Part shown: positions 1 through 64,000 of the stretch, piece after piece
How the letters are laid out: the number at the start of each line of letters is the position of its first letter
Position numbering within the stretch: position 1 is the stretch's first letter
Source: Armatimonadota bacterium
GTDB taxonomy: Bacteria > Armatimonadota > Zipacnadia > Zipacnadales > JABUFB01
DNA: 64,000 bases
Assembly (NCBI GenBank): GCA_013314775.1
Contig: JABUFB010000016.1
Coordinates: 62,001-126,000 of the forward strand
Direction: 5' to 3'
The notes under the pieces: generated by a model
The model's database searches: none
What the model saw: only the letters and a program-made list of their open reading frames with translations
Told to the model about the DNA's origin: nothing
Position numbers and translations under genes: made by a program

Positions 1-15
1 AGGAGAAACCCGCCC

Positions 16-1080
16 ATGCCCCGCAGTCTCTGGGAGCCCGACTTCGACCGGATGATGACCGTCATCGACCGCAAGGGCGAGCCGGATCGCGTCCCGTTCT
101 TCGAGCTCTTCCACGATGCCCAGATCCTTGCCGGCGTCATGGAAGCACCGATCCCGGCGGAACCGGCACAGTGGCGCCAGTACCGCATCGATTTCATGAC
201 CCGGCTGGGATATGACTATGTAAACGGTTACCACACGTTCAGCTTCCGGGGCGCCGATGCGCTCATCGCCGACGACACCGCCGAGCAAAGCCGGGGCAAG
301 CGCGGCTGGCAGGACGAGCACCGTGGGCCCATTCAGGACTGGGAGAGCTTCGAGAAGTATCCCTGGCCGCGCATCGAAGACGCCGACTTCTCCGACATCG
401 AGGCCCTCGCGCCCATGCTCCCCGGGAATATGAAGGTCACCACCACACTCCCCGGCGGCGTGCTGGAGAACCTTTCACGCCTGTTCGGTTACGAGCCCCT
501 CTGCTACAAGCTCATCGACGAGCCCGACCTGGTGCAGGCGGTGGTGGACAAGATCGGAGAGGGTGAGCTATCGGTCTACCGGGTGCTGTGCGATATGGAC
601 TGGGTGGGGGCGGTCTGGCTCAATGATGATCTGGGCTTCAAGACCCAGACCATGATCTCCCCCGCGGACCTGCGCAAGTTCGTCTTCCCCTGGCACAAGC
701 GCCTGGTGGAGTACGCTCACTCCAAGGGCAAGCGCGTCATCCTGCATGCCTGCGGAAACCTGCGTGAGGTCATGGAAGACCTCATCGAGGACGTAGGCAT
801 CGATGCGAAGCACTCGTTTGAAGACGCGATCATCCCGGTGGCCGACTTCAAGCGGCAGTATGGCGACCGGATCGCGGTCATCGGCGGCATTGATGTCCAT
901 ATTCTCGCCAGTGGCACGGTGGATGACGTGAAGACGTACACGCGCAAGGTGATCGAAGACGCCGCTCCGGGTGGCGGCTGGGCATTGGGTTCAGGCAATA
1001 GCGTTGCGAACTACATCCCGGTGCCGAACTTCCTGGCGATGCTCGAGGCCGGCAGGGAAGTGGGGGTCTACGGAGGCTAG
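16..1080 (+). CDS. Uroporphyrinogen-decarboxylase-family (URO-D/MtaA-like) protein
   Basis: The product has 354 residues and is cytoplasmic, with no signal peptide. An AGGAGA box at bases 1-6 lies nine bases before the ATG, so the start is well supported. The C-terminal half carries the family's barrel signatures: HACGNLR near residue 243, a GGIDVH segment near 294 and GSGNSVANYIP near 325. The R-P-P-V-W type N-terminal motif of true HemE is absent, which argues against heme synthesis. Relatives act on methylated corrinoid or thiol substrates (MtaA/CmuA type) or are of unknown function and often sit in sugar-catabolism loci. No corrinoid protein or methyltransferase partner lies nearby, so the substrate cannot be named. 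Family assignment is firm; specific role is open. Confidence 0.85.
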   Translation: MPRSLWEPDFDRMMTVIDRKGEPDRVPFFELFHDAQILAGVMEAPIPAEPAQWRQYRIDFMTRLGYDYVNGYHTFSFRGADALIADDTAEQSRGKRGWQDEHRGPIQDWESFEKYPWPRIEDADFSDIEALAPMLPGNMKVTTTLPGGVLENLSRLFGYEPLCYKLIDEPDLVQAVVDKIGEGELSVYRVLCDMDWVGAVWLNDDLGFKTQTMISPADLRKFVFPWHKRLVEYAHSKGKRVILHACGNLREVMEDLIEDVGIDAKHSFEDAIIPVADFKRQYGDRIAVIGGIDVHILASGTVDDVKTYTRKVIEDAAPGGGWALGSGNSVANYIPVPNFLAMLEAGREVGVYGG

Positions 1081-1322
1081 GCTTGGCTCACGCCGAGAGC
1101 ACTGCTTCGGCCTCGCCGCAGACCGGCGCACCCGGTGCGCTGTCTCCTTGCCGCCTCAGGACGGGTGCGTTTCAGTTCTGCAGGCATCGGAGCGCCATTT
1201 GATCGCTGTCCCCAGCGTGTGCGGACCTAACGAAATCCGCCGCTCCCCCTGTCTGTTATGAGCTCAGCTGGCGGAGCGTGTTGACGGCGTGTTGGCATCT
1301 CACGGGTGGGCCTTTTTCCTCA

Positions 1323-1390
1323 CAGCCCGCGACGCGGGCTGCAGCTTATAGCCACGGGTGGAGTGGAGCGAAGCGGACCGGAACCCGTGG
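1323..1390. repeat. Double-hairpin palindromic element
   Basis: The first hairpin has an 8-bp perfect stem, CAGCCCGC at 1323-1330 and GCGGGCTG at 1334-1341, with loop GAC. Ten bases later a second one pairs CCACGGGT at 1352-1359 with ACCCGTGG at 1383-1390 around a 23-base loop that contains GGAGCGAAGC. There is no T-tract. The arrangement resembles interspersed palindromic repeats I remember from planctomycete- and armatimonad-type genomes. Only one copy is visible in this window. Confidence 0.55.
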
Positions 1391-1608
1391 ACTCGGCCCA
1401 CCTCGAATAACTTGAGCCCCCGAAGGCGGCGACAGAAATGATGAGCAGGCCGGGCGGTAACGCCGCTCCCTTCAGGGGGTGCGGTCCGCTGCGCGGGCGG
1501 TGAGGCAACCGGAGGGTTCCTCTTCGGTGCCGGGCAGAGCGGAGGAAAGAGGTGAAGCCCCGCTTCGACGAATCCACCTCCTTTCGGGGACGGCACCTCT
1601 CGGGCCCG

Positions 1609-1636
1609 TTGACCCGAAGCCGCATTTCTGCATAAT
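1609..1636 (+). promoter_or_regulatory. Sigma-70-type promoter for the yjbQ-type gene
   Basis: TTGACC at 1609-1614 and CATAAT at 1631-1636 are separated by 16 bases, with a TG just before the -10 box. Transcription would start near 1643, about 110 bases before the coding start. Because the promoter lies inside the longer open frame that begins at 1479, that longer start is unlikely. Confidence 0.55.
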
Positions 1637-1751
1637 TGGAGTGCCGGGGGGCACGAGTTGCGCGTCGTTCCCCGACAGGGCATGGGTGAGCTTGCGGGTG
1701 GTGGCGGTCTTGCGGGAAGCGATCGCCGGCATCCGGGAGATGCATCGCCCA

Positions 1752-2153
1752 ATGGTGTCCAGACTAGCCGTCTCCACACAGGCCCACGAGCAACTGGTTG
1801 ATGTCACCGCGCGGGTTCAGGCCGCTGTATCCGAAGCCGGCCTGCAGAGCGGCGTGGTGACTCTTTTCGTGCCCCACACCACCGCTGCCGTCACCATCAA
1901 CGAGAACGCCGATCCTAGCGTTGCCCAGGATATTCTGAAGGGGCTCATGGAACTGGTTCCGCGGGCTGCGGAGTACTACCGGCATCTCGAAGGCAACTCG
2001 GATGCGCACATCAAGGCCACGCTGGTCGGCCCGTCGGTGCAGGTGCTCGTGGAGGGTGGCAAGCTGGTGCTGGGGACCTGGCAGGGCATCTACCTGTGCG
2101 AATTCGACGGCCCGCGGGAACGTAAGCTGTGGGTGAAGATGAGCGCGGATTGA
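1752..2153 (+). CDS. yjbQ: YjbQ/UPF0047-family protein
   Basis: The product has 133 residues, the usual length of the YjbQ (UPF0047) family. Typical features are the N-terminal DVTARVQ stretch, PHTTAAVTINENADPSV in the middle, and the C-terminal run LVLGTWQGIYLCEFDGPRER that holds the conserved G-T-W-Q-G-I and R-x-R elements. Members are small trimeric proteins; thiamine-phosphate-synthase activity was reported for E. coli YjbQ but the physiological role is unsettled. Two in-frame ATGs compete, at 1740 and 1752. GGGAG at 1734-1738 is too close to 1740 and about 13 bases from 1752, so 1752 is preferred. The frame opens upstream to 1479 but a promoter lies within that part. Confidence 0.85.
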   Translation: MVSRLAVSTQAHEQLVDVTARVQAAVSEAGLQSGVVTLFVPHTTAAVTINENADPSVAQDILKGLMELVPRAAEYYRHLEGNSDAHIKATLVGPSVQVLVEGGKLVLGTWQGIYLCEFDGPRERKLWVKMSAD

Positions 2154-2222
2154 GGCGGATGGCCCCACCCCCTGCAAGCACCGTCCCCAGGGCGCGGTCA
2201 GAGCCGGATGCCAAGTCCCCGA

Positions 2223-2296
2223 ATGCGAACGGCGGCGGGATGTATGCCCTCTGGCTGCGAAGGAGCCGTTCGCATACAGTCAGGGGCGGAAGCCCC
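2223..2296. terminator. Tandem hairpins between convergent genes
   Basis: An 11-bp perfect stem pairs ATGCGAACGGC (2223-2233) with GCCGTTCGCAT (2265-2275) around a 31-base loop. Directly after it, GGGGC-GGAA-GCCCC (2283-2296) forms a short tetraloop hairpin. They lie between the ends of yjbQ (+) and the oxidoreductase gene (-). No T-tract follows, so termination is inferred from position. Confidence 0.5.
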
Positions 2297-2302
2297 GGGA
2301 CT

Positions 2303-3454
2303 CTACACCCCCTCCACATTCTCCCACTGGCCGCTCTCGGCTGACCTGCGCACTGCCGCATCCACCATCTGCGTCTTGATCCCATCCAGCAGATTCGCCG
2401 TGCCCGGCTTCCCGGCAACGACGGCGCTCAGGAAGTCATAGACCGAATGCAGGTGGAAGCGCATCCACCCGATGGGCAGCTTCGGCGAGGGCAGGATGCT
2501 GGGCTTCGGGTACCGCTGCAGGCACTCGATCTGCGTCCAGCCGCGCCTGCCGCCGAGATCGGCTTCGGGCTCCGTGGCGTCGTAGGCGTACAGGTAGTTG
2601 GGGTCCATCATGTTGAACTTCAGGGCGCCGGTTTCGCCGTAGATCTCGAAACTCATGCCGTCGTGGGTCCCGGTCGCGAACCGCGAGGCATCGACAAACC
2701 CGGTGGCCCCGCTCTTCATCCGGGCCTGCAGGCAGACGTAGTCATCCACTTCCACCGGGGCCATCACGTCAGAGCCCTTGCCCACCGGGCGCTGGGTCAC
2801 GAAAGTCTCCATGTCCGCGCGCACGGCCTCGTAGTCCCCGAGAAGATAGGCCATCATATCGATAATGTGGCTGCCCAGGTCGGAAAGTGCGCCGCCGCCG
2901 GCCTCTTTCGTGAGGCGCCACGAAATCGGGCGCTCGGGGTCGGTATACCCGGCGTGGTAGTAGCTCCCCCGGAAGTGATACACCCGGCCCAGGAAGCCTT
3001 CCCGCATCAGTTGGCGGGCCCGCAGTGTTGCGGCGATAAAGCGCATGTGGAAGGCCATCCCGTGCACCAGATTGGGGTGCGCGGCCACGGCCTGCGCGAT
3101 GGCCCGAGCGTCGTCGCCGGTCACGGTCAGCGGCTTGTCGCAGTACACGTGCTTCCCTGCGTCCAGCGCCGCGATCACCTGGTCACGGTGAAGCTGGTTT
3201 GGGGTGGCGATGCTGATGATCTGGATGTCCTCGCGCTCCAGGAGATCCTCGAAGCGCGTGGTACAGAACTCGAATCCGCCCTGCTCCCGGGCCTTCTCCG
3301 CGCTTTCGGGGCGACTGGTGCAGACGCCGACCAGCCGGGCCCTCGCGGGAGCGGGATCGTAGAATATCGGGATGTTGAGGTAACCGTACAGGTGAACTTT
3401 CCCGATGAACCCGAAGCCGGCGATGCCGACCCCGTAGACAGGCGGCTGAGACAT
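2303..3454 (-). CDS. Gfo/Idh/MocA-family oxidoreductase
   Basis: The product has 383 residues. The N-terminus carries a Rossmann NAD(P)-binding stretch, VGIAGFGFIGKVH (residues 7-19), and the family's lysine-proline element appears as CDKPLTVTG near residue 103, where the Lys is the usual catalytic acid/base. GGALSDLGSHIIDMM near residue 190 is the conserved substrate-side segment. Members oxidise or reduce hydroxyls of sugars and inositols with NAD(P). The start at 3454 is chosen because AAGGAG lies nine bases upstream on the minus strand; the frame extends 12 codons further with no binding site. It stands alone between two hairpins. The sugar substrate is not predictable; family assignment is firm. 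Confidence 0.93.
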   Translation of the reverse strand: MSQPPVYGVGIAGFGFIGKVHLYGYLNIPIFYDPAPARARLVGVCTSRPESAEKAREQGGFEFCTTRFEDLLEREDIQIISIATPNQLHRDQVIAALDAGKHVYCDKPLTVTGDDARAIAQAVAAHPNLVHGMAFHMRFIAATLRARQLMREGFLGRVYHFRGSYYHAGYTDPERPISWRLTKEAGGGALSDLGSHIIDMMAYLLGDYEAVRADMETFVTQRPVGKGSDVMAPVEVDDYVCLQARMKSGATGFVDASRFATGTHDGMSFEIYGETGALKFNMMDPNYLYAYDATEPEADLGGRRGWTQIECLQRYPKPSILPSPKLPIGWMRFHLHSVYDFLSAVVAGKPGTANLLDGIKTQMVDAAVRRSAESGQWENVEGV

Positions 3455-3541
3455 GGCGTGGTGCTCCTTGCAGTCGTTTCTCATGCTCAAGCAGCTGATT
3501 CTCCGCAGGGACGTCGCGAACCTTCCGGCGCCGGAACCACA

Positions 3542-3570
3542 CGCGCCCGCCGGGTTCAGTGGCGGGCGCG
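3542..3570 (-). terminator. Hairpin downstream of prepilin gene 1
   Basis: CGCGCCCGCC (3542-3551) pairs perfectly with GGCGGGCGCG (3561-3570) around a 9-base loop. It lies 28 bases after the stop of the prepilin gene and before the oxidoreductase start on the same strand. No U-run follows, so it may be a non-canonical terminator. Confidence 0.5.
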
Positions 3571-3597
3571 CACAGGGCCTTTGGCTTCACAGAGGGG

Positions 3598-4251
3598 CTA
3601 GAGGTGCGGGTTCTGGTACATCGTGGCACGCTGGGAGAAGAAGGACTTGGACTCCATCCACTTCGCGTGGCCGTCCACGAACCCCAGATTCGTGCCTCCA
3701 TTGTGCACGGCATAGTCCGGGTTCTGTCCCTGCTGGGCTGCGTCGCACTTGCGGGGCGAACTGCTGTAACTGCCAGGGGCAAGCGGCCAGGCGAAACGCC
3801 ATGCGTCGCCCATGCCGTGGCAGCAGTCGCCGGTGAGCACGATTTCCGCCGGGCGCTTGATGACTGCCAATCCGCCCGCGCCGCTGGTGTTGTACATGAT
3901 GTAGTGGTTCATCCCGTACCGCGGATAGGGGTAGTACTTGCCCCAGTAGGTCGTGGATCCCGACGCGGGCCAGTTCGGGCACTGCAGGACCTGCTCATTC
4001 TTGATGTACGGTTGGGTGACGATCCACCACGGCTCGCCCTGCGCGGGATTGGTGACGAACCAGGGGAAGCGCTCGTCGTAGTCCTGCACGTACTGCAAGA
4101 AGCCGAGAGTGATCTGCTTCACGTTGTTCATGCAACTCGTCTGCCGCGCTTTCTCCCGCGCCCGGGCGAAGACCGGGAACAGGATTGCGGCGAGGATCGC
4201 GATAATCGCGATGACCACCAGCAGTTCAATCAGGGTGAAACCACGTCTCAT
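3598..4251 (-). CDS. Prepilin-type N-methylation protein (DUF1559-like) 1
   Basis: The product has 217 residues. It starts [13 protein letters not shown]: the short basic leader, the G-F cleavage site for prepilin peptidase and the E at mature position 5 are all present, followed by one hydrophobic helix that ends at [13 protein letters not shown]. The C-terminus has FVDGHAKW, the H/DGH element seen in this pseudopilin group. GGAGGTG about seven bases before ATG 4251 fixes the start. Such proteins assemble into type IV pilus or type II secretion fibres, or are surface proteins using that export route; no assembly ATPase or prepilin peptidase is in the window. The first 119 bases are identical to those of the next gene while the rest is divergent. 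Confidence 0.9.
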
Positions 4252-4371
4252 TGATGCACCTCCGCATGATTTGGTCCGTGACCCGCGCAAGCAGGTCGGT
4301 CTTTGCCGCACGACCAGGACCGGCCCGCCGTTCGTTGCGCGGATCGGCCCGGTAGCCATGATGCGGTATGC

Positions 4372-5025
4372 CTACTGGTTGTAGTCGTAGTACTTGTTGG
4401 TGCCGTCCGCCCATACCTCGATCGGCTTCATCGCCTTGGCATGGCCGTCACAGAAGGCGAAGTTCGCCATGTCGTTGTGCCTGCCGTAGGGGCAGTTCTG
4501 CCCCCAGACGATCCCCGCACCAGTGGTTCCGGGCGGGTTCACGAAATTGGCGCCCCAGTTCGCCACACCCTGGGAGGGATAGTAGGCGGTCATGCTGCCG
4601 AATGTGTCGTCTTCGAACAGGATGATCTCCGCCGGGCGCTTGATCTTCGCCAGCGGGACATTCCCGCCAATGAGGAGCGCATTGTAGCCGTAACCATTGC
4701 GGTTCGGTTCGCTGGGGCAGCGGCCGATCTGGGTGTTCTTGACGTACGGGTCGAGCAGCGACGTATACCCCGGCCTGGGCAGCCACCAGACGGCATTCGC
4801 GGGTGCGGGGTACACGCTGATCGGCTGGTAGCGCGGGAACAGCATTTCATCATAGTCCTGGCAGTACATCATTGCGCCAAGGCCAAGCTGCTTGACGTTG
4901 CTCAGACAACTCGTCTGCCGCGCTTTCTCCCGCGCCCGGGCGAAGACCGGGAACAGGATTGCGGCGAGGATCGCGATAATCGCGATGACCACCAGCAGTT
5001 CAATCAGGGTGAAACCACGTCTCAT
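4372..5025 (-). CDS. Prepilin-type N-methylation protein (DUF1559-like) 2
   Basis: The product has 217 residues, exactly the same length as prepilin 1. It has the same cleavage signal, [13 protein letters not shown], then one hydrophobic helix and [16 protein letters not shown]. The variable domain follows, with FCDGHAKAM near the C-terminus. AAAGGAG eight bases upstream of ATG 5025 sets the start. It is transcribed in the same direction as its two neighbours but each gene has its own ribosome-binding site and 120-210 bases of spacer, so separate transcription is possible. Role is inferred from family: pilin or pseudopilin subunit at the inner membrane/cell surface. Identity with prepilin 1 stops abruptly after codon 39. 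Confidence 0.9.
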
Positions 5026-5161
5026 AGGGATCTGCTCCTTTCTAGGCATGGTAGCCACCGGCGCGCAACGCGCCGGACAACGTGCTCTGTTCCTCGCCCG
5101 CAGCGTTTCGCCTCCTCACCCGTCAGGCGAGAAGTGGTCGGGTGTGCGCGGGCAGACCCGG

Positions 5162-5196
5162 CGGAGCACGGCAGGCCTGGGACCCGCCGTGCTCCG
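5162..5196 (-). terminator. Hairpin downstream of prepilin gene 3
   Basis: CGGAGCACGGC (5162-5172) pairs perfectly with GCCGTGCTCCG (5186-5196), 11 bp, 13-base loop, 43 bases after the stop of prepilin 3 on the minus strand. There is no T-tract. Confidence 0.5.
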
Positions 5197-5238
5197 GGCC
5201 TCTCACCAGTCCTGGCATGCGGAACCTGCCAGGTGCGG

Positions 5239-5862
5239 TTACGGCGTGATCCAGTACTTGGCCGCATTGGCCGGGTTGGCGATCTCCTCGCGGTTCATTG
5301 ACTTGACATGACCATCACAGAAGGCCACATTGCACTGATCATTGTGGCGTCCTACGGGCTTGCCGTAGTAGCCGCCGGTGCTGGATGCCACACCGGGGTC
5401 ATACAGCGTGATGTAGGTGGACCCGTCGAGGAACATCATTGTCTCGGAAGGACGGGTGATCTTGGCCAGCGGATCGCCGGATTCCGGCGGCCACGCGCTC
5501 TGCTCGAAGTTGGAGAACGGCCAGTTGTAGTTGCAGCCGTAACTCTGGGTGTAGTTCGTGCCGGGGTTGCTCGGGCAGATGAAGACCTGTTGGTTCTTGA
5601 CGTACGGCATGACAACTTCCATCCAGTACCGGGAACCGGCAGGAACGGTGGCTGCGAAGTTGTAGTATGCGGGCAACGTCTCGTCGTAGTCCTGGGCGTA
5701 CATCAGGACCGCCAGTGCGATCTGCTTCTCATTGCTCGTGCAGGCTGACTGCCGGGCTTTCTCCCGCGCCCGGGCGAAAACCGGGAACAGGATTGCGGCA
5801 AGAATAGCAATGATCGCGATGACCACCAGCAACTCGATAAGCGTGAAACCACTTCTCTTCAT
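5239..5862 (-). CDS. Prepilin-type N-methylation protein (DUF1559-like) 3
   Basis: The product has 207 residues. The leader is [14 protein letters not shown], followed by the same hydrophobic helix and [13 protein letters not shown] as in prepilins 1 and 2, but here the DNA has many silent and some coding differences. Near the end it has [19 protein letters not shown] seven bases before ATG 5862 supports the start; the frame reaches back to 5937 without a binding site. It lies first in the three-gene prepilin block on the minus strand. Function is inferred from family: a pseudopilin-like surface or fibre subunit processed by prepilin peptidase. Which apparatus it serves cannot be told from this window. 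Confidence 0.9.
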
Positions 5863-5971
5863 GGAACAGCTCCTTTCAGATTGTACGTCGTTCCGGCGCA
5901 AGACGCCCTGGCAAAAGATATACCCAAATAGACGCATTGTCTACCCTGTTGGTGGTATGCCCAGCTGGGGC

Positions 5972-7003
5972 TCAGGCGAGCTCGCGACCGACCGCCTCCG
6001 CAATCGCCCGGAGGTCGTCCATGAGCGATGCGAAATCGTCGCACGCAAGGGATTGGGGACCGTCACACAGCGCACAGATCGGGTCGGGGTGCACCTCGAT
6101 CAGAAGCCCGTCGGCCCCCGCCGCAACCGCCGCCTTCGCCATCGCCGGCACGTAACGCGCGTTGCCGGTGGCATGGCTGGGGTCGATGATCACGGGAAGG
6201 TGCGAGACTTCCTTGAGAACGGGGACTGCGGACAGGTCCAGCGTATTGCGGGTGTAGCTGCGGTCCACGGGATGCATTCCGCGTTCGCACAGGAGCAGCT
6301 TCCTCGTCCCGCGGCTCAGGCAGTACTCGGCGGCGAGGAGGAGCTCATCCACGGAAGCGCTGGAGCCGCGCTTCAGCAGAATCGGGTGCCCGGTCTCGCC
6401 GGCCGCGATGAGCAGCGGGTAGTTCTGCATGTTCCGGGCGCCGATCTGCAGAATATCGGCATGCTCAACCACCAGTTCCACTTCGTCGGGGGCCATTACC
6501 TCGGTGATCGTGATGAGGCCGAACTCCGCCGCCACCGACTTGAGCAGTTCCAGTCCCTGCTTGCCCAGCCCTTGGAATGAGTATGGGCTGGTGCGGGGTT
6601 TGAAAGCGCCTCCTCTCAGGCCGCGCGCACCCGCGGCGCTCACCGCCTCGGCCGCCCGGCGCAACTGAGCCTCACTCTCAACCGCGCACGGGCCGGCCAT
6701 GATAACGATCCTGCCGGTGCCGAAAGTCACGCCGCCGATGTCGAAGACCGTATCCTCTCGGAAGAACTCCCGCGAGGCGAGCTTGTAGGGACGGCTGATG
6801 TGAGTGACGTGGTCCACGCCGGGCATCACTTCGAGAGCCGCAGCAAGGGTCTCGCGCACTTCCACGGGAATCGCGCTGGCGATGCCGATTGCGGTGCGTT
6901 CGCCGCCGGGGAGATTGAGTGCTGTGAGGCCTTCGGCTTCGATGCGTCGGATGACGGCGGCGATCTGTTCGTCCGAGGCCCCCGCCCGCATGACGATCAT
7001 CAT
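5972..7003 (-). CDS. aroF: 3-deoxy-7-phosphoheptulonate (DAHP) synthase, type I beta
   Basis: The 343-residue enzyme condenses phosphoenolpyruvate and erythrose 4-phosphate in the first step of the shikimate pathway. Residues 1-70 form the ferredoxin-like regulatory domain of the T. maritima type (start MIVMRAGAS). The catalytic barrel follows with [43 protein letters not shown] and [10 protein letters not shown], which supply the metal- and phosphate-binding residues. Length fits the type I beta family. Start codons at 7003 and 7000 are adjacent and no strong ribosome-binding site separates them. It stands alone; no other aro or trp gene is near. Feedback control by an aromatic amino acid through the N-terminal domain is known for the family and inferred here. 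Confidence 0.95.
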
Positions 7004-7210
7004 AGAGAATCACTCATACCGCGCGCCTGGCGCAGGTCGATTTCACCGGCACCAGTTTACCCAGAAAGCCGGAAGGCGTCTACGAGTTCGCGTGTCGGGC
7101 CCGGACGGCAACGGCCGCCGGGGCGGATCGGCTCCCCGCACGGCAGAGGGCAGCAACGGCCCACGCGGTACGCGCCCGCGCCCTGCGGACGGCGAAGGTC
7201 GGACCGTGAC

Positions 7211-10200
7211 TCATCTGCGTAGCAGCGTCCCCATTTGCACCGGCGGGCCCTGGGGCGCTTCGTCCAGCGGCACCAGTTCAACGTCATCCACGTACACGAC
7301 TTGCTCGTCGCCAAGCACCCACAGGCGCAGCGCCGGATTGATGTTGGGCGGGAATGCGCCGGTGGTCAGGATCGTGGAGAATTGCCGCCACTGTCCGCCC
7401 GTGTTGACGGGGATCGCATACTGCGGGAAATCGTATTTCCCGTCGGCGTAGATGTTGGTGCGCACCTGCGCCCGAGCGCTTTCGGATTTGGCCCAGAAGC
7501 TCACCCGATAGCGGCTGTTGGGCTGCAGACGCATGCTGGCATTGGACGCCACGGCGGGGCCCATCCCGTTGCGCCAGCGCAGCTCGATGCCCCGCTTACC
7601 GGTGTGGGCGCCGTCGATGTGCAGGCGCGGGCCGCTGAAGATCCAGTGTTTCGCCCCGTCCTCGAAGGACCCGTTGAGCACCCGGGTGGCCACCGGGTTC
7701 GAACCCACAGGGCCAGGGCACTTGCCACCCATCTCGATGACGTCGAAGTACAGCCGGAAGTCGCGGGTCGCCGGGGCCGGGCTTCCCCAGGCAGAGTCTG
7801 TGAGCGTCACCACCACCTCCCCGGAGTCTTCATCAAAGGCGGTGGGCAGTGCGATCATGCCCCTTTCTCCATGCACCACCGCTCGCGGTGAGGCCGGGTC
7901 AAGCTGGCCGCAGCCCACGAGGTACCGCGAGAAGTCGGGCCGGAATCGCACCACCGGGTCGACTTCCCCACCTGCGAGGGGGCCTACGGTCACCGGCGTC
8001 GCGAAATGCCAGTAGGGGTTCCACCACTGGCCCTTCGGATCACCTGCTGGGCGCGCGATTTCCCCCTCCCAGCGGAAGCCCACCGGCACGGTCACCACCG
8101 GCGGCTCGTCCACATGCGTGCGTCTGTAAGCCTGGCCGACGGTCTGGTGCCCGCTATGCAGCACAATACGGGCGCCTGCCTCGGCCCGATTCGTGTTCTC
8201 GCCCACAAGCTCAATCTGGGCCTGGTTCACGGGCCCGCTCTCGGGGCGCCTCTCAGGCCAGAATCCCTGCCTGAACTTGCTCACGCCGGGCATGAGCCGG
8301 GTGTCCCACGGGATCACGGAGATGCTCTCGCGGAAATGGTCCGGGGTCATCAAGGTCGCCACCGGCGGCACACTGTCAGCTTCGCGCCAGCCGGCGTGAG
8401 GGTTGTCGCCTTCGAAACCCTCGCCGATGCCTGTGAAGTTGGGGAAGATCTTTGTGAGGTCATTGCGCGCCAGGCGGATGTCCAAGGCGACCAGCTCCGG
8501 CGCTTGCGGGCCGCTGATCTCTCCACTCACCGTGAAGTCCGATTGGTACGCGCCGATCATGTAGCGTTGCGAGCACTTGTACCCGTCGCCCAGGTCGGCC
8601 TCCACATCCACACTGGCCAGGACGGGCCCCCGGAGCCCGAGTGTGACGGTCGCCGGGGTCTTGAGGTCTCGCTGCCAGCGCTTCTCCTCCTGAGACACGT
8701 AGGCCACGGTGTCGATCGCCGGCTTCAGCGGGTCGTACTCACCCCAGGTCCCGTATCCTGCTCCACACGAGCCGATGCCGTAGTCCTTGCCGCTGGCATT
8801 GGAGACCAGCGAGGTGAGAGTGCCGCCGCGCTCGCCGCTCCATCCCAGGGACAGGCGCGAGTTGCGCACCCGGATTCCCGCATCATCTTGCTCCACCGAC
8901 AGGTCGGTGGGCGGCTGTGGTGCGTCTCCCGCGCACAGGCTGAAGACCGTGGCGCTCTTTGCAGGGAGCATGGCGATCCAGTAGATAACATTGCCCCCTA
9001 CAACCTGGGATGGAACCACATTCCCACCCTGTTCGCGAATGTACGCGGGCTTGCCGTCCAGCACCGCCGGGTCGAATGTGTACGAGACCAGATGGTTCTC
9101 CAGGTACTCGTCATGGGGGTTGGTGACGATGAGGGGCAGCACGGCGTCCGGAGCCTTGGCAAAGCCCTGCGGGTAGCTGAGCAGCCCCAGTGTGACGCCT
9201 TTCTCTTTCCGCATGCCGCCCACGGTATACTCGAGACCGGCGGCGGCAGGGGTGAATGCCACCTGGTCGCCGGGTTTCGGACAACGCGGCACACTCACCT
9301 GCGCTGACTCGCCCTGTGCGATGTTCCCCGCAGTCTCGCTGCCGCCGCCCATCACGAGGCGTACGTCGGTGGCCTGCGCGTCCTTTGCCCATGGGAAGGG
9401 CTTCGAGGTCACCGTTGCCACTGGCTTGCGAGTGTCAATGACCCGCGAGGTCACTTGAAGGTCGGGCAGACGCTGGACCAGGAGTTCCCTCCAGAAGTTG
9501 GATGTCTGCCCGTCCACATCCACTTTGAAAACGACCGTCTTCGTGCCCCAGTCCACGTCGTCGCGGGCCTTGATTGTCATCGGCACCGTTACCGTCTGGC
9601 CCGGGGTTACCGTGAACCGCGCCGGCTCGGCGGTGAGGCTTGGCAGGTGCGAGGCCAGGCTGACGGTGCCCGTGGCGGCATCGCCTGCGCGGTGCGTCAC
9701 CTGCAGGTTCACAGTGAGTTCCTGCCCCGGCGCCAGGGCAAGTTCCGGCGTGGTCAGCCCCACTCGTCCGCGTGTCACCTGGAACACGCCGTAGTAATCC
9801 ATTGCCGCACGAAGCAGAGCAAACTCCGGTCTGCCCGGCGCGGGGTGGATCTCCTGGACGGTTCCGGTCTGCCCGTCCAGGGACAGCGCCCGCACCTCCA
9901 CAATCGGCCTGGGGCCTGTGTCCTCCAGCGAAATCTCAACCGTCTTCCGCTCAGGCGCCTTGCTGTTGTAGGCCAGGAGGATCTGGGTCTCGCCGGCTTG
10001 CAGGGAGGTCACCATCACGCCCTCAGGCGCATCCACGGCAAGCTCCCTTGAGCAGCCTGCCCAGCCACACAGCAGCGTGTCCAGATAGGCCTCGGGCGCG
10101 ATCTGGTCGAACCGGCCGTTGACGAAAAAGACGTTTCCCGGTTGGGTGGCGAGCATCTCCCGGGCGATGCCATCGCTGTAGCGGCTGAGAATACGGTCTT

Positions 10201-12355
10201 CGGCGGTAGTCAGCGGCCGGTGAGGCATCCAAGAGCCCTCGATGGTCTTCCCCGACAATTCGCCCCATTGGTCAGCTTCCGAGAGCGTCACCGCAGCCTT
10301 CGGCAGCGAGAATCGAGCCTCCGTGCTGAATGGCAGATTGGATGTCGCAAGTTGCAGCCAATCCAGCGCGAGATTGCAGGACCGGTGCTCGGACGGGTAT
10401 CTCAAAGGGTCAATCTCTGTGGGCACCACCGGCTCCTGGTAATCCAACATCAGCTCGCCGTAGACTGTGTCCCCCACCACCGCGGCGGGGATCAGCACCT
10501 CGTAGTCGTTGTTGCCCGCGCGCACGGGGAATGTCCCCGCGAGGCGCCCTTCCACCAGCACCCGCACCTCATGGCCGCGGATTGCCGAACCCTTGAGCCG
10601 CAGCACGTGGTCTCTGTGGGGACTGAAGGGCAACAGCAGCAAGGTCCGGGTGCCCACCGCCGGTGTCCAGCGCACGGTCATGTCGCGGTCCGTAGCGCCG
10701 AACTTGTCCGGTGGCAGTTTGCCCCAGTTCTCGCGCCCGCTGAAGCCGTCCAGGAGGAACTTTTCGTCGCCCTCTACGCCGATGTCCACATAGGCGTTCA
10801 TATCCGGGCCGGGCTGGGCCGCAACGGCCGCCTGTGCTGCGGCTGTCTCCAGACCGAACAGTTCATCCGCGCCGGGGAAGTCATCCACGAGCAGGCGCCG
10901 ATTGGTGTCCGCCGCTGCCCACTGGGAGATGAGCTCACTGATGCTTTCGTCCGCGGCATTGTAGCCGAATCCGACACCACCCGAGGGGGCAACCAGCACG
11001 TCGAACTTCGCGAGCTCTTCGGTGGTGACGAAATCGTCGGGGATCAGGTCGAAGCGCACGTTGTTGCGGCGCAGGGCCTGGATGCACGCGTAGATGTCCT
11101 CGGGATGCCGGCCACCCGCGAGCCAGTGCCAGTCGTTGAGCAGCACCGCGACTTTGGCGTCCCTGTTCCAATTGCGGATGCTGTCGAAACACTCCTTCAT
11201 GATGGTGCTGTACAGCAGGTTTTTCTCGCAGTAGACCTTGCCGTACTCCACGCAAGGTTCCAGGTTCGAGCCTTCCCACCACTCGTTCCATGACAGGTGC
11301 AGCAAGGCTTCCGAGTAATGCGCCAGCGCCTGCACCCAGAAGCGGTCGAAGGCGTTGAAGTCCGGTGGGTAGCAGATCCCGGGAATGCGAATCTCCCAGT
11401 CGTGGTAGAAGTTCTTGAAAGTGTCGAAGAACACGGTGTCGTAGCGCTTGGCCACGGCGGCCTGGATGAAGCGCTCTACGTCCTGATCATGGGGAACCCC
11501 GAATATCCCGCCGTACGAGTGGGGCCCGCAGAAAACCCTGGCCTGGTCGGAATAACCGAAGCCCATGTAGGGCTGGTAGGCGATGTCCCACGAGAACAGG
11601 CAGCCCGGGAGATTGAGCCGGGTTCGCGCGACGGCATTGGCCCGCTGCATCTCGGCTTCCCACTGCTGGTAGATGTACTTGATGCTTTCCGCTCTCTGAT
11701 GTCCACGCGCGGCGGTGTCGAGGGTGACGTCCCCAAATGTGGCGAATTCGGTGCCCCAGCGGTCATTGAGCGCCTCGACGTCGCCGTACTTGCGCTTCAG
11801 GTGGTCCTGGAAGCCCTCGGTGGTTGCGGTCACTTTCGGCGCGCCATTGCGGCCGTAGATCAGGGCTATGGGCTTGTCATTTACCCGCGGATAGGCAGGG
11901 CTGTCCCCCAACAGGCGCAGGTAGAACTCAGTATCGCGGTTCGGGTCGAGGTTCTTGGCGAACTGCTCCATATCGAAGTCCGTGCCGTCCTGGTACACGG
12001 ACATCCAGGTATCATACCCGCGCTCGCGGAGGGTTTCGGCGGCTCGCATGACCGTGAGCTCCCGCGCCTGGTTGTCCAGACCAACCCATCCTGGGCCCCA
12101 GTAGTCCATGAAGTGGTGGGTGACACCCCACTCGGAGGCCTCGTGCAGGCTTGCGAGGTTGTCCTCATAGGCGCGCGAGTCGTAATAGCCGCGCAGCGGA
12201 GTGTTGTAAACGCCGCCCATCCAGCCGCCCAGTTCGGTCTGGTAGTCCCACGTGTACCAGTAGAAGAATGTGACCGAAATCCAGGGGCGATCCAGGGCCA
12301 CAGCAGGGGCCGCGAGGATGACCAGAAGAAGCGCGACCGCAAGGGCGCGACTCAT
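7211..12355 (-). CDS. Very large secreted glycosidase-like multidomain protein
   Basis: The product has about 1714 residues and begins with a clear signal peptide, MSRALAVALLLVILAAPAVA. The start at 12355 has AGGAGG eight bases upstream. Residues 25-430 look like a TIM-barrel glycoside hydrolase: YGDVEALNDRWGTEFATFGD resembles the GH42 beta-galactosidase segment, while the opening WISVTFFYWYTWDYQTELGG is more like GH99-type endo-glycosidases; LSWNEWWEG near 380 could hold catalytic acids. A THUAM/beta-sandwich-rich middle follows, with NPF-like beta domains. The last 170 residues are a CBM4/9-type jelly roll starting NGSFEDGAKHW. It is presumably exported and binds and cleaves a polysaccharide; the exact family and substrate are uncertain. 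Confidence 0.75.
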   Translation of the reverse strand: MSRALAVALLLVILAAPAVALDRPWISVTFFYWYTWDYQTELGGWMGGVYNTPLRGYYDSRAYEDNLASLHEASEWGVTHHFMDYWGPGWVGLDNQARELTVMRAAETLRERGYDTWMSVYQDGTDFDMEQFAKNLDPNRDTEFYLRLLGDSPAYPRVNDKPIALIYGRNGAPKVTATTEGFQDHLKRKYGDVEALNDRWGTEFATFGDVTLDTAARGHQRAESIKYIYQQWEAEMQRANAVARTRLNLPGCLFSWDIAYQPYMGFGYSDQARVFCGPHSYGGIFGVPHDQDVERFIQAAVAKRYDTVFFDTFKNFYHDWEIRIPGICYPPDFNAFDRFWVQALAHYSEALLHLSWNEWWEGSNLEPCVEYGKVYCEKNLLYSTIMKECFDSIRNWNRDAKVAVLLNDWHWLAGGRHPEDIYACIQALRRNNVRFDLIPDDFVTTEELAKFDVLVAPSGGVGFGYNAADESISELISQWAAADTNRRLLVDDFPGADELFGLETAAAQAAVAAQPGPDMNAYVDIGVEGDEKFLLDGFSGRENWGKLPPDKFGATDRDMTVRWTPAVGTRTLLLLPFSPHRDHVLRLKGSAIRGHEVRVLVEGRLAGTFPVRAGNNDYEVLIPAAVVGDTVYGELMLDYQEPVVPTEIDPLRYPSEHRSCNLALDWLQLATSNLPFSTEARFSLPKAAVTLSEADQWGELSGKTIEGSWMPHRPLTTAEDRILSRYSDGIAREMLATQPGNVFFVNGRFDQIAPEAYLDTLLCGWAGCSRELAVDAPEGVMVTSLQAGETQILLAYNSKAPERKTVEISLEDTGPRPIVEVRALSLDGQTGTVQEIHPAPGRPEFALLRAAMDYYGVFQVTRGRVGLTTPELALAPGQELTVNLQVTHRAGDAATGTVSLASHLPSLTAEPARFTVTPGQTVTVPMTIKARDDVDWGTKTVVFKVDVDGQTSNFWRELLVQRLPDLQVTSRVIDTRKPVATVTSKPFPWAKDAQATDVRLVMGGGSETAGNIAQGESAQVSVPRCPKPGDQVAFTPAAAGLEYTVGGMRKEKGVTLGLLSYPQGFAKAPDAVLPLIVTNPHDEYLENHLVSYTFDPAVLDGKPAYIREQGGNVVPSQVVGGNVIYWIAMLPAKSATVFSLCAGDAPQPPTDLSVEQDDAGIRVRNSRLSLGWSGERGGTLTSLVSNASGKDYGIGSCGAGYGTWGEYDPLKPAIDTVAYVSQEEKRWQRDLKTPATVTLGLRGPVLASVDVEADLGDGYKCSQRYMIGAYQSDFTVSGEISGPQAPELVALDIRLARNDLTKIFPNFTGIGEGFEGDNPHAGWREADSVPPVATLMTPDHFRESISVIPWDTRLMPGVSKFRQGFWPERRPESGPVNQAQIELVGENTNRAEAGARIVLHSGHQTVGQAYRRTHVDEPPVVTVPVGFRWEGEIARPAGDPKGQWWNPYWHFATPVTVGPLAGGEVDPVVRFRPDFSRYLVGCGQLDPASPRAVVHGERGMIALPTAFDEDSGEVVVTLTDSAWGSPAPATRDFRLYFDVIEMGGKCPGPVGSNPVATRVLNGSFEDGAKHWIFSGPRLHIDGAHTGKRGIELRWRNGMGPAVASNASMRLQPNSRYRVSFWAKSESARAQVRTNIYADGKYDFPQYAIPVNTGGQWRQFSTILTTGAFPPNINPALRLWVLGDEQVVYVDDVELVPLDEAPQGPPVQMGTLLRR

Positions 12356-12462
12356 AGGGGACGCCTCCTCAGATGGGGAACAGGGCGCGTGTCTGTGCCC
12401 CGTCAAGAATAGCTGACGAACGCGGTGCACCCGGAATCAGGGACGGCCGCAGGCCCCTCTGA

Positions 12463-12933
12463 TCACAAGCTCACCGCGCCGCCACCATTGCCGGGCAGCT
12501 CCACGATCTCGAACCAGTACCTGCCGATGGCCTTCATCACGTCCACAAGCGAGGCGAAGGTCACCGGCTTTGTCACGTATGAGTTCACCCCGAGATCGTA
12601 GGTCCGCAACACGTCCTCTTCGGCCTTGGACGAGGTCAGCACCACCACGGGAATCCTGCGCAGCGCCGGATCGGCCTTGATATCGGCCAGGGCTTCGCGC
12701 CCATCCTTGCGCGGCATGTTCAGGTCCAGCAGAATCAGTCCTGGCCGCGGAGAATTGGCGATGTCGGCGTATTCGCCCTGACGGCGCAAATACCGCAGGA
12801 GTTCCTCGCCATCATGGACGAAATGCAGCTCATTCGCCAAGCGGCTCTCCTCCAGCGCGTCGCGAACCAGCAGGCAATCCTCCTGGTCGTCGTCGGCCAT
12901 CAGAATCACGATAGGCTTGCCGTTGTGTTCCAT
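12463..12933 (-). CDS. REC-only response regulator (Rcp1-type)
   Basis: The 156-residue protein is a single receiver domain. D14-D15-D16 form the acidic metal pocket, D70 in ILLDLNMPRKDG is the phospho-acceptor, T/S at VVVLTSS and K in YVTKPV complete the active site. The long insert after helix 2 (EYADIANSPRP) is typical of Rcp1-like receivers that pair with phytochrome-like or PAS/GAF kinases. There is no output domain. Its ATG at 12933 lies 28 bases inside the end of the upstream kinase gene, so the two are translationally coupled and very likely partners. The output must be a phosphorelay or protein-protein contact encoded elsewhere. Confidence 0.92.
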   Translation of the reverse strand: MEHNGKPIVILMADDDQEDCLLVRDALEESRLANELHFVHDGEELLRYLRRQGEYADIANSPRPGLILLDLNMPRKDGREALADIKADPALRRIPVVVLTSSKAEEDVLRTYDLGVNSYVTKPVTFASLVDVMKAIGRYWFEIVELPGNGGGAVSL

Positions 12934-14876
12934 CGCGCAGACTCCTCCCTGTTACCTGACTGCCGGACGGGCAGGGTGACGGTGAACGTTGAGCCCTTGC
13001 CCGGTTCGCTCTGCACCGTGATTTTCCCTGAGTGCCGGTCCACGATCTTGCGGCAGACTGCCAGACCAATACCGGTCCCAGAGTACTCGCCACGACCGTG
13101 AAGCCGCTGGAAAACTGCGAAGATACGTTCCGCGTACTTCTGCTCGAACCCGATGCCATTATCGGCAATTTGGATTTCGTAGCAAGGGCCGTTCGCGCAA
13201 CCCTCTTCCACGAATCGCCCGGAGATTCTAACCACGGGGGGCTCATCTTCGCGGCGGAACTTCACCGCGTTGCCGATGAGATTCTGCAACAGTTGCTGCA
13301 TTTGCACAGGATCCGCATCGATGGTGGCCAGGTCTTCCGACTCAACCCGGGCCCCGGCTTCCGCGATACTGATCTCCAGGTCCGAGAGTACCTCGGCGAG
13401 AATGCGCGAAAGGTCCACCGGCTCGAAGGGCTGCGCCCGGGTGGTGACGCGCGAATAGGTGAGCAGGTCGTTGATGAGTCCCTGCATCCTGCTCGCCGCA
13501 TTGCGCATCCGGGTCAGGTACTCGCGACTCTCAGCGTTGAGTCCGTCGCCGGCTGTCGCCTCCAGTCGGTCCCCGAAGGCCTGGATCTTGCGCAAGGGCT
13601 CCTGCAGGTCGTGCGAAGCAACGTAGGCGAACTGCTGCAATTCCTCGTTTGATCGTCGAAGCTCGGCGGTGCGCTCCTGCACTTTCTGCTCTAGGCTCTC
13701 GTTGAGCGCCTTGAGTTCCTCAATTCGCTTGCGCCTCTGGATCAGTTGCCACATGCCCTGCATCAGGAGCTGCAATTGCATCACGTCCGACTCATCGTAA
13801 GGGGCTTCCTTATTGCCGACGCCCGCCACGATCACAATGTGGTCGCCCTCGAAAATCGGGACGTTCATGTGTCGCGTGAGCGCCACATGCCCGTCGGGGT
13901 ACCCCTTCTTGAGGGGATTGGGCGCCGCATAGTCGTTGGTGATCACAGGCTTGCGCTGGCGTACGGCCTCGCCCCACAGGCCGGTGGATTCCACCGGGTA
14001 ATGAATGGGCTTGTCATTCATCGCGCACTGTTGCATCGCGGTTCTTGACCACGCATGCATGGTGAGCACGCTTTCATCGTCATTTGTGAATGCGAGGTAG
14101 CCGATTTCGCTGTTCGTGAGGCGCACTGCCTCCTCCAGCGCGAAATTGGAAAGCTCAGAAAGCGTTGCGTCCGTCATGTCGGACAGATCATGGAGGGCCT
14201 GGAGCCTGCTCTCGTTCAGCCGCAGTGCTTCCTCCGCCGCCCGGCTTTCCGTAATGTCAACGCCGGCGCTGACCACGAACTCCACGTTGCCACGCTTGTC
14301 CGTACAGCAGGTGTTGGACCACGAGATCAACCTTCTGCCGCCGTCTCTGGTCAGCCAGTAGTTCACATATTGATTCGGGAAATCTCCCGCCACCAGACTG
14401 CTGAAGACCCTCTGCACCGCTTCCCGCTCCTCCGGAGCCAGCAATATCTCCCAGAGCGGCTTGCCGCGCATTTCCTCGAAAGTGTAGCCCGTTGTCTGGG
14501 CGCAGGCGCGGTTGAACTGGATGATCCGGCCCTCGCGGTCGAGAACGACGATCAGGCTGGCAGCGGTGTCAAGCACCGCGGACACAAAATCGCGCTGCTG
14601 ACGCAGTTCCACGAACAGGCGGTGGAAGAGGATGAGACTGGTGGCCAGCAGCAGGGAGATCAGCAGCGCGACCAGTTCCATGCCGAGATTGAGTTCCGGT
14701 GACCGGGCATTCGTCGCCTCGGCGTAGAGGGAGATCCCCCTTCGCAGCGCCATGAGGGCGAATGTGCAAGCCACTGCGATCCAGGGACCGCGGCGGTCCG
14801 TCACGGTGATCATGCGGATGGCAAGCACGGCGCACGCGATCTGTAGAGCCATAGACAGACCGGTGACGATGATCAC
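12906..14876 (-). CDS. Membrane sensor histidine kinase with PAS and GAF domains
   Basis: The 656-residue kinase has three hydrophobic segments in the first 90 residues, then a PAS domain (about 95-215, VLDREGRIIQFNRACAQTTG), a GAF-type domain (about 235-375), a coiled linker, and the HisKA/HATPase core. H422 in FAYVASHDLQEP is the phospho-acceptor. The N box reads NLIGNAVKF and the G1/F/G2 region IADNGIGFEQ, IFAVFQRLHG and GTGIGLAVCRK. It starts with GTG at 14876, supported by GGAGGTGG about nine bases upstream. The gene overlaps the receiver gene by 28 bases. The H-box and RLHGRGEYSGTGIGL pattern match the phytochrome-like kinase subgroup. The ligand of the GAF or PAS domain is unknown. Confidence 0.93.
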   Translation of the reverse strand: MIIVTGLSMALQIACAVLAIRMITVTDRRGPWIAVACTFALMALRRGISLYAEATNARSPELNLGMELVALLISLLLATSLILFHRLFVELRQQRDFVSAVLDTAASLIVVLDREGRIIQFNRACAQTTGYTFEEMRGKPLWEILLAPEEREAVQRVFSSLVAGDFPNQYVNYWLTRDGGRRLISWSNTCCTDKRGNVEFVVSAGVDITESRAAEEALRLNESRLQALHDLSDMTDATLSELSNFALEEAVRLTNSEIGYLAFTNDDESVLTMHAWSRTAMQQCAMNDKPIHYPVESTGLWGEAVRQRKPVITNDYAAPNPLKKGYPDGHVALTRHMNVPIFEGDHIVIVAGVGNKEAPYDESDVMQLQLLMQGMWQLIQRRKRIEELKALNESLEQKVQERTAELRRSNEELQQFAYVASHDLQEPLRKIQAFGDRLEATAGDGLNAESREYLTRMRNAASRMQGLINDLLTYSRVTTRAQPFEPVDLSRILAEVLSDLEISIAEAGARVESEDLATIDADPVQMQQLLQNLIGNAVKFRREDEPPVVRISGRFVEEGCANGPCYEIQIADNGIGFEQKYAERIFAVFQRLHGRGEYSGTGIGLAVCRKIVDRHSGKITVQSEPGKGSTFTVTLPVRQSGNREESARWNTTASLS

Positions 14877-15053
14877 GTCGGTACCACCTCCAGCCAGCAG
14901 CGTCTTGCCTGTCCTGGTCTCGTCTACCCGGAATGGGTACTTCGCCGAATGAGTAGACGAGTCCTGTTCCCAATCAAATGCATGGCGGCAAAGGCCCCGC
15001 GGAGGTGTCCGGCGAAGAGATGCTCAGCTTGCCCTGCCAGGAGGCCCTTGACC

Positions 15054-16544
15054 ATGCCCGACAGGCCCAATGTGCTGCTCATCACCGCCGATCACATGCG
15101 CTGGGATGCTCTCGGCTGCAACGGGAACCCCTTCGTCCAAACGCCGAATCTGGATGCCCTTGCTGCGAGGGGCGTGACCTTCGACGGCTCATTCAGCTGC
15201 AACCCCATCTGTGTGCCCGGGCGGGCGACGATAACCACCGGCAACTACTCCCACGTCTGCACCGGCATCAAGAACAACTCCGGTCGCATTCGGTCAGGGC
15301 AGCCAACAATCGCGGCCCATTTCCGAGATGCCGGCTACCACACGCTTGCCGTGGGAAAGCTGCACTATGTCCCCTACGCGCCGCCGGGACAGCCCCGCCT
15401 GCTCCACGGATTCGAACATGCGGAGTTGTGCGAAGAGGGTCGGATTCTGCACCAGTTCTCTCCCGGCGCAGACGCCCGCGGCCTCGAGGATTACCACGAT
15501 TGGCTGCATGATATGGGCTGGGGCGGGTACGAGCGCGCCCATGGCACCGGGAACAATGACGTCCATCCCGCGCCGTCACCCCTGCCCGCGGAGCTTCATG
15601 AGGAGTCCTGGGTTGCGACGCGGACCATCGCCAACCTCGAGGATCATCTGTCTTCGCGGCCCGGCCGGCCCTTCTTCGCCTGGGCATCCTTCACCAAGCC
15701 CCACCCGCCGTATGATCCACCCCGACCTTTTGACGCCCTTTACGACCCGCGGGACATCCCGCCGCCCGTGGGTTCTGTGGACCTGCTTGCGGACCGCGAC
15801 CCGTGGCTGCGATACAACCCGGTGGCCTATGGCTGGGATAAGCTTTCGCCACAGGCGGTGCAGGTGGCCCGGGCCCACTACTTCGGGATGGTCACATTCC
15901 AGGACCAGATGATCGGCCGCATCCTGTCCTTCCTGTCCGACGCGGGCTTGACTGACAACACCCTCGTCGTCTACACCGCGGACCACGGCGATCTGCTGGG
16001 CGATTTCGGCTGCTTCTTCAAGTGCAACATGTTCGACGGCTCGGTGCGTATCCCGGCAATCTATGCGGGCCCGGGGGTCGCCCCTCACGCGACGTCGGGC
16101 ACCCAACTCGTGGGCCAGCACGATATCCTGCCCACACTTGCGGAACTGACCGGCACCAGCCTGCGCGCGCCGGTTATGGGGTCCAGCCTCGCTCCTGCGC
16201 TGCGAGACCCGTCGGCCCAGTCGCGCGAGCTCGTCTTCTCGCAGTCTCTCGACTCACCCCGCCAGTGTTACATGGTGCGCTCTCACAGCTTCAAGTACGT
16301 CTACCACGAACTGGGCGGGATTGAGGAGTTGTATGATTGCAAAGATGATCCGCACGAACTGCGGAACCTGGCGACGGACCGGCCGGAACTCGCCGCCGAA
16401 TACCGCGCGGCCCTCGTGGACTGGTGCCGGGAGACCGGGGATGCGGCGATGCTGGACGAGGCCGGCGACCTGCGGGTCTCCGACGAACAACTCGACCGGC
16501 GCGACGCCTTCAACCCGGGCAATATGGGCTGGCGGTGGTATTGA
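15054..16544 (+). CDS. Type I sulfatase
   Basis: The 496-residue enzyme belongs to the alkaline-phosphatase-superfamily sulfatases. C53-V-P-G-R57 is the C-x-P-x-R signature whose cysteine is converted to formylglycine; metal ligands are in LITADHMRWD near the N-terminus and YTADHGDLLGDFG near residue 305. AGGAGG nine bases before ATG 15054 fixes the start, and the frame upstream to 14949 lacks one. No signal peptide is visible, so it is cytoplasmic or exported by another route. It would remove sulfate from sugars or similar compounds and needs a formylglycine-generating enzyme or anSME that is not in the window. The C-terminal domain (YVYHELGGIEELYDCKDDP) is standard for the family. Confidence 0.93.
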   Translation: MPDRPNVLLITADHMRWDALGCNGNPFVQTPNLDALAARGVTFDGSFSCNPICVPGRATITTGNYSHVCTGIKNNSGRIRSGQPTIAAHFRDAGYHTLAVGKLHYVPYAPPGQPRLLHGFEHAELCEEGRILHQFSPGADARGLEDYHDWLHDMGWGGYERAHGTGNNDVHPAPSPLPAELHEESWVATRTIANLEDHLSSRPGRPFFAWASFTKPHPPYDPPRPFDALYDPRDIPPPVGSVDLLADRDPWLRYNPVAYGWDKLSPQAVQVARAHYFGMVTFQDQMIGRILSFLSDAGLTDNTLVVYTADHGDLLGDFGCFFKCNMFDGSVRIPAIYAGPGVAPHATSGTQLVGQHDILPTLAELTGTSLRAPVMGSSLAPALRDPSAQSRELVFSQSLDSPRQCYMVRSHSFKYVYHELGGIEELYDCKDDPHELRNLATDRPELAAEYRAALVDWCRETGDAAMLDEAGDLRVSDEQLDRRDAFNPGNMGWRWY

Positions 16545-16678
16545 GGGCCGCGCCTGTGGTGGTCGCCGCGCACGGTGGGACGGGCACGCAGTCTTCAGAT
16601 GACAGCGTAGCGCGATGCTAGTCCCCTGGTTCGTCCCTCTCTTGCCCCTTCGCGCGGTTCGGGGTAATCTTGGCGCAA

Positions 16679-18070
16679 ATGCAATACCCGATTACGACCG
16701 CTATCACGCCAGAAAGGCAGGCGTCCGATTTGTCCGACATCACCGCCCTCGAATCCCGCCTCGACGACTTCGACCCGCAGGTCCGCCGGGAAGCTCTCGA
16801 AGAGCTTGCCGCCGCGCGTGTACCGACCGCTCCCGCCACGGACAATCTCAACATGCACTGCCATTCATTCTTCTCGTACAACGCCGACGGCTGGTCGCCC
16901 TCTCACATCTCCTGGGCAGCCCACTTGGCCGGCCTTTACGCCGCCGGCTTGTGCGATTTCGATGTGCTGGACGGCCTCGAGGAGTTCCTGGCCGCCGGGC
17001 AGCTTCTTGGCCTGCGCTCCACGGTGAACCTCGAGACCCGAGTGTACTTTCGGGAGTATGCGGACGTGGATATCACCTCACCAGGCGAGCCCGGGGTCAC
17101 ATACATCATGGGCGCGGGATTCGTCACTCTGCCCCCGCCCGGGACATCGCAGCACGCCGGCCTGTGTGCTTACCGCGACGCTGCCTGCGCTCGAAACGTG
17201 GACCTGGTGAACCGTATCAACCCCCACGTGCCGGATATAGCCATTGACTACGAACTCGACGTTCTGCCCCTCACGCCGATGAACGCCGCTACTGAGCGCC
17301 ATATTATCCGGGCGTATGTGAATAAGGCGGCCGAAGTCAACGGCAGCCCGGAGCGGACCGCTCAATTCTGGTCGGAGATACTGGGCAAGCCCGCGGCGGA
17401 TCTCGAGCCGATTCTGGATTCCCCCGACTTCGAGGAGCTGGTGCGGTCAAAGCTGGCCAAGCGCGGCGGGCTCGGATACGTACAGCCCTCCGAGGACACT
17501 TTCCCGCCGGTGGACGACTTCATCCAGTGGGTCTTGTCCTGCGATGCGATCCCCATGATCACCTGGCTGGACGGCACCAGCGGGGGAGAAGAGGATGGCC
17601 GGGCCATGCTGGAGTGCATGGTGGCCAAGGGCGCGGCCGCGCTGAACATCATCCCGGACCGCAACTGGAACATCAAGGACCCCGAAGCGCGGGAGAGGAA
17701 GATCGGCAAGCTGCGGGAGATCGTGGCTATCGCCGATGACATGAACCTGCCGATAAACATCGGCACGGAGATGAACAAAGCCGGCCTGCCCTTCGTGGAC
17801 GATCTCGGCGGGCCGGTCCTGATAGACTTGCGCGAGAGTTTCATGCGGGGCGCGCGGATTATGGTCGGCCACACAGTGATGGCACGGTTCGTGGGGATGA
17901 GCTATGTGGCGTGCGACATGGACCTGCCGCGCAAGAACGCTTTCTTCGAGTCCGTGGGGGCACTGCCGGCCGTGAACGACACGATCGCGGAGGCCCTCAC
18001 GAAACTCGGGCCGGACATGGCGATGCAGCGTATCTCCGAGAGCGCCGCCGCGGGTGTATGGAGGGTGTAG
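16679..18070 (+). CDS. PHP-like metal-dependent hydrolase
   Basis: The product has 463 residues from ATG 16679; a TTG at 16670 is an alternative. Residues 55-75 contain NLNMHCHSFFSYNADG, the H-x-H start of a PHP domain that binds catalytic metals. Further matches are DYELDVLPLTPMNAATERH near 187 and GTEMNKAGLPFVDD and GHTVMARFVG near the C-terminus, with H and D/E residues that could complete the site. The protein is longer than typical histidinol-phosphatase or TrpH-type members. No signal peptide is present. It is followed on the opposite strand by a TIM-barrel isomerase-like gene, suggesting a local role in sugar or phosphate-ester metabolism, but the substrate is not known. Confidence 0.7.
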   Translation: MQYPITTAITPERQASDLSDITALESRLDDFDPQVRREALEELAAARVPTAPATDNLNMHCHSFFSYNADGWSPSHISWAAHLAGLYAAGLCDFDVLDGLEEFLAAGQLLGLRSTVNLETRVYFREYADVDITSPGEPGVTYIMGAGFVTLPPPGTSQHAGLCAYRDAACARNVDLVNRINPHVPDIAIDYELDVLPLTPMNAATERHIIRAYVNKAAEVNGSPERTAQFWSEILGKPAADLEPILDSPDFEELVRSKLAKRGGLGYVQPSEDTFPPVDDFIQWVLSCDAIPMITWLDGTSGGEEDGRAMLECMVAKGAAALNIIPDRNWNIKDPEARERKIGKLREIVAIADDMNLPINIGTEMNKAGLPFVDDLGGPVLIDLRESFMRGARIMVGHTVMARFVGMSYVACDMDLPRKNAFFESVGALPAVNDTIAEALTKLGPDMAMQRISESAAAGVWRV

Positions 18071-18082
18071 GGGGCTGCGCGG

Positions 18083-18904
18083 TCAGCCCAAGCTCACCCC
18101 GCAATCCGCCGCGACCCTGCGGATGTACCTGGCCGCCGGCGCGAACTGCTCGGGCCTCATGTGTTCCATCATCAGGGGCGTGTCCGGGTCCAGTCTCGCC
18201 AGTTCCGTCAGGTACACGCGGTAGTCCAGCGTGCCTTGTCCCGGCGGGACCTCGTCGATGTGCACCATGAACCGGTCGCTCATAGTGATGTCCTTGGCAT
18301 GGCAGCTTCGGATGTATGGCCCCAGCTTCTCGAAGCACTCCCGGATCAGGTCGCCATTGCGGAAATACCGCGCCGGGCAGTTCACCAGATTCGTCGGGTC
18401 CAGGTGCACCGCGCAAGCTGGACGGTCTATCGCCTGGATTAGCCGCAGGTAGCTATCTGCGGAATCCGGCAGCATCCACGGCATGGTCTCCAGCGTGTAG
18501 AAGGTCCGCGTGGGCTGCACTGCGTCGATGATCGCGCGGGTGGTTTCGACAATGGCGTCGAAGGTCTCGGGCAGGAGGTCTTCGGCGCAAGGGCCGTCCC
18601 ACTTGTCACCGCGCGAGCCGACGATGTTCACGCAGCATCGCGCGCCGATCCTGTCCGCGACGGCCAATTGGTTCACACATCGCTCGAAGGCCTCTCTGCG
18701 GGTCTTCTCATCACGGCTCAGTGGGTTGGACCAGGCGCCGACCTCGGCGATAACGAGGTTCGCGCGCCTTGCTGCGGCCACGTAATCATCCATCAGGTAC
18801 TCGACGGGGTCCGGCCAGTAGGCCGCCGTGTAACCTGCCTGTCTGTGTGCCTCGGCCCAACTGTCCGGGTCGTTTGTGCCGAAAACGGGGCCACCGAATC
18901 TCAC
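18083..18904 (-). CDS. Sugar phosphate isomerase/epimerase-like TIM-barrel protein
   Basis: The 273-residue product has the xylose-isomerase-like AP-endonuclease-2 fold. Ligand-bearing stretches are visible: ETMPW near residue 153 (metal Glu), VHLDPTNLVN near 186 (Asp), SCHAKDI near 219 (His) and PLMMEHM near 251 (Glu). A GTG at 18904 is taken as the start because AGGAGG lies five bases upstream; the open frame extends further to 18967 without a binding site. Members interconvert ketoses/aldoses or epimerise inositol-related sugars, often beside Gfo/Idh oxidoreductases. The gene ends 13 bases from the end of the PHP-like gene, tail to tail. Substrate unknown. Confidence 0.87.
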   Translation of the reverse strand: MRFGGPVFGTNDPDSWAEAHRQAGYTAAYWPDPVEYLMDDYVAAARRANLVIAEVGAWSNPLSRDEKTRREAFERCVNQLAVADRIGARCCVNIVGSRGDKWDGPCAEDLLPETFDAIVETTRAIIDAVQPTRTFYTLETMPWMLPDSADSYLRLIQAIDRPACAVHLDPTNLVNCPARYFRNGDLIRECFEKLGPYIRSCHAKDITMSDRFMVHIDEVPPGQGTLDYRVYLTELARLDPDTPLMMEHMRPEQFAPAARYIRRVAADCGVSLG

Positions 18905-18999
18905 GGGGGCCTCCTGTCTCTGCGCCGCGGGTGCCGGAAGGTCCCGGTCCCTACGCGGCGAATACATGTGTCTCCGGAATCCTTCCTCGGAGGTCCCCC

Positions 19000-20310
19000 A
19001 TGGCCCTTCCGTCTACCCTTCGCCGCGCCCAGCTGATTCTGCTCACGATCTCGCTCTGCCTGTGCGTCTTGGCTGACGAATGGCCCGGCTGGCGGGGCCC
19101 GCTGGGGAACGGCGAATGGAATGAGGACGGCATCACCGATACACTTCCTCAGGGTTCGATCCCCCTGCGTTGGACTGCGCCCATTGCAGGCGGATACAGC
19201 GGACCGACGGTGGCGAATGGACGCGTGTATATCACCGACCGGGTGACCCGGCCTCGCGAGCAGGAGCGGGTGCACTGTTTCGCGTGGGATTCCGGCACTC
19301 TGCTGTGGACCTGCGCCTATGATTGCGACTACAAGAAGATATCGTACACCACCGGGCCCCGGGCGAACGTGGCCGTGAGCGACGGTCGGATCTATCAATT
19401 GGGCTCCATGGGTCACCTGCTCTGCCTTGACGCCAACAGCGGCGACGTCATCTGGCGGAAGACTCCGGGGGAAGACTACGCCGTGCGCCTGCCCACCTGG
19501 GGCATTGCTGGGTCGCCGGTGATCGCGGATGACCTGATCATCGCCCAGATCGGCGCGGAGGACGGCGGCTGCCTGATAGCCTTCGACAAGGCTACAGGGG
19601 CCGAACGCTGGCGGGCGCTGGATGATGACGCGTCTTACGCCGCTCCAGTGTTGTTCGAGCAGGCCGGGCGCAAGCTGGTCGCGGTGTGGACCAAGTTCCG
19701 CATAGCCGCCATCGACCGCGCAACTGGGGAACAGGTCTGGAGCGTGGGCTTTCCCGGGGGTGGCACCGACCCCGCAATCGCCACGCCCATTGTGGATGGC
19801 CCGTGGATGTTCATCTCCGCTTTCTGGCATGGCAGCGTCATGCTTCGCCTGCACCCGGACAAGCCGGCGGTGGAGATGGTCTGGCACCGCAAGGGCCAGA
19901 ACGAGCGGAATACCGACGCTCTGCACGCCTGCATGACCACACCCATGTTCATTGGCGGGTATATCTACGGGATCGATTCATGGGGCCAACTGCGCTGCCT
20001 GGACCCGGCTACCGGAGACCGGCTCTGGGAGGACACCACGGTTGTCCCCCTGGACCGCTGGGCCAATGCGCATATGGTCCGCAATGGGGACCGCGTCTGG
20101 TTCTTCAACGAAAAGGGCGAGCTGATTGTGGGCCGGGTCTCGCCCCAGGGCTACCAGGAGATCAGCCGCTCACGTCTTATCAAGCCGACCAGGGGCCAGT
20201 ACGACGGCCGCGGGGGAGTGTGCTGGAGCCACCCGGCCTTCGCTTACCGGCACGTCTTTGCGCGCAATGATGAGGAACTGGTCTGCGCGGACTTGACGGC
20301 GAGGGAGTAG
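19000..20310 (+). CDS. Exported PQQ-like beta-propeller protein
   Basis: The product has 436 residues. The N-terminus is basic then hydrophobic (MALPSTLRRAQLILLTISLCLCVLA cut here in description: Arg-Arg at 8-9 and a leucine-rich core), consistent with an export signal. The body contains repeated beta-propeller blades with the W-x-x-D/G-x-x-TG pattern, for example DSGTLLWTC, NSGDVIWRK, ATGAERWR, ATGEQVWSV and ATGDRLWED. GGAGGT six bases before ATG 19000 sets the start. Such proteins (outer-membrane protein assembly BamB-like or PQQ-dehydrogenase-like without the cofactor residues) act as scaffolds or periplasmic sensors; no quinoprotein catalytic residues are evident. Function beyond the fold is unknown. 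Confidence 0.85.
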   Translation: MALPSTLRRAQLILLTISLCLCVLADEWPGWRGPLGNGEWNEDGITDTLPQGSIPLRWTAPIAGGYSGPTVANGRVYITDRVTRPREQERVHCFAWDSGTLLWTCAYDCDYKKISYTTGPRANVAVSDGRIYQLGSMGHLLCLDANSGDVIWRKTPGEDYAVRLPTWGIAGSPVIADDLIIAQIGAEDGGCLIAFDKATGAERWRALDDDASYAAPVLFEQAGRKLVAVWTKFRIAAIDRATGEQVWSVGFPGGGTDPAIATPIVDGPWMFISAFWHGSVMLRLHPDKPAVEMVWHRKGQNERNTDALHACMTTPMFIGGYIYGIDSWGQLRCLDPATGDRLWEDTTVVPLDRWANAHMVRNGDRVWFFNEKGELIVGRVSPQGYQEISRSRLIKPTRGQYDGRGGVCWSHPAFAYRHVFARNDEELVCADLTARE

Positions 20311-20328
20311 ACGCCTTATACCAGCCAG

Positions 20329-20386
20329 ACCGGGCACAGGAACGCGCTTCGCGAAGGGTAGCGAACCCCGACGTCAGTGCCCCGGT
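20329..20386 (+). terminator. Imperfect hairpin after the propeller gene
   Basis: ACCGGGCAC (20329-20337) pairs with GTGCCCCGGT (20377-20386) with one bulged base. The loop contains the small palindrome CTTCGCGAAG. It follows the propeller gene and precedes the SDR gene, so it may separate the two transcripts. Confidence 0.35.
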
Positions 20387-20448
20387 TCACCGTTACCGTT
20401 CAACTGTGCATCCGGCCGTAACCAACGCATCACACCGTGGAGCGCCCT

Positions 20449-21252
20449 ATGAACGACACCTTCGAACCACCTGTCTCGCCGTGCTATCCTGACCTGCGGG
20501 GTAAGGTCGCCCTTGTCACCGGTGGTGGCGCAGGGATTGGCAAAGCAATCAGCGTCCGTCTCGGGACCGAGGGCATGCGGGTGGTCCTCTGCGGGCGCAC
20601 TGAGGAGAACCTCATCGAAACGGCCGGGGAAATCACGGGCGCGGGTGGGTTCGCTCTGCCCGTGGTGACAGACGTATCCGACGAGGCGCAAGTGGACGCA
20701 CTGTTCGCGCGCATGGCGCAGGAGGGCCTGCAACCTGATCTGTTGGTACATAATGCGGCCCTGGTGCGCGGCGGAGCGTTGTCCGACACGAACACCGACT
20801 ACTGGCAGCGGATGCTCGCGACCAACGCTGACAGCGCCTTCTTCCTGGCCAAACGCCTCGCGCCGGTGATGCTTGAGCGGGGGAGTGGCGCCATGGTCTT
20901 CATCAGCACCATCGGCGCGCTGCAATCGCACCACCGGATGCTCGCCTACGACAGCAGCAAAGGCGCCATTGAGGCCTTCGTGCGCTCGCTGGCCCTGGAA
21001 TTGGCGCCGGCGGGGATCCGGGTGAACTCAGTTGCGCCGGGTCCCATCCGGCGCAAGGGTATCCCGGCGGGCACGCCTTTGGAGACCGTCCGCCAGCCGT
21101 ACGTTCCTATGCAGCGCTACGGAAGCAGCGACGAGATCGCCGCCGCCGTGGCTTTCCTGGCAAGCTCCCAGGCCTCATACATCACCGGGCAGACGCTGTG
21201 CGTGGACGGCGGGTCCACGGCGCAGTTGTCTCCGCCGGGCATCTTCATCTGA
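20449..21252 (+). CDS. Short-chain dehydrogenase/reductase
   Basis: The 267-residue product is a classical SDR. TGGGAGIGKA near residue 26 is the glycine-rich NAD(P) site, HNAALVRG near 100 corresponds to the N-A-G element, and S in VFISTIGAL with Y-D-S-S-K near 165 supplies the catalytic Ser, Tyr and Lys. The C-terminal ITGQTLCVDGG is the usual family ending. ATG 20449 is preferred to the GTG at 20437 because GGAG is six bases upstream of it. SDRs of this length reduce 3-oxoacyl chains or oxidise sugars and sugar acids; the setting among sugar enzymes favours a sugar or polyol. Fold is certain, substrate is not. Confidence 0.93.
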   Translation: MNDTFEPPVSPCYPDLRGKVALVTGGGAGIGKAISVRLGTEGMRVVLCGRTEENLIETAGEITGAGGFALPVVTDVSDEAQVDALFARMAQEGLQPDLLVHNAALVRGGALSDTNTDYWQRMLATNADSAFFLAKRLAPVMLERGSGAMVFISTIGALQSHHRMLAYDSSKGAIEAFVRSLALELAPAGIRVNSVAPGPIRRKGIPAGTPLETVRQPYVPMQRYGSSDEIAAAVAFLASSQASYITGQTLCVDGGSTAQLSPPGIFI

Positions 21253-21265
21253 ATGGGGAGAATGA

Positions 21266-21730
21266 CTACCCGCCTGGCCTCGCCAGGCCCACGATGATGT
21301 CCGTGGTGTCGCTCGGGTTGGTGCTCCAGGCCACGTCCAGCGCGCCCGAGAGCTGATACCGGTGGGTGGCGTTCGGCCCCGAGTACGTGGGCGGCGCGTT
21401 CACCGGGACGTGGAGTTGGACCTTGAGCACCTGTTGCTGACCCGCCGACAGCTTGATCGGGCCGGGAATGCGCTGCTCGGTGTCCAGAGTCTGCACCCGC
21501 TTGTAGTCGTCCTTGTCTCCGGTCTCTTCGCCCTTCTCGTCAAATACGGGCACTTCGAACCGCACTTCCTCCTCACCCGTAAGCCTGACCAGCGCGGACT
21601 TTGCCTCGACGTCGCTGTTCGCAGTGATGTTCAGCCGGATGTTGATCGCCTCGCCGGGCATGTACACGAGCTTATCCAATTCCAGCGCCACCGTGGCAGG
21701 CCCACCGCTGATGCGGACCGGGAAACGCAT
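21266..21730 (-). CDS. Arrestin/Spo0M-like beta-sandwich protein
   Basis: The 154-residue product has no signal peptide. It opens with ALELDKLVYMPGEAINIRL, a pattern that in arrestin-N and Spo0M-type proteins marks the start of the immunoglobulin-like beta sandwich, and later has APPTYSGPNATHRYQLSGAL, resembling the P-T-Y-x-G ... Y-x-L element of arrestin folds. It is about the size of a single arrestin domain. GGGAGG about five bases before ATG 21730 supports the start. It is the third gene in a minus-strand series after the XRE-TPR regulator and a lipoprotein, with a hairpin in the preceding gap. Bacterial arrestin-like proteins are poorly understood; a cytoplasmic adaptor role is inference. 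Confidence 0.65.
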   Translation of the reverse strand: MRFPVRISGGPATVALELDKLVYMPGEAINIRLNITANSDVEAKSALVRLTGEEEVRFEVPVFDEKGEETGDKDDYKRVQTLDTEQRIPGPIKLSAGQQQVLKVQLHVPVNAPPTYSGPNATHRYQLSGALDVAWSTNPSDTTDIIVGLARPGG

Positions 21731-21824
21731 GGTTGCCTCCCTGGGGAAGCATGAAAGTCTCCGCGGCAGGAATCGGGTTCCATGCGCTGCCGCGACAGAC
21801 CTTCAGGAGTGGGGAACAGGGAGA

Positions 21825-21865
21825 GACGGGCAGGCGATCTCCGGTGCCCGGCGACGCTGCCCGTC
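21825..21865 (-). terminator. Hairpin between lipoprotein and arrestin-like genes
   Basis: GACGGGCAG (21825-21833) pairs perfectly with CTGCCCGTC (21857-21865), 9 bp with a 23-base loop. In the direction of transcription it follows the lipoprotein stop by 30 bases and could end or attenuate the message before the arrestin-like gene. Confidence 0.4.
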
Positions 21866-21894
21866 CCAGTATCTGGCGGAAATGGTCTGTCCGT

Positions 21895-22311
21895 TCAGTC
21901 TCTTTGCAGGACGATCTCCACGAAGGTCTGGCGTCCATACTGGTGGTCCAGGTCGCGCTGTGCGGCTCGCAGCCCAGATCCGGCAGGTGGTGTCACCTGC
22001 AACCGGTACCGGCCGGAAGCGGGGTTCTCGAACCGGAAGTAGCCGCCTGCGCCTGTCACCGTCTGTCCAACCCGGTGAGAGCCTTTGAACAGCTCAACCG
22101 TCGCACCCACAACCGGGGTCTCACCAGCGGCCGCGTTCACCGATGCGGTTGTTGGAGCTGCGGCCAGCACCACACCGCCGATGTCCGGTTCGCCCGGCGG
22201 CAGGCCGCCGCCGATGTAGCTCAGAAGCACGGCCTCACCCCCGCAGCCCACCAGCGCCGAAAGAACGAAGAACGCCATCAGTCCGGCGATGCCCTGACCT
22301 GTCGCCTTCAT
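21895..22311 (-). CDS. Lipoprotein with carboxypeptidase-regulatory-like domain
   Basis: The 138-residue product has a lipoprotein signal, MKATGQGIAGLMAFFVLSAL, ending in lipobox L20-V21-G22-C23, so the mature protein would be lipid-anchored. The remainder looks like one CarboxypepD-regulatory/transthyretin-like beta sandwich: GATVELFKG, TGAGGYFRFENPASGRYRL are its usual strands. ATG 22311 begins two bases after the stop of the XRE-TPR gene, with AAAGGGGA about nine bases upstream inside that gene's end, so the two are co-transcribed and probably translationally coupled. The divergent lipoprotein at 24089 has a similar beta-rich start. Binding partner unknown; location is a firm inference. 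Confidence 0.85.
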   Translation of the reverse strand: MKATGQGIAGLMAFFVLSALVGCGGEAVLLSYIGGGLPPGEPDIGGVVLAAAPTTASVNAAAGETPVVGATVELFKGSHRVGQTVTGAGGYFRFENPASGRYRLQVTPPAGSGLRAAQRDLDHQYGRQTFVEIVLQRD

Positions 22312-22313
22312 CG

Positions 22314-23951
22314 TCACTGATCCCCTTTCGTCGGGCGATCCATAGACGCGATTGCCGGCAGAGCCTGTCTCTCGCCCCAGAAGTAGCCGATCTCCCGCGC
22401 AATTTCGACCGCCTGCCGGGCGTGTTCACGCGCCTGGTCGCCTTTTTCCAGTCGGGCGAGCAACACCAGTGCGTCAGCCTCTAAGTCGCGGCAGCCTGCC
22501 TGACGGAGATCTTGCAGGACCGTCCGCAGCGTGTCCAGCGCCGTCGCGGGGTCATCAGCCATGCGGCATCTCGCGCGTTGCAGCCTGGCTGCAAGTTGCA
22601 GACGTCTCCACTGCAGCTTCGCGGCGCGCGACTCTGCACGGGCGATGTGGTAATCGGCATCGGCCGGCCTCCCGGCGTCGAGATAGGCCAGCCCCAGCGC
22701 GAGTTCAGCCTCGGCGAGCACGTGTCCGCGTCCGGCGTCAATCGCTTTCTCGATACCCAGCCGCGCGTGGTTGCGTGCGCCATCAGAGTCCGCCTGGCAG
22801 CGGAGCATTTCAGACCGCAGCACTTCGACCAGCGCCTGGAGACGTGCGTCTGCCGCGAGTTCGGCCCAGTCTCCAAGCGCTTCGAGTCTCGCCGCCGCTT
22901 CTGAGAGCCGTCCGGTCCGCAGGAGGACGATGGCCTCGTTCAAAACCGCCTCGCGAACCTGGTCCGGCTGGGATGCCTGGGCGGCGATCTCCCGAAGGTC
23001 AGCGAGAAGTCTTCCGGCGAGGCCGTAGTCCCCCCGACTCAGCGCCAGGTTGACGCGGTTGGACAGGATGTATGTGCGGGCTGTGAGGACATATGTTTGG
23101 GGTTGATTGTCCGCCTCAGCGATCGCCTGCGCCTCGTCCAGGTACTGCTGCGCTGCGTCAGGGTAACCCGCCTGATCCTCCAGCGCCGCGAGAGATACCC
23201 GACCCGCCCAGCGCGACCACCATGCGTCAGAATGTGCCAGCGCCAGGGCATGGTCTCGGGCTGCGATGAGATTGCCGGAAGCCTGCAGGACGCGGACCAT
23301 CTCCTGCAGGACTGACCTCTCAGCTCTGGTGTCACCGAGATCCCGCGCGGTCTCCAGAGCCTTCTCCAGTGACGCCCGTGCTCGCGGCAGGTCACTGCGT
23401 TCGAACCATGCGTGGCCCATGTGCAGGCGGGCTTCCAGGACAGCCTTTGATGCCCCACGATCTCGCGCTAGCTCCAGCAGTCTTGGGGCCGCCTCCAACA
23501 GCGCTGCGGTATCGCCTAACCTTCGGTATGCCAGGCACAATTCGCGGACCGTCTCCAACATAGCGGCGTCATGCCGGTCCTTCTCCGCTGCTCGGCGTTC
23601 GCGTTCCGATGCAAGCTGACTTGCCAATGCTTCGACGTTCGTCTGGAGTGCGTCTCGTTCCGAGCGCAGGCTCTCGGCGTCGGCGGTAGTTGCGGACGGG
23701 TCATCCAGGAGGAACCAGGTGAGAGGCTTTCCGCACAAGTCTGCAATGGCCTGGAGCCGATCAAGGGGAGGAAGGGTTGTGCCTGCCACGTAGTTGTGGA
23801 CGAGACCGCGCGTAACACCCATCTTCCGCGCGAAGGCGGCCAGGGAATCGTGCCCGGCCTCGGCGATGGCGGACTGTATGCGCGTTGCCAGGAGCTTCCG
23901 CCCGGTTTCGGTAGAGATGTCCACGGGGGGATAGTAGCATCGTCTACTCAT
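22314..23951 (-). CDS. XRE-family regulator with C-terminal TPR array
   Basis: The 545-residue product has an N-terminal helix-turn-helix of the XRE/Cro type at residues 24-80 (FARKMGVTRGLVHNYVAGTT contains the recognition helix), a short coiled coil rich in E and R (about 95-125), and then helical repeats with TPR character to the end (for example ARLHMGHAWFERSDLPRARA and AELALGLAYLDAGRPADADY). This HTH-plus-TPR layout matches RRNPPA-type and related regulators, where the TPR binds a peptide or protein ligand. ATG 23951 is used; TTG 23966 is possible and no ribosome-binding site decides. The promoter region upstream contains two perfect palindromes, one overlapping a TATAAT box on this strand, which suggests autoregulation. 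The ligand is unknown. Confidence 0.85.
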   Translation of the reverse strand: MSRRCYYPPVDISTETGRKLLATRIQSAIAEAGHDSLAAFARKMGVTRGLVHNYVAGTTLPPLDRLQAIADLCGKPLTWFLLDDPSATTADAESLRSERDALQTNVEALASQLASERERRAAEKDRHDAAMLETVRELCLAYRRLGDTAALLEAAPRLLELARDRGASKAVLEARLHMGHAWFERSDLPRARASLEKALETARDLGDTRAERSVLQEMVRVLQASGNLIAARDHALALAHSDAWWSRWAGRVSLAALEDQAGYPDAAQQYLDEAQAIAEADNQPQTYVLTARTYILSNRVNLALSRGDYGLAGRLLADLREIAAQASQPDQVREAVLNEAIVLLRTGRLSEAAARLEALGDWAELAADARLQALVEVLRSEMLRCQADSDGARNHARLGIEKAIDAGRGHVLAEAELALGLAYLDAGRPADADYHIARAESRAAKLQWRRLQLAARLQRARCRMADDPATALDTLRTVLQDLRQAGCRDLEADALVLLARLEKGDQAREHARQAVEIAREIGYFWGERQALPAIASMDRPTKGDQ

Positions 23952-23953
23952 AA

Positions 23954-23965
23954 TGTCAATTGACA
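23954..23965. promoter_or_regulatory. 12-bp perfect palindrome TGTCAATTGACA
   Basis: TGTCAATTGACA is a perfect 12-base palindrome just upstream of the regulator's ATG. Its right half, TTGACA at 23960-23965, could also serve as a -35 box for plus-strand transcription. A related half site, AATGACA, recurs at 23973-23979. It is a candidate operator for the XRE-type regulator. Confidence 0.45.
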
Positions 23966-23982
23966 ATCTGTAATGACATTGT

Positions 23983-23999
23983 GTCTATTATAAATAGAC
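23983..23999. promoter_or_regulatory. Palindromic operator overlapping a TATAAT box
   Basis: GTCTATT (23983-23989) and AATAGAC (23993-23999) form a perfect inverted repeat around ATA. On the minus strand the repeat contains TATAAT (23992 down to 23987), a consensus -10 box pointing at the XRE-TPR gene; no good -35 is seen. A partial copy, GTCTACT, lies at 23942-23948. The AT-rich block stands out in otherwise GC-rich DNA. Confidence 0.5.
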
Positions 24000-24014
24000 G
24001 ACATCGCAACCCTG

Positions 24015-24045
24015 TTGAACATCGCTCTCGTTTCGGGGGTATAGT
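24015..24045 (+). promoter_or_regulatory. Candidate promoter for the divergent lipoprotein
   Basis: TTGAAC (24015-24020) and TATAGT (24040-24045) are separated by 19 bases, a long spacer that would suit activator-dependent transcription. The start would fall near 24052, about 37 bases before the TTG start codon. The palindrome at 23983-23999 lies just upstream of the -35 box. Confidence 0.4.
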
Positions 24046-24088
24046 CTTCTTAGAGCCTCACCCAATTCTCTCCTCGGGAGTGGTAGCC

Positions 24089-25063
24089 TTGAAATCCGCA
24101 CTTGCGCTTGCTCTGCTCGTCGTTGCATGTGTGCTGTCCGGCTGTGGTGGGGGTGGTGATGAGGTCGCCGGGTCATCCTCTGGAACTGCCATGATTGTCG
24201 GCACCGTAACGGCCCCCGGTGTTGCGACGTCCGCTGCCCCTGAGAACCCAGCCGCGTACTGCCAGGTTACCGTAGAAAACGCCCAGACCCGCACCCGTCT
24301 CGGATCAGGCCAGGCAGACGGCGTGGGGCAGTACAGCATCGGGCCTATCCGTTCGGGTCAGACGATCATGGTACGCGCCACCCTTCGGGATGGTACCCAG
24401 CTCAAAACTCGCGCCCAGGTGCGCGGCGGCAATTGCCGGGCCGACGTGGACCAGGATAGCACAATCGCGGCCGCAGTGGTCGAGTCCCTGCAGGATGCGG
24501 GTGTCACCGATGAGGACCTGCAGGGCGCGGCCTACGACGTGTGTGCTCAGTATCAGGCGCGAACTCGGTACCATTACCGGACCGCCGGCAATATCCCGCC
24601 AGACTTCACGAACCCCGACGAGGTGGACCAGACCGCTGGCGAACTGCTGGAGGCGGCAACACAGGCGGCCATAGCGACGGCCGTAGCCACCCGCACACCC
24701 GGGGATTGCGACAACGCGGTGGCCATGGTGGAAGCGCGCCTGCGTGCAGGTGACGCCACCGCCACCGGTTGGGGCGCGGAGGTCCGCAGGCGGCTCTCCG
24801 TGGCGATGCAGAATGGTCGGAAGTTCACGGCCGAGGAAGTGGCAGAAGCCGCAACGGCCGCGGTCCTGGGCACAGTGCAGTCGGCAGGGGGGGACCTGGT
24901 CCGCAACCAGTTTGAGCAGCGGATACGTCACCATTACGCCGGAACGATGGAAGGGCCCGAGGCACTCGAGGTTCTCTGCGCCAGCGAGGGAACCCCGGAC
25001 CAAGTTCGCCTCAAGACCCAGCAACAGGTTCGCGACTGCGTAAACGTGCTCTTGGCGGGCTAG
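24089..25063 (+). CDS. Lipoprotein of unknown function, divergent from the XRE-TPR gene
   Basis: The 324-residue product starts with TTG at 24089; GGAG eight bases upstream and the resulting signal MKSALALALLVVACVLSGC with lipobox L16-S17-G18-C19 make this the best start, although the frame opens at 23960. After a Gly-rich spacer comes a short beta-rich domain (about 35-120: GTVTAPGVATSAAPENPAAY to TLRDGTQLKTRAQV) that resembles a carboxypeptidase-regulatory fold. The C-terminal 200 residues are Ala-rich helices with four cysteines spread along them and no family I recognise. It faces away from the XRE-TPR gene across a palindrome-rich region and is followed by a small exported protein. A surface-sensing or scaffolding role is inference. 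Confidence 0.78.
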   Translation: MKSALALALLVVACVLSGCGGGGDEVAGSSSGTAMIVGTVTAPGVATSAAPENPAAYCQVTVENAQTRTRLGSGQADGVGQYSIGPIRSGQTIMVRATLRDGTQLKTRAQVRGGNCRADVDQDSTIAAAVVESLQDAGVTDEDLQGAAYDVCAQYQARTRYHYRTAGNIPPDFTNPDEVDQTAGELLEAATQAAIATAVATRTPGDCDNAVAMVEARLRAGDATATGWGAEVRRRLSVAMQNGRKFTAEEVAEAATAAVLGTVQSAGGDLVRNQFEQRIRHHYAGTMEGPEALEVLCASEGTPDQVRLKTQQQVRDCVNVLLAG

Positions 25064-25179
25064 TCGCTGGATTCTGTAGTGGCGTCAGTCTGATTTGACG
25101 CAGTCGCGTACAGTGAATGCAGCGCAACAAACCACGGGTAGACTGGATGTGTCGGCAGCCGGAAATCAGGAGGGTTCCA

Positions 25180-25557
25180 ATGCGCGCCTCAATGGTGTTG
25201 ACAGTCGTGTGTTTCGTCGCCCTGTTCCCCGCCGTTGCCGCCATTGCAGCAGACATCGCCATGTCCGTTACAGTTGCTCCGAAGGTCCTAGTGCTTAGTG
25301 CACCTACGGAGTGGATCACAATCCACACCGACATGCCTCTGGCATCGGTGGATCGCTCAAGCGTCGTGGTGACCGCTAACGGCGCGAACCTTCCCATAGC
25401 TTGCGTCAAGGCCGATGCCCGCGGGCAGATGGTGCTCAAGATCGATCAGGCGGATGTGGACCCCTTCGTCGCTCCGCCCAGCGCTACGTTCGTGGTCATC
25501 GGAAACACTACGGGTGGACTGACCTTCGAGGGTTCGGACACTATCCGCGTGCAGTAG
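25180..25557 (+). CDS. Small exported protein of unknown function
   Basis: The 125-residue product has a signal peptide, MRASMVLTVVCFVALFPAVA, with a likely cut after AIA at residue 24. AGGAGGG six bases before ATG 25180 supports the start. The mature part, about 100 residues, is beta-rich (VTVAPKVLVLSAPTEWITIH, SSVVVTANGANL, ATFVVIGNTTGGLTFEG) and may be one Ig-like sandwich; the ending FEGSDTIRVQ is common in such exported domains. It follows the divergent lipoprotein by 116 bases and may share its transcript. A hairpin terminator lies just after it. No enzymatic motif is visible and no function can be assigned. Confidence 0.75.
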   Translation: MRASMVLTVVCFVALFPAVAAIAADIAMSVTVAPKVLVLSAPTEWITIHTDMPLASVDRSSVVVTANGANLPIACVKADARGQMVLKIDQADVDPFVAPPSATFVVIGNTTGGLTFEGSDTIRVQ

Positions 25558-25580
25558 CGCACTTCGAAGCTTCAGGGAAT

Positions 25581-25618
25581 ACTATGCGGCCTCGCTTGCA
25601 CAGACGGGGCCGCATAGT
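25581..25618. terminator. Bidirectional hairpin terminator
   Basis: ACTATGCGGCC (25581-25591) pairs perfectly with GGCCGCATAGT (25608-25618), 11 bp with a 16-base loop, followed by CTTTG. It sits between the ends of the small exported protein gene (+) and the HDAC-like gene (-) and would serve both. Confidence 0.65.
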
Positions 25619-25650
25619 CTTTGCGAGCCGTAGGCCGGTGGCCGAGCGAG

Positions 25651-26691
25651 CTAAAGCCCCAGCCGCTCCCGGTGTGTCCTGAGAACGAGTTCCAGTGCGT
25701 TCTCTATGATCTCGCGCTGGCCCGGATGCGGTGTGGGCGACTGATCAGCGATGCCCAATGGCTCCCGCCCCATGAGCGCCCGCAGAGAGTTCTCGACGCA
25801 CGGTCCCAGCCAGGCCAGCGAGTAGCCCCCCTCCAGCACCAGCACCAGCCGTCCGGAGCACGTCTCGTCGGCAGTCTGCGCCAGCAGTGCGGTCCAGTCG
25901 TGGAAGGCCCTCGCCGAGCAGTCCATCTCGGCCAGAGGCTCGGCGTGGTGCGGGTCGTAGCCGGCGGAGACGAGGATAAGATCGGGCTGGTACTCGCGCA
26001 ATGCCGGGGCCACGAGTTCCTGCATTACCCGGGCATAGTGCGCATCCCCCGCGCCCCGGACCAGCGGCACATTGATGGTATATCCGGCGCCTTCCTCGAC
26101 ACCCACCTCATCATACGATCCGGTGCCCGGGAAAAGGCCGTGTTCGTGGATCGACATGTAGAGGACATCCCTGCGGTGGTAGAAGAGTTCCTGGGTTCCG
26201 TTGCCGTGGTGGACGTCGAAATCTACGATGGCGATGCGCTCTGCCCCGTTGCGCAGGGCGGCCTCGGCTGCGAGCGCAATGTTATTCAGGAAGCAGAAGC
26301 CTTTGATGAGGTCTTCCCCCGCGTGGTGGCCCGGTGGCCGCACCAGGCAGAGCGAACGCGGGCAGTCGTCGCTCAGGGACGCCCTGGCCGCAGCGATGCA
26401 CGCCCCAGCCGCCGCGTACGCTGCCGCGCAGGTGTCCGCCATGGCGAGGGTGTCGATGGTGAACTCCGCGCGCCCCGTGGCGCAGGCGCGATCCAGGGAT
26501 GCCAGATGCTCTTCGGAATGGAGCCGGAGAAGCTGCTCGCGGGTGGCAGGCTCAAAGGGCAGAGATCGGGTATCAGCCAAGAGCCCGGAGGCGTCGAGGT
26601 GATCCAGGATCGCCCGCAGACGGTCGGGGCTCTCGGGATGTCCGGGGATGTTGTGCTTGAGAAATACCGGGTCGCTGATAATCCCAACCAT
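25651..26691 (-). CDS. Histone-deacetylase-family protein (AcuC/HDAC-like amidohydrolase)
   Basis: The 346-residue enzyme is a zinc-dependent class II-type deacetylase homologue. It contains RPPGHHAG (two active-site His), DFDVHHGNGTQ (zinc Asp and His), SAGYDPHHAEPL (second zinc Asp) and LEGGYSL. AAGGAG nine bases before ATG 26691 sets the start; the upstream frame to 26763 lacks one. Bacterial members remove acetyl or other acyl groups from polyamines, lysines or small amides; the true substrate is not predictable. The opening FLKHNIPGHPESPDRLRAI is typical. It stands alone, divergent from the symporter genes. Confidence in family is high. Confidence 0.94.
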   Translation of the reverse strand: MVGIISDPVFLKHNIPGHPESPDRLRAILDHLDASGLLADTRSLPFEPATREQLLRLHSEEHLASLDRACATGRAEFTIDTLAMADTCAAAYAAAGACIAAARASLSDDCPRSLCLVRPPGHHAGEDLIKGFCFLNNIALAAEAALRNGAERIAIVDFDVHHGNGTQELFYHRRDVLYMSIHEHGLFPGTGSYDEVGVEEGAGYTINVPLVRGAGDAHYARVMQELVAPALREYQPDLILVSAGYDPHHAEPLAEMDCSARAFHDWTALLAQTADETCSGRLVLVLEGGYSLAWLGPCVENSLRALMGREPLGIADQSPTPHPGQREIIENALELVLRTHRERLGL

Positions 26692-26881
26692 GCAGCGCGC
26701 TCCTTCCGGGAGAGTGCGGTGATTATACACGATGTTGAAACGAGCCAGTAATCCGGGCGCCATTGGTCCCTGAATCGGTTTGGTGCCAGGGAAGGAATCC
26801 GAGTCCCCTTAGCGAAACCCCATGAGTTGCTGACTGCCGCGCAACCCGGGCGATAGTGCCCCTCGCCGAGGTTCTCGCCTC

Positions 26882-28411
26882 ATGGATGCCCTCGCGAAAC
26901 TGCAGTTGCACACCAATTTCGGTGATGCCGACTGGGGCATCACTGTGGTCTTCCTGGTGGTATCCACACTGCTCGGGATGTGGGCGATGCGCTACATCCG
27001 CGACATGGAAGACTACGTGGTGGCTGGACGGTCGGTGCGCACGTACCTTGGCGTCGCTTCGATGATCGCTACGGAGCTGGGCCTGGTCACGGTCATGTAC
27101 TCGGCTCAGAAAGGCTTTACCTGTGCTTTCGCGGCCTTCGCCATAGCGGTGCTTGCGGCGGCTGCCGGCCTCATTGTGGGGATGACGGGGTTCATTGTCG
27201 TCCCTCTGCGGCACCACGGCGTGATGACCATTCCCGAGTTTTACGAGGTGCGCTTCAGCAGAGGCGTCCGGGTCATCGGCGCGATTATCCTCGCCGCCTC
27301 GGGTATCCTGAACATGGGGATGTTCCTCAAGGCTGACTCCATCTTCGTCACCAGCGTGATGGGGATGCATCAGGAGGGCCAGCTGAAAATTGCGATGACC
27401 ATCATCCTGGCCCTGGTGCTCTTGTATACGATGCTGGGCGGGATGATCTCCGTCGTGCTCACTGACTACCTTCAGTACGTGGTGATGTCCATCGGGCTGG
27501 TGGTCACTTCGATCCTGCTCATGCAGCATTTCGGGTGGAGCGACCTGGTATCGGCGGTGTCGGAACTCAAGGGTGAAGCGGGCTTCAACCCGCTCATGAA
27601 AGAGAGCGGCCTCGGGCCCACTTATCTGGTCTGGATGCTGTTCCTGGGCTTCATCAGCGCATGCGTTTGGCAGACATCAGTCATGCGCGCCACCAGCGCC
27701 GAGAGCGAAAAGGTGGTGCGGCGCACCTATGTCTGGGGTTCGGTGGGCTTTCTCGTGCGGTTCTTGATCCCCTACTTCTGGGGCATCGTCGGCCTGGCAT
27801 ATGTCGCTGGACACCCGTCTCTGCGCGAGATCTTCCTGCCCGAGACAGGCTCAGCAGATTCCAGCCTCCAACTTCGCGCCATGCCCATCGCACTGGCCAA
27901 TCTGCTGCCCGCCGGGTTCATCGGCCTGCTCACGGCGGGGATGCTGGCGGCGGCGATGTCTACCTACAACACATACCTGCACACCTGGAGCGCGGTGATT
28001 ACCCAGGACGTCATCGCGCCCCTCATGGGCGGGCATGTGGCTGCAAAGACCCGGATCAACATCGCCCGGGGCATCATGATGCTGGTGGCCGTCTTCCTGC
28101 TGGTCTGGGGTCTATGGTACCCGCTCAGTGAAGACCTGTGGGACTACATGGCCGTCACCGGCGCGATCTACTTCACCGGGGCCTTCGCGACACTGGTTGG
28201 GGGAGTCTACTGGAAACGCGCCAGCAAGGCGGGCGCCTATGGGGCCTTCATCTGCGGCTTCTTCACCATCCTGGGCCTGAAGCCGGTGCAGCAGATATTC
28301 GGCGTCAGTTGGCCCAGCGAAGTCGTGGGGCTTGCGGTGGCCGCTTCGGCGTGCGTCGTCATGTTCCTTCTCTCATCCCTGTTCCCAGACGCCCCGAAGA
28401 AGGAGGAATAG
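26882..28411 (+). CDS. Sodium:solute symporter (SSS family)
   Basis: The 509-residue integral membrane protein has about thirteen hydrophobic segments. Family signs are YVVAGRSVRTYLGVASMIAT (opening of TM2, the sodium-site helix), FYEVRFSRGVRVIGA and the LLTAGMLAAAMSTYNTYLHT segment of TM8, where S/T residues bind Na+. It imports a small organic solute, such as a sugar, carboxylate or amino acid, driven by sodium. ATG 26882 has only a GAGG about ten bases upstream, so initiation may be weak. The next gene, a 66-residue membrane protein, starts three bases after its stop. The substrate cannot be named from sequence alone. Confidence 0.93.
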   Translation: MDALAKLQLHTNFGDADWGITVVFLVVSTLLGMWAMRYIRDMEDYVVAGRSVRTYLGVASMIATELGLVTVMYSAQKGFTCAFAAFAIAVLAAAAGLIVGMTGFIVVPLRHHGVMTIPEFYEVRFSRGVRVIGAIILAASGILNMGMFLKADSIFVTSVMGMHQEGQLKIAMTIILALVLLYTMLGGMISVVLTDYLQYVVMSIGLVVTSILLMQHFGWSDLVSAVSELKGEAGFNPLMKESGLGPTYLVWMLFLGFISACVWQTSVMRATSAESEKVVRRTYVWGSVGFLVRFLIPYFWGIVGLAYVAGHPSLREIFLPETGSADSSLQLRAMPIALANLLPAGFIGLLTAGMLAAAMSTYNTYLHTWSAVITQDVIAPLMGGHVAAKTRINIARGIMMLVAVFLLVWGLWYPLSEDLWDYMAVTGAIYFTGAFATLVGGVYWKRASKAGAYGAFICGFFTILGLKPVQQIFGVSWPSEVVGLAVAASACVVMFLLSSLFPDAPKKEE

Positions 28412-28414
28412 ACC

Positions 28415-28615
28415 ATGCAGGACTTCTGGGTCTCACTGTGGGCTGTGGTCTGGTTCGGAGGGCTGGCCGTCTTTGCGCTGCTCTCCGTACTCGTCATCAT
28501 GTTTGGTGGGGCCGACCTCGTGGCGATGCTCTCATCGCTGAAGATCCGTCATGAGGAACAGGAAGCTGTGGAGGCCGAGATGGCCGAGGAAGCCGCACAG
28601 GCCGACGAGAGCTGA
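28415..28615 (+). CDS. Small symporter accessory membrane protein
   Basis: The 66-residue product has a single transmembrane helix (about residues 5-31, SLWAVVWFGGLAVFALLSVL) and then a short helical tail that is very acidic (EEQEAVEAEMAEEAAQADES). GGAGG lies inside the end of the symporter gene eight bases before ATG 28415, and the genes are three bases apart, so they are coupled. Small one-helix partners adjacent to SSS transporters have been annotated as symporter accessory proteins; a role in stability or gating of the transporter is inferred. This gene is short and easily missed. Confidence 0.8.
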   Translation: MQDFWVSLWAVVWFGGLAVFALLSVLVIMFGGADLVAMLSSLKIRHEEQEAVEAEMAEEAAQADES

Positions 28616-28635
28616 GGAAGCGGGGAGTTGACGGC

Positions 28636-29274
28636 ATGGCAAACCGCGCTGCAATGCCACTGGCGGCACTGTTTGTACTAGCCTTCCTTGCCACAGGTTC
28701 AGAACTATTGGCGGCGCCGCAGGTGGTCAACGGGAGCTTCGAGGCCGATGCCTACACGAAATCCCCCGGACTGTGCGCCCAGCACCGGAACCGGATCACC
28801 GGCTGGGAGGCGTCAGGCAATGTGGGCATCAACCCCATCTGGAAGGACGCCGAGAAACGCTCGGGCCCGGCCTCACCTTTCTTCGACAACGGTGCGATCC
28901 CTCATGGCCGGCAGATCGCCCTCATCCAGGGCCCGGGGAGTATCACGCAACGCATCGCAGGGTTTGAAAAGGGCCACCGGTACGTGGTCACTTTCCGCGA
29001 GAACGGCCGGGTGCAGCGGCAGGGAGACGGCTGGCCGGTGGTTCGAGTGCGGCTGGGCGACAGAATCATTGTCTCGCCTCACGAGGTGCCGCCGGTGGCG
29101 CGCAAGGACGAGTATCACGTGCCTTTCGCGCGTGTGGTAAGCGCGGTCTTCACTGCGCCGGAGGACGGAGAACTGGACCTGGTGATCGAGACTATCCAGG
29201 AACTGCGAACTACCACCGTGTTCCTGGATGATGTAAAGATACAGGAACTGCGGGAGGGTCCGGGAGCTCCCTGA
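28636..29274 (+). CDS. Exported jelly-roll (carbohydrate-binding-like) protein
   Basis: The 212-residue product has a signal peptide, MANRAAMPLAALFVLAFLAT, cut near residue 27. The mature part begins APQVVNGSFEADAY, the usual start of DUF642/CBM-like jelly rolls, passes through SITQRIAGFEKGHRYVVTF and ends with TTTVFLDDVKIQEL, the closing strand of such domains. It is one domain with no catalytic part. GGGAG about ten bases before ATG 28636 supports the start, and it follows the symporter accessory gene by 20 bases, so it probably shares the operon. A role in binding a glycan for uptake by the adjacent symporter is plausible but inferred. Confidence 0.75.
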   Translation: MANRAAMPLAALFVLAFLATGSELLAAPQVVNGSFEADAYTKSPGLCAQHRNRITGWEASGNVGINPIWKDAEKRSGPASPFFDNGAIPHGRQIALIQGPGSITQRIAGFEKGHRYVVTFRENGRVQRQGDGWPVVRVRLGDRIIVSPHEVPPVARKDEYHVPFARVVSAVFTAPEDGELDLVIETIQELRTTTVFLDDVKIQELREGPGAP

Positions 29275-29299
29275 CCGCGGTGAGCACAGGAGGATCGCC

Positions 29300-30157
29300 T
29301 TGAAGCTGACCGTGGACGCCGACAAGTGCACGATGTGCGGCTGGTGTATTCCCACCTGCCCCAGCGAGATGGTGCGCAGCAAGGGCGACTTCATCAAAAT
29401 TGGGCGCGTGGCCTGCATCGAGTGCGGACATTGCATCGCCATTTGTCCCACGGGCGCCATCGTGGACGAAGAGGGCAAGGAACTCGCATCTGCGGCCTCT
29501 TCTGCCCTCGAACCTGAGGCGCTGACGGCCCTGATGCAAACCCGCCGCACGGTGCGGCGGTACACGGACGAACCGGTTCTGCGTGAGGAGGTCGAGGCGA
29601 TCCTGCAGGCAGCGGCGTGGGTCCCGACGGCCGCGAACTGCCAGCCGCAGGAATATGTGGTACTCACTGATCCTGATCAGGTTGCCGAACTGCGCGAGAG
29701 GATAGAGGCCCACTACCGGGCGTTCGGCGAAGCCCTGGCGGACAAAGCAAACCGTGATGTGCGGCTGGCCGAACTGGGCGCGGATCCGGAGACCGCAACA
29801 CACCCCCACATGCTCGCCGCAGTGCCGGCGTTCGTGAAAGCCGTGGACACCGGCCGCGACCGCCTGTTCTTTGACGCGCCCGTGGTCATCGTCATCCACG
29901 CCGCCGAAGATCAGGTGATGCCCGCGTCTGCATGTCACTATGCAACCTTGGCAATCGTCCTGGCTGCCTGGGCGCGGGGCCTGGGGACCTGCATTACCGG
30001 GTACGCTTCGGATGCGCTGCGCATCAGGCCGGACCTGCGCGAGCACCTGGGCATCGGGCCCGGCAATCAGGTGCACGCGGTGGTTGTGCTTGGGCACCCC
30101 GCTGAAGGTTTCACGCGCATCCCGGCCCGTCGCCCTCCAAAGGTGGACTGGCGCTGA
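29300..30157 (+). CDS. 2[4Fe-4S] ferredoxin-nitroreductase fusion protein
   Basis: The 285-residue product starts with TTG at 29300, with AGGAGG six bases upstream. Residues 10-60 carry two Cys clusters, CTMCGWCIPTCP and CIECGHCIAICP, for two [4Fe-4S] centres. Residues 80-280 form a nitroreductase-family FMN domain: TRRTVRRYTDEPV, AAAWVPTAANCQPQEYVVL, and a Gly-rich C-terminus GLGTCITGYASDAL. Such fusions use reduced ferredoxin-type electrons to reduce nitro, quinone or other acceptors with FMN. It follows the jelly-roll gene by 25 bases. Physiological substrate unknown; assignment of both domains is firm. Confidence 0.94.
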   Translation: MKLTVDADKCTMCGWCIPTCPSEMVRSKGDFIKIGRVACIECGHCIAICPTGAIVDEEGKELASAASSALEPEALTALMQTRRTVRRYTDEPVLREEVEAILQAAAWVPTAANCQPQEYVVLTDPDQVAELRERIEAHYRAFGEALADKANRDVRLAELGADPETATHPHMLAAVPAFVKAVDTGRDRLFFDAPVVIVIHAAEDQVMPASACHYATLAIVLAAWARGLGTCITGYASDALRIRPDLREHLGIGPGNQVHAVVVLGHPAEGFTRIPARRPPKVDWR

Positions 30158-30280
30158 GACCGTAAGCCCTAAGGTAACCATAAGCCGGACTTCATCCCCC
30201 AATAACACCCGCGGCAGATGATGGACCTGTGCACAGGCATCTTCGCGCCCAATCCCGACCTTACCCCCGGAGGTCACCTC

Positions 30281-32422
30281 ATGAGACCAATCCTGATGGC
30301 TGCTGTCCTTCTGTCACTGCTCTGCGGACTGTCCCAGGCCGCGCAGGTCACGGGGACCGTCTACTACGACCGCAATGCAAACGGCCAGCGGGAAACCGAT
30401 GAGCCCGGGCTTCCAGGCGTGCGCATCAGCGACGGGATCACCGTCACCTGCACGCGCGACGACGGCTCATACACGCTGAATCCCCCCGACGAGTACACTG
30501 TGATTCGCGTGAGCTGGCACGCCGGCTATTGGCCCACCGCGAACCGCTTCTGGGAGGGTGTTGAAGGCGCAACCCCTCGCACAGGGCTGGACTTCGCTTT
30601 GCGCTCTCCCGTTGGTGATGAACTGAAACCAGGGGCATTGATTGTCCAGATCACCGACGTCCACACTCTGCCCGACACCGTCCACCTGATCAAGCAGGTC
30701 GCCGAACAGATCGCCGGCCTCAACCCCCGGTTCGTCATCGCCACCGGCGACCTGGTGATGGATGTCAACGGGGCCACCACAGAGGCCCGTGTGCGCGAGC
30801 TGTATTCCGCGTTCCAGGCCGGGATCAGCCCGCTACCCGTCCCCGTCCTCAGCTTGCCCGGCAATCACGAGATGTGCGGAACCGGCGCGAAGTCTTTCGA
30901 AGGCGACCAGAGTCTCCTCGGCGAGGGCGCCTACAGCCGCCTGCGAGGACCGCTCTACTACAGCTTCGACAACGCGGGAATGCATTTCGTGCTGCTGCAC
31001 GCAACACGCGTGAACACACCCGGCAAAGTGGGCGGCGGTTACCGCGACGGCCTGACCGATGTAGAGCTTGAGTGGCTGAAGCAGGACCTGTTCCACGTCC
31101 CGCCGGACACGCCCATCTGTGTGTTCATGCACGAGCCGCCGCGGGGGTTCGCGAACCGTGACGCCTTCGCCGCGCTGCTGCAGAACCGGCCTGTCATCGG
31201 CATGTTCGCGGGGCATACCCACGAGGTGAAGACCTACGACTTCGCCGGCGCTCGTGTCTGGGAGAGCGGCGCGGTTTCGGGGTCCTGGTGGGCTGGTCCG
31301 GAACGGAAGAACCCTTGCCCTGACGGGAGCGCTCCGGGATACAGGCTAATCTGGGTCACGCCCGAGGGATCAATCGAGACCATCTACCGCGGCGAGTGGG
31401 CTGAGAGTGCCGCTGAGTTCCAGAGTGTCCAGTGGGATCCGGCGACCCGGCGCATCGAGGCTAACATCGCCGCGTTCGACCCGGCCCGCGAGATCACAGG
31501 CTTCGACCTGCACTTCGCGGGCATGACCTTCAGCGCTCCGGCCGAAGTGCGTGGTGGCGGAGCCTGGCGAGAAGCGGAGATCGAAGGTTTCGTGGAAAAC
31601 GGGAACGTCGGCGGGTTCTACGGCCTGCGCGCGAAGGCCGTGACCGCCGACAGTCAGGGCCCGTCGGTCACGCTGAACAATCCCATGTATGTTCCATTGC
31701 CTGCCGCCGAACTTGACGGCAGTCAGGATGGGAAGCTGCGCTTCTTCATTGTGAACCAGCACGCCGCCAACCTTGTGACCATCGGCGGTCAGAGTTTCCG
31801 GATGCCCGTGGATGAGGGGATCGTGGACCGCTGGATCGAGATGCCCATCCCGGCCGAGGCGCTCAAGGGACCGGCGCAGGTCACCATCACCGCGCAGGGC
31901 ACTCCTCCCGACAACCCGAATCTGGACGACTTCCGCATTTGTGCAATGAGCCTGACCGTTGGCAATCGCCAGTTGGTTGCCAACGAGACGGTGCAGCGCG
32001 AGCAATGGCTGGGGGACAACGATGAGGGCCGTCCGGCGGAGTTCACCTTCAACCTGGCGGAAGTGAACACCGCTGCGGACGCTGCCGAAGGCACGCTTTC
32101 GGTGACACTGGGAGCCAGCGCTGCGCCAACGTGGGTGATGATGAACGGCGTGAAGCTGGGCGACGTGGCGGCATCGGACAAGCGCCAGACCGCGACCCTC
32201 ACCGTGCCGGCGGATGCGCTCAAAGGCCCTCTTGCGGTGACGGTGGGAGCGGGGAAGGTCGCTGAAAACGATCTGGCGGACTTCAGCGTGGCCACGCTGA
32301 GCTTGAAGATCGGTGACCGACAGTTTCTCAGCGCCGAGAAGGACATCGCCCTGGGGGATGGAAAGCCTGCGGCCGCGCCGGAGTGCACCTTCCACCTGCT
32401 GCCCTTCGTGCCGGAGGGATAA
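30281..32422 (+). CDS. Exported metallophosphoesterase with N-terminal SdrD-B and C-terminal beta domains
   Basis: The 713-residue protein has a signal peptide (MRPILMAAVLLSLLCGLSQA) and a start supported by GGAGGT nine bases before ATG 30281. Residues 20-95 are an SdrD-B/Cna-B-like domain (YYDRNANGQRETDEPGLPGV). Residues 110-380 are a calcineurin-like metallophosphoesterase with QITDVH, ATGDLV, PGNHEMCG and FAGHTHE, which supply the two-metal centre. The C-terminal third contains two similar beta-sandwich units (ALKGPAQVTI ... and ALKGPLAVTV ..., each ending in a G-x-R-Q pattern). It probably hydrolyses phosphomono- or diesters outside the cytoplasm. Gap to the previous gene is 123 bases. 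Confidence 0.87.
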   Translation: MRPILMAAVLLSLLCGLSQAAQVTGTVYYDRNANGQRETDEPGLPGVRISDGITVTCTRDDGSYTLNPPDEYTVIRVSWHAGYWPTANRFWEGVEGATPRTGLDFALRSPVGDELKPGALIVQITDVHTLPDTVHLIKQVAEQIAGLNPRFVIATGDLVMDVNGATTEARVRELYSAFQAGISPLPVPVLSLPGNHEMCGTGAKSFEGDQSLLGEGAYSRLRGPLYYSFDNAGMHFVLLHATRVNTPGKVGGGYRDGLTDVELEWLKQDLFHVPPDTPICVFMHEPPRGFANRDAFAALLQNRPVIGMFAGHTHEVKTYDFAGARVWESGAVSGSWWAGPERKNPCPDGSAPGYRLIWVTPEGSIETIYRGEWAESAAEFQSVQWDPATRRIEANIAAFDPAREITGFDLHFAGMTFSAPAEVRGGGAWREAEIEGFVENGNVGGFYGLRAKAVTADSQGPSVTLNNPMYVPLPAAELDGSQDGKLRFFIVNQHAANLVTIGGQSFRMPVDEGIVDRWIEMPIPAEALKGPAQVTITAQGTPPDNPNLDDFRICAMSLTVGNRQLVANETVQREQWLGDNDEGRPAEFTFNLAEVNTAADAAEGTLSVTLGASAAPTWVMMNGVKLGDVAASDKRQTATLTVPADALKGPLAVTVGAGKVAENDLADFSVATLSLKIGDRQFLSAEKDIALGDGKPAAAPECTFHLLPFVPEG

Positions 32423-32447
32423 GCCACAATGGAGCAATGACCGAGTG

Positions 32448-32491
32448 GGCCGGCGCCGGCTGCGGGGAAGTACCGCAGACGCGCGCCGGCC
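32448..32491. terminator. Two-tier hairpin between convergent genes
   Basis: An outer 9-bp stem, GGCCGGCGC (32448-32456) with GCGCCGGCC (32483-32491), encloses an inner CTGCGG (32460-32465) with CCGCAG (32473-32478). It lies between the ends of the phosphoesterase gene and the glycosidase gene; no T-tract. Confidence 0.5.
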
Positions 32492-32497
32492 GGGCTG

Positions 32498-33952
32498 TCA
32501 CTGCTTGCTCGCGGACATCGCTTTCAGCCGCTCCCAGGCAGGTCTGGGCGTGAAGACCGGGTCCGTGTTGAAGTCAAATGCGTAGGCTATCTCGCCGCCT
32601 CTCATCAGCTCGGCCCAGGCGAGTTCCAGCCTGCCGAGGACCGCGTGGCCTCTCTGCACCCCGATCCAGACACCCCGGAGGGGCTGGTGCACGGTTCCGT
32701 CATCGGCGCCCGCCCAGTGGTCATTCCAGGGCGCGCGCGCAGGAACACTGATTTCTTGCCACTGGCCGGTGAGACGGACCCTCGGCGACAGTTGCAGGTG
32801 TTGACCGCCGGCGTCCACGAACCGCACCAGCATTTCCACTTCTCCCGGCTCCCCTCGGATTCGCAGGCGCATCTCGTCGGCCTCCACCGGGTTCCGCGGG
32901 AGCCAGTTCATCGAGACGTACCGACCGCCTACCGAGAAATCCCAATCCAGCGCCAACCTCTTGACGCCTTCGTTTTCCTGCAGGCTGATCGACGCTTTCG
33001 CACCGGGGAATTCCTGCCCGAGACTCAGACCCCACTCGCAGTGGACGATCCCATAACAGACCTCACCGCCGTGCGCCAGCAGGTAGGGTTCGTCGAACAA
33101 CTCGTAGACCACGTAGGCATCCACCTTGCCCGTTCCGGAGAGAGCCCTGATGGTCTGTTCGAGGTACTCTGCCTGTTCACGTTCCGCGCCGTCCAGCGCC
33201 CCGTTCCGCCGGTTGCCTTCGGTGAACCAGATCGGCCTGCCCCACTGGCCAATTCGTTCCAGGAGGCGGTACTTACCCGAGTACGAGGTGATCTCCCGCA
33301 AGGGGTCGCCCATCTCGGAATACCAGTGCCAGGCAACCACGTCGAAAGGCACCTTGTCGCGCACCAGCAGGTCGATGAACCCGAAATGCAGCCAGCCCGC
33401 GGTGTCGATCATGGTGACGCAGTCCGGGTGAGTCTGCTTCAGGCCCTCTGACAGCCCGCGCATCATCCCGCGAATTGGCGCGTAGAGGGCCTCGTCGTAG
33501 TCCGTCATTGCTGCCCCGTCGCGATCACCCCCACCGGGCCACTTTGTCATGCACCGGCAGTCTCGCTCGTTGCTCAGCTCGAAGTAGCGTATCCTGCCCC
33601 GATATCGCTCGCCACACTGCCGCCCGTATGTGAGACTCGCGGCATACCAGGCGTCCTCAGTGTCCTCAGCGGGCGCGGGTGGAAACAGGACCGGGAGCAG
33701 CTCGACTCCGGCCCTTTCTGCAGCCTGGAGAATCTCATCGTTCAGCGCCCAGTCTGCTCCCCAGTCGATGCGGCACAGGTCCATGCCGCAGCCGCTTACC
33801 CAGGCGAAAACCTGGTCCCAGCCAGTGGGCATGAGCTTCGTGTGGCCCGGATGGCAGCAGACGCCAATTCGCATGGTCTCGGGCTGTGCGGATGCAAGCG
33901 AGACCACGCTGGCGCCGAGGATACCAGCAAGCAGAGCAGGAAGAAGACGCAT
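32498..33952 (-). CDS. Exported clan GH-A-like glycoside hydrolase
   Basis: The 484-residue product has a signal peptide, MRLLPALLAGILGASVVSLA, with a likely cut at ASA-QP. The body is an (alpha/beta)8 barrel of the clan GH-A type, similar to GH39/GH5: YFELSNERD near residue 126 would hold the acid/base Glu, and PIWFTEGNRR near 243 the nucleophile Glu; LYAPIRGMMRGLSEGLKQ and DVVAWHWYS are typical barrel strands. The last 120 residues form a carbohydrate-binding-like beta domain. CGGAGA about ten bases before ATG 33952 supports the start. It would hydrolyse a beta-linked glycoside at the cell surface. The substrate is not determined. Confidence 0.83.
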   Translation of the reverse strand: MRLLPALLAGILGASVVSLASAQPETMRIGVCCHPGHTKLMPTGWDQVFAWVSGCGMDLCRIDWGADWALNDEILQAAERAGVELLPVLFPPAPAEDTEDAWYAASLTYGRQCGERYRGRIRYFELSNERDCRCMTKWPGGGDRDGAAMTDYDEALYAPIRGMMRGLSEGLKQTHPDCVTMIDTAGWLHFGFIDLLVRDKVPFDVVAWHWYSEMGDPLREITSYSGKYRLLERIGQWGRPIWFTEGNRRNGALDGAEREQAEYLEQTIRALSGTGKVDAYVVYELFDEPYLLAHGGEVCYGIVHCEWGLSLGQEFPGAKASISLQENEGVKRLALDWDFSVGGRYVSMNWLPRNPVEADEMRLRIRGEPGEVEMLVRFVDAGGQHLQLSPRVRLTGQWQEISVPARAPWNDHWAGADDGTVHQPLRGVWIGVQRGHAVLGRLELAWAELMRGGEIAYAFDFNTDPVFTPRPAWERLKAMSASKQ

Positions 33953-34146
33953 GGTAGAAAGTCTCCGATGCGGATGTCACCCGGCATACCCAATTCCCGC
34001 ACAGAGGCACCGAAACCTGCCCGGCCGAGAGGCAGGGACCCGGGGCGCCGGTGCGGAATATGCCCTCATTGCGTCGCCGTTGACCACCGGGCGAGCGAGA
34101 GACCCTCGAAGTCGACCCGCTCCACCGATCGGCAGGAGGAACACAG

Positions 34147-36792
34147 ATGATTCGTCTGCTGATGCTGTCCGCACTTGCTGTTGCTTCCGTGGCCTTCCCG
34201 CTGGATCTCCTGCGCGATGCCGGCGCGTGGACCGGCAATCTCGACCGGGATGGCCCGACAATCACTGTGGGGACCTCCGAAGAAGCGCCCCTGTGGGCCG
34301 AGGTCACATCAAACGCCGGAGCCGAGGATTACCCGAAGCTGCGTCTGACTTTTGACCCCGCACGCGACCTGACCGACTTCATGCGCCTAAGGTGGCGGGT
34401 GCGTGTTGTGTGCGAGGACCCGTCGGTGCGCGAAAAGCGGGTTGCCGCGGTCTTCTACGACGACCAGCACCGGCACGCAAACCTGCCCGGCAGACCCAGC
34501 GTGCAGCAAGTGATCGAACACTATGTCCCGGTGAACCGCTGGATGGATTACCGCGACTGGATCATGACCCTGCACCGCAGTGCAATCCAGCAGGTGGACC
34601 TGTACATCTACGAAACCCCGCTGGACACGGCTCACACCTACCGCTGGGAATTTGCCGACTTGGCCCTCGAGGGTGTCGGGGAACAGGCGGCCTTGTTCGA
34701 CACAGAAGTCTATGAGAGCAGCGATCTGCGGGTTCCGGTGGCGGATGAGACCGTGGCGGGTACCATCGGCGCGGGAGACCTGACGCTGGAGTTCGCGCCG
34801 GATGGACGGATCCGCCGGGTTCTCCACGCGGGCACCGAAGCCGGAGTTGCTGGGGACGCGCCGACCGGCATCCTGCTCAGGGATGCCACCGGGCAAGCGC
34901 CTCCGGTTCCGGCCGGTGGCGTTCTTGAGGCCACGCAGGACGGCCTGCGGCACCACTCCCGGGTGGATGCTCTGGGCCTGGAACTCGATGCTGCATACAA
35001 AGCAGGCGAAGGGTACATCGAGGTCCGGGGCACGGTCACTGATATGCGCGGGGAGGACCGAGCGGTGCAGGTTGCATTGGCAGTGCCCCTGTCCGGCGAT
35101 GGCTGGCAATGGTGGGACAGCGCCGCGAAATCGCGCTCCCTGGCCGGTGAGAAGCTGGAATTGTCGGCGCTGGAGCTGGGTACGGAGTACGGCCTGAACG
35201 GGGCGCATTCGAAGTACCCCATCGGCGCGGTGACACTTCCCGGCAAAGCGGGGGTGACCCTGGGCATCCGCATGGACGAGCCAGTGGTGCACCGGATCGC
35301 CTGCAACCCGGCGCTGAACCTGCTGTATATCGTGCTGGACTTCGGCCTCATTCCGGAGACCGCAGTGGATGGGCGCTCCCTGTCCAGCGCGCCCTTCCGG
35401 ATTCTCGTGTACTCCCATGATCCCGCATGGGGATTCCGGTCGGCGCTGGACCGGTATTACGGGTTCTTCCCCGACTTCTTCTCGCGGCGCACCGACCCGG
35501 CGCGCGAAGGCGGCTGGTATGTCTGGGGGCACATGAAGGACACTCCCGATGCGCTGAAAGGTGGCTTCGGATTCCACTGGGGTCCGGGCGGGAACGAGGC
35601 CGTGAAATGGGATAACGAAAACAACGTCTATTCCCTGCTGTATATCGAGCCCGAGTTCTTCCAGCAGACCATGGGCGACTTCGACCGGTGCCCCACGGCG
35701 GAGGAAGGGCTCAAGCGGCTGGAACTGATTGCCTCCGGAGATGATGCTGAGCTCGAAGCTTTCGCGAAGCTGGGTTACTCGCACAGCTACACTCCGGGCA
35801 ACTGGGTGGCCGCACATTCCCACAAGGAGGCGCTGCGTACGGTCGCCAATGCGGCCCGGCTCAGCGTGAATTTCGACCGGGATCTCAAGCCGGTGGGCGG
35901 TGCCGGGCAGTATCCTTGGATGAGTGAGAGCAAATGGGGGATCATCTTCCCCTGCAACCTCGACCCGGATATCCCCGAAGGCAAGGGGTGGTTCAACCGG
36001 AAGATATACCTGGATTGGGGGCTGCGCGGCGCGGAGGACGCCGGTGCGCGGTATGACGGCATTGGTCTGGACTCCTTCGGCGGATATGGGCAGGCATTCC
36101 GGGCGAACTACAGGCGGGAGCACTTCAAGTACTCACAGATTCCACTGAGCTTCTCGGCCGGTGATTTTCGTCCGGTGCAGGTGGCGGCCTTCGCCACTGT
36201 GGAGTGGCTGCGGGAGCTTGCCGCCGCAACCCATGAGGACGGGCGCCTGCTCATGGCCAACTGCTCCTGGGGCAGCACCCCGGCGTGGCTGACCTTCGCC
36301 GCCCCGTACCTGGACATTTTCGGTGCCGAGGCCACACAGTTCGCCGATCCTGACTATATCCGGGCCATCGCGCGCACCAAGGCCTGCACTGATCTGCCCT
36401 ACAGTCCGCGGCCGGATTGGGAAGTGGCCTGGCATTTGCTCCATGGCATCTACCCCGGCCACGGCAACGAGATTCCGGTGATGGCTCAGTTCGCTGAAGG
36501 CCTGCGGGAGCTGTCGGCGGCTGGATGGGAGCCCATCACCCATGCCACCGCCGAGCCCGCAACGGTGCGCCTGGAGCGATTTGGATCACGGGAGCGTATC
36601 TACCTGAGCGTGCACAACCCCACAGACGATACCGCGTCGGTGGTTGTCCGACTGGACTGTCAAGCTCTTGGGCTGGGGGATGGCTTCCAGGCGCGCGACC
36701 TTTTGGATGAGCGCCCGGTGGCTGTCGAGGCCGATGCCCTGCGCCTCGACCTGACAGGCAAGGCGACGCGCACGATTGTGCTGGAGAAGTAG
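34147..36792 (+). CDS. Exported glycosidase-like protein of unassigned family
   Basis: The 881-residue protein starts at ATG 34147 with AGGAGG nine bases upstream and has a short N-terminal signal (MIRLLMLSALAVASVA). Residues 20-190 look like a beta-sandwich (CBM-type) domain; 190-430 form a supersandwich-like domain; the C-terminal 400 residues probably contain a TIM barrel. Candidate acids lie in RYDGIGLDSFGGYG and in FGAEATQFADPDY. The layout recalls families such as GH36 or GH101-like enzymes but I cannot match a family. It is divergent from the GH-A gene across a 194-bp spacer. An extracellular glycan-hydrolysing role is inferred. Confidence 0.65.
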   Translation: MIRLLMLSALAVASVAFPLDLLRDAGAWTGNLDRDGPTITVGTSEEAPLWAEVTSNAGAEDYPKLRLTFDPARDLTDFMRLRWRVRVVCEDPSVREKRVAAVFYDDQHRHANLPGRPSVQQVIEHYVPVNRWMDYRDWIMTLHRSAIQQVDLYIYETPLDTAHTYRWEFADLALEGVGEQAALFDTEVYESSDLRVPVADETVAGTIGAGDLTLEFAPDGRIRRVLHAGTEAGVAGDAPTGILLRDATGQAPPVPAGGVLEATQDGLRHHSRVDALGLELDAAYKAGEGYIEVRGTVTDMRGEDRAVQVALAVPLSGDGWQWWDSAAKSRSLAGEKLELSALELGTEYGLNGAHSKYPIGAVTLPGKAGVTLGIRMDEPVVHRIACNPALNLLYIVLDFGLIPETAVDGRSLSSAPFRILVYSHDPAWGFRSALDRYYGFFPDFFSRRTDPAREGGWYVWGHMKDTPDALKGGFGFHWGPGGNEAVKWDNENNVYSLLYIEPEFFQQTMGDFDRCPTAEEGLKRLELIASGDDAELEAFAKLGYSHSYTPGNWVAAHSHKEALRTVANAARLSVNFDRDLKPVGGAGQYPWMSESKWGIIFPCNLDPDIPEGKGWFNRKIYLDWGLRGAEDAGARYDGIGLDSFGGYGQAFRANYRREHFKYSQIPLSFSAGDFRPVQVAAFATVEWLRELAAATHEDGRLLMANCSWGSTPAWLTFAAPYLDIFGAEATQFADPDYIRAIARTKACTDLPYSPRPDWEVAWHLLHGIYPGHGNEIPVMAQFAEGLRELSAAGWEPITHATAEPATVRLERFGSRERIYLSVHNPTDDTASVVVRLDCQALGLGDGFQARDLLDERPVAVEADALRLDLTGKATRTIVLEK

Positions 36793-36807
36793 GCTGCAGA
36801 TGCGCGA

Positions 36808-36860
36808 AAGGGGACGGGCCCGTGGCTCTTGTGGATACTCGAAGCCGGGTCCGTCCCCTT
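36808..36860. terminator. 15-bp hairpin between convergent genes
   Basis: AAGGGGACGGGCCCG (36808-36822) pairs with CGGGTCCGTCCCCTT (36846-36860) along all 15 positions with one G.U pair. The loop has 23 bases. It lies between the glycosidase gene (+) and the receiver gene (-). Confidence 0.6.
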
Positions 36861-36884
36861 GTCGGTTCCGCGGTCGTTGGTTCT

Positions 36885-37286
36885 TCAGGCGACGCCGGTC
36901 GCGGCTTGCGGCGTCCGGATGATCAGCCCCGTATAGCGCTCCAAGACGCTCGCTATCTGCTCAAGGGTAAAGGGCTTGGGGATTACTTGTCGCACTCCCT
37001 GGCGCATGGCGTTGGTCACGTGAGCATCGGCGGGGTTCGCGGTGATGATCACGATCGGCGTATCCGGCTTGCTTGCCACCAAGGAGGGCACGATGGCGTC
37101 ACAGTGGCCCTCGGGAAAGTGGTTGTCCAGCAGGATGATGTCGAAGTCCTGGCTCAGCGCCAGGCGCAGCCCATCACGCAGGGTGCAAGCGCCGACCATG
37201 TCGCAGCCCATGAGGCTGAGAGCGTTCTGCAGGACGGCTAGCAGGGCCTTGTGGTCGTCCACCACGAGCACTCTAAGTAGGGGCAT
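36885..37286 (-). CDS. REC-only response regulator
   Basis: The 133-residue product is a single receiver. D10, D11 and the phospho-acceptor D54 (IILLDNHFPEG), T in IVIITANP and K in IPKPFTLEQ complete the active site. There is no output domain. Its ATG shares one base with the stop codon TAA of the kinase gene (TAATG at 37288-37284), a typical translational coupling. It is very likely phosphorylated by that kinase. Like the pair at 12.5-14.9 kb, it needs a downstream partner encoded elsewhere. Assignment is firm; target unknown. Confidence 0.92.
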   Translation of the reverse strand: MPLLRVLVVDDHKALLAVLQNALSLMGCDMVGACTLRDGLRLALSQDFDIILLDNHFPEGHCDAIVPSLVASKPDTPIVIITANPADAHVTNAMRQGVRQVIPKPFTLEQIASVLERYTGLIIRTPQAATGVA

Positions 37287-39058
37287 TAGTCTTCTCCGAT
37301 TGCCGGCAGACTGAGGCTGACGCGAGTGCCGGCGTGGCGTTGGCTTTCAATGGAAAGCGTTCCCCCATGTGCTTCGGCGACGCTGTGGCAGATGCTCAGC
37401 CCAAGCCCTGTCCCCTTTCCGCAGGGCTTGGTTGTGAAGAACGGTTCCAGCGCTCGCTGGCGTGTGGCTTCGTCCATCCCGGTCCCGTCGTCCGTGACCG
37501 TGATCCTGACGCAGCCATCAGTCTTATCGGCACTGAGTGTCACGTGCTTAGCGTTGGCATCGGTCGCATTGTTCACCAGGTTGACGAGTACCTGGAGAAG
37601 CTCGGACTGATCGCCCCAGACCAGGGTCTCATCCCCCAGGCCACTGACAGACAGCGCAGTGGATGACTGACTCAACTGGGGAGCCACAAGGTCTGCGGCC
37701 CGGAAAAGCAACTCATCCACTGCAACCGCGCGCATTTCCGTTCCGCTGTTACGGGCGAGATCCAGGAGATTGCGCAGGAGCGCGGCGCCCCGGTCGATCT
37801 CTGCCTGCATGCCTTGAAGATTCTCCCGGGCAAGAGGGTCGCGGACGCACTGCATCAAGAGTTCAGCACGCAGGTGGATGGGCGCCAGCACGTTCTTGAC
37901 TTCGTGTGCGATGGCTGCCGACAGCTTCCCGGCCATGGCGAGTCGCTCATTGTGCAGGAGTAGTTCCTGGGTCTCCTCGCGGCTTGCGACCATGTGATTG
38001 AAGGCCCGGGCGAGGCGCCCAAGGCTGTCGTCAGTCTCGATCTGCAACGGTGGCGCGCCGCGCTTTCCCGCCGCCAGGTCCTCGACGCGCTCACGCAGTT
38101 CTTCCAGAGGCTGGTTGATCCAGTTTGTGACGAGACTTGTCAGCAGGGCACCCAGCAACAGAGCACATGCAAATGCGCCGAATGCGACAGTCACGAACCG
38201 GGGACCACGGCCCGGCAGGGCAGACCTGTTCATGGTGACGGTAAGCTGCGATGGCGCATCCTCCTGGGATCCGCTGGCGAAAACCATGGCCATCGAGACA
38301 GTCTCGCCGGTGCTCTCGCCATCCACGGTAGTCGCCGAAAAGCCTGATGTATTGCGCACTGGAGTGGCTTTGGAGCCTGGCCCGGTACGGAACGTGTCGC
38401 CCGGTTTGAGTGTGCACAGGGCCGCCTCGCAGACATCGGCCCCCATTACCGACTCCATCTCTTCCGCGGTGATTTGGCGTCCCACCAGGATTGCGCCGAT
38501 GGTGGTGTCCGAGCCGTCACGGGACTTCAAAGGCGCAGCGCCTACGACCACGAGGCTGTCTCGGTGCCCGACGACTCCCCACGATGCCTCGCCGTCCAGA
38601 GCGGCGGCAGCGTGCGACGTCTCAGTGAGCATGGCATCCAGCGCCAGATCCCGGCCAAGCACCGCGGGCGACTGAGCTCCCCCCGTTCTCAGGATCGCCG
38701 CGGCGCTGATCCCCTGGGAATCCGCCAACTCCCGCAGGAATGCGGGCCCGACTGTCTCGAACTTGCCGTGCGACGCTTTCTGTAACCATTCGTCACGGGC
38801 GGCAGTCGCCGTGTACAGGACCCGCAATCCCATAGCCCGGACATGCTGAACAACCACGGCGAGGCGCTGATTCAGCGCAGCTTCATCGAGCATCCGCATC
38901 CGCTGGCCATTGATAGCGTGCATGAACACGGCATAGCCGAAGAGTGGAATCGCGATGGCTATGGCGAAGGCCAGGATGAGCTTCCGGGGAAAAGAGAGTG
39001 CGATGGGTTTTCGGACCGTAACCCTTGGCAGGGCTAAGGTCTTTGCTATGGTGGTCAT
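37286..39058 (-). CDS. Sensor histidine kinase with extracytoplasmic sensor and HAMP
   Basis: The 590-residue kinase has a transmembrane helix at about 28-48, an extracytoplasmic region of about 230 residues that resembles a cache/sCache-type sensor (single-pass, VVGHRDSLVVVGAAPLK), a second helix at about 285-310, and a HAMP segment (WINQPLEELRERVEDLAAGK). The kinase core has H385 in AAIAHEVKNVLAP, N in LVNLVNNATDAN, and G boxes VTDDGTGMD and GKGTGLGLSICHS. The NtrB-like H-box (HEVKNVLAPI) suggests the HPK4 group. ATG 39058 has a G-rich stretch upstream. It is coupled to the REC-only regulator that follows. The ligand is unknown. Confidence 0.92.
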   Translation of the reverse strand: MTTIAKTLALPRVTVRKPIALSFPRKLILAFAIAIAIPLFGYAVFMHAINGQRMRMLDEAALNQRLAVVVQHVRAMGLRVLYTATAARDEWLQKASHGKFETVGPAFLRELADSQGISAAAILRTGGAQSPAVLGRDLALDAMLTETSHAAAALDGEASWGVVGHRDSLVVVGAAPLKSRDGSDTTIGAILVGRQITAEEMESVMGADVCEAALCTLKPGDTFRTGPGSKATPVRNTSGFSATTVDGESTGETVSMAMVFASGSQEDAPSQLTVTMNRSALPGRGPRFVTVAFGAFACALLLGALLTSLVTNWINQPLEELRERVEDLAAGKRGAPPLQIETDDSLGRLARAFNHMVASREETQELLLHNERLAMAGKLSAAIAHEVKNVLAPIHLRAELLMQCVRDPLARENLQGMQAEIDRGAALLRNLLDLARNSGTEMRAVAVDELLFRAADLVAPQLSQSSTALSVSGLGDETLVWGDQSELLQVLVNLVNNATDANAKHVTLSADKTDGCVRITVTDDGTGMDEATRQRALEPFFTTKPCGKGTGLGLSICHSVAEAHGGTLSIESQRHAGTRVSLSLPAIGED

Positions 39059-39185
39059 TTGCGGCCCCCCTGGCCGCCCCCCCCGAAAGACTGGTACGTG
39101 TATAAAGCTTAGAATATTCTCAAGATAAAGTCAAGAGTATCTCATGCATTTGCGGCAGTCTTCTGAACGACACGAGGAAAAGCAA

Positions 39186-39215
39186 AATGCCCCTAATACA
39201 GAGATTAGGGGCATT
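39186..39215 (-). terminator. Rho-independent terminator of the mtlD-like gene
   Basis: AATGCCCCTAAT (39186-39197) pairs perfectly with ATTAGGGGCATT (39204-39215), 12 bp with a 6-base loop. Read on the minus strand it is followed by a T-rich tail (TTTGCTTTT). It lies 85 bases after the end of the mtlD-like gene and upstream of the kinase gene. Confidence 0.8.
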
Positions 39216-39299
39216 ATTGGGGGTTCTACCAGCCCGATACCGCGACTGGCGGCTCGGCTAGACTAAATGTAAGCTAAAGATTACCTCCAATCAGGATGC

Positions 39300-40535
39300 C
39301 TATCCGAAGATGGATGCCCCTGAGGCGAGCCTCTCAAGCAGGTCGGCATGAGCACTGAGCACCGCCTTGCATGCCGTGCGGTCGGGCTCGCGCGTGCAGT
39401 CGAGTCCGCAGGTCTCGCTCAAGACGAACTCGGGGCCGCGCGAGTAGACGTTCTCCGCGAATTCGATGTCCGGGCCGAAGGGCTGGCCATGCTCGTCGAG
39501 GGCTCGGAACTGCATGCCCGCTGCGGCGCAAAGGGCCGTCATCGGCCCCGGCGCGCCGCATTGCTCGATCTCCAGCAGCAGCGGGCCGATCACTCTGTCC
39601 TCGCGGCTCAGCTTGCGGGAGATATCCCGCCCCACGCGGTAGATGGTGTCGCCCAGGGCCTGATTGCAGAAACGTGAGAGCAAGTCCTCGATGTGGGCGT
39701 CCATGTGGGCCTCGTCGAACTCTCCGGGATACCGCGCGATGAGCGCCCGAGCGCTCTCCCACATGCCCGCGCGGGTCGCTGGGCCGACAGTCGGGTGCTC
39801 CACCGCCTGCCAGGTGTACACCAGTTCCGGGGCCTCCAGGTGCGCGAAGTAGGCGCACAGGGCATGCCCGAAATTGTGCACGAAACTCTTCCGGTCCACG
39901 TAGGCGGTCATATTCTGACGCGCATCCAGACCCGGCACGTCGGGCACGGGATTCAGGAAAGCCGTGCGATCGCAGATGAGCGTGTTGTAGGCTTCAGCGT
40001 ACACAAGGAGGGGGTCTTGACGCCGGACCTCATCGGGCATGATCGGCACCATCTTGCCAATGCTGGTCTCCACGAGCCCGACCCGTTCGGCAAGGGGGAA
40101 CCCCTCCGGGAGGTTGCTCGCGAGACCTTCGGCCATGAACGAGGCAGCATCGCGCAGGTTCTCGCAGAGGATCACATCCAGGGGTGGCAGGCCCCGTTCC
40201 GTCCGGGCGAGGATACCTGCCGCCAGCGCTCGCTGGATCGCCACCAGCGCCTTCGGGCCAACCGCTGTGGCGCAGAGGCGGCAGTCCGCGAGCTCGGCCA
40301 CCACTGCGTCCTTGTTGGCGCCGTGGACGGCTCGGACGTTCTCGATGAGCAGCGTTTCCGGGTTGCGGTCCCGGACCTCCACCGTGTAACTGCGACGCTC
40401 GTTGAGGGCGTTGACGACCTCATCCACTACGTCCACGAAAACGACTTCATACCCCGCGCGGGCGAACAGTTGGCCTATGAAAGACCGACCGATATTCCCC
40501 GCGCCAAATTGCACCATCTTTCGTTCATTGATCAA
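39300..40535 (-). CDS. mtlD: Mannitol-1-phosphate 5-dehydrogenase-like protein
   Basis: The product has 411 residues from TTG 40535; ATG 40517 would give 405. Typical MtlD is about 380, so both are plausible; GAGGAG eleven bases before the TTG favours it. The N-terminus MVQFGAGNIGRSFIGQLF is the NAD-binding Rossmann motif of the polyol-specific long-chain dehydrogenases; FVDVVDEVVNALN follows the second strand. Further signatures are VGLVETSIGKMVPIMP and KSFVHNFGHALCAYF, which contain the catalytic Lys and the conserved N-x-x-H region. It would interconvert mannitol 1-phosphate and fructose 6-phosphate or a related polyol phosphate. It stands alone; no PTS gene is adjacent. A terminator follows it. 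Confidence 0.88.
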   Translation of the reverse strand: MINERKMVQFGAGNIGRSFIGQLFARAGYEVVFVDVVDEVVNALNERRSYTVEVRDRNPETLLIENVRAVHGANKDAVVAELADCRLCATAVGPKALVAIQRALAAGILARTERGLPPLDVILCENLRDAASFMAEGLASNLPEGFPLAERVGLVETSIGKMVPIMPDEVRRQDPLLVYAEAYNTLICDRTAFLNPVPDVPGLDARQNMTAYVDRKSFVHNFGHALCAYFAHLEAPELVYTWQAVEHPTVGPATRAGMWESARALIARYPGEFDEAHMDAHIEDLLSRFCNQALGDTIYRVGRDISRKLSREDRVIGPLLLEIEQCGAPGPMTALCAAAGMQFRALDEHGQPFGPDIEFAENVYSRGPEFVLSETCGLDCTREPDRTACKAVLSAHADLLERLASGASIFG

Positions 40536-40577
40536 AGGTCTCTCGACTCCTCGCCGCATGTGAGTCGCGGCCCAAAC

Positions 40578-43500
40578 TCAAGGCTCGAAGCGGACCAAAG
40601 CGACGCCAAAGGGCTCCAGGATCAGATCCTTCTTGCGCTCGCCCAAGGTGACGCTGGTCTCGAGTGCCTTGTCGTGGAAGCTCAGAAGCATGACCAGCAC
40701 CGTACCGTCTTTCTCGAAGGCGAACCAGTTCTCGCTGGACAGGCCCTCCACCTGCACTTTCTGGTCGCAACGCCGGCTCTCGAGAAAGAATTCCTCATTG
40801 GCAGCGATGATCTCAGTGGCCTCCGATGTAGCGTAGAAGGAACCGCCTTCCATGGGCGGTAGCCACCAGATGAGACAGCCGTTGCAGCCGCTGTTTGCAT
40901 ACTGGCGAAGGATACGGTTGCGCCACGTTTCCATCTTCGGCGCAGGCTGAGAGGTGTCGCGGTCGGACAGGTACCACATCTCGCCACCCATGAAGGGCAC
41001 ATCACCCAGCGCAGCCATGGTGTCGCGGATCTCCGTGCGCCCCCCGCCATATCCCGCAATTCCCAGGTCGAGATGGGGGGCCATCAGCGCCCAGTCTACG
41101 CCGTAGTGTTCCTTTGTGCGCTTGCTCTGATAGCCCGAGTAGAGAGAGAACTCAACGGGGCGGTCCGCCTTGCTGAGAATGCGCCTGATGTGTCCGGCCA
41201 TCTCCGCGTTCTGAGCGCAGCGGAAGTCAGTCCACTGTGACGGGTATCTCGACAGCACGGTCTCTGCGTTGAGCGTTACATCAGCGGGTATCTGCGCGAA
41301 TTTGCGGAAGGCTTCCAGACAGCGCTCGCAGGTGCAGAAGGTGGGCGGGTCGATGACCGGCTGCTCCACATCCCAGTTAGCGCCGGCGTACGGCTGGGAG
41401 TTGACCGTGCCCAAGAGCCACTCCTGGAGGGCGTCGATTACCGGCCGGCCCTCGGCGAGAACCCAGGTGGGGCAGAAAGTGTGCTCAATCCGCTTGCCCT
41501 TGAAGTCCACTGCCGCCAGGTCGGGCCGCTCCTCGATGAGCTTCCGAGTGCCCGCCAAAACGCTCCAGGGCTCCCAGCCGATGCTCAGGAAAACCTTGTT
41601 CCCCTGTGACAGGAGAAGTGGCGCGATGTCGTTATTCACGGTCCCGTAGGTCCAGGTGATACCGGATGCCAGGCAGTTGGCGGCGTATGCTTCCGCGGCC
41701 TCGGGGGTAGAAAAGCGCGTACTGTAATAGCACGGAGTGATCCGCGCCCGGGCAGGCCGGGCATTCTTGAGGGCGGGAAGCACTTTCACCCGCGCGGTGC
41801 GGGGCAGGCCTACCACCGTGCCATGCATGAATTCGGGGTAGACGCGGGCCGGATACTCTCCCTCCGCCTGGTCAGGGTCGGCCTCGAAGAGCAGCCCCAC
41901 CAGAGGCCGGCTGGTGGGCGAGCCGAGTTTCTCGCACTTGACGTCCAGCTCCAGCACATATCTAGTACCGGGCTCGAGTTCGACCACGCCCTCCTTGTCC
42001 ACCCAGATCGCCTGCTGCCGGTCAGCATTGTCCTTCGTGGACACGATCTTCGCGCACCTGGAGCCGTCCTTGCCCTCGGATACCAGCAGCCCGTGGCTGC
42101 CCCATTCCGGCTCGTCGAAGGTGCCCATCTTCAGGAGATTCTGCGGGCTGCCCTCCTTGCGCAGGACGATGTTGTCCACCCAGAAAGTGCCCACAATTCC
42201 CCGGTCCTGCCATTTTATGACAAGCGGATGAGCGCTGGTCGCACCGGGCGGCGGTGTGAGCGTGACCGACAAGTGCCGCCAGTCGTGGGTGCCTCCGGAG
42301 GTCAAGGCCGGCTGGTAGGCGAGGGTGTGGCCCGAGGCATCGCCCCAGCGCACGGACAGCTCCATTCCCTCACCCGGAAGATGCTGATAGCTCACCGTGT
42401 AGCGGGCCATCTCAAGGCCCTGAAGGGTCAGCCCTCCAGTGCGCTCCAATTTGGGCGCTCCGGTTCCGCCGAGGGCATCGGCCACAATTCCACGCAGGCC
42501 GTCGGGCACCTCGAAGACCGTCCGGTATCCCTCTGAAGGCAGGTCAGGCGCGATCTCTAGCGGCATGCGCACCAGTTGCCTGCTTCCGCGGGGCAAGTAG
42601 AAAGTGTCCGTGTTGGGGAAAAACGCCGGGCCGCGGTCCCCGACCCAGACCCCGGCGACCAGGTAACAGTCTTGCGCGCCGGGCTTGCTCCACAGTCCGC
42701 CCGGGGCAACCGCTGCCGGGCCCCAGCCTTGTTTGGGGAGTACCGTGCGCCAGTCTTCCGCGGGAGCCTCATCGCGAGCCAGCCAACGCAGGCGCAGAGC
42801 TGTTCCCTCGACCGCGAGGGACGGCATCAGGCCGGGGTTCTCGCCGTCGGCGCTGGCATGAATGGCGATGAGATTCAGCCCGGGGTCCAGCAGAAGCTCC
42901 GCCGGTCCGGTCTCGGTGTCCACGGGCTTGCCGTTGACGGTCAGGTCGGAGTGCGAGTCCGTGCCTCGCAGATTCAGCGTGACCACACCCGCGGCGAGAC
43001 GGTTTGGGATCGGCGCGGAGACCAGCACCGGCCTGCCACCATCCTCGAGAGTATACGTCAGCGCATAGGCGCCCCTCGTGGCGGCCTGTGCCGGAAGTCT
43101 GATGGCCAGCGTCTTCTCGCCTGTTCCCTCCGTTCGGGCCTCAACGGTGGCAGTTCCGGCCGTCGCCTGTGCCCGGAAGGACGGAGCGGCGCACTCGGGT
43201 GCAGTCACGGTTGCCCGCAGGCGCACCTCGCCCGCTCCTGCCTCGATAGCCACAGGACCCAACGCGGGACCGCTTTCGGCGAACCGAAGTGTCCCAAAGG
43301 CTTCGGGCTGATGGAAGGCACCGCGCAGCCCGGACCAGGTGCTGTACTCTTTCGCGGCGGGCCGGTGGCGAGTGAAGTTGGCGCGCCAGTCGCCCCGGGG
43401 GGGTGCTCCCATTGACTCAAGCGGGATGGCTGCCTCCACCACGTAACTGTGCTCGCCCCGGTGAGCAGCCACTAGCCAGCCGGAGTTCCAGGCGTTGTCT

Positions 43501-43922
43501 GTAGCCCAGGCATCGTAGGAGCCGTCTCCGGAATTGGCGCCGAAATGGAAATACGAATCGCCCGGAGGGTCCAGGAAGATCTCCACGCAGTCGTCGCCGA
43601 ACACGTTGGCGTCCAGGCCGGATTTCGTCGCCGGCACCAGGTGCAGCATGTTCAGGGCAGGCTGGAGGTTCGCCTCGAAAGCCTCCACCGCGATGTAAAT
43701 GCACCGGTCGTCCCACGCAAGCCGCACGCGGGTCTCCTCGCCAGGCGCATCATCGGTGCTGTTGGAGAGGAAGCGTGAAGTCACGCTCGCATTTGCCCAG
43801 CAGGGGTCGTTGAGGTCAGCGTCGATCATCGGCACCGAACTCGCACGATAGGCGGTGTAGACGGGTTCCGTGAAACCGACGCAGACCACGAGTGCAGCAG
43901 TGACAAGAGCCGTAATGCGCAT
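40578..43922 (-). CDS. Large exported glycoside-hydrolase-like protein with CBM9-type N-terminus
   Basis: The 1114-residue product has a signal peptide, MRITALVTAALVVCVGFTEP, and GAGGTCG eight bases before ATG 43922. Residues 25-200 are a CBM9/DOMON-like domain (VPMIDADLNDPCWANA, EETRVRLAWDDRCIYIAV). Residues 200-560 are beta-rich with Ig-like domains. Residues 560-720 resemble another carbohydrate-binding jelly roll, and the last 390 residues look like a TIM barrel (TYGTVNNDIAPLLLSQG, GANWDVEQPVIDPPTFCTCE, LIWWLPPMEGGSF). The CTCERCLEAFRKF stretch has a paired-cysteine pattern seen in some GH-like proteins. Catalytic residues cannot be assigned. The gene is 42 bases from the next upstream giant gene on the same strand, so an operon is likely. 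Confidence 0.7.
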   Translation of the reverse strand: MRITALVTAALVVCVGFTEPVYTAYRASSVPMIDADLNDPCWANASVTSRFLSNSTDDAPGEETRVRLAWDDRCIYIAVEAFEANLQPALNMLHLVPATKSGLDANVFGDDCVEIFLDPPGDSYFHFGANSGDGSYDAWATDNAWNSGWLVAAHRGEHSYVVEAAIPLESMGAPPRGDWRANFTRHRPAAKEYSTWSGLRGAFHQPEAFGTLRFAESGPALGPVAIEAGAGEVRLRATVTAPECAAPSFRAQATAGTATVEARTEGTGEKTLAIRLPAQAATRGAYALTYTLEDGGRPVLVSAPIPNRLAAGVVTLNLRGTDSHSDLTVNGKPVDTETGPAELLLDPGLNLIAIHASADGENPGLMPSLAVEGTALRLRWLARDEAPAEDWRTVLPKQGWGPAAVAPGGLWSKPGAQDCYLVAGVWVGDRGPAFFPNTDTFYLPRGSRQLVRMPLEIAPDLPSEGYRTVFEVPDGLRGIVADALGGTGAPKLERTGGLTLQGLEMARYTVSYQHLPGEGMELSVRWGDASGHTLAYQPALTSGGTHDWRHLSVTLTPPPGATSAHPLVIKWQDRGIVGTFWVDNIVLRKEGSPQNLLKMGTFDEPEWGSHGLLVSEGKDGSRCAKIVSTKDNADRQQAIWVDKEGVVELEPGTRYVLELDVKCEKLGSPTSRPLVGLLFEADPDQAEGEYPARVYPEFMHGTVVGLPRTARVKVLPALKNARPARARITPCYYSTRFSTPEAAEAYAANCLASGITWTYGTVNNDIAPLLLSQGNKVFLSIGWEPWSVLAGTRKLIEERPDLAAVDFKGKRIEHTFCPTWVLAEGRPVIDALQEWLLGTVNSQPYAGANWDVEQPVIDPPTFCTCERCLEAFRKFAQIPADVTLNAETVLSRYPSQWTDFRCAQNAEMAGHIRRILSKADRPVEFSLYSGYQSKRTKEHYGVDWALMAPHLDLGIAGYGGGRTEIRDTMAALGDVPFMGGEMWYLSDRDTSQPAPKMETWRNRILRQYANSGCNGCLIWWLPPMEGGSFYATSEATEIIAANEEFFLESRRCDQKVQVEGLSSENWFAFEKDGTVLVMLLSFHDKALETSVTLGERKKDLILEPFGVALVRFEP

Positions 43923-43965
43923 GAAATCGACCTCGCTTTGCACCGGGTCCCGGTGGAACCGGCGT

Positions 43966-46464
43966 TCAGGGCAGCTTGTAGATATGCCTGGTGAATGGCC
44001 CGAAAACGTCTGTCAGCGTCCCGTTGGTGACCCGGACGCTGCGGTCCTCGGATACTACCCAGGCCGGGCCGTCGGCCACGCTCGGCAGCCCGATGACGCA
44101 GGCGCCGAGGTCGTCACCCGTCCCGTTCACCGCGATCAGATAGCGACCGTCGGGAGCGTTCTTCACAAGTGTCCGCAGGCCGGGCATTTCTTCACGAGCC
44201 TGTTGGCTCGCGTCCGGTGACGTTAGGACCAGACGCAGGGACTTGATCTCGTCGGCGATCGCGCAGACCTTGTCCCACACTCGGCGGTCGCGCACTGCAT
44301 CCTCGTATTCCCAGAAGAACAGCCCGTCCGCGCCTTCCACGATGGCAAGCCATGCCGCGGCCACGTGCTCCTCGGGCGTGCCCTGGCCGGTTGCCTGGAT
44401 CACCGTCCAGATGGGCCGTTCGTCCCGCACCGCGCGGCGCATGATCGCAGTGGCATCGGCGATGCGGTGCAGGTCGGCGGGATGCTTCTCACCCATGGGG
44501 TAGACGTCGGTCATGAGGATGTCCACGGTGTCCGCGTACCGGTACAGGTTGCTGTCTGCCCAGGACATGACAACGGCGCAGGCGGGGTGGTTGGGGTCGG
44601 TTTCAGCGAGCAGTCGCTTCGCCAGACGCATTTCGTCAGGCGGCACGGCCCAACGCTGGTGATCCGGCTCGTCGCAGACATACCAGGCGAATACCGCGGG
44701 GTGATCCATAATGGGCCGGGCGACCGCTGTGACCTGCTGGGGTAGATGTCCGCGCATGACACCTGTGAGATCGGGCAGGGCGTAGATCCCGTTGGCCGCG
44801 CAGTCATTGAGCAGGCCGGCGCCGGGAGATGCCCAACCGGGGATCACGTTGAATGCGGTGCCCTTGAGGTTTTCTGGCGTTGCGCGGTACATGCCCAGCG
44901 CGAAGAATGGCTCGCCGTTCAGGTAAGTATGTCCGTTCCTCAGTTCCACCTTGGCGGGAGGCCCAAGGGCCTTCGGGAGTGCATCTTCGGGTCCGGCTTC
45001 TGTTTTCGAGCCGACCAGCGTCACCTCATCGAAGTACACCGTGGCGGTCCCGGTGCTCATGAGGTACACGCGCCAGTCTCCGTCGAGACTTGATGGGACG
45101 GTGAGATCAAATGTCTGCCACTGCCTGCTCACGTCGGCATCCCGCATCATCTGGCCGCCCGGGTAGATAACCCCAAAACGGATGGTGGAGGGTTCAGTGG
45201 CCCGGGCCACGAAGCGCAGGGTATACACGTCGGCGTCGAGCTTCATTGGGTCTGTGAAGATGCCGCCGCGGCCCTGCCTGTTGCAGATGACCGCAGCTGA
45301 GGTCTGCCCGGTATGGGCATTCACTCCCGTTCCGGTGCCGAACTCGTACAGCCCGTCGTCCCACTCGCCCCAGCTTCCCCAGGCGTGCAGGCCAAGCTCG
45401 AACCCGGGGTTCTTGACGTGATTGCCGGGGACCGCTTCGGCTGCAATCGCGGGGGCGTTGTCTCCGCCGGGCACGAGACGCACTTCGTCGAAGAAGACGG
45501 TGCCCGGAGCAAGGCTTTGTAAGTGCACATTCCCCTGCGCGCCCTTCTTCAGGGGAAGCTCGAGTTGCACCAGTTGCCAGTCCTTCCCGGCCGGCGTCTC
45601 TTTGAGATCGTTCTCGGCGTCCGATGTCGCCCAACCGTAGCGAATTTTCCCGCCCATCGTGGACTTGACCCGGAAGGACAGTCGCCACGTGGCCGTGGCC
45701 GGTATCGTGATTGAGTCAGTGAACAGCCCGCCTCGACCAACGCGTGTACAGATGACAGCCACCGATGCGGCGCCGGAGTAGGCGTCTTCACCCGCGCCGG
45801 ACCCAAATTCATAGCGCCCGCCGTCCCACTCTCCCCAGGTCCGCCACCCGGTGAGACCTGTCTCGAAGTCCCCGTTGGCAATGATGGACCCCGCGGCGTC
45901 CGGAATCGGTTTCTGCTCTGTGTATGGGGGGGCGTAGACCTCGGGGGGCTCATCGCGGCAGAAGCGGATCTCGTCGAAGTACAGCTCCAGCGGGCGCTCA
46001 CGCGGCGGGTCGACGCGGATGTGAGCGGAGCGGATACGGGAGACATCGATCCGTTCCGCCAGTCCAGGAACACTGAACTCGAGGACGTTGTTACCACTGC
46101 GAAGGTAGTGATACCAGGAACTGGTGGTTGCGCCGGTCTCATCGTCGGCCCTGAGGGTCACGGTGAGTGGTGGACCGGGGTTGTGGCAATTGACTTTGAG
46201 CAATTCCCAGCCCGACCAGTCTTCCGGGAACCCGCCGGTCAGGAGGCCGCGTCCCTGGGGCCAGCGCACGAACAGCGACTTCTTGCCGTCCGTGGCATGC
46301 AGTGCGCTGAGTTGCGCTTCCCCCGCCACTTGCCAGCGTGACGTGGCGTCGGCGCTCTCGAAAGATTCCACCAGGAGGGTGTCGGCGGCAATGCTGGTGT
46401 GTATAAACAATAGGGCGGCGAACGCCAATACCTTTGCTGTGCGGGACACCCGGTTGCACCGCAT
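43966..46464 (-). CDS. Large exported protein with tandem CBM modules and a GH-like barrel
   Basis: The 832-residue product has a signal peptide (MRCNRVSRTAKVLAFAALLF) and AGGAGG eight bases before ATG 46464. Residues 25-170 form a beta-sandwich; two successive jelly rolls of about 145 residues follow, with near-identical starts NGDFETGLTGWRTWGEWDGG and NPGFELGLHAWGSWGEWDDG and shared GGLFTD/GGIFTD elements. The C-terminal 300 residues are a clan GH-A-like barrel (LNGEPFFALGMYRATPENLK, FAWYVCDEPDHQRW with a candidate acid, LFFWEYEDAVRDRRVW). It precedes the 40578-43922 gene by 43 bases and is co-directional with it. A role in binding and trimming a polysaccharide is inferred; substrate unknown. 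Confidence 0.72.
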   Translation of the reverse strand: MRCNRVSRTAKVLAFAALLFIHTSIAADTLLVESFESADATSRWQVAGEAQLSALHATDGKKSLFVRWPQGRGLLTGGFPEDWSGWELLKVNCHNPGPPLTVTLRADDETGATTSSWYHYLRSGNNVLEFSVPGLAERIDVSRIRSAHIRVDPPRERPLELYFDEIRFCRDEPPEVYAPPYTEQKPIPDAAGSIIANGDFETGLTGWRTWGEWDGGRYEFGSGAGEDAYSGAASVAVICTRVGRGGLFTDSITIPATATWRLSFRVKSTMGGKIRYGWATSDAENDLKETPAGKDWQLVQLELPLKKGAQGNVHLQSLAPGTVFFDEVRLVPGGDNAPAIAAEAVPGNHVKNPGFELGLHAWGSWGEWDDGLYEFGTGTGVNAHTGQTSAAVICNRQGRGGIFTDPMKLDADVYTLRFVARATEPSTIRFGVIYPGGQMMRDADVSRQWQTFDLTVPSSLDGDWRVYLMSTGTATVYFDEVTLVGSKTEAGPEDALPKALGPPAKVELRNGHTYLNGEPFFALGMYRATPENLKGTAFNVIPGWASPGAGLLNDCAANGIYALPDLTGVMRGHLPQQVTAVARPIMDHPAVFAWYVCDEPDHQRWAVPPDEMRLAKRLLAETDPNHPACAVVMSWADSNLYRYADTVDILMTDVYPMGEKHPADLHRIADATAIMRRAVRDERPIWTVIQATGQGTPEEHVAAAWLAIVEGADGLFFWEYEDAVRDRRVWDKVCAIADEIKSLRLVLTSPDASQQAREEMPGLRTLVKNAPDGRYLIAVNGTGDDLGACVIGLPSVADGPAWVVSEDRSVRVTNGTLTDVFGPFTRHIYKLP

Positions 46465-46479
46465 TACCCAGTCCTCCTG

Positions 46480-46507
46480 TTTCACGACGGCCTCATACTG
46501 GTATAAT
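46480..46507 (+). promoter_or_regulatory. Extended -10 promoter upstream of the 46.6-kb gene
   Basis: TGGTATAAT at 46499-46507 is a perfect extended -10 element. A weak -35-like TTTCAC lies at 46480-46485 with a 16-base spacer. Transcription would start near 46514, 80 bases before the gene. It overlaps the start region of the divergent giant gene. Confidence 0.6.
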
Positions 46508-46593
46508 GGCACATTGGCGGTGGCACACTGTCCACGGGAGTGCTAAGCACCCCGTTGTCGGGGGGTGGCATTCGCCACCGGTCGAGGTAAAGA

Positions 46594-47607
46594 ATGTCCG
46601 ATCGGCTGACGCTTCTAGTTAGCAGTCTCTCAGGGCCACCCGGCTCCTCGGGTTCCCAGAAGGCTCTCCTGCCACACCGCGAACTGCCTGGATGGGCGGT
46701 GCAGCATATCACCGGCTGCATTGGCGACGCCTGCCTGCTGCTGATTGCCGACACGCTGACGGCGGATTTGACCTGGTCCGAGCCTCCCTGGGATCCGCAA
46801 CACTGCTTCCACGACTCCCCGTCACTCCTGGGCGCTTTATCGCAGGCGGGACGGGTGAAGCTTTTCGACGGCCACACGCTGTGCAAGGAAGCGCGCCCCC
46901 GTCTCGAAGCATTCATCGACCGCGCTCTGGGCGAGCACAGGGAATGGCTTGCGGCGACCAATGCGACCGCGAAGGATTGGGAGGCCCAGAGCGATCTGAT
47001 CGCGGGCGTATGGGAGACCACTCGGGACGGCCTCATCAGTTGGCGCGATATGCTGCGCGGCGCCGGGATGTCCCTTCTGAAGCACAATTACCGCAACCAG
47101 ACCCAGGCCGTGACCGCGCTGCTCACACTGATCGACTGGCAGCCCGCGGAAGCGGTGGATCCCGATCTGCTCCGCGAGGCCTTCAGTTCGGAGCTCGCGT
47201 ACATAGGCTGCATGATCATCGCTGCAAGTTGCACCGCCGGCGGCGTGCACGACTGGAGCGACCTGTTCGCACTGTACCGTCGCCTTCTGCCCGATGCGGA
47301 CATGGAGGTGCTCTCCTTCCGCATGCCGGGCATCGCCGCCGCCCACGCGCAAGCCGCCATCGAGATACTCACCGGTCCCGCCGCGGAGGGGCCAAGGAGC
47401 CTCCTGTGCGCTGCACTCAGTGGCGGGGGGCCAGGGGCTTCGGATATTGAGCGCGCGCTTCTGGCGGCGGTTCCACGCGAACTGCGCACCCCCTACATCT
47501 ACCGCGAGACCAGCGTCCACAGGTTCGACCCCGAACGGCTGCATGCGTCTGAGTTGCCGGACCCAGGCCCTTTGTTCATAAGCCGGTGGCGCGCCGCGGC
47601 CGAGTGA
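46594..47607 (+). CDS. Protein of unknown function (337 residues)
   Basis: The protein is soluble and has no recognised domain. The first 90 residues mix strands and loops (ITGCIGDACLLLIADTLTAD), the middle is strongly helical (residues 95-215, with RLEAFIDRALGEHREWL and WRDMLRGAGMSLLKHN), and the end is Arg/Pro-rich. Cysteines at HITGCIGDAC and in the IGCMIIAASC helix are conspicuous. GAGGTAAAG about seven bases before ATG 46594 and an extended -10 promoter support that it is expressed. It is divergent from the giant CBM/GH gene and is not clearly in an operon. Similar proteins could exist as unnamed families; I do not recognise it. Confidence 0.6.
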   Translation: MSDRLTLLVSSLSGPPGSSGSQKALLPHRELPGWAVQHITGCIGDACLLLIADTLTADLTWSEPPWDPQHCFHDSPSLLGALSQAGRVKLFDGHTLCKEARPRLEAFIDRALGEHREWLAATNATAKDWEAQSDLIAGVWETTRDGLISWRDMLRGAGMSLLKHNYRNQTQAVTALLTLIDWQPAEAVDPDLLREAFSSELAYIGCMIIAASCTAGGVHDWSDLFALYRRLLPDADMEVLSFRMPGIAAAHAQAAIEILTGPAAEGPRSLLCAALSGGGPGASDIERALLAAVPRELRTPYIYRETSVHRFDPERLHASELPDPGPLFISRWRAAAE

Positions 47608-47689
47608 ACGCAGGCACCGCTTCCGGGTAGGTCCCAGAATCGGGCGGCGATCCCCCCGATGTCTTGCTGAGGGCAAGTCAGGCGCGATG

Positions 47690-47983
47690 CTAATCGACGG
47701 TGTCTTCGGAGAAGCCGATCTCCCACATGCGCTCCAAGAGCCGGTGCGAGTAGCGCCTGAAAGCCATGAGGGTGCACGTGCGGGTTATGCCCTCGATGCC
47801 CGCGAGTCGCTCGGGCACGAGCTCCGCCATGTCCTCGTAGTCCTGTACCTTCACGATGGCGACGATGTCGTATTCTCCCGCCACCAGGTACGCCTCGGCA
47901 ACACTCTCGCTGTCGACCAGGGCCTGGGCCACTTCCGGGGCCATACCCACCTGCGTGTTGATGAGCACGATAGCGGTAACCAT
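47690..47983 (-). CDS. Stand-alone Lrp/AsnC ligand-binding (RAM) domain protein
   Basis: The 97-residue product is a single RAM domain (alpha/beta dimerisation and effector-binding fold of Lrp/AsnC regulators) without the DNA-binding HTH. It shows VTAIVLINTQVGMAPEVAQA, SVAEAYLVAGEYDIVAIVKV (the usual V-x-G-x-Y-D motif) and GITRTCTLMAF. ATG 47983 is preferred over the upstream frame to 48016. Stand-alone RAM proteins bind amino acids and may modulate other regulators or enzymes. It is 75 bases downstream of the carboxypeptidase gene on the same strand and may be co-transcribed. Confidence 0.9.
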   Translation of the reverse strand: MVTAIVLINTQVGMAPEVAQALVDSESVAEAYLVAGEYDIVAIVKVQDYEDMAELVPERLAGIEGITRTCTLMAFRRYSHRLLERMWEIGFSEDTVD

Positions 47984-48058
47984 CTGCCTGCAATCACTCC
48001 CTCTGCCGCGAAGCAAGCCCCACTCCGGCAGTCATGATGTATTGTTCGTGCGCAAGGC

Positions 48059-49033
48059 TCAAAGACCTGCCAGCGCGACCTCCACAGTGGCGATGATTGC
48101 CGCTTCGTTCAGGCGCATTTGCAGGTCCGGCGGTGTTCTCGGGCTGTTGTTTTGGATCTCGCTGGTGATGATCGGCGCCTTCTGGTACAGCTCCCCCCAG
48201 CGGTCGATGAAGTACTGGCGCTGCTCGCCCGTGTAATTGAGTGGTGCCGCCGGACGGATCGGCCTGCCCCCGTCCATTGCCTGCCAAGCATCCAGGACCG
48301 CCTCGGCCCAGCGTGCCTCGATTTTCTGGATCGCCGCCGGCTGCTGGTCGAACAGGCAGGGCAGGATGACCATGCAGTTCTCCTCCTGGCGCTCGAACTC
48401 GGTCTGGTGCAGGTCCAGGAGAAAGTCCCAGTCGCATCGTTCCATGAGCCGGAATATCCACTGGAACAGGCTGCTGCGGTGATGCCGGTTGGGCTCCACA
48501 TATTCGTGTTCGCTGATCTGCTCATACACGATTCCGTAGCGGGTGGGCAACTTCTCTTCCTGGGTGTCGTTCCACAGGTCCACGCGTTTCCACATTTTCC
48601 CCGTGTCCGGGTCCACCCCGCGCATCCAGGCCCAGAACTCCTCGTTGGTGTACCGGCTGCCGTCCCAGTATTCCACAGGAGCACGCGCGGTGCCGTCCGG
48701 GTTCGCATCAGGCATGAAGGTGATGAGGCAGTTGCGCAGGGTCTTGGCGTTGTCGAACACCGAAGGCCGGCCGTCGAAGGTCGTGCCGGCAAGGAGCATG
48801 TTGATTACGTTCATCTGCCCGGCGATGGGCGCGGGCTCGTGGGCGTGGGGCTTGTAGACCATAATCTTCTTCTTCGCGGCATCGTCCACCGAGCTATCCG
48901 TGACCGTGAGCGCCCAGACGGGGCGACCGGCAAACTGCGTGGTGCTTTCGGCCTTGAAGTACCCGGGATAGGTGGCGCTCCAGGCCGCAACCTGGGCATC
49001 TACGGCGTCGGGATGGGATATCCAGCCTTGCAT
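48059..49033 (-). CDS. M14-family zinc carboxypeptidase-like protein
   Basis: The 324-residue product has no signal peptide. KPHAHEPAP near residue 68 is the H-x-x-E zinc motif of M14, LLDLHQTEFE near 208 supplies the third ligand His, and PIITSEIQNNSP near 286 fits the catalytic Glu region. Substrate-side Asn-Arg pairs are suggested by FMPDANPDGTARAP. GGAGTT seven bases before ATG 49033 supports the start; the open frame further upstream (to 49525) does not have a binding site. M14 enzymes remove C-terminal residues from peptides, peptidoglycan or other amides. A RAM-domain gene lies just downstream. Cytoplasmic location is suggested; substrate unknown. Confidence 0.85.
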   Translation of the reverse strand: MQGWISHPDAVDAQVAAWSATYPGYFKAESTTQFAGRPVWALTVTDSSVDDAAKKKIMVYKPHAHEPAPIAGQMNVINMLLAGTTFDGRPSVFDNAKTLRNCLITFMPDANPDGTARAPVEYWDGSRYTNEEFWAWMRGVDPDTGKMWKRVDLWNDTQEEKLPTRYGIVYEQISEHEYVEPNRHHRSSLFQWIFRLMERCDWDFLLDLHQTEFERQEENCMVILPCLFDQQPAAIQKIEARWAEAVLDAWQAMDGGRPIRPAAPLNYTGEQRQYFIDRWGELYQKAPIITSEIQNNSPRTPPDLQMRLNEAAIIATVEVALAGL

Positions 49034-49168
49034 GAGAGTAACTCCGGTGGCTATAGTGTGAGTGGGGAGGGATTCGTGGCGGGTGAAGCGAATCCTCCCT
49101 CGCATGTCTTTGCCGACCGTATGCGCACAGGCCACCACTCCGGAGCATCCGACCCAGGGTGATATCCA

Positions 49169-50005
49169 ATGACGTTGCTCGAAAAGATGCGCTGCCGACA
49201 GCAATTTGCTGTGATCGCGAGTGTCGCGCTGTGCCTTCTGCTGGCCTGCGCGGGGTTCTGCCAGGATGCCGACAAGCCCGCGCGCGACGCGGAAATCACC
49301 GTGGCAGAGGGCGATGTCTGGCGGGTCTACGATGCACAGATGACTGAGGTCAGCCGCGTGACGGTCAAGGGCATGGATCCCGCGGGCAAGATTCAGTATG
49401 AGGTGGCGGCTCCCGCTGACGCAGAGCCCAAGAGCAAGAAGGGATCCGCGGAGGATGTTGCCGACGCGGTCAAGCGCGAGATCAAGAAGGGAGAAAGGGC
49501 GACGAAGGGGTACTTCCTGGACCATTTCGGCTCCCAGTTCACAGTCACCCAGACCGTGCTTGCTGAGGATGTCACCGCACCCGCCGAGGCCGCGGAAGAT
49601 GATTCAGGCGGAGCTGAGGGTCCCGGTGGCCCCGGTGCCGGTCCCGGTGGCCCGGGCGGACCCGGTGCCGGTCCGGGAGGCCCGGGCGGACCCGGTGCAG
49701 GTCCGGGAGGCCCGGGCGGACCCGGTGCAGGTCCGGGAGGCCCGGGCGGACCCGGTGCAGGTCCGGGAGGCCCGGGCGGACCCGGTGCAGGTCCGGGAGG
49801 CCCGGGCGGACCCGGTGCCGGTCCCGGAGGACCTCCTGCCGCTGGTGGCGCTCCCGGCGACGCTGCCGGCGGAGAAGCCCCCGCGGGGGAGGCCAAGGCC
49901 GGTCCGCCAATGCTCCTGATCGCGGGCGGTGCCGTGGTCGTCCTCGTGGTCGTTGCGGTGCTCGTGCTGTCACTGAAGAAGAAGAAGTCTGTTGTCGGCG
50001 ACTGA
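49169..50005 (+). CDS. Exported membrane-anchored protein with Gly/Pro repeats
   Basis: The 278-residue product has an N-terminal signal or anchor (about residues 9-29, QFAVIASVALCLLLACAGF), a 100-residue soluble domain of unknown fold (AEITVAEGDVWRVYDAQMTE ... FGSQFTVTQTVLAED), about 75 residues of GPGGPGGPGA-type repeats, and a C-terminal transmembrane helix (LLIAGGAVVVLVVVAVLVLS) with the basic tail KKKKS. Its repeat DNA is a 30-base tandem array. The start at ATG 49169 has AGGGTGAT about seven bases upstream. It resembles surface or cell-wall spanning proteins in layout. The lipoprotein-like LLACAG could also be a lipobox (L-A-C). Function unknown. Confidence 0.8.
   Translation: MTLLEKMRCRQQFAVIASVALCLLLACAGFCQDADKPARDAEITVAEGDVWRVYDAQMTEVSRVTVKGMDPAGKIQYEVAAPADAEPKSKKGSAEDVADAVKREIKKGERATKGYFLDHFGSQFTVTQTVLAEDVTAPAEAAEDDSGGAEGPGGPGAGPGGPGGPGAGPGGPGGPGAGPGGPGGPGAGPGGPGGPGAGPGGPGGPGAGPGGPGGPGAGPGGPPAAGGAPGDAAGGEAPAGEAKAGPPMLLIAGGAVVVLVVVAVLVLSLKKKKSVVGD
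49621..49830. repeat. 30-bp in-frame tandem repeat array
   Basis: Seven 30-base units encode a ten-residue Gly/Pro/Ala period. The units at 49681, 49711, 49741 and 49771 are identical; those at 49651 and 49801 differ by a few bases and the one at 49621 is degenerate. The period is a multiple of three, so copy-number change would keep the frame. The ten-residue length breaks the Gly-X-Y register needed for a collagen helix. Confidence 0.9.
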
Positions 50006-50139
50006 CGCTTCCGCCGAACCAGGACCAGAGCTCGCCGGCCATAGCTGTCTGAGAACCCGCCGGAGGCGCGCCCCCGCCTCCGGCTCGTCGTGTCCGCCGT
50101 CTGCATCCCCGCCGTCCGCTCCCCTCGGAGGAACTGACA

Positions 50140-50880
50140 ATGACCCGCCGCGAGTTCGGCCTTGCCGTCGGAGTGCTGCTCGGGCTGGCCGCCCTGATGC
50201 ACTTCGTCCACTACCTGATCTTCCGCGACGCCCACCACATTTTCATCTACCTTCTGGGCGACATCGCGTTCCTGCCCGTGGACATTCTGGTGCTGGTACT
50301 CATTGTTGAGCGGGTGCTCGCGGACCGGGAGCGGCGTGCACGGGCCCACAAGCTGAACATGGTTATCGGCGCTTTTTTCAGTGAACTCGGCAGGCCTTTG
50401 CTGCAGGGCCTCGATCGCTGCTCGGTTCCCGATGAAAGTCTGCGGGGACTCCTGGGCGTGGACATGCATTGGACCGAGCGGCAACTGCGTGACGCAATAA
50501 CAAGAGTGCGCGCAATCGAGGTGGCGATGAGACCTGCCCCATCAGAGCTGTCGCAACTGCGGGACCTGCTCAAGACCAACCGCGCTTTTCTCTTGAGCCT
50601 GCTGGAGAACCCCAATCTCATGGAGCACGAGACCTTCACGGACTGCCTGTGGGAAGTGTTCCACCTGTGCGAGGAGCTGGAAGCGCGAACCGACCTGACC
50701 GCGCTCCCCGCAACCGACATGCACCACCTGGCCGCGGATGCCCGCAGGGCTTACCAGGCTCTCCTGGTTCAGTGGTTGCAGTACATGCTTCATCTGAAGC
50801 ACGACTACCCGTACCTGTTTTCCTTTGCGGCACGCACAAATCCCTTCAGGCCGGATGCATCGGTGGAAGTTCTGCATTAG
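50140..50880 (+). CDS. Membrane protein of unknown function (two N-terminal helices)
   Basis: The 246-residue product has two hydrophobic helices, about residues 8-28 (LAVGVLLGLAALMHFVHYLI) and 33-58 (HHIFIYLLGDIAFLPVDILV), then a mostly helical cytoplasmic domain (RRARAHKLNMVIGAFFSELG and so on). The GDAHHIFIYLLGDIAFLPVD core is, from memory, shared by unnamed membrane proteins in bacteria and archaea, so it seems to be a widespread family without a known function. GGAGG nine bases before ATG 50140 supports the start. It follows the Gly/Pro-repeat gene by 134 bases. Confidence 0.8.
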   Translation: MTRREFGLAVGVLLGLAALMHFVHYLIFRDAHHIFIYLLGDIAFLPVDILVLVLIVERVLADRERRARAHKLNMVIGAFFSELGRPLLQGLDRCSVPDESLRGLLGVDMHWTERQLRDAITRVRAIEVAMRPAPSELSQLRDLLKTNRAFLLSLLENPNLMEHETFTDCLWEVFHLCEELEARTDLTALPATDMHHLAADARRAYQALLVQWLQYMLHLKHDYPYLFSFAARTNPFRPDASVEVLH

Positions 50881-51241
50881 CAACGCCAGCAGACTGCGCA
50901 TTCTGCCAATCAGTGGGAACGCGAGAACAAGAGCGGTCTCTTGGAGGACGTCTCAGGGGAACGCAAAACTCGAAGCAAAAAAATCGGGAACGCCACAGAT
51001 GCCCAGGAACCGGGGGGGGGTGATTCCCTGCGGTCTACGGCGTTCCCAAAAAACCTTTACTTCGGTTGTCTGCGGTTCATTGTACGAATTTCGGCGCGGA
51101 AGTCAAGACCCAATCTACGTATTTCTACGGACAAACATTTTGGTGCGGCCGGAGGCAATGTCTCGATTGACGAGAGACCCTCCGCGGATTACGATTGGGT
51201 GCGGCGATCTTTGGTATTTCCCGTTGTTGCGACGGAGTGAC
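50881..51241 (+). promoter_or_regulatory. 361-bp leader with competing hairpin arms upstream of the NarL-type gene
   Basis: No gene fits here. GGGAACGC occurs twice (50957-50964 and 50986-50993) and its complement GCGTTCCC once (51040-51047), so two mutually exclusive stems are possible; the second, longer one is GGGAACGCC (50986-50994) with GGCGTTCCC (51039-51047). A-tracts flank it (AAAAAAA at 50977-50983, AAAAAA at 51048-51053). Read on the minus strand the stem is followed by a T-run, so an antisense terminator is another possibility. TCTACGTATTTC at 51114-51125 recurs after the gene. Confidence 0.45.
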
Positions 51242-51892
51242 ATGACACGCATCATGCTGGTGGATGACCACGCGATTTTCCGCGTGGGGTTGCGGGTCGT
51301 CATTGATGCTGAAGACGACTGTGAGGTAGTTGCCGAGGCGTCATCGGGTGAAGGAGCACTGGCGAAACTCGACGAGGCCAGGCCTGACATCGTCGTATTG
51401 GACATTAGCCTTGCCGGCGGCATGAACGGGCTGCAGGTGGCGCGTGAGATCCTGTCCACTCGCCCGGCGATATCTGTCATTGTCCTGTCCATGCACGAGG
51501 AAATCGACCGTGTGAGGGAAGCTCTCAGCCTCGGCGTTTCTGCGTATGTGCTGAAAGGTTCCGACGTTGATGACGTGGTCGAGGCGATTCGCAAGGTCGG
51601 CAAAGGCCAGCGCTATCTGTCCCCCGCTCTTGCCGAGCAGGCATTCGACCTCCTGACCAACCCGGATGGCCCGAAAACCCCGCGAGTGCCCGGCCTGACG
51701 GAACGCGAGAGCCAGGTCATTATTCTCGTGGCCGAGGGAGCCACTTCGGCCCAAATCGGGGAGCGGCTTTTCATCAGCACTCGCACGGTGGAGACACACC
51801 GGGCGAACGCCATGCGCAAGTTGTGCCTGCGGAACCAGGCGGACGTGGTGCGGTGGGCTCTGAAGCGCGGGCTCATCGGGGACGAGGATTGA
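51242..51892 (+). CDS. NarL/FixJ-type response regulator
   Basis: The 216-residue product has a receiver domain (D8, D9, phospho-acceptor D54 in IVVLDISL, S in VIVLSMHEE, K in YVLKGSD) and a C-terminal LuxR/GerE helix-turn-helix (residues about 148-210, LTERESQVIILVAEGATSAQ through VETHRANAMRKL). GGAG five to six bases before ATG 51242 sets the start. No histidine kinase is adjacent. It is a DNA-binding activator or repressor switched by phosphorylation. The 12-mer TCTACGTATTTC lies on both sides of the gene. The kinase partner and targets are unknown. Confidence 0.94.
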   Translation: MTRIMLVDDHAIFRVGLRVVIDAEDDCEVVAEASSGEGALAKLDEARPDIVVLDISLAGGMNGLQVAREILSTRPAISVIVLSMHEEIDRVREALSLGVSAYVLKGSDVDDVVEAIRKVGKGQRYLSPALAEQAFDLLTNPDGPKTPRVPGLTERESQVIILVAEGATSAQIGERLFISTRTVETHRANAMRKLCLRNQADVVRWALKRGLIGDED

Positions 51893-52782
51893 TGGTCGGC
51901 ACGGCTGATTTGGCAAGCATCTAGACGGTCTTTGGGTGATTCTACGTATTTCCTGAGTGTTTCCACAGATGCCGTGATTACGCCCCGGTACGTATACCCC
52001 TAGATGGCCAGATGTGGTTAGATATAATTGGTGATGCCCAAACCGGGTCCGCGCAAGCGGACGCGCCTGCGGTACGGCGTCGTAAGCCGGTGCAGTGCAG
52101 CCCGGGGGGGCTGCGCGGGGCAACCCGGCCCCGAAGCTGCACCGGTTCTTCTCGCATGGTCCCCGGGGGGGATCAGGCGGTCGTCGGCGGCTTCGGCGTG
52201 GGGTTGAGCAAGCCTTGGGGTGGCGTGGGGACGGTGGGGCAGGCGGAAGAGGTTCCCTCTCCGGCGCCGCCGGCGACCCGTTTGCTGCCCGTCAAGAGAT
52301 GTCTCCATTCCCCGTTTCTGACTTCCCTTTTCCCTTTCTCCCCACGAGCATCGGTTTTGTGGGCTGCGTGCCTGTTTCGTGTGGGGCCGGCGTCCTGTGC
52401 CCGCGGTGTTAGTGCCGTGTGCTGTCATGCTCCGGACGGAATAGCCCCCGGTGGAAGCCCGGGGGATTCCGGCCTCGGGAATGGGCCAATATCCCCAGAA
52501 GGGCGGCCGGACCCGGTGCGCGGTGAATGGACTGTCGCCCTGTCTACAGGCTGTCGCTCACTTCGGGGGCTGTGAGGCAGGGGCTCAGGGCGAAGGGCGC
52601 GCTGAACGCCGATTCGGCCCCAGCCGGCTCGCATCCCAGAGAATCGATGCTCCTGTCTTTATCCCTTTGCGCCTTGCGGCTGCAACCGCCTTGACGTACA
52701 ATGCTGCGTACACACGGGCAGGCGACGCCGCGCTGATGAGTCCGGCGCACGGCTGCCGTCGCTGCCCCGGAAGGTGACCTGC
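51893..52782 (+). other. 890-bp gene-free, highly structured region
   Basis: No frame has a supported start and a plausible protein. Bases 52023-52150 hold a TATAAT box and a predicted branched RNA (separate entry). Bases 52303-52346 form a pyrimidine-rich tract. Bases 52438-52470 form a hairpin, GGAAT-AG-CCCCCGG (52438-52451) with CCGGGGG-ATTCC (52459-52470). Bases 52535-52542 (TCGCCCTG) pair with 52586-52593 (CAGGGCGA). The rest up to the sppA start is unremarkable GC-rich sequence. Confidence 0.55.
52023..52150 (+). ncRNA. Candidate structured RNA with a compact three-way junction
   Basis: A perfect TATAAT (52023-52028) would start transcription near 52035; no good -35 box is visible. The RNA would first fold GTCCGC-GCAA-GCGGAC (52047-52062), a 6-bp stem with a GNRA loop. 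It then forms a three-way junction: outer stem CCGGTGCAG (52087-52095) with CTGCACCGG (52137-52145), inner hairpins GCAGCCC/GGGCTGC (52097-52103 with 52108-52114) and CGGGGC/GCCCCG (52116-52121 with 52128-52133). Linkers are 1, 1 and 3 bases. TTCTTCTC follows the outer stem. I do not recognise the RNA; no RNase P, SRP, tmRNA or riboswitch core motifs are present. Confidence 0.45.
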
Positions 52783-54087
52783 ATGGATTGGAATACCGAC
52801 GGAGCGGGCGACCGCGACGCCGAAGGGAACGTGACGCAACAGCCTGAACCAACTGTGGATCAGGAGGCCCCCGAGCAACCGGAAATCCAGCTTGGGGAGA
52901 GCGGCGCGAGTGAGCCAGCCATGTCCCAGGAAGCCGTCGCTGAGACGGAATCCGGGGACGTACTTCACGTGGACGTCGGCGAGGAGGAACCACCGGCCTC
53001 TTCAGCTGCGTTCCCGCCCGGACCGCAGCCTCCGCCTCCGCCGCCGGGTGCCTATGCCCAGGGGCAGTGGGCTTATGTACCCCCACCTTCCCCCCCGGCG
53101 CCTCCTGCGCGCAGAGGCATGAGCGGCTGCCTGATCGCCGTGCTCATCGGTCTGGGCCTGCTGGTAGTGGGCGGACTGGTCATCACGTTTGTCGTGGGCA
53201 GCATGAGCATGGGAGAAGCCCCCGGAGGATTTGCCGGCGGCGACAGGGTGGCTGTGATCTACATCTCCGGCGTCATCAGCGACGGCGGTGAGGAAGTGCC
53301 TCTGTTCGGCCCCGCGATCAACGGCTCCCGCGCGATCATGGAGCAGATCCGGATGGCCGGGAAGGACAGTTCTGCCAAGTCGATCCTGCTCTATATCAAC
53401 AGCCCAGGGGGAAGCGCCGCGGCATCGCAGGCCATCTACAAAGAAGTCGTCCGCGTCCAGAAGGACCACAATAAGCCGGTAATCGCCGCCATGGGCGATG
53501 TCTGTGCATCGGGGGGCTACTACATTGCATCCGCTGCGAAGACCATTGTCGCTGCGCCCGCCACCCTCACCGGCAGCATTGGCGTCATCATGCAGAGCAT
53601 GAACTGGTCGGGCCTCGCGGACAAGTACGGAGTCAAGAGTGAGACGGTGAAATCAGGTCCTTACAAGGACAGCATGAGTCCCTTCCGCCCGATGCGCGAG
53701 GACGAGCGAAAACTCGCGCAGGATATGGTAAATGACGTCTTCAACCAGTTTGTCAAAGACGTGGACGCGGGCCGCAAGAATCTGAACCTTGCCGAAGTCC
53801 GCAAGCTTGCCGACGGCCGGGTCTACACTGGGAGCCAGGCGAAGAAGGTTGGTCTCGTGGACGACCTGGGGAACTACCATGATGCCCTCGCGATCGCTGC
53901 CAAGGCGGGCGGCATTGAGGGTGAGCCCCAGGTCAAGACTTACGGCCGCAGTCGGGGCTTTTACGGGCTGTTCAGCGAGCGTGCGCCGAGCCAGCTTCCA
54001 GTGGGGACAGGCATGCCCCTGCCTCGTCCCCTGGGCCCCGGCATTTGGCTCTTGTGGGAAAGCGAAGAAGCTCTGAGCGCAGAATGA
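52783..54087 (+). CDS. sppA: Signal peptide peptidase SppA (S49 family)
   Basis: The 434-residue membrane protease has a Pro-rich acidic cytoplasmic N-terminus (about 1-110), one transmembrane helix near 120-145 (LIAVLIGLGLLVVGGLVITF) and a single S49 domain. S243 in DVCASGGYY is the nucleophile and K295 in SGPYKDSMSPF the general base, spaced 52 residues apart as in the short SppA of Bacillus. It degrades cleaved signal peptides in the membrane. ATG 52783 with AAGGTG six bases upstream is preferred over GTG 52774. It opens the plus-strand housekeeping run but is separated from polA by 173 bases. The long Pro-rich N-terminus is unusual for SppA. Confidence 0.93.
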   Translation: MDWNTDGAGDRDAEGNVTQQPEPTVDQEAPEQPEIQLGESGASEPAMSQEAVAETESGDVLHVDVGEEEPPASSAAFPPGPQPPPPPPGAYAQGQWAYVPPPSPPAPPARRGMSGCLIAVLIGLGLLVVGGLVITFVVGSMSMGEAPGGFAGGDRVAVIYISGVISDGGEEVPLFGPAINGSRAIMEQIRMAGKDSSAKSILLYINSPGGSAAASQAIYKEVVRVQKDHNKPVIAAMGDVCASGGYYIASAAKTIVAAPATLTGSIGVIMQSMNWSGLADKYGVKSETVKSGPYKDSMSPFRPMREDERKLAQDMVNDVFNQFVKDVDAGRKNLNLAEVRKLADGRVYTGSQAKKVGLVDDLGNYHDALAIAAKAGGIEGEPQVKTYGRSRGFYGLFSERAPSQLPVGTGMPLPRPLGPGIWLLWESEEALSAE

Positions 54088-54260
54088 CCTGCCGAAGCAC
54101 CGCCCGGTCGGACCGGTCACGATGACGAATTCCGGCTCTGTGCACTCGCTGGGGCGGCTGCTGTGTGACCCTGGAGATCCGCACGCCTCGCGTGCAACGA
54201 ACATGATATCGGCGCCCGGCAGGCGGCGAGTCGGCTGCCGGCGCGCCCAGGAACGAAACA

Positions 54261-56900
54261 GTGCCTTCGACGATACTGCTGATTGACGGGAACAGTCTGG
54301 TTCACCGGGCGTACCACGCCTTATCTCCGCTGTCGACCACAGGCGGACAACCTACCCATGCCGCCTATGGCTTCCTGCAGATGCTGCTCACTCTTCTGGC
54401 TGAGCAGCGGCCGGACGTTGTTGTGCTTGCACTCGATGCGCGCGGCCCCACCTTCCGCCACGAGATCAGCCCCGAGTACAAGGCCCACCGCCCTCCCATG
54501 GAGGAAGACCTGGCATCTCAGTTCCCGATTGTGCGGGACCTGGCGGATGCCCTCAATATCCCCATCGTTGAAGAGCAGGGCTACGAGGCCGACGACCTGA
54601 TCGGAGCACTCGCCACCCGAGCTGAAAAAGCCGGTCGGCAGGTGCTGATCGTCACCGGTGATCGCGACCTGTGCCAGCTTGTGACCCCCGCGATCGAGGT
54701 CATTGCCCCCGTCAAGGGTATGAGTCAGATCAAGCATTACGATGCCGCGGCAGTTCGCGCGGAGTTCGGCGTGGACCCGGCCCGAATCGTCGACCTCAAG
54801 GGTCTCGCAGGAGACAGCTCCGACAACATTCCCGGCGTACCCGGAGTGGGACCGAAGACTGCTGTGAAACTGCTGGAGCAGTTCGGTTCACTCGAGGCGG
54901 TCTTTGACAGACTCGACGACGTTTCGACCGCGAAGCTGCGCGAGAACCTGCGCGCGCACGAGGATGACGCGCGCTTGAGCAAGCGGCTCGCGACCATCGA
55001 TCACAACGCGCCGGTGGACCTGGAACTCATTGAGCGGGTCTGGGCCGGGCCGGACACAGAAAAGCTACGCAGGCTCCTGGGCAGCCTGGAATTCACCAGC
55101 CTGCTTGACCGCATCCCCATATCCGACGCGCCACCGACGGAAGCCGAAACGGGGGACGCGTCCTCCGATGCGCTGCAGGTCTGCTCGCAGGCCGCCCAGG
55201 CGGGTGAGGTCGGTGTGGCGGTGGCGCTATCGGGCGAAGTCCCGCTGGGAATTGCCCTGTCCGTGCAGGGCGAGCAGACGGTTTTCGTGGAGATCCCCAG
55301 CCCGGAGGCCCAGGGGAGTCTGTTCGGAGACGGGACGCCGCAATTTCCCGGCTGCGTGAGGGACCTGCTGGCCGATGCGTCGGTGCGCAAGGTGGGGCAC
55401 GACCTCAAAGCGACTTCGCGCGCCCTGGACTCCGCCGGCATCGACCTCGACGGATTCGAGTTCGACACGGCGGTGGCGGCTTATCTCGTGGCCCCGCATC
55501 GGGGCGCACCGGATCTTGATGCCCTCGCTGCGCAACATCTCGGACAGGGCCTGCCGCGGGTGGACGCTGCCGGGAAAGAAAGCATATCCGCACACGCTGC
55601 GCGCGCAGTTGCGGCCGCCGGCATGGTCCTGCGACTGCGCAGTCCGCTGGAGGCCGATCTTGACCGGACCGAGGCTCGGAGTCTCTTCGATGAAATCGAG
55701 ATGCCACTGGTGACGGTGCTGCGGGACATGGAACGCGCGGGCATCGGCGTGGACCCGGTACGGCTGGACGAAATCGGCGACATGCTGTCAGGGATGATGA
55801 CCGAACTCGCGCACCGTATTTACGGGGTAGCGGGCGAGGAGTTCAACCTGGGTTCGCCCAAGCAGATCGGCGAGGTTCTGTTCGGGAAAATGGGCTTGCC
55901 CCACGGCCGGAAGACCAAGACCGGATGGGCCACCGGGGCCGAAGTGCTGGAAACCCTGGCCGAAGAATACGAGATCGCCGCACTGATTCTCCAGCACCGC
56001 GAGTACTCGAAGCTCAAGTCCACGTATGTTGACGGGATCATACCGCTGATCAGTGCAGATGGCCGCCTGCACACCACGCTGGAGCAGACGGTAGTGGCCA
56101 CGGGACGCCTGTCCAGCCGCAACCCGAACCTGCAGAACATCCCTGTTCGCACGGAGTGGGGGCGAGAAATACGCTCATGTTTCGTCGCCCAGGGGGAGGG
56201 AAATGTCTTGCTGGCTGCCGACTATTCCCAGATCGAATTGCGCATTCTCGCGCATATGTCGGGTGATCAGAGCCTCGTAGCCGCCTTCCAGGCGGGTGAG
56301 GATATTCACAGTCGCACTGCAGCCGCGATCTTCGATGTGCCGATCGAGCGGGTTACCTCGGACATGCGGCGCGTGGCGAAGACGGTCAATTACGCTGTGA
56401 TCTACGGGATGGGCGCCACGGCGCTTGCACGGCAGTTGGGCATTGGGCGCAAGGAAGCAAGTCAGTTCATCGAGAATTATTTCGCGCGCTTGCCGGGCGT
56501 CAAAGCATACATGGAGGGCGTAGTTGAGCGTGCGCGCAAAGACGGATATGTGAAAACGCTATTCGGCCGGCGTCGGCCCATGCCCGATCTGGTGTCGCGC
56601 GACCCGAGAGCCAAGGCTTACGCCGAACGCGCCGCAGCCAATGCCCCTCTGCAAGGCACTGCGGCGGACATCATCAAGATCGCAATGGTGCGGCTCGCGA
56701 GGCGACTGCCCGACGTGTCGCCGGAGTGCCGCATGCTCTTGCAGGTACATGATGATCTGATTTTCGAGCTGCCTGAATCTGATGTGGACCGGGTGGCTCC
56801 TGTGGTCCGGGAGGTGATGGAAGGCGCGGCCCAACTGGATGTCCCGCTGCGGGTAGAGCCGAAAGTAGGGGCCAACTGGCGGGACATGGTCTTCATCTGA
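54261..56900 (+). CDS. polA: DNA polymerase I
   Basis: The 879-residue enzyme fills gaps and removes RNA primers. Residues 1-290 are the 5'-3' nuclease (LLIDGNSL, EADDLIG, TGDRDLCQL, GDSSDNIPGVPGVGPKT). Residues 300-470 occupy the place of the 3'-5' exonuclease, but the D-x-E of motif I is not seen, so proofreading is probably lost. Residues 480-879 are the polymerase: motif A LLAADYSQIELRI with D654, motif B RRVAKTVNYAVIYG, and motif C LLQVHDDLIFE with D831; the usual VHDE reads VHDD here. It starts with GTG; AGGAAC lies about eight bases upstream. Length and domain order are normal. Confidence 0.97.
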   Translation: MPSTILLIDGNSLVHRAYHALSPLSTTGGQPTHAAYGFLQMLLTLLAEQRPDVVVLALDARGPTFRHEISPEYKAHRPPMEEDLASQFPIVRDLADALNIPIVEEQGYEADDLIGALATRAEKAGRQVLIVTGDRDLCQLVTPAIEVIAPVKGMSQIKHYDAAAVRAEFGVDPARIVDLKGLAGDSSDNIPGVPGVGPKTAVKLLEQFGSLEAVFDRLDDVSTAKLRENLRAHEDDARLSKRLATIDHNAPVDLELIERVWAGPDTEKLRRLLGSLEFTSLLDRIPISDAPPTEAETGDASSDALQVCSQAAQAGEVGVAVALSGEVPLGIALSVQGEQTVFVEIPSPEAQGSLFGDGTPQFPGCVRDLLADASVRKVGHDLKATSRALDSAGIDLDGFEFDTAVAAYLVAPHRGAPDLDALAAQHLGQGLPRVDAAGKESISAHAARAVAAAGMVLRLRSPLEADLDRTEARSLFDEIEMPLVTVLRDMERAGIGVDPVRLDEIGDMLSGMMTELAHRIYGVAGEEFNLGSPKQIGEVLFGKMGLPHGRKTKTGWATGAEVLETLAEEYEIAALILQHREYSKLKSTYVDGIIPLISADGRLHTTLEQTVVATGRLSSRNPNLQNIPVRTEWGREIRSCFVAQGEGNVLLAADYSQIELRILAHMSGDQSLVAAFQAGEDIHSRTAAAIFDVPIERVTSDMRRVAKTVNYAVIYGMGATALARQLGIGRKEASQFIENYFARLPGVKAYMEGVVERARKDGYVKTLFGRRRPMPDLVSRDPRAKAYAERAAANAPLQGTAADIIKIAMVRLARRLPDVSPECRMLLQVHDDLIFELPESDVDRVAPVVREVMEGAAQLDVPLRVEPKVGANWRDMVFI

Positions 56901-57012
56901 ACGCTGCTCGCACTTCGAAGTGACCCGGCACTTGTGATGGACAACACGAACAGACCTGAGACGCGCTGATTACAGCGCACCGGTTTGGATCAGACGAAGG
57001 GAGTTCACCACC

Positions 57013-58455
57013 GTGGGATTTGCCACTGACGGCAAAGACGATCTGTTTGAAGACGGCGAGACTCAGGCGTCCGAACTTTTCTCCGGCGAAAAGCGCGCCG
57101 CCGACGCCGCACCTGCCCCCGCACCCGAGGCCGCGCCGGCTCCTGCTCCCGCTCCCGCTACCACCCCTGAGGTCGTGGGAGACATGGGCGACGAGGACGC
57201 AGGGCGCGACGATTCCTGGGCTGCGGACATCGGTAGCGTGCCGGCCAGCTTCAAGAAGGGTGACATTGTCCACGGCACCGTGGTCAGCATAGACAAGGAC
57301 GGTGTGGTGGTTGACATCGGAGCAAAGGGCGAGGGAGTCATCAAGCGCGAAGAGTTCCCGGGTGATAGCGGTCTCCCGGCCATCGGCGACGAGATCGACG
57401 TGGCCGTCGTCCATGTGGACGAGGAGCGCGACACAATCATTGTGTCCAAGCGTCGCGCGGATTACGAGCGGCTGTGGAATGACCTCGAGGAGCTGGCGAA
57501 GGTCGGCGGCGTCGTGGAGGCCATGGTGACGGAACGCGTCAAGGGCGGTCTGCGCGTAGATCTGGGCGTCCCGGGATTCGTTCCCGCCTCCCATGTGGCC
57601 ACCCGGAACGTGCGGAACCTCGACAGTTTCGTGGGGCGCAGTCTGCGCCTGCGGGTGCTGGAAGCCGACCGCGAGCGCAAGAAAGTCATCCTCAGCCACC
57701 GCCAGTTGGTGGAGGAGGAGCGGGAGCACCGCCGAGAGGAGACCCTTGCACGCCTGCATGAGGGCGCCATTTGTGAGGGCAAGGTCCGCAGCATCACCAA
57801 TTATGGCGCCTTCGTGGACCTGGGCGGCGTTGATGGCCTTCTGCACGTTTCTGAGATGTCCTGGACCCGTATTGACCACCCCTCGGAAGCGGTGGAAGTC
57901 GGCCAGCGAGTAAAGGTCGTCGTCCTCGAGATCAAGGACGGTGGCGACCGCATCTCCCTGGGCATGCGGCAGATCCTGCCGGACCCGTGGAAGGAAGCCG
58001 CCGCCAAGCTTACTCCCGGCTCCCTGGTAAAGGCGAAAATCACGCGCCTGGCGCGCACCGGCGCTTTCGCGCAGCTTAGTGAGGCCGGCATCGAGGGCTT
58101 CATCCCCATCCGCGAGATGAGCGACAAGCGAATCGGCGACCCGTCTGAGGTGCTCAAGGCCGGGCAGGAAGTGGACCTGAAGATTCTCGAGATACAAATC
58201 CCGGCCCGTCGCATGACCCTGAGCCTTGTGGCCGCCGAGCAGGAACGCGAGCGCCAGGAGTACCGCGACTTCATGTCCACGCAGCAGACGGTGCCGACTA
58301 CCCTGGGCGACCGTTTCGGCGATGTCCTGGCCAGCATGAAAAGCGAGATGGCCGGGGATAGCGAGGAAGCATCCGTGGAGGAAGCATCGGCTGCGGCAGA
58401 GGAGAGCCCATCCTCCACGCCACAGCCGGCGAGTGACGAGCCGGACCCGGTGTAG
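57013..58455 (+). CDS. rpsA: S1 RNA-binding-domain protein (ribosomal protein S1-like)
   Basis: The 480-residue product has an acidic, Ala/Pro-rich N-terminus of about 75 residues and then four S1 domains, roughly at 78-150, 163-235, 247-318 and 335-405 (openings FKKGDIVHGTVVSIDKDGVV, VVEAMVTERVKGGLRVDLGV, GAICEGKVRSITNYGAFVDL and GSLVKAKITRLARTGAFAQL). The third domain is the most canonical. It starts with GTG 57013 behind AGGGAG. E. coli S1 has six domains; four-domain S1 proteins are common in other phyla. It binds mRNA on the 30S subunit and helps initiation. A strong hairpin follows it. Confidence 0.93.
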   Translation: MGFATDGKDDLFEDGETQASELFSGEKRAADAAPAPAPEAAPAPAPAPATTPEVVGDMGDEDAGRDDSWAADIGSVPASFKKGDIVHGTVVSIDKDGVVVDIGAKGEGVIKREEFPGDSGLPAIGDEIDVAVVHVDEERDTIIVSKRRADYERLWNDLEELAKVGGVVEAMVTERVKGGLRVDLGVPGFVPASHVATRNVRNLDSFVGRSLRLRVLEADRERKKVILSHRQLVEEEREHRREETLARLHEGAICEGKVRSITNYGAFVDLGGVDGLLHVSEMSWTRIDHPSEAVEVGQRVKVVVLEIKDGGDRISLGMRQILPDPWKEAAAKLTPGSLVKAKITRLARTGAFAQLSEAGIEGFIPIREMSDKRIGDPSEVLKAGQEVDLKILEIQIPARRMTLSLVAAEQERERQEYRDFMSTQQTVPTTLGDRFGDVLASMKSEMAGDSEEASVEEASAAAEESPSSTPQPASDEPDPV

Positions 58456-58478
58456 ACTCGCAGACTCGGGGAACTGCG

Positions 58479-58507
58479 GCGCCCGGCAGACCCAATCTGC
58501 CGGGCGC
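58479..58507 (+). terminator. Hairpin terminator after the S1-like gene
   Basis: GCGCCCGGCAGA (58479-58490) pairs perfectly with TCTGCCGGGCGC (58496-58507), 12 bp with loop CCCAA, followed by TGTCCTCT. It lies 24 bases after the stop codon and before coaE. Confidence 0.7.
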
Positions 58508-58558
58508 TGTCCTCTGCGTCGCGGCAGGGGATGACGCATACCGGAAGGCAGGGTCAAC

Positions 58559-59179
58559 ATGCTTGTCGTAGGCCTCACCGGCCCCATGGGCGCCGGCAAG
58601 TCCGTGGTACTCAATGTGTTTCGCGAACTCGGCGCTGAGTGCCTGCGTGCAGACGACGCCTCACGGGAACTCCTCTCCACGAGCGCGCGTTTATTAGGCG
58701 AGATTCGGCAGTACTTCGGGGATGGGGTATTCCGGGCGGACGGCTCGCTGGACCGGAGCCGATTGGCTGACTTGATCTTCCGCGATCCAGCGGCGAGGCG
58801 ACGTCTCGAGCAGGTCACCCACGGCCCTATGGTCGCCTGGCTGCGGGACCGGCTCGAGGAGCTTGAACGTCTTCCGGAACCTCCGCAGGTAGTTGTTCTC
58901 GAGGCTGCAATCCTTTCGCACATGGGCGGTCGCGGACTTGTCGATCTGACGGTGCGCGTCCATGCTTCGCCCGAGGAGTGCCTCGAACGCATACAGGCGC
59001 GGGACCGGATCACACGGGAACAGGCGCGGGAGCGTCTGGCGTTGCACGAGCAGCTTGGCCTATTCGCGGAAGACGCCGACTACGTGCTTGACACCTCCGG
59101 TACCGAGGAGGAGACGCGGGACCGGGTGAAGGCATTGTGGCCGGCATTACTGGCAGCGTCGCAGGCTTTGGACCCCTGA
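58559..59179 (+). CDS. coaE: Dephospho-CoA kinase
   Basis: The 206-residue kinase phosphorylates dephospho-CoA in the last step of coenzyme A synthesis. GPMGAGKS (residues 8-15) is the Walker A loop; the conserved D in LRADDASRELL binds substrate, LIFRDPAARRRLEQVTHGPM holds the family's Pro/His region, and VVLEAAILSHMG is the P-loop kinase second strand. ATG 58559 has AGGCAGGG upstream. Length and motifs are normal. It sits between the S1-like gene and the ABC cluster, a common arrangement of housekeeping genes. Confidence 0.95.
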   Translation: MLVVGLTGPMGAGKSVVLNVFRELGAECLRADDASRELLSTSARLLGEIRQYFGDGVFRADGSLDRSRLADLIFRDPAARRRLEQVTHGPMVAWLRDRLEELERLPEPPQVVVLEAAILSHMGGRGLVDLTVRVHASPEECLERIQARDRITREQARERLALHEQLGLFAEDADYVLDTSGTEEETRDRVKALWPALLAASQALDP

Positions 59180-59317
59180 CGGCAGCGGCAAAGCCCAATC
59201 TCCGCGTTGTCTGGTGAAACCCTTGCATATGTCTGAGCCGTCCGCACGGTGTGCGTGGCTGCGGGGACATCTGTCCGCGCGCCCTTCGGGGACGGCCAAG
59301 AGCATGGAGGTAACGCG

Positions 59318-60259
59318 ATGATCCAAGTGGAGGGACTCACCAAGTACTACGGTCCGGTCCCTGCCATCATGGACGTGTCATTCCGCGTTGAGAAGGGCGA
59401 GATCGTGGCATTTCTCGGCCCAAACGGCGCGGGCAAGACTACGACCATGCGTATTCTCACCGGGTTCATGCCCGCAACCCTCGGGACGGCAAGCATTGCC
59501 GGGATCGATGTCTATGAGAACTCGATCGAGGCCCGACGGCACATCGGCTACATGCCGGAGACTACCACGCTGTACACGGACATGCGGGTCCACCAGTACC
59601 TGAGGTACTGCGGGAAACTCCAGGGCATGCGCAAGCCGGACCTGGCCGAGCGTCTGGACCTGGTCATGGATCAGTGCGGCCTGTCCGAGCGGCGCGATGC
59701 CATCATTGGCACTCTGTCCCTGGGATTCCGGCAGCGCGTGGGTCTTGCGCAGGCGCTCATCCACAATCCAGATGTGCTCATCCTCGACGAACCCACGGTG
59801 GGTCTGGACCCCAACCAGATCATGGAAGTGCGCCAGCTCATCAAGAGCCTCGCGGGCCAGCATACCGTGATGCTGTCCACCCACATCCTGCCCGAGGCGC
59901 AGATGACTTGCGAACGGGTCATCATCATCAACCACGGGAAGATTGTGGCCGAGGACACCCCCGAAAACCTCACTGCGCAGATTCGCGAAGTGGAGACGAT
60001 CGTGGTGGAAGTCGCCACCGACGATGCCTCCGTGCCGCGGCTTCTCCAGGATATCCCCGAGGTCAGCAGCGTCCGCCGCGTCCCCAACGAGAACCGGAAT
60101 GCATATCTCGTGGATACGCATCTGGGCACAGACATTCGTTCTCAGATCGCCGAGTTCGTGGTGAATAAGGGTTGGGGCCTGCTGGAACTGCGGCCTGTTG
60201 AGATGAGCCTCGAGGATGTCTTCCGCCAGCTTACCACCGAAGAGAAAGGGGTTGCCTAG
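59318..60259 (+). CDS. GldA-like ABC transporter ATP-binding protein
   Basis: The 313-residue ATPase has Walker A GPNGAGKT (34-41), signature LSLGFRQRVGLAQAL near 140, Walker B VLILDEPTVGLDP, and the H-loop in VMLSTHILPEA. The C-terminal 90 residues form the DUF4162-like regulatory domain found in ABC-2 ATPases. GGAGG seven bases before ATG 59318 sets the start. With the next genes it forms a GldA-GldF-GldG-type ABC exporter of the ABC-2 class. In Bacteroidota this complex affects gliding; elsewhere its cargo is unknown. It overlaps operon-like with the permease, three bases away. Confidence 0.94.
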   Translation: MIQVEGLTKYYGPVPAIMDVSFRVEKGEIVAFLGPNGAGKTTTMRILTGFMPATLGTASIAGIDVYENSIEARRHIGYMPETTTLYTDMRVHQYLRYCGKLQGMRKPDLAERLDLVMDQCGLSERRDAIIGTLSLGFRQRVGLAQALIHNPDVLILDEPTVGLDPNQIMEVRQLIKSLAGQHTVMLSTHILPEAQMTCERVIIINHGKIVAEDTPENLTAQIREVETIVVEVATDDASVPRLLQDIPEVSSVRRVPNENRNAYLVDTHLGTDIRSQIAEFVVNKGWGLLELRPVEMSLEDVFRQLTTEEKGVA

Positions 60260-60262
60260 GCC

Positions 60263-60985
60263 ATGCGAAACATCTGCATCATCGCCCAGCGCGAGCTGGT
60301 GTCCTACTTCACCTCACCAATGGCCTACGTCATCACCGTCTTCTTCCTGTTCTTTACAGGGCTTATCTTCACGTTCTCCATCTACCAGCCCGGTGCGCAG
60401 GCTGAGATGCGCGGGCTGCTTGGGAGCATGGTGTTCCTGACACTCATGGTGGCTCCATTCGTAACCATGTCGCTCCTCGCGCAGGAGCGGGCCACGGGGA
60501 CCCTGGAGCTGCTCCTCACCAAGCCGGTTCGGGATGTTGAGGTGGTGCTGGGCAAGTACTTCGGCGCACTGGCGTTCTATGTCTCCATGCTTGTGCTGAC
60601 GCTGCCGTATCCACTGATTCTGTCGAAATACGGCGATCTTGACTGGGGCCCGACGTGGGTGGGCTATTTCGGGCTTCTGCTGGCCGCCGCGGCCTTCCTG
60701 GCCATCGGCGTGTTCGCAAGCAGCCTGACCCGATCGCAGATGGCCTCGGCGGGCATCTGTCTGGGCGTCTTCCTGTTTATCTGGCTCATTGGCTGGGTGT
60801 CGTATCTCGTGGGCGGCGAGGGCTCGACCCTTGCCGACATCGCCAAGAATATCTCGGTGTTCGAAGTCTTCGGCGATTTCGAAAAGGGCATTCTGGATTC
60901 CAAGAACGTGGTCTATTTCCTGAGCCTGTGCATCGTCTCGCTGTTCCTGGCCGTCCGCGTGCTTGAGATGCGCCGACAGGTCTGA
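60263..60985 (+). CDS. GldF-like ABC-2 permease
   Basis: The 240-residue integral membrane protein has six hydrophobic segments and the ABC-2 layout. LLAQERATGTLELLLTKPV (about 75-93) is the characteristic cytoplasmic coupling segment, and IAQRELVSYFTSPMAYVITV begins the first helix. It starts three bases after the ATPase gene stop and is followed by the GldG-like gene after 94 bases. It should form the membrane channel of the exporter. Substrate unknown. Assignment to the GldF/NosY-like group is firm by motifs and neighbours. Confidence 0.93.
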   Translation: MRNICIIAQRELVSYFTSPMAYVITVFFLFFTGLIFTFSIYQPGAQAEMRGLLGSMVFLTLMVAPFVTMSLLAQERATGTLELLLTKPVRDVEVVLGKYFGALAFYVSMLVLTLPYPLILSKYGDLDWGPTWVGYFGLLLAAAAFLAIGVFASSLTRSQMASAGICLGVFLFIWLIGWVSYLVGGEGSTLADIAKNISVFEVFGDFEKGILDSKNVVYFLSLCIVSLFLAVRVLEMRRQV

Positions 60986-61079
60986 CGCGCCTACTGAAGG
61001 TCTCATCGATGGCGCGTGATGCAGCGGCTCGTAAGAGCAATCCTGAGCAATAGTCCATACCGGGCAGGTGAGAGATTCG

Positions 61080-62789
61080 ATGTCCGAAGACAAGATCCCG
61101 CAGACCGATCAGCGCGCACGCGGCATGGCAGCCGACCCGCGCCTGCAGCAGAGGGCGCAGACAACGCTGACCGGCCTGCTGAGTATCGTCGCCGCGCTGT
61201 TTGGCGGCCTTACGCTCATCGTGGGCATTCTCTGGTGGCTGGTGAGCAAGACTTTTGGGCTCTGGCCCAAGGTTTTCATCATCGTGGCGGCCGTCTGCTT
61301 CATTTACGCCATCGTGGTGAACTTCCGGTCGATCGTGGCGAGTTTCAAACAGCGCCGCGTGGTCACGGGCATGAACACCGCGGTGTTCACGGTGATCATC
61401 GTCGGCATCCTGGTGCTACTCAATGTAATCTCGGTTCGGCACCGATTCTTCCGGTATGACGCCACGGAGAACAAGCAGTACTCGCTGTCGGATCAGACCC
61501 GCAAGGTTGTGAAGGCGCTGGACAAGGACGTGCAGATGATCGCCTTCATGTCTCCCGAGTATCCGGAGTATCGGCAGGTGCGCGACCGCCTCGAGGAGTA
61601 TCGGGCGCTGTCTCCGCGTCTCAAGGTGGAGTACTATGATCCCCACACGCGTGTGGATAAGGTGCGCGAGTACAATGTGTCCGTTGACGGTTCGGTGATC
61701 ATCAAGGCCGGGGACCGGAAGGAAGACGTGATGGGCGGCGATGAGGAGCGCATCACCAGCGCGATCCTTGCGGTCACAACCGGCGACAAGACGAAGATCT
61801 ACTTCCTCACGGGGCACGGTGAGTTCGACCCGATGGAGCTTGGCCAGGACAGCGTGAATGACATCAAGCGCGCCCTGGAGACCCAGCAATACGCCGTCGA
61901 AACCCTGTCGCTGCTCAACAAGAAGGACGCTGTTGTGCCGCAGGATGCCGCCGCGGTGGTCATCGCGGGTGCCCAGCACCCGCTGCAGGAAGCGGAAATG
62001 GCAGCTCTGAAGAAGTACGCCGACCAGGGTGGCAAGCTTTTCATCGCCCTGTCGAACACCCCCCAGGCCCCGGATTTCTCCGAGATCCTTGCTACCCGCG
62101 GCGTGAAGCCGTCGAAGGGCAAGATCATGGACCCCAACGCCGAGCATAACGCGGGAACGCCCACTATTCCTGCGGTGCTCAGGCCGGAGTCTCACGAAAT
62201 CACCCGCAATCTGCAGGGCCTGGTGTTCCCGATGGCGATGGCGCTGGAGGTCGAAGAGACACCGCCTCCGCCACCAAGCTACCCGGGCGCTCCGCCCCCG
62301 CCGGTTGATCAGAAAGCCACTGCGCTCATGAAGACCAGCGCCGACGCCTGGCTTGACAACCTCGGCCCCACGGGCAAAGGCAATGGTAGCCGTGATTCCG
62401 GCGAGGCAAGCGGTCCCTTTGTCATGGCTGCGGCCATCGATGAGAGCAAGAAGGACAAGCCGCCCACGCCGCCGGGGATGCCGCCCGAACCCGAGAATGA
62501 AGAAGAAGGGCCGGGCACTCGAATCGTCGTTGTGGCGGACGCCGAGTTCATGACGGACCGGCTTATCGAGGCCAATCGGCTCTGGGCCAATGCCGCATTC
62601 GCGCTGAACGCTATCAACTGGCTGGTGGGCAATGAGAAGCTGATCTCGATCCCGCCGAAGGAGACGGAGACCCCCTACCTGACCATGGTGGGAGCGCAGA
62701 AGGCCATCGCGACCGTACTGACCATTTTCGTGGTGCCTGGTCTCGTGGTGCTCGCCGGTGGCTTCGTCTGGTGGCGCCGAAGGAGGTAG
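61080..62789 (+). CDS. GldG-like auxiliary protein of the ABC complex
   Basis: The 569-residue product has two N-terminal transmembrane helices (about 30-55 and 58-80), a third near 100-120 (VFTVIIVGILVLLNVISVRH), a large extracytoplasmic ABC-transporter-associated domain (YSLSDQTRKVVKALDKDVQM, YFLTGHGEFDPMEL, IAGAQHPLQEAEMAALKKYA), a long Pro-rich insertion near 400-480, and a last helix near 540-565. ATG 61080 behind AGGTGA is preferred to GTG 61068. Members of this family (DUF4350/GldG-type) sit with GldA and GldF and are thought to act outside the membrane on the exported or assembled material. The Pro-rich insertion is not typical. Confidence 0.9.
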   Translation: MSEDKIPQTDQRARGMAADPRLQQRAQTTLTGLLSIVAALFGGLTLIVGILWWLVSKTFGLWPKVFIIVAAVCFIYAIVVNFRSIVASFKQRRVVTGMNTAVFTVIIVGILVLLNVISVRHRFFRYDATENKQYSLSDQTRKVVKALDKDVQMIAFMSPEYPEYRQVRDRLEEYRALSPRLKVEYYDPHTRVDKVREYNVSVDGSVIIKAGDRKEDVMGGDEERITSAILAVTTGDKTKIYFLTGHGEFDPMELGQDSVNDIKRALETQQYAVETLSLLNKKDAVVPQDAAAVVIAGAQHPLQEAEMAALKKYADQGGKLFIALSNTPQAPDFSEILATRGVKPSKGKIMDPNAEHNAGTPTIPAVLRPESHEITRNLQGLVFPMAMALEVEETPPPPPSYPGAPPPPVDQKATALMKTSADAWLDNLGPTGKGNGSRDSGEASGPFVMAAAIDESKKDKPPTPPGMPPEPENEEEGPGTRIVVVADAEFMTDRLIEANRLWANAAFALNAINWLVGNEKLISIPPKETETPYLTMVGAQKAIATVLTIFVVPGLVVLAGGFVWWRRRR

Positions 62790-62793
62790 GCCC

Positions 62794-64000
62794 GTGCGCA
62801 AGTTCGCTGCAACACTCATCGCCTTCGTGGTCTTCGTCGGCCTGCTGATTTGGGTCGTCACGAAAGAGCGTGGCCGCGTGCCCGAGAAAGAGGAACTGCT
62901 GGCAAGAGAGATCAACGCCGGCGGCGGGCTGGTGAGTATCGAAGCGGTGAAGTTCGACACACCCGCCGTCGTGAATGCCGGCAAGCCGCTGAAGAAAGGA
63001 CAGGATCCTGCCAAGCGCATCGAGCACCGCCGGCTGGCTCTCGAAAAACGGGGCGATGACTGGTTCATCACCAAACCCTTCGAGAGCATGGCAGACCCGG
63101 ACGACGTAAAGCTCATGGTCGAGGCGGTGGAGCGGCTCAAGCCGACGGTTCGAAAGGACGCGGATCCGAATGCCAAGGAATTCGGCCTGGACAACCCGAC
63201 CCTGAAGGTGACCGTGAGGCTGAAGAACGGCAAGGTCATCGACATGACCCTCGGGGAGAACACCCCGGTGGGTGCCAAGGTGTTCGCGAAGATCGAGGGA
63301 CGCGAGGGGCTGTACCTGTTCCCCAGCACCTTCACAACCGAGTTCCAGAAGGAAGCCGCCACGCTGCGGGACACCAAACTCGCGCGGTTCGCCAAGGAAG
63401 ACGTGGTGGGCGTGACCTTCATCAATAAGCATGGGACCATCGCCGCGGAGAAGAAGCAGAAGGGCGAAAAGGTGGACTGGCGCATCACGAAGCCGGGAGA
63501 GTACAAAGGTGACGAGTGGTCCATCACCACGGCCTTCGGGAAGCTTACAGAGACCGAGGCGAAGGACTTCATCGAAAAGCCCGGTGATCTGAAAAAGTAC
63601 GGTCTGGACAAACCTCGCGTGAAGGTGATCGTGGAGCTCAAAGACGGCAAGAGCGTGGAGGTTCTTGTGGGCAAACAGACCCGCAAGCGCGTGAAGACCT
63701 CGGAGTACAGTGATACGACCGAAGAGAAGGATCTCGTCTACGCCATGCGCACGGGCCGCAATGAGGTGCTGCTGGTAGACAACACCCTGTTCGACGACCT
63801 GAACAAGGACCTCATGGCCATGCGTGACAACCACGTCCTGGACTTCAAGCGCGACAAGGTGAAGTCCATCCAGGTTGCCCGCCGCGGTGGCTACAGCTTC
63901 ACCGTGAACCGGGCCGGGGACGACTGGGTTCTTGCATCGCCCCCCGGACCCGCCAAGAAGACCAAGGTGGACGATATTCTCTGGGACCTCAGCGATCTGG
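62794..64000 (+). CDS. DUF4340-domain membrane protein, cut by the window end
   Basis: The gene starts with GTG 62794, AGGAGG eight bases upstream, and stays open to the last base (402 codons visible, no stop). The product has one N-terminal helix (FAATLIAFVVFVGLLIWVV) and then repeated beta-rich DUF4340 units: KEFGLDNPTLKVTVRLKNGK and, later, KKYGLDKPRVKVIVELKDGK with LVGKQT. It is four bases after the GldG-like stop, so it belongs to the same operon. DUF4340 proteins commonly follow GldG-like genes; they are anchored outside the membrane and are presumed to complete the complex. The missing C-terminus lies beyond the window. Confidence 0.9.
   Translation, partial: MRKFAATLIAFVVFVGLLIWVVTKERGRVPEKEELLAREINAGGGLVSIEAVKFDTPAVVNAGKPLKKGQDPAKRIEHRRLALEKRGDDWFITKPFESMADPDDVKLMVEAVERLKPTVRKDADPNAKEFGLDNPTLKVTVRLKNGKVIDMTLGENTPVGAKVFAKIEGREGLYLFPSTFTTEFQKEAATLRDTKLARFAKEDVVGVTFINKHGTIAAEKKQKGEKVDWRITKPGEYKGDEWSITTAFGKLTETEAKDFIEKPGDLKKYGLDKPRVKVIVELKDGKSVEVLVGKQTRKRVKTSEYSDTTEEKDLVYAMRTGRNEVLLVDNTLFDDLNKDLMAMRDNHVLDFKRDKVKSIQVARRGGYSFTVNRAGDDWVLASPPGPAKKTKVDDILWDLSDL

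Follow-up and report, generated by a model that had tools for sequence, protein, structure and literature searches.

The window (the whole 64,000-nt stretch of Armatimonadota DNA analysed here) carries, at positions 21266–25557, five adjacent genes that a first-pass annotation had read as a single cassette for surface-to-gene or quorum-like signalling, built around an XRE-TPR regulator. The locus raises two questions: which of its genes belong together, and what might the regulator respond to?

Gene content of the locus and conservation of its parts

All five genes are present in the orientations first described, with the starts of REG, LPP, DIV and EXP set anew. The minus strand encodes the XRE-TPR regulator, REG (22314–23924; 536 aa; HTH_3 match at 1.1e-7 plus TPR matches), a lipoprotein coupled to it, LPP (21895–22311; 138 aa), and an arrestin/Spo0M-like protein, ARR (21266–21730; 154 aa; Arrestin_C 1.3e-9, Spo0M 3e-7). 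A divergent lipoprotein, DIV (24089–25063; ca. 324 aa; beta-sandwich and a helical C-terminal region), and a small exported protein without known family, EXP (25180–25557; 125 aa; start at ATG 25180), are encoded on the plus strand.

REG consists of an XRE helix-turn-helix (HTH) domain (residues 1–72), a 60-aa coiled coil (76–136) and a TPR superhelix (139–528). Its start is most likely the GTG at 23924 rather than the TTG at 23966, because a TTGACA-17-TACTAT promoter of the REG-LPP operon (23931–23959, minus strand; conserved in the nearest relative, G001) ends at 23931 and relatives align from MDL. Since this near-consensus element ends 7 nt before the GTG, the REG mRNA is predicted, probably, to be leaderless. 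LPP, recognised from Pfam, alignments, a structure model and its adjacency to REG, starts at ATG 22311, 2 nt past the REG stop codon. Its lipid-bearing residue is Cys23; the motif IGGGLPPGE (residues 33–41; codons at 22189–22215, minus strand, identified by alignment of 30 sequences across the phylum) and a CarboxypepD_reg/SdrD_B-like beta-sandwich (residues 43–138) lie beyond it. The score against CarboxypepD_reg (PF13620), 34.1 bits, is above the gathering score of 32.3, and distant LPPs score under this cut-off. The most likely start of DIV is TTG 24089; a GTG is found at the matching place in a same-genus relative. A Pfam search returned no family above cut-off for DIV or EXP, and an Rfam search of the window gave no match. 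Just past EXP lies a histone-deacetylase-family (acetoin-utilisation-like) gene (25651–26763, minus strand), with a sodium:solute symporter gene (26882–28411) beside it.

Each of the five proteins was searched against ca. 100 relatives, and REG and LPP profiles were run against 291 Armatimonadota genomes, 74 of which contain a REG match at E ≤ 1e-15. An LPP-family gene stands directly downstream of REG, on the same strand, in all 45 cases where the REG match reaches at least 400 bits (42 Armatimonadota genomes), and in many loci the two genes overlap by 4 bp. The partner, in most cases a lipoprotein, is an exported protein of ca. 135–340 aa that contains a folded domain. DIV was found in six genomes, never away from REG, which it adjoins in 6 of the 10 REG-bearing genomes of the order. 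Co-occurrence of the regulator with both lipoproteins, which had been proposed as a test of the cassette, is thus complete for REG and LPP and only partial for DIV. The core unit is two genes, REG and LPP, joined by DIV in roughly half of the order.

The remaining two genes behave differently. EXP is at the locus in three genomes and elsewhere in six, and ARR, among the genomes searched, is linked in just one other member of the genus and unlinked in G002; both are probably bystanders. Two congeneric genomes do have the five genes side by side, as a five-gene surface-signalling cassette would require, but neither ARR nor EXP is a conserved member of the locus; this refutes the cassette as a unit beyond the genus, and we consider it a highly improbable explanation. 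In the nearest relative (L029/L031, G001:C330:1127-1581), the ARR gene is broken into two frames, by either real decay or an assembly error.

The named relatives come from Zipacnadia/WS1 and other Armatimonadota: across 84,980 bacterial and archaeal species, scanned with a single peptide pattern that divergent HTHs would escape, all confirmed relatives that bear a taxon name are Armatimonadota.

A conserved palindrome between REG and DIV

The region shared by the divergent genes had been described as palindrome-rich. The palindromes are real, and one of them, the 17-bp sequence GTCTATTATAAATAGAC (23983–23999), is a phylogenetically conserved predicted operator. Using a symmetrical position weight matrix (PWM) scored leave-one-out, we found that its consensus, GTCTAG-N5-CTAGAC, precedes REG in each of the 10 Zipacnadia and in about a dozen other lineages; the same matrix did not find it in Chthonomonas-type lineages. 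Twenty-six sites fall between −330 and +60 relative to REG starts, compared with three in 438 kb of flanking DNA. Genome-wide occurrence was assessed by pattern scans. In the 6.1-Mb genome from which the window comes, GTCTA-N7-TAGAC has a single site, the one between REG and DIV, compared with 10 sites for the reversed control pattern. The strict form GTCTAG-N5-CTAKAC has eight matches in 36 genomes, all of them ahead of either REG (six) or a lipoprotein gene (two: a DUF4382 lipoprotein, L155, and an uncharacterised one, L154).

Because the operator core occurs once in the window's genome, a global REG regulon is unsupported here. Elsewhere, the operator is found near the starts of unlinked lipoprotein genes L154 (G044), L170 (G258) and L169 (G259), two of which encode DUF4382 proteins, and it is possible that the regulon is wider in these lineages. 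A near form of the operator precedes a DUF4382 gene in a second genus (G259), and in G013 and G081 the divergent neighbour of REG is itself a DUF4382 lipoprotein. We rejected DUF4382 as a general target, since a convincing operator was seen only in G258, G259 and at the divergent G013 gene, most other DUF4382 genes being without it; two weak matches near score 8, in G044 and G059, were left out of this tally.

The position of the operator suggests how it may act. In the window, its centre is at −61 from the predicted start of DIV, which has a TGAACA-18-TATAGT promoter (24016–24045, plus strand), and at −67 from the predicted start of REG. Across Zipacnadia, the centre precedes the REG start by 59–70 bp and, in six loci, the predicted start of the divergent gene by 60–61 bp, the −35 elements there being mostly poor; the −60/−61 spacing to the divergent gene recurs in L052, L059, L090, L094 and L095. 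Lineages f24 and f41 have an operator that overlaps with the −10 element. A site ca. 60 bp upstream of the start is the classical position of an activator, and overlap with −10 that of a repressor. The −61 and −67 positions therefore suggest activation by REG in the window's order, the overlap with −10 suggests repression in the other lineages, and, since operator positions differ, the sign of regulation may differ between lineages as well. DIV is likely a target gene of REG.

A separate feature was observed in Chthonomonas-type REG mRNAs: a C-rich leader, ca. 95 nt before the REG start, is conserved between a TATAAT box and the start codon and contains runs such as CCCCCACCCCCC, with GGC..GCGC after them (L100, L106–L109, L111, L113, L114, L117, L124 and L125). 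It is possibly an RNA control element.

The lipoprotein tag and the groove of REG

In the phylum-wide alignment of LPPs (n = 30), mean column identity is 23%, yet all 30 sequences have G34, G35 and P38, and 29 of them have G40. These residues belong to a near-invariant tag, TGG[GS][ILV]P[PI]G ([FY]-[TSD]-G-G-[GSH]-[ILVF]-P-[PIT]-G over all 30 LPPs), which is usually within ca. 10 residues C-terminal to the lipid cysteine, in a predicted disordered tether. In the AlphaFold model of LPP, the tag lies at pLDDT < 50 ahead of the beta-sandwich, and the tether around it is presumably disordered. The tag was found downstream of all of the ca. 64 inspected REG homologues that bear an HTH and keep the groove described below. 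In Fimbriimonadaceae-like lineages (f21, f37 and f38), it takes the form GEG[ND]IP[IVL]G or GDGSIP[IV]G, and 18 of the 18 REG homologues inspected there have such a variant (GEG[ND]IPxG or GDGSIPxG) downstream.

In 1.16 Mb of retrieved sequence, 60 occurrences of the combination of lipobox and tag lie next to REG and a single one lies elsewhere. LPP-like lipoproteins unlinked to REG, including one in the window's own genome, are without the tag. It is retained in L134–136, where the C-terminal domain of LPP has been swapped for a different, helical one, and in L139 and L183, which have no recognisable lipobox (an apparent loss of lipidation). Most genomes of the order, REG-less ones included, also encode a second family of LPP-like lipoproteins (L128; G000:C2:243500-256500), which has no tag.

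The AlphaFold2 model of REG (mean pLDDT 95) comprises the HTH, a 60-residue helix and the TPR superhelix. Its fold matches (VIA-align Z) include APC5 (32, the highest score), MalT domain III (29.5), peptide-bound Rap (28.6), NprR (27.4) and AimR (ca. 25). A TPR match alone does not establish function; TPR solenoids look alike whatever their ligand. The most conserved polar TPR residues of REG, chosen by conservation ahead of any comparison with the tag, are Q207, W239, Y285, N289, N292, Q322, E325 and N329; according to helix assignment from sequence and DSSP, all of them lie on inner TPR A-helices. They are retained in REGs paired with a tag and largely gone in LPP-less paralogues (L080, L141–144, L147 and L210–213). 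Two HTH-less homologues, L076:7998-9584 (G045) and L214 (G044), keep most of the groove and stand beside a lipoprotein tagged GGSIPDG; it follows that the association of TPR protein and lipoprotein is independent of DNA binding.

Groove residues also shift with the tag. DGGH tags pair with Q322E, GEG[ND] tags mostly with N292S and N329Q, GDGS tags with N289T/I and N292D, and the GGSIPDG tag with W239C. Over 63 pairs, tag distance correlates with groove distance (r 0.47; partial r 0.30 after removal of overall TPR distance), and none of 1500 conservation-matched sets of TPR positions reached either value. Since each tag class is largely one clade, the covariation amounts to about four independent changes; it is suggestive but falls short of proof.

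A job outside the cytoplasm could explain the strict conservation of the tag equally well. REG might control a conserved lipoprotein operon and respond to some small molecule or protein, while the tag, unread by REG, works outside the cytoplasm in docking or cleavage, for which a membrane-proximal, predicted disordered tether is a natural site. TPR regulators can take non-peptide ligands (MalT binds maltotriose), and autoregulation alone would account for both the linkage and the operator. This explanation, which we regard as possible but doubtful, leaves unaccounted for the groove residues that shift with the tag, the loss of the groove in LPP-less paralogues and the persistence of HTH-less TPR homologues L076 and L214 beside tagged lipoproteins.

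What REG may read, and the nearest known systems

Our preferred reading, which we judge to stand about midway between doubtful and probable, is that REG and LPP form an autoregulated and self-contained sensing pair, in which REG is predicted to bind the operator and its TPR groove to read the LPP tag. REG would be a cytoplasmic one-component regulator that acts on the 17-bp operator to control its own REG-LPP operon and other surface-lipoprotein genes (here DIV), and the concave groove of its superhelix would recognise the tag of the partner lipoprotein, much as RRNPPA receptors recognise peptides. What the computations establish is the two-gene unit, the tag, the operator with its positions and the groove conservation that covaries with the tag; binding of operator and tag by REG, and the direction of regulation and sensing, are inferred. 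Since REG stays in the cytoplasm and mature LPP lies outside it, contact would need either an unexported precursor or re-import. The likeliest contact would be with the LPP precursor before export, with return of a cleaved tag into the cell as the alternative route; the precursor is favoured over a released pheromone because the tag is invariant and lies close behind the signal peptide. REG could then report lipoprotein production relative to the speed of export, and expression of lipoprotein genes would be matched to export capacity. The fuller proposal, that REG gauges unexported LPP in the cytoplasm through the tether tag and so forms a phylum-wide, secretion-coupled transcription switch with an RRNPPA-like receptor that takes part of a structural lipoprotein, rather than a pheromone, as its ligand, is put forward tentatively.

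Alternatively, the tag could act as a pheromone in RRNPPA style: once cut from exported LPP and set free, it would return to the cytoplasm through an oligopeptide transporter and there be bound by REG. The fold of REG is like those of Rap, NprR and AimR, the gene order runs from receptor to exported ligand candidate, and lipoprotein signal peptides give rise to some Firmicutes signalling peptides (PMC4873490). The tag, however, lies in the mature part of LPP, outside the signal peptide, and is near-invariant over the whole phylum, unlike diversifying pheromones, and it is carried by a folded domain protein in place of a short propeptide. A pheromone is on these grounds unlikely, and the suggestion of species-specific quorum sensing is left unsupported. 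We also rejected a pheromone within the LPP signal peptide as a general feature, since signal peptides vary freely and the mature tag does not. As for surface-to-gene signalling, the link between the XRE-TPR regulator and the adjacent lipoprotein is its best supported part, given the motif, groove and operator data, and its five-gene scope has been given up.

Among known systems, the RRNPPA family (Rap, Rgg, NprR, PlcR, PrgX and AimR) is the nearest to REG-LPP. Like its transcription-factor members, REG combines an XRE-type HTH with TPRs; the superhelices are similar (Z ca. 25–29 to Rap, NprR and AimR), conserved polar/Asn residues line the inner TPR helices, and an exported ligand candidate is encoded beside the receptor. 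REG differs in its ca. 390-aa TPR array with a 60-aa coiled coil, in its partner, a folded lipoprotein whose internal tag is invariant, instead of a short variable propeptide, and in its host phylum, Armatimonadota, the surveyed RRNPPA proteins being from Firmicutes, almost all Bacilli (PMC9765709). The sequence match of REG to RapJ (4gyo) has an E-value of 4.7e-9, but it is outscored by a wide margin by those to GPSM2/LGN and designed TPRs. We do not file REG under RRNPPA, because no short secreted propeptide gene adjoins it, the neighbour being a folded exported protein, and because binding of the tag peptide by REG is only predicted.

MalT, whose domain III is the closest non-eukaryotic fold match to the REG TPR, is also a one-component transcription factor. 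An NTPase domain and a LuxR-type HTH set it apart from REG, whose HTH is of the XRE type and which lacks an NTPase: neither MalT-family part was detected in REG by Pfam, and the model contains only HTH, long helix and TPR. The beta-sandwich of LPP resembles CarboxypepD_reg, SdrD_B and CnaB-like surface domains, families for which we know of neither a TGGSIPPG motif in a tether nor a dedicated regulator. In RseB-type systems, an envelope protein works with a cognate regulator, as it would here, but the REG-LPP unit has no transmembrane transducer. We found no description of the REG-LPP pair in the open-access literature.

The pair is thus an apparently undescribed regulatory unit, kept across a little-studied phylum, with a defined operator, tag and groove residues. 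Its features suggest a self-sensing circuit, in which REG would recognise the LPP tag and control surface-lipoprotein genes. If the groove does read the tag, peptide-reading TPR regulators would reach past Firmicutes and past pheromones, and would also sense the cell's own lipoprotein supply.
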